32,964 nucleotides of DNA, from NCBI GenBank assembly GCA_938084675.1, contig CALKGM010000013.1, positions 1 through 32,964 of the forward strand, written 5' to 3'. Origin of the DNA: Candidatus Poseidoniaceae archaeon (GTDB lineage Archaea > Thermoplasmatota > Poseidoniia > Poseidoniales > Poseidoniaceae). How positions within the stretch are numbered: position 1 is the stretch's first letter; every line of letters begins with the position of its first letter. The notes beneath the pieces are model-generated. The model had not been told where the DNA came from and ran no database searches. It saw only the letters and a list, made by a program, of their open reading frames with translations. This document shows positions 1-32,964 of this stretch, in pieces. The translations under genes and the position numbers were made by a program.

Positions 1-1
1 C

Positions 2-76
2 GGCAATCAACGTTGGAAGTGGCGCAAGAAGAAATTGCGACGCCGAAAGCGAGCACGCCGACAAGCGAAGGCCTGA
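2..76 (+). CDS. rpl41e: Ribosomal protein eL41 (3' part, cut by window edge)
   Basis: The second frame from the left edge encodes 24 residues ending at TGA 74-76. They are almost all basic and include RWKWRKKKLRRRKRARRQ. This matches the eL41 pattern, a single Arg/Lys-rich helix of about 25-37 residues with a Trp-Lys-Trp start, which sits at the ribosomal subunit interface. The start codon lies outside the window, so the length is unknown. The gene ends 21 bases before tRNA-Trp, and the two are probably transcribed together. The call rests on composition and the WKW/KRxRR pattern in a very short frame; a chance basic stretch is possible but less likely. Confidence 0.72.
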   Translation, partial: GNQRWKWRKKKLRRRKRARRQAKA

Positions 77-97
77 TGCTCAAGGTTGAATATACAC

Positions 98-278
98 GGG
101 AGTATAGTATAGCTTGGTAGTATCGCGGGCTCCAGTTGCACGGGAATGACGACGAGTGGGTTTGCTGAAGGTTGATGACCAACTGGAGCGCCGACCCGTT
201 GCAATCCTGAAAACTGCCCATCTGATGCGCAGTTTCAGAAGAAATCCGCTGGGGGGGGTTCAAATCCCTCTGCTCCCA
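98..278 (+). tRNA. trnW: tRNA-Trp (CCA) with a 108-base intron
   Basis: The acceptor arms GGGAGTA (98-104) and TGCTCCC (271-277) pair over seven positions with one G-U, and discriminator A is at 278. The D arm is 107-110/120-123. The anticodon stem is 125-129/245-249, the anticodon CCA is at 132-134, and the T arm is 254-258/266-270 around loop TTCAAAT. Joining G135 (position 37) to A244 (position 38) restores a normal anticodon loop, so the intron is 136-243 at the canonical 37/38 site. CC follows the discriminator but the full CCA is not encoded. Long introns at this site are typical of euryarchaeal tRNA-Trp. I did not fully resolve the bulge-helix-bulge motif: the central helix has one mismatch in my pairing. 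Confidence 0.93.
146..194 (+). ncRNA. C/D box guide RNA inside the tRNA-Trp intron (Cm34 and Um39)
   Basis: The order of elements is box C AUGACGA (146-152), a 12-base guide (153-164), box D' CUGA (165-168), a 4-base spacer, box C' UGAUGA (173-178), a 12-base guide (179-190), and box D CCGA (191-194). The second guide pairs with 129-138 of the 5' exon and intron edge; G186, fifth base before box D, lies opposite C34 (132). Bases 155-163 of the first guide pair with 242-250; G160, fifth base before box D', lies opposite U39 (245) as G-U. Euryarchaeal tRNA-Trp introns are known to guide exactly these two methylations. Boxes C and D each differ by one base from consensus. A 7-bp hairpin (211-217/229-235) follows. 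Confidence 0.85.
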
Positions 279-280
279 CC

Positions 281-322
281 TTTTCACAATCAAGAGTTAC
301 CTTTTTTGAAGACGGACTCTTG
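281..322 (+). terminator. Possible terminator after tRNA-Trp
   Basis: A T4 run directly follows the tRNA (281-284) and a T6 run sits at 302-307. The T6 run lies inside an inverted repeat with arms CAAGAGT (291-297) and ACTCTTG (316-322). Archaeal transcription often ends at oligo-T without a hairpin, so the T runs are the main evidence. The repeat may be incidental. Confidence 0.4.
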
Positions 323-341
323 CGTTAACTGAGGAATCTAC

Positions 342-2504
342 ATGCGTCGGATAATCGCCATGGTCATGCTTGCTGTATTGATGGGTCCCGTAACGGGCTC
401 ATTGGTGACCATCGATCCTAACAAATGGACGCCTGTAACAGAAGAAGGTCTCATGTGGATGCCCGAAGGTTACAGCGAAATTGTACCCCTGCAGGAACTT
501 CCTTCCTGGGTCGGAGATGATACGCCGTGGTGGGAACGAACCACTCTGGACCTCAACCGAAACGCCATTCACGATTCGTTGGAAACCTACAACGGTACCA
601 CTGGAATCGGTCTCTCCTACGGCGTGGAAGTAACGTCATCCCATCTTTTTGCTCTGACCAGCCTCAACCTTACGGTTATCGATGTCATTGAATCCGTGAA
701 CGCAGTCCTTTTGGGACAAATTGACACAAATCTTGTAAGTCAACTTGCAGGAATGGATGATGTAGTTATGGTCGAGCGGTATGGAAACGTAGTGTTGTAC
801 GGTGATATCCAGACTCCAGCCGTCAAAGCCCGAAATTCTACTGCGTATCCGGTTGGTGCTTGGGACCTTGGCGTATCCGGTGTAGGAGTCAACATCGCTA
901 TGGTTGATACTGGTGTGGACAATGAACATCCAGGTTTGAATGAGAAATTCGTTGCAGGCTATGATGCCGTTTGTTATCTTACAACCGACCCTACGTGCTA
1001 TGGTGACATCACTCGGCGCACCGATGGAACGTACGACCCAGACGACGGAAACCAGCATGGAACCGCCTGCATGGGTATGGCGGCAGCATCCGGAATTGAC
1101 GCAAGCGGTACGCAAACCGACTTCTATGGGGCTGCTCCAGACGCCGACCTCATCGATGTCCGTATCGGAACCGACGCCGGTGCTGGACCGTTTGAAAACT
1201 ATGTTCTCGAGCAGGAGTTTTACGAATCAGCCATGAACGGTATTCAATGGATCATCGACAACAAAGACACTGCATGGCAGGGTGCTGATGAGATGAATTA
1301 CGGAATTGACGTTCTTTCGCTATCTTGGGGTATCACGTCTCATGAAGGCGGCGGTTCGGATGGCGAAGACATGCACAGTCGGATATTGAACCGAGCCATG
1401 GAGGCCGGAATCGTTGTTAGCGTGGCCGCCGGTAACGACGGCCCGGACAACGATGGTTTGTCCGGAATGGGTTCGTCAAACCTCGCAATCACGGTTGGCG
1501 CAACAGACGACATCAATACGGTTGAGCGGTCGGATGATACAGTTGCTTCATACTCATCTCGAGGCCCTCGTCGCGATAATGGAGACAGCAACCCGCTCAA
1601 CGAGTTGAAGCCAGAAGTCTCAGCCCCTGGAACGAATATCGTGCAGGCTGAAGGGTGTGTTACATCTGGAGCCTGCATCAATCTTCTTGGCGGCTCTGCA
1701 GAAGATAACGGCTACACAGGACGTGGGTCTGGTACATCATATGCTACACCCTCAGTATCCGGAATTCTTGCACTCATGATCGAAGCGAACCCGGACCTCT
1801 CTCCTGCAGAGATGAAAGAAATTCTGAAATTAACCTCAGAGCGACGTGGAGAACCGACCTTACCTGAGGTAGACCCGTTTTGGAACCGTGATTTTGGTTG
1901 GGGGATGGTCGATGCACTTGCAGCAGTCGAACTCTCCTTTTTCATGAAGGATAACAACCTCACTGGACAAGTGGACGTAACTTCTCAAGTTCACATACTA
2001 AATTCCTCTCTCAATACCACCTCGGGGTTGTATGAAGTTCGGGGAATTGCTTGGGGTCAAGAAGGTTCGATTTCAGCGGTTGAAGGTCGCTTTGGCCAAG
2101 GCGAATGGATGCAAGCCACCTACGAAGTGGTTGATGGTGGCCTTACTGCTTTGCAACGGTTTGAGTGGGTGATGGCATTTAACCCAAACGATGTGGAACA
2201 AGGTGAACAAACCCTTGAGGTGCGTGGCCTGAACAGTGAAGGTGTCTCTTCACTACCAGTGTTTACCACGGTGCTTGGGACTGGTGATGGTACAGATGAA
2301 TTAAGTGGATTCTCGTTCACGTTCTTCATGAGTATTACAGGAATTCTATGCTTCCTTATTATCGTTGGATTGCTGTTTAAGGCCCGAGCCGAAGCACCAC
2401 TTCTCCTCATTGGGTCTGAATCAAAAACTGAACATGCACAAGTTCTTGACGCCGAGTTGGTGCTTGACGAACCCTCTTCTTCAGAGGAGAATGCATCTTC
2501 ATAG
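342..2504 (+). CDS. Secreted, membrane-anchored subtilisin-like serine protease (S8)
   Basis: This 720-residue protein should cleave proteins outside the cell. It starts with a signal peptide (about residues 1-20). The subtilase domain carries the full catalytic set: D189 in VDTGVD, H239 in NQHGTA, the oxyanion N365 in AAGNDGP, and S466 in GTSYATP. Residues about 40-170 look like a pro-region. After the protease domain comes a beta-rich region of about 100 residues. Residues 657-679 form a transmembrane helix with KAR just after it, and a 40-residue acidic cytoplasmic tail follows, so the enzyme is anchored by its C terminus with the catalytic domain outside. The start is supported by GAGGA nine bases upstream. 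Surface proteases of this kind fit a protein-degrading heterotroph, which is inference. Confidence 0.92.
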   Translation: MRRIIAMVMLAVLMGPVTGSLVTIDPNKWTPVTEEGLMWMPEGYSEIVPLQELPSWVGDDTPWWERTTLDLNRNAIHDSLETYNGTTGIGLSYGVEVTSSHLFALTSLNLTVIDVIESVNAVLLGQIDTNLVSQLAGMDDVVMVERYGNVVLYGDIQTPAVKARNSTAYPVGAWDLGVSGVGVNIAMVDTGVDNEHPGLNEKFVAGYDAVCYLTTDPTCYGDITRRTDGTYDPDDGNQHGTACMGMAAASGIDASGTQTDFYGAAPDADLIDVRIGTDAGAGPFENYVLEQEFYESAMNGIQWIIDNKDTAWQGADEMNYGIDVLSLSWGITSHEGGGSDGEDMHSRILNRAMEAGIVVSVAAGNDGPDNDGLSGMGSSNLAITVGATDDINTVERSDDTVASYSSRGPRRDNGDSNPLNELKPEVSAPGTNIVQAEGCVTSGACINLLGGSAEDNGYTGRGSGTSYATPSVSGILALMIEANPDLSPAEMKEILKLTSERRGEPTLPEVDPFWNRDFGWGMVDALAAVELSFFMKDNNLTGQVDVTSQVHILNSSLNTTSGLYEVRGIAWGQEGSISAVEGRFGQGEWMQATYEVVDGGLTALQRFEWVMAFNPNDVEQGEQTLEVRGLNSEGVSSLPVFTTVLGTGDGTDELSGFSFTFFMSITGILCFLIIVGLLFKARAEAPLLLIGSESKTEHAQVLDAELVLDEPSSSEENASS

Positions 2505-2541
2505 CGATTGCATTCAAATGCGATACGGGAGTGGGATTACC

Positions 2542-3690
2542 ATGCGGACATACAGCGATAGGGCTTTGGCCATCCAACCCACTGGGGTTCGCAAAATGTT
2601 CGATCTTGCTGGAGACGATGTAATCTCGTTCGGTTTAGGAGAGCCAGATTTCCAACCCCCTCGGGTAGCTATTGACGCTTTTTATCAGGCGATGCTCGAC
2701 GGCCATAACAAATACACCACTACTGCTGGTATGCCTGCGCTTCGTCAAAAAATTGCAGAATCATGGGAGCCCTATCAAGCAGGTATGACGGATGCAAATG
2801 TTTGCATGACCATGTCGGGTACAAACGCTCTTCTTAATTTGTTCATGACGATCATCAATCCGGGTGAAAACATCCTTCTTCCCGAACCTTACTTCCCGCT
2901 CTACGGGCCTGACGCAACCCTCGTAGGGGGAGAAAGCAAATACTATCCATGCCTCTTTGAGAATGAATTTGTTCCAAAAGTTTCAGACCTTGAAACCCTT
3001 GTTGACGAAAATACCGTTGCTATTCTCTATAATTTCCCGAGCAATCCAACGGGTGGTACTCTTGACGAGCATCAACGCGATGAGTTGCTTGCTTTCGCCA
3101 AAAAACATGATTTGTGGATTATATCCGATGAAGTGTATGACCGAATCGTTTTCGAAGGAAGACATGTTTCTTTCATGGGAACGGACTACGACAAGCTAAT
3201 GGTCGTCAATTCATTTTCCAAAACCTTTGCAATGACTGGGTGGAGAATCGGCTACATCATCTCTCCTAATATTGAAGCGATGAAGCAGGTCATTAAGATC
3301 CAATATTACATCTCCGCCTGCTCAAACGATGCCATGCAATATGCGGTATTGGAGGCTATGGAAAAAGCCAACGACTACCCTACAATGATGGCTGAAGAAT
3401 TCAAACAGCGTTGCGACCTTATTGTTGACCGACTCAATGCCATGCCAGGTGTTGAATGTCAAAAACCCAAAGGAGCGATTTACGTATTCCCTAGGGTTAC
3501 CGTTGATGGAATGAACTCTCAAGAGGTCGCCATGGAACTGCTGAAAGATGGTGTTCTTTGCTCACCTGGAAGCGCCTTTGGGCCTTCCGGTGAAGGGCAC
3601 CTTCGTTTCGCTTACACCATCAGTCAGGCTGATATTTCAAGAGGAATGGACAAGGTTGAGAAGACGCTTCTTCGCCTTCAAAATGCGTGA
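2542..3690 (+). CDS. Class I PLP-dependent aminotransferase (aspartate/aromatic family)
   Basis: This 382-residue protein is a fold-type I aminotransferase, transferring an amino group from an amino acid to a 2-oxo acid in the cytoplasm. Visible motifs are the N-terminal GLGEPDF, SNPTGG with N168, SDEVYD with D196 and Y199 (PLP ring contacts), and SFSKTFAMTGWRIGY with the Schiff-base K227 and R235. A C-terminal LRFAYT carries the arginine expected to bind the substrate carboxylate. The frame is open upstream to 2365, but that part overlaps the protease gene and is not family-like, so I start at ATG 2542; ATG 2518 is the alternative. Substrate cannot be told from sequence. The next gene overlaps its stop. 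Confidence 0.9.
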   Translation: MRTYSDRALAIQPTGVRKMFDLAGDDVISFGLGEPDFQPPRVAIDAFYQAMLDGHNKYTTTAGMPALRQKIAESWEPYQAGMTDANVCMTMSGTNALLNLFMTIINPGENILLPEPYFPLYGPDATLVGGESKYYPCLFENEFVPKVSDLETLVDENTVAILYNFPSNPTGGTLDEHQRDELLAFAKKHDLWIISDEVYDRIVFEGRHVSFMGTDYDKLMVVNSFSKTFAMTGWRIGYIISPNIEAMKQVIKIQYYISACSNDAMQYAVLEAMEKANDYPTMMAEEFKQRCDLIVDRLNAMPGVECQKPKGAIYVFPRVTVDGMNSQEVAMELLKDGVLCSPGSAFGPSGEGHLRFAYTISQADISRGMDKVEKTLLRLQNA

Positions 3691-4304
3691 TGGTGGTTCC
3701 TGTGTCGATGATTGGTTCCATCGTTATGTTCTCCATTGGAGGTGTCATTGGACACATCGGGCCTCGTCTTCCAACGCTTTACATGACTCGTGCAAAGGGG
3801 TTCAACGTACACTTCCCACCCCATCCGCATCCGATTCCCCTTTCTCCTTACCTCACTCAGCGCGTTCTTCACATGCGTTCCTTTTACTGGTCCAGTATGG
3901 TCCTAGCAATTATTACACTTATTTTTGGTGCAGTGAGTTTGAAATGGGGTTCTGCACCATTTGGTTTTGGATTGTGGGTTGCCACAAGTTGGATGGTTCT
4001 CTCGCGACTTCAAAATGCAGTTGGCGGTACGGGCGCTCCATGGACGCGAGAGATTGCCTATGGTCTTCAAAAAATCATGGACCAAGCGGCTTCCAGTGAC
4101 GCTTGCTGCGATGATGCTGAGCCTGTTTGGTTGCCCGGCGAAATAGCATGCTCTGAGTGCGGCATGATGCTTGACCCCCGTCCCCGTCCGGATTTGGGTC
4201 GGCCTCGTAAGGATGGAAAGTTGATGGGTTCACTTCGGATGTTGATCTCTGATGGCTATCCGTTGGCAGCGCCTCCTGCACTTGACACAACTTCTGAAGA
4301 ATAG
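3690..4304 (+). CDS. Unrecognised small membrane protein with a CxxC site
   Basis: I do not recognise this 204-residue protein. It has a hydrophobic segment at residues 7-26 and a pair of helices at about 66-85 and 89-108. A His/Pro-rich stretch (HFPPHPHPIP) lies between the first and second. The soluble C-terminal half contains CC at 139-140 and CSEC at 154-157, a spacing that could bind zinc, followed by a Pro/Arg-rich tail. The ATG at 3690 overlaps the aminotransferase stop codon (TGATG), which suggests translational coupling. A GTG three bases earlier (3687) is an alternative start. It lies between an aminotransferase and another membrane protein; no function can be assigned. Confidence 0.75.
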   Translation: MVVPVSMIGSIVMFSIGGVIGHIGPRLPTLYMTRAKGFNVHFPPHPHPIPLSPYLTQRVLHMRSFYWSSMVLAIITLIFGAVSLKWGSAPFGFGLWVATSWMVLSRLQNAVGGTGAPWTREIAYGLQKIMDQAASSDACCDDAEPVWLPGEIACSECGMMLDPRPRPDLGRPRKDGKLMGSLRMLISDGYPLAAPPALDTTSEE

Positions 4305-4362
4305 ACATTTTTCTCATTCTTGAAGGGGAACCTTTGAGATGAAGAGGTCAGGGTTCTAACTT

Positions 4363-5610
4363 ATGGCGAGGCAAACCACCGTTGGTCCTCTTGCGGCTCG
4401 CCTTGTTCTCACCCTTCAATTGGTGGCTCAAATTTTTCTTACACCTTTGGTCGCCTTCGCATTAACGTATCTCCTCGGGTTCAATGTCGGTGGGGGGCAG
4501 CTGTCGATTAAGGTTGATGTCAACATGATTCCTTGGATCGGTATTGCCTCTCTTTTCTATGGTATGTTAGCCCTCCTCCTCGCACTGGGGATGGGCGGAT
4601 TTCTTCCAAATACAGTCATTGAACACGGTGGTTGGAGGCATGCGATGGGATTGTCTCGAAATGCTCGCAATTCAACCAACCGTTACTTGACCCGGAAAAA
4701 GTACATGTCATCTTCTCATGGCAAATTATCCCTTTTGGTCCATGACCGATATCAAGAAGGCCATACTCTATGGGCCATCCGAGGCTCCCTGGTTCTCCTT
4801 GCAGTGCCGTTTCAGGTATTGCTTGCAACGATTCCGCTGGCCTTGGTGTTGCTCTTTCCTCGGGATTTGATTCATCAAAACCGCCAATTGGAACTCGCCC
4901 TCTTGCTGTATGCAATATGTCTGTTCTGTGCAATCCGCATGTTTCCATATTTCGCTCGAAAGTACATTTCAATCGCTTCTTTGGCTCGGAAATTCCTAGG
5001 GGCAACCATGAAAATCACATGGATATTTCCAGTATTTCTCCTTTGGTCAATGGGTCAGTTTTCTACCTGGATTGTGCACCGCTGGATGGGCAAGGACCTC
5101 TCCTTGAACATACAATTCGAAAAGGAAGTGTTTGAAACCTTGATTTCAGCAGGTCCGATTCCTGAAACTTCCTTCCTCAATTTACTCACTGCTCTGGCGG
5201 TGATGCCTATGGCTGCCTTTACCACGCTTGCAGTGCTTGGTGGAGGGGCAGGTTCGCCTCCTGAATGGATGCGAGGTATTGAATCGGATGAAGAAGAAGG
5301 TCAGGAGCAAACTGCAGTTGCGAATTCGCTGGTTAACCGGCTTGCTGCGGCAACCGATGCGACAACGCATACTCCTTCAGTAGTCCAGCAAGTGGTCGTC
5401 CCCGTACCACTTCCACAAGAGACGGTTCACCATGTAGAGGTCCAATCGCCGAGTATGTATCAGGAACCTTTGTCACCGTTAGATGGTCTTGACCTCAGCC
5501 TCTTTGAATCCGACTCGGATTTGTCTGCTGATGGGGTGGAGTCTCACACACCTCCTTCTCATAACGAGGCTGTTATCCGCGGGTTTAATGCAAACAATGA
5601 GCCAAAGTGA
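4363..5610 (+). CDS. Unrecognised six-helix membrane protein with a long acidic tail
   Basis: This 415-residue protein matches no family I know. Six hydrophobic segments are visible at about residues 13-39, 55-80, 139-165, 176-197, 217-238 and 270-294. A basic loop lies between the second and third (around 91-130, including RYLTRKKY). The last 120 residues are soluble, rich in Ser, Glu, Pro and Val, and probably disordered and cytoplasmic. The start at 4363 gives MARQTT and leaves a 58-base gap to the previous gene. The large surface protein follows on the same strand, so the two may be co-transcribed. It could be a transporter or part of an envelope assembly system, but the sequence does not show which. 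Confidence 0.78.
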   Translation: MARQTTVGPLAARLVLTLQLVAQIFLTPLVAFALTYLLGFNVGGGQLSIKVDVNMIPWIGIASLFYGMLALLLALGMGGFLPNTVIEHGGWRHAMGLSRNARNSTNRYLTRKKYMSSSHGKLSLLVHDRYQEGHTLWAIRGSLVLLAVPFQVLLATIPLALVLLFPRDLIHQNRQLELALLLYAICLFCAIRMFPYFARKYISIASLARKFLGATMKITWIFPVFLLWSMGQFSTWIVHRWMGKDLSLNIQFEKEVFETLISAGPIPETSFLNLLTALAVMPMAAFTTLAVLGGGAGSPPEWMRGIESDEEEGQEQTAVANSLVNRLAAATDATTHTPSVVQQVVVPVPLPQETVHHVEVQSPSMYQEPLSPLDGLDLSLFESDSDLSADGVESHTPPSHNEAVIRGFNANNEPK

Positions 5611-5682
5611 ACCTTGAAATCTTATCTTAGCATCCGGACCAAAAGAAGGCCACATTCTTATGCTCTATCCTGTTGGCTCACA

Positions 5683-8600
5683 ATGTTGATGAATATGCGC
5701 CGAATGACTCCCTATACTCTTGTCATCTTGATGCTCCTCCAATCCTTTGCTTTGATGGTTGCACCTCCAGTAGAAGCAGCATCAGGTCGTGGCGGAACCA
5801 ACGACGACTATACCGTCAAAACCATTTCTCTTGGAAACTCCTCTAAAATGTCCTCTCAATGGATTCAGTCCGATGGTACTGTCATGAATTACATTTTTGT
5901 TGATACTCCCATTGAGATCAAAGTTACAGTACAACGGTTTGGGACGGGTGCAATCGGTGAAACTGCTCCAGTTATGCTGGAAGTTGTCCACCCCATTGGA
6001 TTCGTTATGGAGACCTACACTTGGAATACAGGCCCTCTCACCGGAGGCCAACAAGATGTCTATTCTATGCCGTGGACGCCTACAGCAGCCCATTCCATCC
6101 TCAACACTTCTACCAACGATTTGACTGGAGGCCTCATTCTTCGAGCGACAGTTGCCTTTGGTGATGATTCACGAAACGAGAACGACGTAAGAGAGGAAAC
6201 TGTGCCCATCGCAATTACCTCTGATATTTTTGACGGTACTACGACAGGTGCTTCGACCTTCTTCTCTGGAAAATACCCATCTGCTGGTGGCGGAGCAGTC
6301 GCTGCTGGTTCATGGGTGACCGACAGCGGAGCGAGTGCCGCAGGCACGAAGCATTGGCGACATTCATCTGAAGGGAGCAACTATCCATCCAACGCAGAAG
6401 CAACCCGTTTAGTCAACGGTCATTTGATGACCGGCCAAACATGTGGTGTGGATTCAGTTCTTGACGGAGAGCTCAGCAACATATACACACAATACCTCTG
6501 CAGGTCATTGTTCTACTCAAACGAATATGTGTCCAGTCAGTATCACATCCAAGCATGGGGCAGTATGAGCACTGGCGACTCAGTTTCTCTTGAATTATGG
6601 AGAGGGTCCGGTAACATCAACGATGATTATGAATCCGTTTCTTGGGATATTTCTCAAGGCAATCCAAGTGCAGCGCCAGGACAATGGACAAACATTTCGT
6701 GGGACCCGCAAGAGTCATGGGTTCAGATCCCGAATTTGGCGAACCCAGATATTTTCCTCGGAGGCAACTCTTACTCCTTCGGACTGCTGTTCAACTCGGA
6801 CTCAAGCGCAGCGAGTGAAGGGTTCCACGTAGACGACATGATTCAATTTGGTGTGAGTAAGGTTAGCGACTACACAGTTGACCTGCAATGTGACAATCCT
6901 AGCAGTGGTGGCTACACCATCGCACCAAACCAAATGGCAATACTCCAGTGTTCGTTGACTAACAACGGATATTCTCCGGCCACGATTCGGGTAGAGACCA
7001 ACGTGACCAACGATTCATGGATGGTTCCGTTCCCGATTATTCGCATGGACATTGAAGGAAGCAGCAGCCACGGTACGAACGTCATCATGCCGGTACTTGG
7101 CGCAGGTGACACCATTGAATTCTGGGCTAACCTCACCGTTCCAGCCGGAGCAGATGTTCAACAACAAACATGGAACCTTTGGCTCAGCGATGCGAGCAGT
7201 GCTCAACTTGGAGAAAAGGCCCGTCTTGAGATGGACCTCGCAGTGAGCGAACAGTTTGGTGTTGCCCTTACCTCGACCGTAGGTTTGCTTGCAGCAACGT
7301 TTGGACCTGGCGAATACGGCACCGTTGACTTCCGCCTACAAAACACAGGAAACAAAGACGCTGCCTTTAATCTCGTCACCTCTTTCTCAGATACAAGTAC
7401 CCCTGGTGGGTGGTCTGCTACCGTTCTTAATGAAACGGGAGTCATTATCCCGAACCCGATTACACTTGCGAAGGGTGAACGCATTGAATTGACGCTCAAC
7501 ATTACTGCACCCGAACTTGCTCCACCAGGGCCAGTCTCATTCAATCTACGAGCAACATGCCCTTCATGCTCAACTCCTCTCTTCGGTACGGACCAACTTG
7601 TTCGCAACATCGAAGTTCCAGTCCTGCGTGATGTTCAATTGGAAACAGAAGAATACTCATTGACCGGCTCTGCGAACGGAAACGGTCGTTCCGTTATCGT
7701 CAATATCTTCAATCTCGGAAACGACGACGAACAATATGACTTGAGCATTGTACAAAGCAACTGGAGGCTCCAAGCATCCCTTCCAGCAACTCAATCTCCA
7801 GTTCTCGATGCTTGGGATGGAGAAGGGGCTTTTGTCCTGCGACTTGCAATGCCAGTTGGTCTTACTCCAGCTCTCTACACGGTCAAGGTCATTGCAACCA
7901 ACGTTGCTGACCCGACCGTGTCAACCTCTATTGACATCACTATAGACATTCTTGAAACGGCTGCAGTCTTCGTATCCGATGAAGATACGGGGCAATCATA
8001 CATTCCTGGCGATCCTGCTCAAACCATGGCCTTTGAGGTGCGAAACGATGGTAACAGTGCTGACCGATTTAATATGACACTTGACATTCCAATTGGTATG
8101 CAGGCCAAATTTACCAACCTTGTTAACGGACAAACTACCGAGATTGATGTTGGATCGAGTTTCAACGTTACCGTTGAGTTTTCATTCCTCGCGGGAGCAG
8201 AAGGCGATTTAACACTCGGAGTCATTGCAACAAGTGCATCAGATGACACCGTTAGTGCAACCGGTGAGGCAACGTACCTTGTAGGGTCACAAAACTGGTT
8301 GAAGATTTACACCATCCAACCTGTTTCCATCAACGAAGAGGGTGAATATGAAGTCACTGTCCGGGTAAAGAATCAGTATACAACGGCGCAGGTCGTTGTC
8401 ATTGAATTGGATGATTCAGAAACCAAATCTTGGTTCCAGACCAAAATCGACCGACTGGACCGAGACTTCTCTTTGGGCTTGAACGAAGAGCGAGAAGTAA
8501 CGCTCACCCTCGAAGTGACTGAAACCACATTGAAGAACCTCAATTCAGAAGTCTTTGTTTCTAACTTGACTATATGGGCTCGTTCCGAAACTGTAAGTGA

Positions 8601-9069
8601 TGCAGCAAACGGTCGTCTAGAGGTCACACTCATCAAGCAAGATTCTGATTCAGAAGATGTTACTGACGGCGCAGGTTCAGGCTTCCCGATCGAAGAAATC
8701 GCTCTTTGGGGTGTATTCTTGTTGATTCTCGTCGGTGGTGTTATCGTTCTTTTGACCATCATGCGTAGCGAAGAAGAAGATGATGATGAATACAAAAACT
8801 GGGGCGAGGATGGATACGAAGACAGTTTGTCTGCAAATTATGGCGCGGTTGCTTCCGCTCCTACCGTTCCCGTTGCAGGTGCACCTTCACCTGAACCAAT
8901 CCCAGCAGGGGCTCCGCCAACAGCGCCAGCCCCGGCTCCTCAACCCGCCTCGGCACCTGTTGATGACGGTATGCCCCCGCTACCTGCGGGTGGTCTCCCA
9001 AACGGTTGGACCATGGAACAGTGGAAGCATTACGGACAGCAGTGGCTTGAGCAGAACGGCCAAGCTTGA
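5683..9069 (+). CDS. Large surface protein: signal peptide, tandem beta-sandwich domains, C-terminal helix and cytoplasmic tail
   Basis: From ATG 5683 this is 1128 residues. The frame is open from TTG 5614, but the signal peptide (MRRMTPYTLVILMLL onward, ending near VEAAS) favours an ATG at 5683, 5689 or 5695. The outer part has an N-terminal region with a jelly-roll-like stretch, then several repeats of the form 'LxNxGNxxxxFNL' (for example QNTGNKDAAFNL, FNLGNDDEQYDL, RNDGNSADRFNM). These resemble CARDB/NEW3-type beta-sandwich domains of archaeal surface proteins. A transmembrane helix spans about 1005-1027. The tail is acidic (RSEEEDDDEY), then Pro/Ala-rich, and ends in a compact motif, GWTMEQWKHYGQQWL (1108-1122). 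Likely roles are S-layer-like structure, adhesion or carbohydrate binding. Confidence 0.87.
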   Translation: MLMNMRRMTPYTLVILMLLQSFALMVAPPVEAASGRGGTNDDYTVKTISLGNSSKMSSQWIQSDGTVMNYIFVDTPIEIKVTVQRFGTGAIGETAPVMLEVVHPIGFVMETYTWNTGPLTGGQQDVYSMPWTPTAAHSILNTSTNDLTGGLILRATVAFGDDSRNENDVREETVPIAITSDIFDGTTTGASTFFSGKYPSAGGGAVAAGSWVTDSGASAAGTKHWRHSSEGSNYPSNAEATRLVNGHLMTGQTCGVDSVLDGELSNIYTQYLCRSLFYSNEYVSSQYHIQAWGSMSTGDSVSLELWRGSGNINDDYESVSWDISQGNPSAAPGQWTNISWDPQESWVQIPNLANPDIFLGGNSYSFGLLFNSDSSAASEGFHVDDMIQFGVSKVSDYTVDLQCDNPSSGGYTIAPNQMAILQCSLTNNGYSPATIRVETNVTNDSWMVPFPIIRMDIEGSSSHGTNVIMPVLGAGDTIEFWANLTVPAGADVQQQTWNLWLSDASSAQLGEKARLEMDLAVSEQFGVALTSTVGLLAATFGPGEYGTVDFRLQNTGNKDAAFNLVTSFSDTSTPGGWSATVLNETGVIIPNPITLAKGERIELTLNITAPELAPPGPVSFNLRATCPSCSTPLFGTDQLVRNIEVPVLRDVQLETEEYSLTGSANGNGRSVIVNIFNLGNDDEQYDLSIVQSNWRLQASLPATQSPVLDAWDGEGAFVLRLAMPVGLTPALYTVKVIATNVADPTVSTSIDITIDILETAAVFVSDEDTGQSYIPGDPAQTMAFEVRNDGNSADRFNMTLDIPIGMQAKFTNLVNGQTTEIDVGSSFNVTVEFSFLAGAEGDLTLGVIATSASDDTVSATGEATYLVGSQNWLKIYTIQPVSINEEGEYEVTVRVKNQYTTAQVVVIELDDSETKSWFQTKIDRLDRDFSLGLNEEREVTLTLEVTETTLKNLNSEVFVSNLTIWARSETVSDAANGRLEVTLIKQDSDSEDVTDGAGSGFPIEEIALWGVFLLILVGGVIVLLTIMRSEEEDDDEYKNWGEDGYEDSLSANYGAVASAPTVPVAGAPSPEPIPAGAPPTAPAPAPQPASAPVDDGMPPLPAGGLPNGWTMEQWKHYGQQWLEQNGQA

Positions 9070-9146
9070 CCGCGAATTTCCCACGATGAGTCAAGCGTAG
9101 GGTTCAAGGCACAGTCAACCTCGCAGAGTTTGCCGGAGGCATTATC

Positions 9147-10769
9147 ATGTACGGAAATGGACAAGCGCCTATCTTTATCCTAAAGGATGGGACACAACGA
9201 ACTCGTGGACGAACTGCACAATCAAACAACATTGCTGCTGCAAAGGCGGTAGCAGATGCGGTTCGGTCTACACTCGGGCCCAAAGGTATGGATAAGATGC
9301 TTGTTGACTCAATGGGCGATGTTGTCATTACAAACGATGGAGCGACCATTCTCAAGGAAATGGACATCGAACACCCAGCGGCTAAAATGATCATTGAGGT
9401 TGCAAAAACTCAGGAACAACATTGCTATGACGGCACAACTTCCGCAGTAATCCTCTCCGGAGAACTTCTCAAGCGAAGTGAGGATTTGATTGAGCAAAAT
9501 GTCCACCCAACGGTCATTTGTGAAGGGTTTCGCCTTGCAGCAGAACGAGCGATTGGACTTCTAGAAAATCATGGTATCTCCACTGATAACGATGACAACG
9601 TACTTTTGGAAGTGGCAAAGACGGCACTCACAGGAAAATCAGCAGGTGCTGTGAAGTCATTTATGGCCGATATCTGTGTGCGTGCAGTTCATGCAGTCGG
9701 TATCACGGAAGACGGAGAGCGTCTCGTTGATTTGTCTGACATTAAGGTTGAGAAGCGTCAAGGTGGATCAATCAAAGATTCAACATTGATCGATGGTATC
9801 CTTTTGGACAAAGAACGCGTCCATGCAGGAATGCCTCGGGTCATGAGCGATGCAAAGATTGCTCTTGTGAACTCGGCGATTGAAGTTAAGAAAACTGAAG
9901 TTGACGCAAAGATTCAGATTACAGACCCAAACCAACTAGCACTGTTCTTAGAAGAAGAAGAGAACTACATCCGCAACTTGGTCAATACGATTGAATCCGC
10001 AGGGGCAAATGTACTGGTATGCCAGAAAGGAATCGATGAACTGGCACAACATTACCTCTCCAAGAAAGGAATTTTCGCCATTCGCCGGGCTAAAAAGTCC
10101 GATATGGAAGCGCTATCAAAAGCAACTGGCGGCACCATCATCACCAACCTCGAAGACATGAGTGAATCCGACTTGGGTCTGGCAGCTCGTGTTGAAGAAA
10201 AGAAAATTGGCGAATCAAACATGACCTTCGTCACCGGATGTCCCGAGGCCAAATCCGTTTCCGTTCTCCTTCGTGGTGGAACCGAGCACGTTGTTGATGA
10301 AATTCGACGTGCATTTGACGATGCGGTTGGAGTTGTCTCCGTTGCATGGGAAGACGGGTCAGTACTGACTGGAGGCGGAAGCGTCCTTGCAGCACTCTCA
10401 CGAGACTTGCGCACCTTTGCAGAAACCGTAGGCGGTCGTGAGCAAATGGCCATTGAAGCATTTGCTTCAGCCCTAGAAATCATTCCTCGCACCCTGGCAG
10501 AAAACGCTGGTCTCGACCCGGTCACAACGCTTATCGAATTGCGCAAAGCTCACGCAGACGGACAATCCTTTGCAGGAATCAACGTCTATGAAGGCGGCGT
10601 GGTTGATATGAACGAAGCAAATGTTGTTGAACCTCTACGTGTCGTTGAGCAAGCAATTCAGTCAGCAACCGAAACAGCAATCATGATTCTGCGTATCGAT
10701 GACGTGATTTCATCCAAGGGCGTTCCTATGGAAGGCGGCATGGGTGGCATGGGCGATTTCAACATGTGA
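9147..10769 (+). CDS. thsA: Thermosome subunit (group II chaperonin)
   Basis: This 540-residue protein is a subunit of the archaeal double-ring ATP-dependent chaperonin. Visible family motifs are [15 protein letters not shown] (41-55), [10 protein letters not shown] (63-72), the apical-domain region [21 protein letters not shown], the GGGS stretch near residue 410, LAENAGLDP, and a Gly/Met-rich C terminus ([12 protein letters not shown]). The usual GDGTT nucleotide-binding motif reads YDGTT (94-98): the catalytic-site D95 is kept, but the preceding Gly is Tyr and the residues before it are HC. The start is supported by GGAGG about eight bases upstream. The gene appears monocistronic, with a terminator hairpin just after the stop. 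Whether other subunits exist in the genome cannot be seen. Confidence 0.96.
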
Positions 10770-10770
10770 T

Positions 10771-10795
10771 GGTGCCTTAGGCACTGCAATTTTTT
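10771..10795 (+). terminator. Hairpin plus T-run terminator after the thermosome gene
   Basis: Two bases after the thermosome stop, GTGCC (10772-10776) and GGCAC (10780-10784) form a 5-bp stem around a TTA loop, followed by a T6 run at 10790-10795. This separates the thermosome from the redox genes downstream. Confidence 0.7.
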
Positions 10796-10820
10796 GCTTA
10801 GAAAAATGAACCACAGAAGC

Positions 10821-10829
10821 CTTATTTTG
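10821..10829 (+). promoter_or_regulatory. Weak TATA-like element upstream of the redox genes
   Basis: CTTATTTTG lies after an A/G-rich stretch that could act as a BRE. It would give a start site near 10850 and a leader of about 58 bases that includes the hairpin at 10876-10896. The match to archaeal TATA consensus is only partial. Confidence 0.3.
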
Positions 10830-10875
10830 TCACGGGCAGATAATAACCTTCAAAGGCCACTCTAGGGTGGGAAGA

Positions 10876-10896
10876 TTGCTCACAGAGTGTGAGCAA
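10876..10896 (+). promoter_or_regulatory. Perfect 9-bp inverted repeat just before the redox fusion gene
   Basis: TTGCTCACA (10876-10884) and TGTGAGCAA (10888-10896) are perfect arms around a GAG loop, 11 bases before ATG 10908. GAAG (10871-10874) and CTTC (10902-10905) could extend the structure, enclosing the AGGGG (10896-10900) that probably serves as ribosome binding site. It could be an RNA hairpin that controls translation, or a dimeric repressor site at the DNA level. Confidence 0.5.
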
Positions 10897-10907
10897 GGGG
10901 ACTTCCT

Positions 10908-12872
10908 ATGGCAATTGTCGCAAAAGTATGGATTGACGAGGATTGCATCACCTGTGATGCATGTCAGGACATTTGTCCGGAAGTTTTCGAGGTGACCGAT
11001 GATTCATCCATGATTCTAGCGGCAGTTCGTACGGACGGCTTATTCGATAGAAACGAAGGCGGCTCGCCCCTCACTGGCACGCTCGGTGCTGAACTTGGAG
11101 ACATTATTCTTGAGGCCGCAGAAGCCTGCCCGGTAGAAGTAATCAAGTTCGAACTCGTTGGTGATGGTGCCGCAGTTACTGAAGTCGCAGCAGAAGCGGT
11201 GGCAGAAGTTGCTCCAGCAGCGGTGGCCGCAGTTGCGCCCGCAGCCGGGGCATCAGACGAGCTTAACGCAGTCTTCGCAGGCGACCGCACACTGAACATC
11301 TTGTTTGGTTCACAAACTGGTAACGCAGCGGGTCTCGCTGAAAAAACTGCCAAGATGGCAGGCAACTACGGCTTGGAAGCGAAAGTGGTTGATATGGACG
11401 GGCTTGATCCAGCCTCACTGGCTTCAATGAAGCGAGTGATGATCATCACCTCTACATGGGGTGAGGGTGAGATGCCGGACAACGCCGAATCAGCTTGGAA
11501 TGCAATCAATGCAAACGGGCCAGGTCTTGGAAATACTCACTTTTCCATCTGTGCAATTGGCGATTCGTCCTACGATGAATTCTGTAAGGCCGGCCATGAT
11601 TGGAACGGCAAACTCGCTTCGTTGGGCGGTCATGAAGCACACCCTCTGCAGGAATGTGACGTAGACTTTGACGCTCCTTGGCAACTTTGGGTGAATGAAG
11701 CACTTCCACTGTTGGCGTGTGTTGATTCATCAGGTACCCTTCAGGTAGAACTTCTTGAAGAAATGAAGGCTTACGGGTCCGGTGATGACGATGATGCGGT
11801 TGAAGGTGATTTCACACCAGGTAAGATTGCTCGTGAAGAATTGACCATCACGCTTGAATTGTTCCGATACTGCCCAGATGCAGCAGAATCCGGGTGGGAT
11901 ACGCTCACGTGCAGCGTCCCCGGTCATGCAACTGTCCAAGACCTCCTCATCTCCATGCAACAGGATGTTGATGGAAGTCTTGCGTTCCGAAGAGGAAACG
12001 GTGCTGGGACACCAACCACCGGTATTCGGGTAAACGGTCGTGTCACTCTTTCAGATTCAACGATGATCGCTGACCTTACCTCTGACGGAGGACGGGTTCG
12101 GGTAGAACCTCTTCCCGGTCACCCAGTCGTTAGAGACCTCATCGTTGATACCTCGCGCTACGAAAACCATCGAAGCCGAGCAGAACCATGGATGCGAACA
12201 GACCCACGTGAAGGTGAACGTCTTCCATCTGGAGCAGCACTTGGTACCATGGAGCCAGCACTCGCAACGAACCTTCACCTTGCCGGTGATGTCCAATCCT
12301 TCCAGTTAATCCAAGCAATGTCGGATACATTAGCCCATGATTCACACTACGAAGGCCCTGGCGTTCACTTCCAGCAATGGTTGCGTGCTAAGGACCCACG
12401 AACGAGTCAAGAACAACGCAGGAGCATCATGAACTCGCTCTTGCAAAGAGACGGTGTATGGTCTGAAGCAGACCATGCCAGCTTGTTGCGCTTTGGAGAA
12501 GACGGTCGCCTTGCTGCTCAAAGCCTCAACGAAGCACGAATGCAATTGCTCAACCAAACCAAGTACGCCGGTAAGCATGGCCGGCTTGTCAAGTGGTACG
12601 GACGAAGTGTCAAGTGGACCGGTAAGGTCAATGAAACGACGCTTTACCGCCAAGTTCTCGGCCCTCTTGGTCTCGTAGGCAACGTCTTCAGCGGAGTTTC
12701 TGCTCGTATGGCCCTCGCATTTACACGGAATGGTTCTCCTCCAATCCGAAGCCTCCAATCCCTTCTGCTTCCGCCGGCCGGGCTTGGACGTATACCTAAT
12801 ATGATCAACTCTAAGGTTCACAACTACCACGAAGTAGTCTCTCTCTTCAATGAGATTGACCAAAGATTCTGA
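10908..12872 (+). CDS. Ferredoxin-flavodoxin-SdhB-like fusion protein (SdhB part lacks cluster cysteines)
   Basis: This 654-residue protein has three modules. Residues 1-82 are a 4Fe-4S ferredoxin with C13, C16, C19 and C74 as likely ligands and an extra C23. An Ala/Val-rich linker (about 88-117) leads to a flavodoxin (128-270) with FMN motifs FGSQTGNA, STWGEGEMPDN and IGDSSYDEF. Residues 311-550 follow the SdhB framework: LELFRYCPD, DGSLAFRR (355-362), VNGR, EPLPGHPVVRDLIVD (400-414) and YEGPG (481-485). Where SdhB has its [2Fe-2S] cysteines this protein reads RRGNGAGTPTTG and TLSD, and both C-terminal cysteine clusters are also absent. The last 100 residues are basic and unrecognised. An HdrB/SdhE-like gene follows after six bases. 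It is probably a soluble electron-transfer protein; partner and substrate are unknown. Confidence 0.85.
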   Translation: MAIVAKVWIDEDCITCDACQDICPEVFEVTDDSSMILAAVRTDGLFDRNEGGSPLTGTLGAELGDIILEAAEACPVEVIKFELVGDGAAVTEVAAEAVAEVAPAAVAAVAPAAGASDELNAVFAGDRTLNILFGSQTGNAAGLAEKTAKMAGNYGLEAKVVDMDGLDPASLASMKRVMIITSTWGEGEMPDNAESAWNAINANGPGLGNTHFSICAIGDSSYDEFCKAGHDWNGKLASLGGHEAHPLQECDVDFDAPWQLWVNEALPLLACVDSSGTLQVELLEEMKAYGSGDDDDAVEGDFTPGKIAREELTITLELFRYCPDAAESGWDTLTCSVPGHATVQDLLISMQQDVDGSLAFRRGNGAGTPTTGIRVNGRVTLSDSTMIADLTSDGGRVRVEPLPGHPVVRDLIVDTSRYENHRSRAEPWMRTDPREGERLPSGAALGTMEPALATNLHLAGDVQSFQLIQAMSDTLAHDSHYEGPGVHFQQWLRAKDPRTSQEQRRSIMNSLLQRDGVWSEADHASLLRFGEDGRLAAQSLNEARMQLLNQTKYAGKHGRLVKWYGRSVKWTGKVNETTLYRQVLGPLGLVGNVFSGVSARMALAFTRNGSPPIRSLQSLLLPPAGLGRIPNMINSKVHNYHEVVSLFNEIDQRF

Positions 12873-12878
12873 GGTGAG

Positions 12879-13739
12879 ATGATGGCGAAAATCACATACT
12901 ATCCCGGAAACGTCGCTAGAGCGGGCGCATCTGAAATTGAAGATATGATTCAACCCCTCTGCAGAGCCTTGAACATTCAACTTGTAGAACTCCCTCGCTC
13001 AAGCAGTGATGGTGGAAACATCATCAAGCAGGCTACTCCTAAACTTCAGGACGCATTGGTTGCCCGCAACCTTGCTCTTGCCGAGGACAAAGGACTTGAT
13101 GTCTTGACCACCTGTGCAAGCAGCCATGCAATCATGTGCAACACTGCACAAGACATGGCTCGCGACCCGGTTTACGCCAGTCAAATCAACAACCTTGTTG
13201 CTCGAACCTCAAACATTGAGTATTCAGGAGAATCCAAGTCGTGGCATCTGCTACACTATCTTGTAGAAGAGATTGGACTTGATAAGATCCGAGATGCTGT
13301 GAAAAACCCCCTCAAAATGAATGTGGCTGCTTACTACGGGCCAGACATGCAACGAGAAGGTGCTTGTGGAAACGACGACCCGTTCATGCCCACATACATG
13401 GAACAACTCTTTGAGGCTCTCGGCGGTCATGCAATTGACTATGAATCCAAATGTCAGAGTGTTGGCTCAACATCAGTTCTAAGTCTGGAAGACACCTCTC
13501 TTTCCATGACAGCAGCCGTACTTTCCGATGCGATTGATTCTGGTGCTGAACTCGTTGTGAGTGCTTGTACCATCTCACACGTTAACTTGGACTCGTATCA
13601 ATCCAAAGCAGGCCGAGTTTCAGGGAAGAATACCATTGTCCCCGTATGTCATCTTTCCGAAATTGTTGCATTCGCTCTAGGATTTTATCCAGACCGTTTC
13701 GCTCAATTGCGAACTCGTGTTCGGCTCATTGGTTCTTGA
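12879..13739 (+). CDS. HdrB/SdhE-like protein with most CCG cysteines lost
   Basis: This 286-residue protein follows the heterodisulfide reductase B / SdhE framework: N-terminal YYPG (7-10), ARNLALAED (62-70), DVLTTC (74-79), MNVAAYYGPDM (147-157), SACTISHVNLD (228-238) and PVCHLSEIVAFALG (255-268). In HdrB the two CCG motifs (CX31-39CCX35-36CXXC) hold unusual 4Fe-4S clusters. Here YYPGC is YYPGN, the first CC is SS (in RSSSDGG), YYGC is YYGP, and the CxxC pairs keep only C79 and C230. C192 sits near the second CC position but does not restore it. The start overlaps a strong GAGGTGA; ATG 12882 is an alternative. It directly follows the SdhB-like fusion, the order seen for sdhB-sdhE. The protein probably no longer binds these clusters. 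Confidence 0.78.
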   Translation: MMAKITYYPGNVARAGASEIEDMIQPLCRALNIQLVELPRSSSDGGNIIKQATPKLQDALVARNLALAEDKGLDVLTTCASSHAIMCNTAQDMARDPVYASQINNLVARTSNIEYSGESKSWHLLHYLVEEIGLDKIRDAVKNPLKMNVAAYYGPDMQREGACGNDDPFMPTYMEQLFEALGGHAIDYESKCQSVGSTSVLSLEDTSLSMTAAVLSDAIDSGAELVVSACTISHVNLDSYQSKAGRVSGKNTIVPVCHLSEIVAFALGFYPDRFAQLRTRVRLIGS

Positions 13740-16353
13740 TGCTACTGTTTTCCTTCAAGATTTGAAGGACACGGTTGGCGGTATCTGACCCGCACCCAGT
13801 TTCCTTGATGAGGTTCTCTTCCGTTGCCGTGAACAATGCTCCAAGGTGGGGTGAGAACGCGTTCATCACATCCCGTTCCTCATCGTTTACTCCCGTGAGT
13901 TGGGAGAGGGCGTGCTCAAAGCATCGCTCAAGTTGTTGTTGTGCACTCTCCAGCCATGGGTGAGAGGCTTCAGGATTCGCTAAGAGTAGGTCAATCTCAC
14001 ATGCTGCTTGTTTCATGATCGTTTTCAACTCCGCGCCAGTCGTGGTTTCAGAATTGACCATCTCATGAAAAGATTCGAGCAAGTCCTGCTCCCTTTGGGC
14101 TGCAATCGATACAAAATGGGCGGTTTCCATGGCATCCTTTGTCATCATCACAGGGATTCCCATGTCAAGTGTGATGTGAGCCAACGCCCCCAGTACGGCA
14201 TTTGGATGAAGGCCGTAGCCTGCATCCCCTCCCGTTTCAATCAGCAGCATCGGGCGAGAAGCACTCGCTCGTAAACTTCGACATTGGCTAAGGAGTCTGC
14301 CGTCCTTTATTGAAGCCAATAAATCCCTCGCTGTCTTTCGTTCTATAAGTATTCGTTCGGAGAGTCGGAGGTCTCCGTGAGGGAGGCGTGTAATTCGAGT
14401 TTTGAAACCGAGGCTCGCCAAATAGGACGGTAACGTTGAATTCATTTCTCGATGGTCAATTAGGATTTCATGGTCTTCTCCGTTGACCGAATTTAATGAA
14501 GAGATTTCTTCATCTGCTGCATTTAATACCACAGAGATACGAGGCTCGGGTATTTGTTGTTTCTTGGAATATGATTGAGGTTCTGCAGCAAAGGAATACA
14601 ATCCCTTTTGCTCTTTTGGCCGACGTTGCTCTGGCGTTAGCGGGGGGGCTGTTCTTGGAATGTGTTTTTGCCTTTCCTTGATGGATACTCCTGGTTGTGG
14701 GAATGATTCGGTCTCTTCCGGTTTGTGGAGCTCCTTCTCTTGTTCTAAAAATATAGCCGCTGGCAGTTTTTTCCCATTATCGCTCACAGCAAACGGATCT
14801 AAGAGCCCATCAAGGTCTCCATATTCATCCATGAGTTTTTTCTGACGTACCATTTTATCGACCAAACGATGCATGTTCCGTTCTTGATGCTTTGATGCAG
14901 AATGGATGTAGACATCGCGAGTTTCTTTCGTGATTAACACATGAACCGAGCCGGCTCGTTGACGGGCAGTTCTTCCCCTTCGTTGAATCGCACGAATCGC
15001 ACTTGGTACCGGTTCGTAAAGAATAACGAGGTCAGCTGCCGGGACGTCCAGCCCTTCTTCTCCAACTGATGTGGCGACGAGAACATTGATTTCACCTTCT
15101 CGGAATCGTTTCAGTTGCGCTAATTGTTGTTTTTGCGTCATTCCTTTCTGGGCTCCGCGTGAGGATTGACCAATGAATTTGTCAGGTTTCAGTCCCTCAA
15201 GTGTACTTAATCTCGCCACAAGGTTGCTCACAGTGTCTCTAAATTCTGTAAATACGAGTATTTTACCGTCTGGTTTTTGTCCAATCTCGTGTCTCACAAG
15301 CCGTTCAACAACAGATGTCTTGGGATGCAATTCTTCAACATCCACCAAGGATTTACGTAATTCATGAATGACGGGTAAAGACAGTAGACGGTTGGTTTTT
15401 CTTCCTTCCCGACCTTCTATCTCTGCTCGCTCTAGAAAGGAATGTGCAACATCTGTGCCTTGTGTTTTGAGGAGGTTCACGAGCATGTGCATCCGGCGAA
15501 GGTCTGCAACTCTACGAGCAGCATCATAGCCTCGGACATCACGCTGTTGGATTGCTCTACTTGCTCGCAATTGGGCCTTTTCGATATCGCCCGATGATAT
15601 ATGTTCTTTTGGAGCGAGGAATCCGAGTTGTTGGAGATGCTTGACTTCGGATAAAAAATGCTCCTCTAATGGTGTTATCAGCAAACCCAGTGAAGGAGGG
15701 AGTTCAATGAATTCTTCATGAATGTTCATGTCAACATCGAACGGTTTGACGAGCGGTTCATCACGTTTTGAAACATCAACCACTTGGATGCCAAGATTTT
15801 TTTGAACGTCATCAATGTGCCTTGCATTCGATCCCGGACTCGCTGTTGCTGCTAAGATGCGACCATCCGGGCGGGCTCTACGATACAACTTCCCCACCTG
15901 TGCATATGCGTGATTTCCAGTTGCATGATGTGCTTCATCAACGATGAGCAACCCAACCTCGCTGAGATTGATAGTACCGCTTTGAGCGTCATTTCGGATA
16001 ACCTGAGGTGTTGCCATCAGGACTCTTGCTTGGTCCCACAAGGTCTTGCGTTTCCCAGGTGCGGTCTCACCCGTGTATGCAACGATTTCATCAGGAGGTA
16101 ACTTGAGGTGTTGCTGGGCCATACTTCTTTGCTGGTCAACCAAACCAGTTGTTGGTGCTATGAGGATGATCTTCTCAACACCTCGGCGGAGGTATTCGGC
16201 CATTACCATCCACTCTACGGCGGTTTTGCCAAACCCTGTCGGCATGACCATCAACGTTGAAGCGGAAAGGCACCGTTCTAGTGAACGAATTTGGTATGCT
16301 CTGGCCTCAACACCGTCATGAAGAAACGGATGCTGGACGGTAGGCATTGCCAT
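13726..16353 (-). CDS. hef: Hef-type SF2 helicase / XPF-family nuclease
   Basis: This 875-residue protein should process stalled replication forks and branched DNA, like archaeal Hef and eukaryotic FANCM. The helicase part shows Walker A PTGFGKT (38-44), DEAH (139-142), TAS (170-172), VGEEGLDVP (430-438) and motif VI QRRGRTAR (457-464). A low-complexity linker (about 520-625) leads to an ERCC4 nuclease with GD (660-661), ERK (671-673) and D677, fitting GDXnERKX3D, so the nuclease looks active. The C terminus (about 830-868) has a helix-hairpin-helix-like region. The order and length match full-length Hef. The stop end overlaps the HdrB-like gene by 14 bases, convergently. The start sits beside the shared control region with the ribosomal operon. 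Confidence 0.95.
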   Translation of the reverse strand: MAMPTVQHPFLHDGVEARAYQIRSLERCLSASTLMVMPTGFGKTAVEWMVMAEYLRRGVEKIILIAPTTGLVDQQRSMAQQHLKLPPDEIVAYTGETAPGKRKTLWDQARVLMATPQVIRNDAQSGTINLSEVGLLIVDEAHHATGNHAYAQVGKLYRRARPDGRILAATASPGSNARHIDDVQKNLGIQVVDVSKRDEPLVKPFDVDMNIHEEFIELPPSLGLLITPLEEHFLSEVKHLQQLGFLAPKEHISSGDIEKAQLRASRAIQQRDVRGYDAARRVADLRRMHMLVNLLKTQGTDVAHSFLERAEIEGREGRKTNRLLSLPVIHELRKSLVDVEELHPKTSVVERLVRHEIGQKPDGKILVFTEFRDTVSNLVARLSTLEGLKPDKFIGQSSRGAQKGMTQKQQLAQLKRFREGEINVLVATSVGEEGLDVPAADLVILYEPVPSAIRAIQRRGRTARQRAGSVHVLITKETRDVYIHSASKHQERNMHRLVDKMVRQKKLMDEYGDLDGLLDPFAVSDNGKKLPAAIFLEQEKELHKPEETESFPQPGVSIKERQKHIPRTAPPLTPEQRRPKEQKGLYSFAAEPQSYSKKQQIPEPRISVVLNAADEEISSLNSVNGEDHEILIDHREMNSTLPSYLASLGFKTRITRLPHGDLRLSERILIERKTARDLLASIKDGRLLSQCRSLRASASRPMLLIETGGDAGYGLHPNAVLGALAHITLDMGIPVMMTKDAMETAHFVSIAAQREQDLLESFHEMVNSETTTGAELKTIMKQAACEIDLLLANPEASHPWLESAQQQLERCFEHALSQLTGVNDEERDVMNAFSPHLGALFTATEENLIKETGCGSDTANRVLQILKENSSIKNQ

Positions 16354-16698
16354 TACTTCCCGTCAAGGGTTCAAAAGGATGATGTGGAGAGTGGATGGTA
16401 ACTGAAAGTGTCGGCGAACGGATTTTGTCAAACAAAAGGTTTGAAGACCCTCAATTCCCATGGCGTCACACGCATTCCCCTCTTCTGCTTGACCGAACCG
16501 CATATATACGGGAGGTAAGTCGGAGGGTTGCTCAAAGGTGAGTAGCCAGACACACTGGGCCATCCCCCGAGGACCCCAACTGGCCCTTTCCCCACTCGTG
16601 GGAATGGGACTCCGTGTCACGGCTTCTACGCTGTATGTGCCCTCGTACGCCCCTTCGGTGGGGCCAATTCGTTGTAGAAAATAATGGAGGAATCCAAG
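16354..16698. promoter_or_regulatory. Divergent control region between hef and the ribosomal superoperon
   Basis: These 345 bases hold no credible gene. CATATATACG at 16501-16510 is the clearest TATA box in the window. The GACCGAACCG before it resembles a BRE on the plus strand, which favours transcription toward rpl3 with a start near 16530. The resulting leader of about 165 bases contains three potential hairpins: GGGCCA/TGGCCC (16557-16562/16581-16586), CCCAC/GTGGG (16591-16595/16598-16602) and GCCCC/GGGGC (16649-16653/16660-16664). The TATA core is nearly palindromic and might also serve hef. Confidence 0.6.
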
Positions 16699-17718
16699 AT
16701 GGCAAAACGAAACCACCCACGCCGTGGATCGATGGCGTTCAGCCCGCGCAAGCGAGCGAGCCGCACATTCGGACACGTCAAGTCGTGGCCCACAACCGAT
16801 GCAAGCGAAGTCCGAGTGCAAGGATTTGCTGGCTGGAAAGCCGGCATGACCCACATTCTGGCTCGTGATTTAAACCCCCGAAGTACATCTGCAGGACAAG
16901 AAGTTCGAGTCCCTGTAACAGTCGTTGAGTGCCCAAAGATGCGCATTCTCGGCGTCCGTGGTTACCAAATGACTCCCTACGGCAAGCAAGCTGCGGGCGA
17001 AGTTTGGGCTGACGCAGAAAAGATTACTGAAGCATTCCCTGAACTCTTCAAGAGAGTTCCAACACGAAAGGTCCATGACGCAACCAAGCACATGGAAAAC
17101 TTGGTCAATGCTGACCTTTGTGAAATTCGCCTGATCGTATCAACCCAACCTGGTTCCCTTGCTAGCGTCCCTACTAAGGTTCCTGACGTTATGGAAATGG
17201 GATTGGACGGAGGCTCGTTCGAAGACCAACTCAACTGGGCCAGCGAGCACATGGGCGAAGAATATTCCTTTGCTGATGCATTTGAAGAAGGCACTCTGAC
17301 CGACATTGTCGCAGTTACCAAAGGATACGGATGGCAGGGTGTCATCAAGCGATTCGGTGGAAAACTTCAATCTCACAAGAACTCAAAGAAACGCCGACAG
17401 CACGGAAACATGGGTGCCTTCGGTGACGGATACGTCCGAAAGACCATCCGTCAAGGTGGTCAAACCGGATTCCATCAGCGAACTGAGTACAACAAGCGTA
17501 TCTTGCGAGTCGCCAATCCAGAAGACCATTCCATCACTCCGTCAGGTGGCTTCCTCCACTACGGCGAAGTCAAGTCGGATTACATTCTCGTTAAGGGAAG
17601 TGTACCCGGGCCTGCAAAGCGCCTTATTCGGTTCCGAGACGCAACACGTGGCTCTGACCGAACACTTCATGATTACGAAATCACCTATGTCAGTACGGCA
17701 TCAAAGCAGGGGGCCTGA
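16699..17718 (+). CDS. rpl3: Ribosomal protein uL3
   Basis: This 339-residue archaeal L3 is the first gene of the superoperon. L3 is an early 50S assembly protein whose tip reaches the peptidyl transferase centre. Typical stretches are RRGSMAFSPRKRA near the N terminus, GFAGWKAGMTH, the basic loop HKNSKKRRQHGNMGAFG, and GSVPGPAKRLIRFR near the C terminus. The frame is open to ATG 16684, but GGAGG at 16686-16690 is correctly placed as the ribosome binding site for ATG 16699, which gives the expected MAKRNHPRRGS start. L4 begins two bases after the stop. Confidence 0.97.
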   Translation: MAKRNHPRRGSMAFSPRKRASRTFGHVKSWPTTDASEVRVQGFAGWKAGMTHILARDLNPRSTSAGQEVRVPVTVVECPKMRILGVRGYQMTPYGKQAAGEVWADAEKITEAFPELFKRVPTRKVHDATKHMENLVNADLCEIRLIVSTQPGSLASVPTKVPDVMEMGLDGGSFEDQLNWASEHMGEEYSFADAFEEGTLTDIVAVTKGYGWQGVIKRFGGKLQSHKNSKKRRQHGNMGAFGDGYVRKTIRQGGQTGFHQRTEYNKRILRVANPEDHSITPSGGFLHYGEVKSDYILVKGSVPGPAKRLIRFRDATRGSDRTLHDYEITYVSTASKQGA

Positions 17719-17720
17719 AG

Positions 17721-18602
17721 ATGAAGGTCGCTGTAAAAGATATCGTGAACACCATCACTCAAGACGAGTTGGATGCAGGAAAACTCACTGTGCGCTTCGA
17801 TGTTGAAGTCTCAGAAGGTTCCAACATGACGCTCCCTGAAGTGTTCAGCACTGAAGTCCGAGAAGACTTGGTTAAACTCGCAGTAGCCTCTAGCCGAGCA
17901 AACCGCCGACAACCATACGGTTCCCGCCCTCACATCGGAAAGCGAAAGCCAATGGCCGGTATGAAACACTCCGTCGAATGGTGGGGTAAGGGTCGTGGTG
18001 TGTCTCGTATCATGCGACGCACAGGACAACGCCGTGGTGCTCAGAACCCCCACACACTGGGTGGTCGCCGAGCCCACGGACCTAAGGTCGAAAAAGACTG
18101 GTCTCGTAAACTCAATCAAAAAGAGCGCCAAGCTGCTCGTAACTCTGCTCTTGCAGCAACGGTGTCCATGGAAACCGTTTCCGCCCGAGGCCACCGATTT
18201 GACGAAGAAGTTGAACATCTACCAATCGTTCTGGGCAACTACTCTGAAATCGTTGATGGAAAGACAACTGAATACGATATTGAATCGTTCAACCATGGCT
18301 CAGCTACTCGAAAGGCAGCTGCCATCTTTGACCAACTTGGCCTAGGCCCAGATCTTGACCGTGCCCGAAACGGCCGCAAGATTCGTGCTGGAAAGGCAAC
18401 AATGCGTGGACGAGTTCACAAAACTCCTAAGTCCGTTCTCTTGGTTGTCAAGGAAAAGGCTGGACTTGCAAAGGCCGTCCGCAACCTACCTGGTGTTGAC
18501 GTGGTTGCAGCAAAGGATCTCTGCGCTGAAGACCTTGCTCCAGGTGGCGACCTTGGTCGTCTCACCGTCTTTACCAAATCTGCTTTGGAGGCAATGAACT
18601 GA
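17721..18602 (+). CDS. rpl4: Ribosomal protein uL4
   Basis: This 293-residue protein is somewhat longer than typical archaeal L4 (about 255). It binds 23S rRNA and its extended loop lines the peptide exit tunnel. The loop region is clear: RANRRQPYGSRPHIGKRKP, GRGVSRIMR, and QNPHTLGGRRAHGPKVEKDW. The C-terminal half (LLVVKEKAGLAKAVRNLPGVDV) carries the Rossmann-like part. In bacteria L4 represses its own operon; whether this happens here is unknown. The stop is followed by GGTGA serving rpl23. Confidence 0.97.
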   Translation: MKVAVKDIVNTITQDELDAGKLTVRFDVEVSEGSNMTLPEVFSTEVREDLVKLAVASSRANRRQPYGSRPHIGKRKPMAGMKHSVEWWGKGRGVSRIMRRTGQRRGAQNPHTLGGRRAHGPKVEKDWSRKLNQKERQAARNSALAATVSMETVSARGHRFDEEVEHLPIVLGNYSEIVDGKTTEYDIESFNHGSATRKAAAIFDQLGLGPDLDRARNGRKIRAGKATMRGRVHKTPKSVLLVVKEKAGLAKAVRNLPGVDVVAAKDLCAEDLAPGGDLGRLTVFTKSALEAMN

Positions 18603-18611
18603 GGTGATATC

Positions 18612-18869
18612 ATGAACGCATACGACATTATTATTCAACCATGGCTCACTGAGAAATCCATGGAAGCTCGTACTACCGAGCAACGCCTTGAATTCATTGT
18701 TCGCCGAAGTGCAACAAAGTCTCAAATCGCACGTGCTGTTGAAACCATCTTCGATGTAGAAGTCGCTAAGGTCAACGTACGTAATTCAAAGCACGGCAAG
18801 CATGCATCTGTCAAACTTGCTGAAGGCTATGACGCAGAAGACGCTGCTATGCGTCTAGGAGCATTCTGA
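18612..18869 (+). CDS. rpl23: Ribosomal protein uL23
   Basis: This 85-residue protein has the normal archaeal length. It lies at the tunnel exit, where nascent-chain factors such as SRP dock. PWLTEKSMEARTTEQRLEF at the N terminus and AKVNVRNSKHGKHASVKL in the C-terminal half are family features. The ribosome binding site overlaps the L4 stop codon (TGAGGTGA), and ATG 18612 follows it closely. Confidence 0.95.
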   Translation: MNAYDIIIQPWLTEKSMEARTTEQRLEFIVRRSATKSQIARAVETIFDVEVAKVNVRNSKHGKHASVKLAEGYDAEDAAMRLGAF

Positions 18870-18880
18870 GGTGATTTATC

Positions 18881-19597
18881 ATGGGTAAGAGAATTCGAGC
18901 ACAACGAAAAGGTTCCTCACCACGTTACCGCGTGGCGAGCCACCGATTCCCTGGAAAGAACCGCATGCCTCGCGACAAAGACGTGGTTTGCGAAGTTACA
19001 GAACTGGTCCACAGTCCTGTTCACAGTGCACCACTCGCACGCGTGAAGACACCTGATGGCGATACAACACTGGTTGCCGCAACCGAAGGAATTGCCATCG
19101 GTAGCAAAATCGCAATCGGAGACAACGTCGCCCTCCGACCTGGAAACATTACCGAAATCGGTAACATTCCTGAAGGAACAGCAATCAACAACCTTGAACT
19201 TCGCCCTGGCGATGGTGGAAAGGTTGCTCGTTCGGCAGGTAACTCCTGTATGGTTGAGGCACGCGTCGGCGAAATGGTCCGTATTCGCATGCCCTCTGGT
19301 TCCCTCAAGGAACTTTCAACCAAGTGCCGAGCCACCATCGGTGTGCTCGCTGGCCACGGTCGAGAAGAGATGCCACTTCGAACTGCTGGTGCTGCTTACT
19401 ACAAGGCTAAGGCCCGTGGTAAGCTTTACCCGCATGTCTCTGGTGTCGCAATGAACCCAGTGGACCACCCGCACGGTGGTGGAAACCACCAAGCTGTTCA
19501 CGGACCAAACTCCGTCGCTCGTGGTACGCCACCGGGCGCTAAGGTTGGTTTGATCGCACCGAGCCGTACTGGCCGAGGACGAGGTAAGAAAATTTGA
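18881..19597 (+). CDS. rpl2: Ribosomal protein uL2
   Basis: This 238-residue protein is a core 50S protein needed for subunit joining and peptidyl transfer. It starts MGKRIRAQRKGSSPRYR as in archaeal L2 and contains NPVDHPHGGGNHQ, which includes the conserved histidine near the peptidyl transferase centre. The length is usual for archaea. The start follows a TGAGGTGA that includes the L23 stop. Confidence 0.98.
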   Translation: MGKRIRAQRKGSSPRYRVASHRFPGKNRMPRDKDVVCEVTELVHSPVHSAPLARVKTPDGDTTLVAATEGIAIGSKIAIGDNVALRPGNITEIGNIPEGTAINNLELRPGDGGKVARSAGNSCMVEARVGEMVRIRMPSGSLKELSTKCRATIGVLAGHGREEMPLRTAGAAYYKAKARGKLYPHVSGVAMNPVDHPHGGGNHQAVHGPNSVARGTPPGAKVGLIAPSRTGRGRGKKI

Positions 19598-19608
19598 GGT
19601 GATGATGT

Positions 19609-20097
19609 ATGGCACGTAAGAAGAAGTCCTTTATGACCCCCAAAGCAAGCCGACGTAAGGCACGAAAGCGCCTTTCAACCACGTCAGCCCGTGTAAAGAA
19701 AGAATTCACCTACCGTGGATTCAATCTTGAACAACTTGAAGCCATGCCCCTATGGCCCGATGAAAGCAGTGAAGACTACATTGTTGGTCTTTTGCCTTCC
19801 CGAGCCCGCCGTAGCATGGGCCGTGGAATGTCTGTTGAGAACGAGCATTTCCTTGCTCGCATGAACCGATCGGGCGCTCGTACCATGCGTACGCACCGCC
19901 GAGACATGCCCATTCTTCCACAATTTGTTGGCCGACGTATCGCAATATACAACGGACAACATTTCGTTGAGGTCGAAATCAAGCCAGAGATGATTGGACA
20001 TTATCTCGGAGAATTTGCTGTGACACGCCGTGGCGTTGCACACAGTGGACCTGGTGTCGGTGCAACCAAATCGTCAAAGCACGTTCCATTGAAGTGA
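19609..20097 (+). CDS. rps19: Ribosomal protein uS19
   Basis: This 162-residue protein is slightly longer than typical archaeal S19 because of a basic N-terminal segment (MARKKKSFMTPKASRRKARKR, here split as seen in residues 1-21). The core contains RTMRTHRRDMPILPQFVGRR and YNGQHFVEVEIKPEMIGHYLGEFA, then THR/GVAHSGPGVGATKSSKH-type C-terminal residues. S19 sits in the 30S head and touches tRNA and the 50S. It is coupled to L2 through a stop-embedded ribosome binding site. Confidence 0.96.
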   Translation: MARKKKSFMTPKASRRKARKRLSTTSARVKKEFTYRGFNLEQLEAMPLWPDESSEDYIVGLLPSRARRSMGRGMSVENEHFLARMNRSGARTMRTHRRDMPILPQFVGRRIAIYNGQHFVEVEIKPEMIGHYLGEFAVTRRGVAHSGPGVGATKSSKHVPLK

Positions 20098-20108
20098 GGT
20101 GAAAAGAT

Positions 20109-20705
20109 ATGTCAAAGCGAAACCAAATGGACCGTCGAACCCGACGAAAACAACTTCCTCAATCTGGATACACTCAACTTCTGCAAGGCAGCCGCCTTGC
20201 TACTGCTCGCTCAGTACAAGTTGACATGCACGTGAAGCACTGCTTCGAAGTATGCCGTGCAGTCAAGAACAAGACTGCTGGCGAAGCAATTGCCTTCCTC
20301 AACCAAGTGCTCAAGATTGATTCAAACCGTGCAGATGTTCGTCGTAAGGCAGCAGCTGTCCCCTTCCGTCTCGGGAGTGGAAACAAGCGCAAGCGTCGTT
20401 CAGGACCTTCTATGGTCGGACACCGAAAAGGTGGAATCGGACCAGGTCGTTTCCCTGTAAAGGCTTCTCGTGAAATCATCAAGGTGATTGAGAGCGCAAT
20501 GGAAAACGCACGTTATCAATACGAAGACATTGACGCCGAAGAAATGCTCATCACGCACATCGCTGCTCACCGTGGACGAATCCGCAAGGGATGGATCCCA
20601 CGAGCCCGTGGCCGTGCTACTCCAAGCAACCACTATCAAGTGAACTTGGAGGTCTTCCTCGAAGACATGAACACCACTGTCGACGAGTTGGAGGACGAAT
20701 TCTGA
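20109..20705 (+). CDS. rpl22: Ribosomal protein uL22
   Basis: This 198-residue protein is longer than typical archaeal L22 (about 155). It has a basic N-terminal segment (RNQMDRRTRRKQLPQ) and an acidic C-terminal end (TTVDELEDEF). The core contains EVCRAVKNKTAGEAIAFL and the RGRIRKGWIPRARGRA beta-hairpin that reaches the exit tunnel. The start at 20109 follows the S19 stop and TGAGGTGA. Confidence 0.96.
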   Translation: MSKRNQMDRRTRRKQLPQSGYTQLLQGSRLATARSVQVDMHVKHCFEVCRAVKNKTAGEAIAFLNQVLKIDSNRADVRRKAAAVPFRLGSGNKRKRRSGPSMVGHRKGGIGPGRFPVKASREIIKVIESAMENARYQYEDIDAEEMLITHIAAHRGRIRKGWIPRARGRATPSNHYQVNLEVFLEDMNTTVDELEDEF

Positions 20706-20715
20706 GGTGACTATC

Positions 20716-21375
20716 ATGAGTAAGAAAAGTATTGTACAAACCATCATCAACCGAAACGTTGAGCGACAGCTCGTCCGTGAGTTTTTGATGAAGAACACCA
20801 AGAAATCCGGATTCGGAGGATTGGAGATTCGCCGAACACCTGCAGGTACTGACGTTACTGTTCACGCAGAACGCCCAGGTATGGTCATCGGACGCAAAGG
20901 AAAGATCATCAACGACCTACAAAGTCGTCTAAGTCAAGAATTTGAACTCTACAACCCCAAACTCAAGGTTGAAGAAGTCAAGAAACCCGTTCTTAACGCT
21001 CAAGTCATGGCTGAGAAGATTGCAGCATCCCTAGAGCGTGGCTGGTACCACCGCCGAGCATGTCACAGTGCAGCTCAGAACATCATGGACGCAGGCGCTC
21101 GTGGAGTCATTGTAACCGTTGCTGGAAAACTCACCGGTTCCCGAAACCGAACTGAAAAGTACATCCGTGGGCACGTCAAGTACTGCGGTGAAACTGCACT
21201 TCAACACATGGACAAAGGGTACTCTGTCGCAGTCAAGAAACTCGGAACGATCGGAGTTACCGTGCAAATCATGCGACCAGGTACCAAACTACCTCACGAA
21301 ATCACCATCTTTTCCGAAGAGGAATTGAAGGTGCAAGCAGCTCAAGAAGAGATTGAAGGAGCGGATGCACAATGA
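20716..21375 (+). CDS. rps3: Ribosomal protein uS3
   Basis: This 219-residue protein forms part of the mRNA entry channel of the 30S subunit. The type 2 KH domain shows VIGRKGKIINDL at about residues 56-67, and the C-terminal domain contains GARGVIVTVAGKLTGSRNRTEKY. The frame is open from GTG 20707, but that codon is part of the ribosome binding site (TGAGGTGA), so ATG 20716 is preferred. The stop overlaps the L29 start as ATGA. Confidence 0.97.
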   Translation: MSKKSIVQTIINRNVERQLVREFLMKNTKKSGFGGLEIRRTPAGTDVTVHAERPGMVIGRKGKIINDLQSRLSQEFELYNPKLKVEEVKKPVLNAQVMAEKIAASLERGWYHRRACHSAAQNIMDAGARGVIVTVAGKLTGSRNRTEKYIRGHVKYCGETALQHMDKGYSVAVKKLGTIGVTVQIMRPGTKLPHEITIFSEEELKVQAAQEEIEGADAQ

Positions 21376-21569
21376 GTTTCGTCTCCAACCGTGAAATCGC
21401 TTCGATGAGTGCGGAAGCCCGCGAGGCTCGTCTGCTGGAACTCCAAGAGGAGTTGTTGCAATTGCGAGCTGAAAAAGCGCTTGGTGGAACACCATCCAAC
21501 ATGGGTGCATACAAGGCTACTCGCCGAAGTATCGCCCGTTTGAAGACACACATGAGTAGTCAAAACTGA
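21372..21569 (+). CDS. rpl29: Ribosomal protein uL29
   Basis: This 65-residue, two-helix protein sits near the tunnel exit. It shows EIASMSAEAREARLLELQEEL followed by LGGTPSNMGAYKATRRSIARL, matching the L29 pattern and length. Its start overlaps the S3 stop by four bases (ATGA), indicating translational coupling. Confidence 0.93.
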   Translation: MSFVSNREIASMSAEAREARLLELQEELLQLRAEKALGGTPSNMGAYKATRRSIARLKTHMSSQN

Positions 21570-21593
21570 ATTGAGGAGAGGTGAAGAATAACG

Positions 21594-21893
21594 ATGGCTG
21601 CTATTTGTAACGTATGTGGACTCCCTGATGAGTTGTGCATCTGTCAAGAAATTGCAAAAGAACAGCAAAAAGCTATCCTATCCACCGACCGAAGACGCTA
21701 TGGAAAAATCGTAACAAAAGTTGAGGGAATAGAGGATTCAGCAATCGATATTAATCAACTAGCAAAACTACTCAAAAATAAATGTGCAGCAGGTGGAACA
21801 GTTAAGGGACGATTGATTGAACTTCAAGGAGACCACAAAAAGAAAGCTGCTGAAGTACTCAAGAATAATGGATTTAATGTGGAGGTGAGATGA
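21594..21893 (+). CDS. Translation initiation factor aIF1 (SUI1 family)
   Basis: This 99-residue protein is the archaeal counterpart of eIF1, which monitors start-codon selection on the 30S subunit. The N terminus has a zinc-knuckle-like CNVCGLPDELCIC (residues 5-17), common in archaeal aIF1. The SUI1 domain shows RRRYGKIVTKVEGI, KCAAGGTVKG, and IELQGDHKKKAAEVL. A clear GAGAGGTGA precedes the start. Its place between L29 and Rpp29 is the usual archaeal order. Confidence 0.94.
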   Translation: MAAICNVCGLPDELCICQEIAKEQQKAILSTDRRRYGKIVTKVEGIEDSAIDINQLAKLLKNKCAAGGTVKGRLIELQGDHKKKAAEVLKNNGFNVEVR

Positions 21894-21894
21894 G

Positions 21895-22152
21895 ATGGAT
21901 ATTTACAATCAAACATGGATCGGTCGTCAATTGACCGTACTCGCCTCAACAGATTCATCCCTTGTCAACCGACAAGGATGCGTGGTTGATGAAACCCGCA
22001 ACACCCTGGCAATCCGTGAAGGAGACCGAATGGTCACACTGAACAAAGCCAGTATCACATTCACTGTTGGCGACCATCCGGTCGTCATCGAAGGGGCAAT
22101 GGTGGGTCACCGCCCCGAAGACAGGATCCACCGAACATATAGGAAGGCATGA
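21895..22152 (+). CDS. rnp1: RNase P protein component 1 (Rpp29/Pop4)
   Basis: This 85-residue protein is a subunit of archaeal RNase P, which trims tRNA 5' leaders. It shows the Sm-like barrel pattern: IGRQLTVLASTDSSLVNRQGCVVDETRNTLAIREGD, then VVIEGAMVGHRPEDRIHR. The ribosome binding site GGAGGTGA lies inside the last codons of aIF1, and the start is two bases after that gene's stop. It sits before S17, as in many archaea. Confidence 0.92.
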   Translation: MDIYNQTWIGRQLTVLASTDSSLVNRQGCVVDETRNTLAIREGDRMVTLNKASITFTVGDHPVVIEGAMVGHRPEDRIHRTYRKA

Positions 22153-22156
22153 TACG

Positions 22157-22492
22157 ATGCGAGATATTGGCGTTGATGTAAAAAACCCCACCGGTGAGTG
22201 GGATGGCGATGAAAACTGTCCGTTTTACGGGACTCTACGTTTGCGTGGACAAGTTCTGGAAGGTACAGTTTCCAGCACGGGCATGCAAAGTACGATTACA
22301 ATCGAACGAAACAACGTACGTTACATGAAGAAGTACGAGCGATTTGAGAAGCGAACCAGTGTCGTTTCTGCTCACTTGCCTACCTGCATCGGAGAAGTCA
22401 ACATCGGTGATACGGTCAAGGTCATGGAATGCCGCCCTCTTTCTAAGACGGTTTCATTCTGCGTTATCGAGAACTCAGGAGGTGTTGTCTGA
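22157..22492 (+). CDS. rps17: Ribosomal protein uS17
   Basis: This 111-residue protein binds 16S rRNA early in 30S assembly. It contains CPFYGTLRLRGQVLEGTV, a YMKKYERFEKRTSVVSAHLP stretch (20 residues, about 56-75) and GDTVKVMECRPLSKTVSFCVIE, all typical of archaeal S17. The frame is open further upstream but that part overlaps Rpp29, so ATG 22157, five bases after the Rpp29 stop, is the start. Its stop overlaps the L14 start by one base. Confidence 0.96.
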   Translation: MRDIGVDVKNPTGEWDGDENCPFYGTLRLRGQVLEGTVSSTGMQSTITIERNNVRYMKKYERFEKRTSVVSAHLPTCIGEVNIGDTVKVMECRPLSKTVSFCVIENSGGVV

Positions 22493-22890
22493 TGCGAGGA
22501 ATTGCAGGTAAGCAAACCCGAGGTCTACCGACCGCAGCACGCCTTCACGTTGCCGACAACACCGGTGCAAAGGTTGTTCAAATCTTGAACGTTCTCAAGC
22601 TCGGTGGTACCATGCGTCGTTACCCCGCAGCAGGTGTTGGTGACATGGCCAAGGTCTCTGTCAAGAAAGGAACTCCTGACACCCGCCGACAAATGTTCAA
22701 CGCAATTATCATCCGCCAACGCCGACCTTTCCGTCGTGTTGACGGTACATGGGTGCAGTTCGAAGACAATGCTTGTGTCATTGTCAACGAAAAAGGAGAC
22801 GTTCAAGGGTCCGATATCAAAGGGCCAGTATCTCGAGAAGCCGCTGAGAGGTGGCCTCGTATTGCTGCAAATGCAAAACAGATTGTGTGA
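22492..22890 (+). CDS. rpl14: Ribosomal protein uL14
   Basis: This 132-residue protein has the usual length. L14 contacts 16S rRNA at an intersubunit bridge. Typical stretches are GLPTAARLHVADNTGAKVVQI, AAGVGDMAKVSVKKGTPD (with residues split here) and DNACVIVNEKGDVQGSDIKGPV. The start overlaps the S17 stop (TGATG). Confidence 0.97.
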   Translation: MRGIAGKQTRGLPTAARLHVADNTGAKVVQILNVLKLGGTMRRYPAAGVGDMAKVSVKKGTPDTRRQMFNAIIIRQRRPFRRVDGTWVQFEDNACVIVNEKGDVQGSDIKGPVSREAAERWPRIAANAKQIV

Positions 22891-22899
22891 GGGATGAAC

Positions 22900-23307
22900 A
22901 TGGTCAAGAGTATGAAACCAGGAAAACAACGAAAGGCGCACTTCAACGCGCCAATGCACGAAAAGCGTAAGCGAGTTGCCGCTCGTCTGCAACTTGCCAA
23001 GCCAGATGCACGATTCGCAGGTGTTCGCACCGTTACCGTCCGTGTAGGAGATATAGTCCAAACAACCCGTGGCGATCACGCCCATGGTGGAAAGCGTCAC
23101 GGTGGAAAGCGCAACAATGAGCCCCTCACCGGAGCCGTTCTTCGAATTGATTCGGAGAAGGGTCGCTTGTACATTGAAGGAGTCAAGGCCAGTAAGGCCG
23201 ACAACAAAGAAGAGGCGGTACCAGTTCACGCCTCGAACGTGGTAGTGGTTCAACTTGATGAATCCGACCGCATGCGAATCGCAAAATTGACTGGTAACAG
23301 GAGTTGA
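22900..23307 (+). CDS. rpl24: Ribosomal protein uL24
   Basis: This 135-residue protein starts 50S assembly. It has the archaeal N terminus KPGKQRKAHFNAPMHEKRK and a KOW-type segment, VRVGDIVQTTRGDHAHGGK (19 residues), followed by KGRLYIEGVKASKADNKE. ATG 22900 is chosen because GAGGGATGA is placed right before it; ATG 22894 would overlap that site and add two residues. Confidence 0.94.
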   Translation: MVKSMKPGKQRKAHFNAPMHEKRKRVAARLQLAKPDARFAGVRTVTVRVGDIVQTTRGDHAHGGKRHGGKRNNEPLTGAVLRIDSEKGRLYIEGVKASKADNKEEAVPVHASNVVVVQLDESDRMRIAKLTGNRS

Positions 23308-23312
23308 ACAAT

Positions 23313-24011
23313 ATGAGTAGCCATCATTTGAAGCGCTTGGCCATGCCCCGTAGCTGGCCTTTGCCCCGTAAAACATCCGTTTGGGTGACCCGACCTACGC
23401 CAGGCGCACATTCGCTTGAACATTGCATGCCAGTTTCCTTAGTCATTCGTGACGTACTAGGACTTGCTAAGACCAGCCGTGAAGTGCGTTTCATTCTTCA
23501 CAACGAACTTGCTAAGATCGACGGACGTATTGTGAAAGATACTCGCCGTGGTGTCGGTTTGATGGACGTATTGTCCCTCGGCGACGAGCATTACCGATGC
23601 GTCTTGGACCACAACGGTCGCTTGCGTTACCGAACCATCTCCGCTGAAGAAGCCGCTTGGAAGGTTTGCCGAATTGAAGGTAAGACGACCATTAAGGGTG
23701 GTCAAACACAACTTAACCTTCACGACGGACGAAACATCATTGTTGATGACCCAAGTCAATACAACACTGGAGATTCACTCAAACTTGGTCTTCCTGAGCA
23801 AACCATCGTTGACCACATCCGATTCGGAGAAGGAACACGATGCTACCTCATCGGTGGAGGCCACGTTGGCGAAACTGCTGATGTGAAGGAATACATCGTT
23901 AAGCGTTCAAGCATGCCTAATGAAGTACAATTCGAATCCTTTGGTACCGTTACTCGTAACGTGTTCGCAATCGGTGACGCTAAGATGCCTCTTGTGGAGG
24001 TGGCTGAATGA
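23313..24011 (+). CDS. rps4e: Ribosomal protein eS4
   Basis: This 232-residue protein is the archaeal/eukaryotic S4e. It shows HHLKRLAMPRSWPLPRK at the N terminus, an S4-like RNA-binding part (VRFILHNELAKIDGRIVKD), and a KOW-like stretch GEGTRCYLIGGGHVGE. TTG 23304 is in frame upstream, but ATG 23313 gives the family-like MSSHHLKRL start. The stop overlaps the L5 start (ATGA). Confidence 0.96.
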   Translation: MSSHHLKRLAMPRSWPLPRKTSVWVTRPTPGAHSLEHCMPVSLVIRDVLGLAKTSREVRFILHNELAKIDGRIVKDTRRGVGLMDVLSLGDEHYRCVLDHNGRLRYRTISAEEAAWKVCRIEGKTTIKGGQTQLNLHDGRNIIVDDPSQYNTGDSLKLGLPEQTIVDHIRFGEGTRCYLIGGGHVGETADVKEYIVKRSSMPNEVQFESFGTVTRNVFAIGDAKMPLVEVAE

Positions 24012-24535
24012 GTGAAGCTGTGAACCCCATGGCACAACTACGCGTCTCAAAGGTTTGCGTGAACATCGGTGTCGGAGAAGGTGGAGAACGCCTCCTCAAC
24101 GCCGAAAATGTTCTGCAGTTGGTAACAGGTGTCAAGCCTCAACGTACTCTTGGACGTATCCAAAACCGTGACCTCAAAGTCCGTTTGGGCATGCCCATCG
24201 GATGCAAGGCTACCATGCGCAACAAGGAAGTAATCAACAAATTCCTGACCGATGCCTTCAACTGTCGAGACAACACTATTCCTTCATGGAACTTTGACAG
24301 CCAAGGAAACCTTTCCTTTGGCGTCCGTGATTACACGGACTTCCCCGGGCAGAAGTACGACCCAGAAATCGGAATCTACGGAATGGACATTACCGTTGTT
24401 GTTGAGCGTCCTGGCCACCGAGTCAGTCGCCGTCGCCGAGCCAAGAGTAAGGTCGGAGATCACCACCGAGTCACACCCGATGAATCACGACAGTGGTTCG
24501 TAGAACAATACAATATCAGTATCCTGGAGGAGTAA
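24008..24535 (+). CDS. rpl5: Ribosomal protein uL5
   Basis: This 175-residue protein binds 5S rRNA and contacts the 30S head. It shows [37 protein letters not shown] and [20 protein letters not shown] (20 residues), then [20 protein letters not shown]. The length matches archaeal L5. It begins inside the S4e stop (ATGA overlap). Confidence 0.97.
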
Positions 24536-24537
24536 GA

Positions 24538-24690
24538 ATGGCACGAGATCATGGAATTAGAATTGGAAGAACCCAAGGATGCCGACGCTGCAACCGCAAG
24601 CGTGGTATGATCCGTCGACACGGTCTACGACTGTGCCGTCAATGCTTCAGAGACGTAGCACCGGAAATCGGTTTTAAAAAGATGAATTGA
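24538..24690 (+). CDS. rps14: Ribosomal protein uS14 (zinc-binding form)
   Basis: This 50-residue protein has the normal archaeal length. CRRC and CRQC pairs in [20 protein letters not shown] and RQCF form the zinc site. The open frame extends upstream into L5, but ATG 24538 with GGAGGAG just before it gives the expected [10 protein letters not shown] start. It lies two bases after the L5 stop. Confidence 0.95.
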
Positions 24691-24703
24691 GGAGGCGAAA
24701 AGT

Positions 24704-25093
24704 ATGCAATTTGACCCATTAAATGACGCTCTTGTCAAGATCTACAACGCTGAACAAGCTGGAAAGTTCGATGTTGAACTATCGCCCGCTTCCAAACTTC
24801 TTGGAAACGTGCTGAACATCATGCAATCCAAAGGCTATGTTGGCGAAATTACCCGAGTTGAAAACGGCCGAGGCGATGCCTTTGTTGTTGAACTTCGTGG
24901 AACAATCAACCGCTGTGGTACGGTAAAGCCTCGCCACAGTGTCCGTCGCCAAGAATATGAGAAGTGGGAGACCCGATACCTTCCCGCTCGAGACTTCGGT
25001 CTCCTCATTATGACGACCAACTCCGGCGTGATGCATCACTACGATGCTAAGGACGCTCGAATAGGCGGCAAATTGCTGGCCTATGTGTACTGA
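24704..25093 (+). CDS. rps8: Ribosomal protein uS8
   Basis: This 129-residue protein is a central 30S assembly protein. It starts MQFDPLNDALVKIYNAEQAG and ends with GLLIMTTNSGVMHHYDAKDA and RIGGKLLAYVY, as in archaeal S8. TGAGGAGGCGA including the S14 stop provides the ribosome binding site. Confidence 0.97.
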   Translation: MQFDPLNDALVKIYNAEQAGKFDVELSPASKLLGNVLNIMQSKGYVGEITRVENGRGDAFVVELRGTINRCGTVKPRHSVRRQEYEKWETRYLPARDFGLLIMTTNSGVMHHYDAKDARIGGKLLAYVY

Positions 25094-25104
25094 GGTGAAG
25101 AAAT

Positions 25105-25647
25105 ATGGTAAAACTCGACAGAATCGAACACATCGTAACCATCCCTGAAGGCGTCAATGCCGAGATCAGTGAAGATGGCGTCGTGACCGTAACCGGTCCT
25201 AAAGGAAGCCTTTCCCGAACCTTCGTGAGCACATTCATTGAATTGTTCAAGGACGGTTCAGGGATTACTGTGCGTGTGGATGTTCCACGCCGCAAGCAAC
25301 GTGCACTTGCAGGAACATGGAATGCCCATCTTTCCAACATGATCAAGGGAGTATCAGACGGATTCACTTACAACTTGAAAGCCTTCTACTCTCACTTTCC
25401 CATGACCCTAGCCGTAAACGGAGACACATTCAATGTCAACAATTACTTCGGAGAGCGTGTCCCACGGGCAGCAAAAATCCTCGACGGCGTGAACGTCAAG
25501 GTATCGAACAAAACAGAAATTACAGTGTCGGGCATCGACAAGGAAGCTGTTGGTCAAACAGCAGCAAACATTGAACGATGCACGACCATCAAGAACCGAG
25601 ACCGACGTGTCTTCCAAGATGGTATTTACCTACTAAACAAGGAGTGA
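25105..25647 (+). CDS. rpl6: Ribosomal protein uL6
   Basis: This 180-residue protein lies near the factor-binding site of the 50S. Both repeats of the L6 fold are visible: VTVTGPKGSLSRTF in the first and KVSNKTEITVSGIDKEAVGQ (20 residues) in the second, then RDRRVFQDGIYL at the end. The length is usual. The start follows the S8 stop and TGAGGTGA. Confidence 0.97.
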   Translation: MVKLDRIEHIVTIPEGVNAEISEDGVVTVTGPKGSLSRTFVSTFIELFKDGSGITVRVDVPRRKQRALAGTWNAHLSNMIKGVSDGFTYNLKAFYSHFPMTLAVNGDTFNVNNYFGERVPRAAKILDGVNVKVSNKTEITVSGIDKEAVGQTAANIERCTTIKNRDRRVFQDGIYLLNKE

Positions 25648-25652
25648 TTGAG

Positions 25653-26291
25653 ATGGCAGAAGATTATGAATCAATGACCGTTGCCCAACTGAAGGAAGTG
25701 CTCAAAGAGCAAGGCCTTCCGATTTCGGGTAAGAAAAGCGAACTGATTGCCCGTTTGGTAGATGCCAACGGAGGAGCAGACGCTGCAGATGAAACAACCG
25801 CAGATGCACCAGAAGAAGCACCTTCCGAAGACGGATGGGATGATGAAGACTGGGATGACGAGACCGAGCAAGTTTACGTCGTCAAGCAGAAGCCTGTTTT
25901 GGATGAAACCATGAAAGCCGCTCTCGCACTTCGTGCAGCACAAAAGAAGAAGACGCCTTCGTTCCGCAGAACCGAATGGTTCCGCTACAAGCGACTGTCT
26001 CGCTCTGGATGGCGAGCTCCTCACGGAATGGACAACAAGCAACGCCGCAATTACAAGTACCGTGGTTCTCTTGTCCGCATCGGTCACGGAAAAGTAGCCG
26101 AAGCACGTTTCCTTCACCCGTCTGGATTCCGTGAAATCATGGTCCACAATATCGCTGACCTTGAAACGGTCGATCCTGAAACCCAAGCAGCCCGTGTTGG
26201 CAGCACTGTGGGTGGACGCAAGAGAGAACATATCTACTCACGAGCCGATGAACTTGGGATTCGTGTGTTGAACCGAAGGAGGGATGTTTGA
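25653..26291 (+). CDS. rpl32e: Ribosomal protein eL32 with an N-terminal SAP domain
   Basis: This 212-residue protein joins a SAP-like helix-extended loop-helix (about residues 7-36, MTVAQLKEVLKEQG then GKKSELIARLV) to a very acidic linker (about 40-75, EDGWDDEDWDDETEQ) and a full L32e domain (FRRTEWFRYKRLS, WRAPHGMDNKQRRNYKYRG, SGFREIMVHNIADLE and GGRKREHIYSRADELGIRVLN, each shortened where needed). L32e alone is about 130 residues. SAP domains usually bind nucleic acid. The open frame extends to 25578 inside L6; ATG 25653 is the first family-like start, five bases after the L6 stop. Confidence 0.93.
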   Translation: MAEDYESMTVAQLKEVLKEQGLPISGKKSELIARLVDANGGADAADETTADAPEEAPSEDGWDDEDWDDETEQVYVVKQKPVLDETMKAALALRAAQKKKTPSFRRTEWFRYKRLSRSGWRAPHGMDNKQRRNYKYRGSLVRIGHGKVAEARFLHPSGFREIMVHNIADLETVDPETQAARVGSTVGGRKREHIYSRADELGIRVLNRRRDV

Positions 26292-26752
26292 TGCAAATCA
26301 CCAACCAAAAGCGCCTCGCTGCTCGATTGCTCGGATGCGGAGTTAACCGTGTTTGGATTCACCCGTCCTTTGTGGACCAAGTGGCATCTGCGGTTCAGAC
26401 CGACGATATCCGTGAATTCATTGAAGAAGGCTGGATTAAGGCCAAGCCAATGAAGGGAACCTCTCGTGTTCGTGCTCGTGCCAGACTCGCTCAAAAGCGC
26501 AAGGGTCGCCGTAAGGGACAAGGTACTCGTGCAGGTTCAGCAAACGCTCGAAATCCTCGTAAGAACCGATGGATGCGCACCATTCGCAGTCAACGCCGTA
26601 CTCTCAAGGAACTACGTGACGACGAAACCATTGCACCTTCCCAATACCGCCGATACTACCTCAAGGCCAAGGGCGGTTCATACCGTTCTATTGCCCACAT
26701 GCGTTCTCAGATGACGCTTGAAGGTGTTAGCTTCCCTGGAGGTGACGAGTGA
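26291..26752 (+). CDS. rpl19e: Ribosomal protein eL19
   Basis: This 153-residue, helix-rich basic protein shows NQKRLAARLLGCGVNRVWI, a basic run RARLAQKRKGRRKGQGTRAG (20 residues), and NPRKNRWMRTIRSQRRTL. Length is normal for archaea. The start overlaps the L32e stop (TGATG). Confidence 0.96.
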   Translation: MQITNQKRLAARLLGCGVNRVWIHPSFVDQVASAVQTDDIREFIEEGWIKAKPMKGTSRVRARARLAQKRKGRRKGQGTRAGSANARNPRKNRWMRTIRSQRRTLKELRDDETIAPSQYRRYYLKAKGGSYRSIAHMRSQMTLEGVSFPGGDE

Positions 26753-27261
26753 TGGCAGGAAACAACCGCCGCTCTATCTTCCGCCGACGTAAGGCTGGTC
26801 TCACCGACTACCGTCGCCGATTGAAGTTGCTTCGTGGTCAAAAGCCACGTGCAGTTGTCCGTGTGTCGAACACCCGTACAACCTGTCAACTCGTTACATG
26901 GGCAGCCGATGGTGACCTTGTGACCATTTCAATGACAGGCTCTGACCTCGTCAAGAAACATGGATGGCCTAACGACCACTCATTGAAATCCGTCCCTGCA
27001 TCCTACTTGGTAGGCTTCGCAATGGGCAAAGCCGCAATGGCTTCGGGGTCCTCCGAAGCTGTTCTGGACATTGGATTAGCAGCCAGTACCCGAGGTGGCC
27101 GTGTTTACGCCGCACTCAAAGGAATGGTTGACGCTGGTCTTGAGATACCTCACAGCGATGAAGTCTTCCCTGATGAAGGCCGCCTCACCGGCGCCCACAT
27201 CAACGATAAGATGACCAAAGCTATCGACAACACAAAGAAATCCATTGAGGGGGCATACTGA
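26752..27261 (+). CDS. rpl18: Ribosomal protein uL18
   Basis: This 169-residue protein binds 5S rRNA. It shows RRRKAGLTDYRRRLKLLRG, PRAVVRVSNTRTTCQLV, and a C-terminal half with YAALKGMVDAGLEIPHSDEV. It is somewhat shorter than many archaeal L18 proteins. GTG 26749 is in frame but overlaps the L19e stop; ATG 26752 (TGATG) is chosen. Confidence 0.96.
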   Translation: MAGNNRRSIFRRRKAGLTDYRRRLKLLRGQKPRAVVRVSNTRTTCQLVTWAADGDLVTISMTGSDLVKKHGWPNDHSLKSVPASYLVGFAMGKAAMASGSSEAVLDIGLAASTRGGRVYAALKGMVDAGLEIPHSDEVFPDEGRLTGAHINDKMTKAIDNTKKSIEGAY

Positions 27262-28031
27262 TGACTGAAGAAGAACAAACAATTCCTACCATGGCACCAG
27301 GTTTGATGCAAGCCTACACCGACGAAGCACCAGAAGAAACACCTGACCGTCGCCGACGAAAGAACCAGTACGACCCAATCGCTGCTCTGCGCAAGTGGGA
27401 ACCTCGCACTCGCCTCGGCGCTGCAGTCATGGCTGGAAAGATCATTTCCTACGAAGCCGCACTGGCATCTGGTCTACCTATCCGTGAAGTTCAAATCGTT
27501 GACGCACTTATTCCTGACCTCGAAGATGAAGTGATCTCCGTGAACATGGTACAACGCATGACTGACAGCGGTCGTCGTGTCCGCTTCAACGTAATGGCTT
27601 GTGTCGGAAACCGCGATGGATATGTCGGTCTCGGCATGGCCAAGGCCAAGGAAGTCGCTACGGCAATCAGCAAAGCCATCACGGCTGCAAAACTCAACCT
27701 TATCCCTGTTCAACGCGGGAACGGTTCATGGGAATCATCACCGGGCCCAGGCAGTACCGTTCCGTTCAAGGTGAACGGCCGAGCTGCTTCTACCCGTGTT
27801 ACACTCATGCCTGCTGCAAAGGGCAAGGGACTGGTTATCGGTGAAACCGGTAAGCGCGTCCTTGAACTTGCAGGAGTTAAGGACGTTCTTTCCCGAACTA
27901 AGGGACAGACACGAACCACAATCAACTACGCTGCTGCTACCTTCAACGCATTGCAAAACATCAACACCACTCGTGTTCTTGATGGTCAGCGTGAGAAACT
28001 ACACATCCATACTGGGAGGAAATTTGAATGA
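27261..28031 (+). CDS. rps5: Ribosomal protein uS5
   Basis: This 256-residue protein has an N-terminal extension of about 40 acidic/polar residues relative to typical archaeal S5. The double-stranded RNA-binding part shows VQRMTDSGRRVRFNVMACVG, and the C-terminal part shows GKGLVIGETGKRVLELAGVK. S5 lies at the mRNA entry site and affects accuracy. Its start overlaps the L18 stop (TGATG), and its own stop overlaps L30 (ATGA). Confidence 0.97.
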   Translation: MTEEEQTIPTMAPGLMQAYTDEAPEETPDRRRRKNQYDPIAALRKWEPRTRLGAAVMAGKIISYEAALASGLPIREVQIVDALIPDLEDEVISVNMVQRMTDSGRRVRFNVMACVGNRDGYVGLGMAKAKEVATAISKAITAAKLNLIPVQRGNGSWESSPGPGSTVPFKVNGRAASTRVTLMPAAKGKGLVIGETGKRVLELAGVKDVLSRTKGQTRTTINYAAATFNALQNINTTRVLDGQREKLHIHTGRKFE

Positions 28032-28498
28032 CGTTTATTGTTGTACGAGCACGAAGCGATGTTAAGGTTGAGCGATCTATTCGTGAAACCATGCACCACA
28101 TGAATCTGACACGTGTTAACCACGCTGTTATCATTGCAGATAACCCACAATACCGTGGAATGCTGCAAAAGGCCAAGGATTACATTACCTGGGGCGAAGC
28201 AGATGTTGGACTTGTTGAGCGCATGCTTGCAGAGCGAGGTCGAATGGCAGGTAACATTCCATTGACAGATGAAATTGTTGCAGAACATACCGATTACAAG
28301 AACATCAGCGAATTTGCAACAGCAATTGTCGCTGGTGATGCACAAGTCAAAGATATTCCAAACTTGAAGCGTGTCTTCCGCCTTCACCCTCCCCGAGGGA
28401 CAAAAGGCTGGGGCGGACTCAAGCGAAGTTTCGTTGTCGGTGGGGCTCTTGGCTCCCGTGGCGAAGAAATTGGTGCGCTCGTTGAGCGAATGATTTGA
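28028..28498 (+). CDS. rpl30: Ribosomal protein uL30
   Basis: This 156-residue protein has the archaeal/eukaryotic L30 (L7) length. It shows VVRARSDVKVERSIRETMHH, LTRVNHAVIIADNPQYRGML, and a C-terminal FRLHPPRGTKGWGGLKRSF. It is coupled to S5 through an ATGA overlap. Its stop is embedded in TGAGGTGAT, which serves L15. Confidence 0.96.
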   Translation: MTFIVVRARSDVKVERSIRETMHHMNLTRVNHAVIIADNPQYRGMLQKAKDYITWGEADVGLVERMLAERGRMAGNIPLTDEIVAEHTDYKNISEFATAIVAGDAQVKDIPNLKRVFRLHPPRGTKGWGGLKRSFVVGGALGSRGEEIGALVERMI

Positions 28499-28509
28499 GG
28501 TGATTGAAG

Positions 28510-28932
28510 ATGGGTACAAAAGCAAACAAACATCGTGGAAGAAACCGATACCACGGACGTGGAAAGAAAGCAGGCCGTGGCGCTGGAAAGCGTGGTGGCC
28601 GTGGAAACGCTGGTATGAACAAGCATCGTGTCATGACCAGAATCAAGTACATGCCAAACCATTGGGGTATGCACGGATTCAACCGACACCCAACCCTTCG
28701 CACCGTCCATGTGACGGTCAACGTTGGTCAACTCGACGAGATGGCTAATGGCGAAAAGAGCATTGATTTGACCTCGCTGGGGATTGACAAGCTTCTCGGA
28801 AGTGGACAAATCCGCTCCAAACTCACAGTCATTGTGGGTGAAGCAAGCGCTAGGGCTATTGAAAAGATAGAAGCCGCTGGCGGTACTATTGAACAAGGCG
28901 ACGACGACTGGGGCGAATTTGAAGAAGAATGA
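28510..28932 (+). CDS. rpl15: Ribosomal protein uL15
   Basis: This 140-residue protein is a late 50S assembly protein. It has the Gly/Arg-rich N terminus (RGRNRYHGRGKKAGRGAGKR) and GMHGFNRHPTLRTVHVTVN, and ends with an acidic tail, DDDWGEFEEE. TTG 28504 is in frame, but ATG 28510 follows TGAGGTGATTGAAG properly and gives MGTKANKHRG. It precedes secY by 58 bases. Confidence 0.96.
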   Translation: MGTKANKHRGRNRYHGRGKKAGRGAGKRGGRGNAGMNKHRVMTRIKYMPNHWGMHGFNRHPTLRTVHVTVNVGQLDEMANGEKSIDLTSLGIDKLLGSGQIRSKLTVIVGEASARAIEKIEAAGGTIEQGDDDWGEFEEE

Positions 28933-28990
28933 CACTTTGTCATTCAATCGCACCGCAACATAAGAAAAACAACACAGGTAGGGAACGAAC

Positions 28991-30928
28991 ATGAAGCACA
29001 AGCCAATTCCATGGGCCATCCTTCTAACGGGTGTATTGTATTACGGTCTGCTCGTATACTGGCAGTCTGATGAACTTCAGATGGCCAGCGGTAGTGACCC
29101 GTACAATGCAGCGGTTTTCGGATTGTTGTTTTCTGTAGTTTACCTCGCATACTGTATGATTTGTTTCCAGCGAGATCTTCCAACTTCTTTCAAAGATATG
29201 CCCTTTGTAGGCCGTTTTGGTAAACTGACAGGATGGTTGGCGTTTGCCTCTATCGCCGTATACTATGTGCGCCCTGCTGCATGGGGTGGATACGACGAAG
29301 GCGTTGGTTTCTTTTTGGTCGGTATCATTCTTCTAGGATTTGGAGCAGCGGCCATTCTTACATGTTTCATGTGGGAAGGAGATGACAGCAGCCGTTTGTA
29401 CGCACTACGCCGCTTCGTTGATGTTTACCCAACGATCACCAAGCCAGAACGTCACGTCCGCTTCAACGAAAAAATGTGGACCACTACCTTCGTCCTCATC
29501 ATCTACTTCGCCATGACCAACGTCATGCTTTTCGGACTTTCCGGACAAGCTCTTGACTTGTTCAGTGGGTTCCGTTCTATCATGGCTGGTGCTTCGGGTA
29601 CCATCATGCACTTGGGTATTGGTCCAATCGTTACTGGTTCCATTATCATGCAATTGTTTGCGGGTGCGAAAATTATTCGACTTGACCTGAGCAACTCCGA
29701 TGACAAAGCCATGTACCAAGGTGTGCAGAAGCTGCTTGTTCTCATCATGATTCCAATTGAATCGATTCCCCAGACCTATGGTTTCCTTGACCCTAGCGAA
29801 TGGCTCATCGATGCATACGGGCTTGGATGGGCTAACTTTGTGATTGTGGCTCAACTCTTTGCTGGTTCCTATCTGGTGTTCTTGCTGGATGAATTGGTCA
29901 GCAAGTGGGGAATTGGGTCTGGTATCTCGCTCTTCATTGCTGCAGGTGTTGCACAATCAACATTTGTAGGTACGCTATCTCCTCTCGCTACTACCTCAGG
30001 CATGCCTTATTCTCTCCAAAACCCACCGTCGGGAACGCTCCCAATGATCTTCTACATGTTCCGTGAATCATCAAATTATGAGATGATTCAGGCGAATGGA
30101 TTCGAAGTCATGTTACTGACGCACGTCAACCCAGTTGCTGCTCTTATCTCATCGATTATCGTGTTCTTGGTGGTTGCCTATGCTGAATCGAGTAAGCTCG
30201 AACTGCCGTTAACACACGGTAAAGTGCGTGGTCACCGAGGAAAGTATCCAATTCGCCTTGTCTACGCATCTAACATTCCGGTCATTTTGATGGCGGCTCT
30301 TCTTGCGAACATCAACATGTTCACACTTCTCTTCTGGAGCCACCCAACGCTCAGTAGGACTCCGATTCTAGGTCAGAACGGTTGGGCGTCAGCCTCAGCT
30401 TATATCGGGACATACGACCCTGGTCAAACTACCGCATCGGGTGGATTTGCATGGTACGCTAGTATGGTTAACGGTGTGAACGATTGGTTGATTCCGCTAC
30501 TGAATCAACAAGGAGACGTCTTCGGGCACTCCCTGACACAAATGCTGGTCCACGTCGTCTTTTATGTTGCTCTTATGACCGTTGGTTCGATGGTGTTCGC
30601 CAAGTTTTGGATTGACACAACCAACATGGGTACAAAGGATGTAGCCAAGCAAATTGAGCGAACAGGAATGCAAATACCTGGGTTCAGAAAGAACCCCAAG
30701 GTGTTGGAAAAGATTCTTGAGAACTATATTCCACCAGTCACATACTTTTCGGGGGCCTTTGTAGGACTTCTTGCCGCAGGAGCCGACTTGCTAGGTACGG
30801 TTGGTAATGCCACCGGAACGGGGTTGTTACTGGCCGTAGGTATCATTCTAAGGACCTATGAGCAGATCCAAAAGGAACAGGCAATGGAAATGCACCCAAT
30901 GATTCGTCAGTTCTTCGGTGCTGACTGA
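28991..30928 (+). CDS. secY: Preprotein translocase SecY with an extra four-helix N-terminal domain
   Basis: This 645-residue protein forms the central channel of the Sec translocon. Residues from about 143 follow archaeal SecY: VDVYPTITKPERHVRFNEKM, then TTTFVLIIYFAMTNVMLFG (first helix), the plug and GPIVTGSIIMQLFAG, SKWGIGSGISLFIAAGVAQS, and ATGTGLLLAVGIILRTYEQI at the end. Archaeal SecY is usually 430-500 residues. The first 140 residues add four hydrophobic segments (about 8-24, 40-58, 76-93, 105-128), an even number that keeps the SecY N terminus in the cytoplasm. The frame is continuous from ATG 28991 and I see no better internal start with a binding site. It lies in the normal place after L15. 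Confidence 0.94.
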   Translation: MKHKPIPWAILLTGVLYYGLLVYWQSDELQMASGSDPYNAAVFGLLFSVVYLAYCMICFQRDLPTSFKDMPFVGRFGKLTGWLAFASIAVYYVRPAAWGGYDEGVGFFLVGIILLGFGAAAILTCFMWEGDDSSRLYALRRFVDVYPTITKPERHVRFNEKMWTTTFVLIIYFAMTNVMLFGLSGQALDLFSGFRSIMAGASGTIMHLGIGPIVTGSIIMQLFAGAKIIRLDLSNSDDKAMYQGVQKLLVLIMIPIESIPQTYGFLDPSEWLIDAYGLGWANFVIVAQLFAGSYLVFLLDELVSKWGIGSGISLFIAAGVAQSTFVGTLSPLATTSGMPYSLQNPPSGTLPMIFYMFRESSNYEMIQANGFEVMLLTHVNPVAALISSIIVFLVVAYAESSKLELPLTHGKVRGHRGKYPIRLVYASNIPVILMAALLANINMFTLLFWSHPTLSRTPILGQNGWASASAYIGTYDPGQTTASGGFAWYASMVNGVNDWLIPLLNQQGDVFGHSLTQMLVHVVFYVALMTVGSMVFAKFWIDTTNMGTKDVAKQIERTGMQIPGFRKNPKVLEKILENYIPPVTYFSGAFVGLLAAGADLLGTVGNATGTGLLLAVGIILRTYEQIQKEQAMEMHPMIRQFFGAD

Positions 30929-30962
30929 TACCCTCATAAGGGATACCTAAAATCAACGAACC

Positions 30963-32477
30963 ATGGTTCGTTTCCGTGCCCCCCGTGGGACCCTTCTGTG
31001 GATTAAAGACCCTGACCATCTTGGAATGGAAAAAGAGGGTGAATTCCTTCTAGTTCGAGATGAAAACACCTCTATAGGTTCGATTCTGTTCTCAATACCC
31101 TTCTTTCTTGTTGGTTTCGGGGTCATCACTGCTTCTTTCATTTACGCAGCGTATGATGCGTACAGTCATCTGACCGATGACTCTGTCTGTGATACCAGAT
31201 ATTCCATGGAATTTGAATTGGGTGGCGGTGAGATATACTGCGAGGGTAACGAATGGAATGCTCTCACTTCCATAGCTACTGTAGAAATTGCAGATGAGCA
31301 TTTCAGATACATACTCTCTTGGGAGGAGGGATCTTCTGAACAACAAGAATTCCGTTGGGTGGAAGTGGACGGATTGCTTACCATCGGTTTATTCCAAGAG
31401 TATGATGGTGAAGGCTATTACCAATGTGAACTTTACAAGAGAAATTCATCCTTGCCCCAAAATTGGACAGGTGACGACCTTGTTGTCCGAGGGTATTGGT
31501 CGTCAATGCCCGATTGGTGTCATGGTGGTGATGCTTCAACGGACAACATCTCCTATCTATCTGCAGAAGGCCCATTGTTTGACGGGGAACGGTTGTATCA
31601 AGTAACCGACGAAAACTTCGGGGATATCGGATACCAAATATATACGACAAAATCTCTCGAATACAACTCCTTGTACCTCCCTTACGAACCGTTTTTCCTT
31701 GAATTCCTATTTCCTGTACTTTTTGGACTCGTTTTTGGCGGCATATTCCTCACTGTAGGTGATTCAAGAGGTATCGTGCTTAAGTTGAATGCTTCCAATA
31801 GAACCATGTCTATTCGCAAAACATTTGGTGGGACTCGCCTCAGTGGTTGGACATGGAAAGAGGTTGATTTCTCAACACTTCAAATGAAACAGTATCAAAA
31901 ATCAGTCGAGCATAGCAGTGGTGGTGGTGAGGATGGTCCTGTCCATACTTGGACAACGTATCACAAGGGGATTGAGGTGGCCATTACGGCTGGGGGAAGA
32001 ACCGTTGACCTCCTCTTTTTAGAACACGGTGAAAACTTCAACATTTACGATATTTCACTGAAGAATTTTTGTGATTCCCTGGGTGTTGAAATGCCGGAGA
32101 TTGAGAAAAAACTCAGGCAAAAGGTCTCGGTGAAAACTTCCCCTGAAGAGGTACAATTGAGCGATTTCCCCGTGGCTGAATGGGACAGCGAAAACGACGC
32201 ACGTCATCTCCTCAATTGGTATGAATGTCACACATCATGGCCCGATCGTTTGACTTTAGGAGAAGCGTTAGACTTGAGTGGAATTGAAGATTTCACATCA
32301 GAGCAAGATGCGCAGAGATTACTGGACTACTTCATCGGAATTCTCGATGATGAAATGGGTGACGCTACGGGTGAAGAATCTCCTCCTGAAGGTGATAATG
32401 AAGCGGACGAGTCTGCGGGCAGTCAAGACGGCGACAAACAGGGTGGATACTCAAAAGCGTTCTGGAATGATGCTTGA
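30963..32477 (+). CDS. Unrecognised two-helix membrane protein
   Basis: I do not recognise this 504-residue protein. Helix one is at about residues 39-63 and helix two at 243-265. Between them lies a predicted outside domain of about 180 residues with four cysteines (C76, C93, C155, C186) that could form two disulfides. After helix two, residues 270-370 look beta-rich (LNASNRTMSIRKTFGG and later VAITAGGRTVDLLFLEHG). Near the C terminus two similar segments occur, SENDARHLLNWY (409-420) and SEQDAQRLLDYF (446-457), and the end is acidic and low in complexity. It starts 34 bases after secY on the same strand and is followed by a T9 run. Confidence 0.78.
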   Translation: MVRFRAPRGTLLWIKDPDHLGMEKEGEFLLVRDENTSIGSILFSIPFFLVGFGVITASFIYAAYDAYSHLTDDSVCDTRYSMEFELGGGEIYCEGNEWNALTSIATVEIADEHFRYILSWEEGSSEQQEFRWVEVDGLLTIGLFQEYDGEGYYQCELYKRNSSLPQNWTGDDLVVRGYWSSMPDWCHGGDASTDNISYLSAEGPLFDGERLYQVTDENFGDIGYQIYTTKSLEYNSLYLPYEPFFLEFLFPVLFGLVFGGIFLTVGDSRGIVLKLNASNRTMSIRKTFGGTRLSGWTWKEVDFSTLQMKQYQKSVEHSSGGGEDGPVHTWTTYHKGIEVAITAGGRTVDLLFLEHGENFNIYDISLKNFCDSLGVEMPEIEKKLRQKVSVKTSPEEVQLSDFPVAEWDSENDARHLLNWYECHTSWPDRLTLGEALDLSGIEDFTSEQDAQRLLDYFIGILDDEMGDATGEESPPEGDNEADESAGSQDGDKQGGYSKAFWNDA

Positions 32478-32491
32478 CGGTAAAATACCTC

Positions 32492-32500
32492 TTTTTTTTT
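32492..32500 (+). terminator. Oligo-T terminator after the last protein gene
   Basis: A T9 run lies 14 bases after the stop at 32477, and a second T6 run follows at 32525-32530. Oligo-T runs of this kind end transcription in archaea, separating the protein genes from the rRNA unit. Confidence 0.6.
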
Positions 32501-32530
32501 GTTCATTCTGGGCCGCAGTCGCCGTTTTTT

Positions 32531-32832
32531 AGTGGATTTGCTCACGGGTATGTTGATATAGGGGAGGTCAGTGGGACACCTTGCTTGCGTCAATAGGGAA
32601 CGGCGTTGGCGGCAGAGTCTTCGGACAATGACCGTCGCCATCCTCCCTGATGCAATGCCGAAGCGATTGCGATTCCGAGCAGATCCTCACGGATTTCGGG
32701 GTCAGGTAGGTGATCGAGATTATGACGTATTTTGTGCAAGAAGCTCAAGTGCATTATTTTCTCGCCAATTTCATTTAGGTCAGCAAATTCATTGCGAATA
32801 GCGACAAGTAACCAAAGGATCATAACAAGAGA
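32531..32832 (+). promoter_or_regulatory. 16S rRNA upstream region (promoter and leader expected)
   Basis: This spacer should contain the rRNA promoter and the 5' half of the pre-16S processing stem. The best TATA-like stretch is TTGATATAGG at 32553-32562, and TATTTTG near 32728 is weaker; neither is convincing. The matching 3' half of the processing stem lies outside the window. No gene is convincing on the plus strand; one open frame on the minus strand is discussed as a finding. Confidence 0.35.
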
Positions 32833-32964
32833 AATCTGGTTGATCCTGCCAGAGGCGACCGCTTTTGGAGTTCGATTAAGCCATGCGAGTCGAGAGTCTT
32901 AGGGACTCGGCATACTGCTCAGTAACACGTGGATAACCTGCCCTATCGTCTGGAATAACCTCGG
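32833..32964 (+). rRNA. rrs: 16S ribosomal RNA (5' part, cut by window edge)
   Basis: AATCTGGTTGATCCTGCCAG is the archaeal 16S 5' end. It is followed by the expected GGAGTTCGATTAAGCCATGC and later CTCAGTAACACGTGGATAACC, conserved in helices of the 5' domain. The gene continues past the right edge. The mature 5' end may differ by a few bases from 32833. Confidence 0.96.

Follow-up and report, generated by a model that had tools for sequence, protein, structure and literature searches.

Lost iron-sulfur wiring and tethered one-electron carriers suggest a rebuilt, iron-sparing redox complex in marine group II archaea

SdhB carries the electron wire of complex II. In archaea of the order Poseidoniales (marine group II), an SdhB-like protein that has lost the cysteines of all its iron-sulfur clusters, here called SdhB*, is fused behind a ferredoxin (Fd) and a flavodoxin (Fld), or behind flavodoxins only. 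Together, the loss of the Fe-S wiring and the tethered carriers suggest a rebuilt, iron-sparing redox complex. The gene lies in a window of 32,964 nucleotides (the whole stretch of DNA that was analysed) from a member of the Poseidoniaceae. A first-pass annotation had taken this open reading frame (ORF) alone; it described the fusion correctly but missed a similarly stripped neighbour, SdhE*, a candidate third subunit, SdhA*, and the exchange of ferredoxin for flavodoxin. It had also suggested a re-purposed electron-transfer scaffold, a reading of which the descent from SdhB and the new redox modules are borne out here, and had put the gene forward as the best candidate for an undescribed system. 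An open-access full-text literature search found no description of this system, but the locus had already been listed in passing, under automatic names, in the available text of a 2019 paper (PMC6741140).

Results

The position, plus strand and 654-residue length first given for the ORF are right (Table 1). Because the Pfam and NCBIfam domains and a Foldseek match to SdhB all agree with it, so is the description of the fusion as a ferredoxin and a flavodoxin set before an SdhB-like part: Pfam detects Fer4_13, Flavodoxin_1 and Fer2_3, and the alignments to the NCBIfam SdhB (dhsB) and TfrB models end near residue 518, none of them scoring above its curated cut-off. The structure predicted for the fusion from 29 aligned rows is of only moderate quality (mean pLDDT 70.8, mostly below 50 past about residue 558; pTM 0.35); Foldseek matches it best to SdhB, a complex II subunit (6lum_K; E 1e-9 over 263 alignment columns). 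The outcome that had been set in advance against an SdhB origin, namely no SdhB fold, did not appear. One boundary does need correction. The SdhB part had been placed at residues 311-550, which is too short, as the region runs to residue 654 and its end aligns with a C-terminal extension of SdhB in f6, the nearest cluster-bearing family. By alignment, the C-terminal region of SdhB* thus consists of the former two-cluster domain plus the extension shared with f6 SdhB.

Table 1. Features of the fusion locus, with SdhA* listed last
Feature	Position	Strand	Basis
Fusion gene Fd - flavodoxin - SdhB-like (SdhB*), 654 aa	10908..12872	+	Single uninterrupted ORF; Pfam, NCBIfam
Ferredoxin module, residues 9-80	10932..11147	+	Pfam Fer4_13, E 4e-10
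Flavodoxin module, CysJ/diflavin-reductase FMN-domain type, residues 131-252	11298..11663	+	Pfam Flavodoxin_1, E 2e-26
SdhB* N-terminal domain, Fer2_3 fold, residues 315-418, without [2Fe-2S] cysteines	11850..12161	+	Pfam Fer2_3, E 1e-11
Former [2Fe-2S] loop, residues 360-372, sequence FRRGNGAGTPTTG	11985..12023	+	Alignment to SdhB
SdhB* C-terminal region, residues 421-654, without ligand cysteines	12168..12869	+	NCBIfam models; alignment
SdhE*, HdrB/SdhE-like, 286 aa	12879..13739	+	TIGR03288 E 2e-36; MFR SdhE E 3e-33
Thermosome subunit, conserved upstream neighbour (context only)	9147..10769	+	Pfam; synteny
Helicase with ERCC4 nuclease domain, conserved convergent neighbour (context only)	13726..16353	-	Pfam; synteny
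SdhA*, divergent third SdhA relative, outside the window	G000:C26:49935-51593		Pfam; predicted fold

Residues C13, C16, C19 and C74 of the ferredoxin, which we presume to be its cluster ligands, are invariant among the 29 aligned ferredoxin-bearing fusions. The flavodoxin matches TIGR01931 (E 5e-34), and in the predicted model it resembles the FMN domain of E. coli sulfite reductase (1ykg; Foldseek TMt 0.92). Three FMN-loop motifs (GSQTGN-like, STWGEG and GD..Y...C), which we take to be FMN-binding, recur in 28-32 of 32 Fld1 rows, in 32/32 Fld2 rows, in 21-24 of 24 FldAfterFd rows and in 13/14 FldOnly rows. The fused module is the only Flavodoxin_1 match in the source genome, which is 91.6% complete. 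CysJ and other diflavin reductases have a flavodoxin of the same type, but here the SdhB-like region takes the place of their FNR-like FAD/NADPH domain, for which Pfam gave no match in the fusion ORF.

The first-pass annotation had noted that the SdhB part lacks its cluster cysteines, and this is borne out both for the former [2Fe-2S] loop and for the two C-terminal cysteine clusters, which are absent. As reference columns we used the 12 positions that are Cys in all three f6 SdhB proteins. Across 160 distinct SdhB* sequences, Cys occurs at these columns 0, 0, 7, 0, 1, 1, 0, 0, 0, 1, 0 and 0 times: the first four counts belong to the [2Fe-2S] ligand columns, and each of the eight columns for the two C-terminal clusters has Cys in 0 or 1 sequence. 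The loss is more than chance, and two of the former ligand columns have acquired new fixed residues, a Ser in 160/160 and a Glu in 160/160. An isolated case of cysteine loss, the alternative raised at the outset, is ruled out, since the relatives lack the cysteines as well: the ligand columns are emptied across the 160 distinct sequences, and the protein occurs in 112 of 115 genomes of the order. The fusion is under strong purifying selection: measured against L006, the closest usable relative, dN/dS is ~0.03 for SdhB* and ~0.01 for SdhE*, synonymous sites being saturated in most further pairs. There are no stops inside the listed SdhB* matches across the family and order samples. With an open frame, order-wide occurrence and this low dN/dS, the gene is not a pseudogene, as the annotation had argued.

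SdhB* was found in 133 of 145 genomes of the source family Poseidoniaceae, covering 11/11 genera, and, by a profile search, in 112 of the 115 sampled genomes of the order. In the third (sister) family of the class, f3, the fusion was found in 0/20 genomes, two of which have a short SdhB match only. A contig scan gave 264 relatives, the best 80 of which are nearly all from marine group II/Poseidoniales metagenome-assembled genomes. Among those 80 is a contig titled Rhodobiaceae bacterium (L252) with a fusion of the marine group II type at 62% identity; this contig is probably mis-binned. The order thermosome, fusion, SdhE*, helicase is kept in 40/40 loci from both families, and ribosomal protein L3 comes next in 39. 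Two loci, L079 (genome G147) and L249, have SdhB* and SdhE* in one ORF, in a TfrB-like order, either as a real fusion or through assembly error; the ORF of L079 lacks the last part of SdhB*.

SdhE* resembles HdrB and SdhE over its whole length (PDB HdrB 8rvv_B, E 1e-29), and it too has been stripped. In the source genome, the N-terminal and C-terminal CCG sites are both lost; C79 and C230, which correspond to HdrB Cys78 and Cys231, remain. At the C-terminal site, Cys231 is kept in 157/157 SdhE* proteins, and none of them has Cys at any of the four further ligand columns. At the N-terminal site, all five ligands are present in 13 of 157 copies and Cys78 in 156/157. One family contributes intact copies from five genera and the other from a single genus, 13 in all, and every one of them accompanies an Fd-Fld fusion. 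Because the outgroup has the N-terminal site and both families hold it, the site is most simply ancestral, and the sequences are most simply read as showing that it was lost more than once; on the SdhB* tree it changes 4 times. Separately, in genera g3 and g8, L034, L042 and L346 keep the site amid lineages lacking it, but it is lost in L035, their SdhB* neighbour, a pattern that looks like recombination between lineages. EtfD shows that the ligand set of a CCG site can change and the site cease to be catalytic (available text of PMC13083937). Among HdrBC and EtfD, SdhE* is HdrB by sequence; EtfD keeps two clusters, whereas SdhE* of the source genome has one Cys of five at each site.

The module at the N-terminus of SdhB* varies. 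The 160 ORFs comprise 99 Fd-Fld fusions, plus one with a gap-filled second Fd match and one fused to SdhE*; 36 Fld-Fld fusions, plus one fused to SdhE* and one split; and 13 with a single Fld and room upstream. The remainder are six ORFs truncated at contig ends, one broken by a frame change (L017) and one with an odd Fd-SdhB pattern (L317). The CxxCxxC...C pattern is present in 99 of 102 Fd-bearing ORFs; masking or truncation affects the other three. A tree built from 99 of the 160 SdhB* rows, by a quick method with SH-aLRT support only, has 23 changes of the module; its strongly supported branches by themselves force 15 for Fd-Fld and 16 for Fld-Fld. The first flavodoxins are not one clade (7 changes, at least 4 forced). 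Exchange is plainest in seven close pairs in which SdhB* is 87-97% identical, the thermosome lies directly upstream in both members and just the module differs. The inner flavodoxin is 84-95% identical in six of these pairs and 53% in the pair L312/L313, where more than the leading module was therefore exchanged. Replacement of the ferredoxin by a second flavodoxin, or its absence, thus recurs, and it does so even among sisters whose SdhB parts are 93-97% identical. Under iron shortage, ferredoxin, an iron carrier, is replaced by flavodoxin, a flavin carrier; here, by contrast, the exchange takes place within one fused protein and is fixed per genome, and is not a two-gene switch.

In a phylum sample of 194 genomes, 150 of which have a match to the SdhE* (HdrB*) profile, the best scores beyond the order belong to f6 (6 genomes, 224-243 bits), the next best being 198. 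In the three f6 loci that were read, sdhA, sdhB and hdrB are contiguous, and all six f6 genomes have SdhA. We take this arrangement to be that of a class-E succinate dehydrogenase/fumarate reductase, and these operons are the nearest intact relatives found. Class-E SdhABE, MFR SdhE and the thiol:fumarate reductase TfrAB share with our locus an SdhB with a C-terminal extension followed by an HdrB/SdhE gene. Unlike class-E SdhABE, the Poseidoniales genes encode an SdhB* with no Fe-S ligands, an SdhE* with one CCG site or none, and fused ferredoxin or flavodoxin modules; the SdhA* described below is unlinked, being outside any operon with SdhB*/SdhE*, and is without the dicarboxylate residues.

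Canonical complex II has been reported for marine group II (available text of PMC6336850). The source genome has a canonical SdhA-SdhB pair encoded by adjacent genes, with all cysteines present. It also encodes an L-aspartate oxidase, and SdhA* is its third, divergent SdhA relative. Of 41 genomes, 38 have SdhA* at full length and one has a fragment; in the other two, which are drafts, it was not seen. Its predicted model (pLDDT 91.5) matches complex-II SdhA over the whole length with TMq 0.89, versus 0.74 for L-aspartate oxidase, and the Pfam domains FAD_binding_2 and Succ_DH_flav_C score over cut-off. However, 22/22 aligned copies have other residues in place of the RGEGG Arg, the HY His, the GANRLG Arg and the SHTVAA His. 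The first three, which we take to be dicarboxylate-site residues of SdhA/FrdA, are present in 30/30 SdhA, FrdA and NadB rows. Judged by these replacements, SdhA* should therefore not act on succinate or fumarate.

All SdhA* sequences group together with 100/100 support behind a long stem branch. In the best tree they lie on the same side as NadB of a branch with 95/88 support. A direct sister relationship to f6 SdhA was rejected (AU test, p-AU 0.0005). Grouping SdhA* with all SdhA/FrdA except the canonical group (p 0.12), or with the canonical group (0.09), was not rejected. The gene lies apart from the fusion in 8/8 neighbourhoods examined. In these loci (L066:1681-9037 and L353-L359) a conserved neighbourhood recurs, made up of RfcL, a membrane protein without a Pfam match, SdhA*, an acyltransferase-domain protein and a DUF2299 protein; over the eight loci, the acyltransferase-domain and DUF2299 neighbours occur in 8/8, the membrane protein in 7 and RfcL in 7. 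These recurring genes gave no clue to function. Nor did distances help: the partial correlation of SdhA* with SdhB* was r 0.47, while the negative control, SdhA* with the helicase, gave 0.50. What ties SdhA* to SdhB* is therefore fold, occurrence throughout the order and the loss of active residues in both.

Discussion

Stripping of ligands, conservation throughout the order, exchange of carrier cassettes and an SdhA-type fold with an altered active site are what we observe. The reading that we prefer, and that we hold tentatively, at a little less than an even chance, is that a class-E succinate dehydrogenase/fumarate reductase-type complex has been rebuilt around tethered one-electron carriers. 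The ancestor would have been a class-E operon of sdhA, an sdhB with three clusters and an sdhE/HdrB with two non-cubane clusters, from which the Fe-S wire was then lost. SdhB* and SdhE* would retain their folds as a docking scaffold that holds the parts together, and one or two one-electron carriers tethered at the N-terminus of SdhB* would substitute for the wire. The carriers would be a [4Fe-4S] ferredoxin together with an FMN flavodoxin in some proteins and iron-free flavodoxins, singly or paired, in others. Carried on a flexible Ala/Pro-rich linker, they may dock at the former start or end of the wire. Low-potential electrons from donors such as 2-oxoacid:ferredoxin oxidoreductases could then pass through the carriers to the FAD of SdhA*, which would reduce something other than fumarate. 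We infer the partnership with SdhA*, the donors, the direction of electron flow and the substrate.

Several observations speak for a rebuilt complex. SdhB* and SdhE* are encoded by adjacent genes in 40/40 loci and by one ORF in L079 and L249; SdhA* occurs order-wide, with a predicted complex-II fold and without the dicarboxylate residues. Others speak against it: SdhA* is unlinked in all eight neighbourhoods, the tree, which has long branches, does not join it to f6 SdhA, and of the 41 genomes two drafts have SdhB* but no SdhA* and another has a fragment. With three clusters gone, moreover, the electron distance would be long unless the carriers move. A more far-reaching form of the idea, which we regard as doubtful, is that an order-wide member of the complex II superfamily has become a flavin-to-flavin oxidoreductase, wholly iron-free in many lineages, in which FMN on a cluster-less SdhB/SdhE supplies the FAD of an SdhA that has been turned to another substrate; the leading carrier, ferredoxin or flavodoxin, would then be an in-frame cassette swapped among relatives, representing a genetically fixed choice of iron economy.

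Alternatively, SdhA* may have no part in the system. The fusion could be the cell's docked flavodoxin/ferredoxin, held at the membrane or on a protein, with SdhB*/SdhE* serving as an adaptor to another partner such as a 2-oxoacid oxidoreductase, the canonical SdhA or some other enzyme. That the source genome has no Flavodoxin_1 match besides the fused one fits this, as do the swapping of cassettes while SdhB* stays and the unlinked position and unsettled tree placement of SdhA*. We nevertheless think it somewhat unlikely, given that the complex-II SdhA fold of SdhA* is expected to need an SdhB-type partner and that the genome's cluster-bearing SdhB adjoins the canonical SdhA.

It is also conceivable that the proteins form a redox-sensing or regulatory pseudo-enzyme, that is, a complex-II relative with no catalytic activity of its own, which would sense the state of FMN or [4Fe-4S] and control some other process. 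Active-site or cluster residues are gone in all three subunits while the folds and new invariant positions are kept, as such a role would predict. However, neither the fusion nor SdhE* gave a Pfam or NCBIfam match to a DNA-binding or signalling domain, and repeated swapping of ferredoxin and flavodoxin better fits carriers, so that we consider a regulatory role improbable. Less probable still is a thiol-disulfide enzyme in which Cys78 and Cys231 of SdhE*, one per CCG domain, would form a redox-active cysteine pair supplied by the flavodoxin: those two cysteines persist in 156/157 and 157/157 copies despite the loss of the clusters, but the residues lost include the catalytic bridging cysteines of HdrB, Cys81 and Cys234 (available text of PMC13083937), and Cys is absent from the position of Cys234 in all SdhE* copies. 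Decay, mis-assembly or sequencing artefact may account for single broken copies, such as the frame-split L017 and the 6/160 cut at contig ends, but is refuted for the family as a whole by its occurrence in 112/115 order genomes, its intact frames and its dN/dS of ~0.03, and is left with a vanishingly small probability.

A whole order of abundant ocean-surface archaea thus keeps SdhB*, SdhE* and an SdhA-like protein yet drops ligand or active residues in all three. If the three do form one rebuilt complex, it shows the stepwise de-ironing of a multi-cluster enzyme. Loss of the SdhB sites and the second SdhE site would predate the divergence of the two families; the first SdhE site would have gone afterwards, on more than one occasion, with the ferredoxin dropped repeatedly. 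The exchange of ferredoxin and flavodoxin in one gene is in any case a natural experiment on how interchangeable the carriers are and on what selects between them, for which iron supply is the obvious candidate. The rebuilt complex would also be an orphan redox enzyme present throughout the order, with a substrate that can be sought directly.

Two other genes of the window may be mentioned. At 5614-9069 is a predicted surface protein of 1151 aa, with a TTG start as listed and weak Ig-like Pfam matches; it lies upstream of the thermosome in 33/40 loci and was not found in the other 7, whose loci may end earlier. At 342-2504 the window encodes a subtilase-family protease (Peptidase_S8, E 5e-46).
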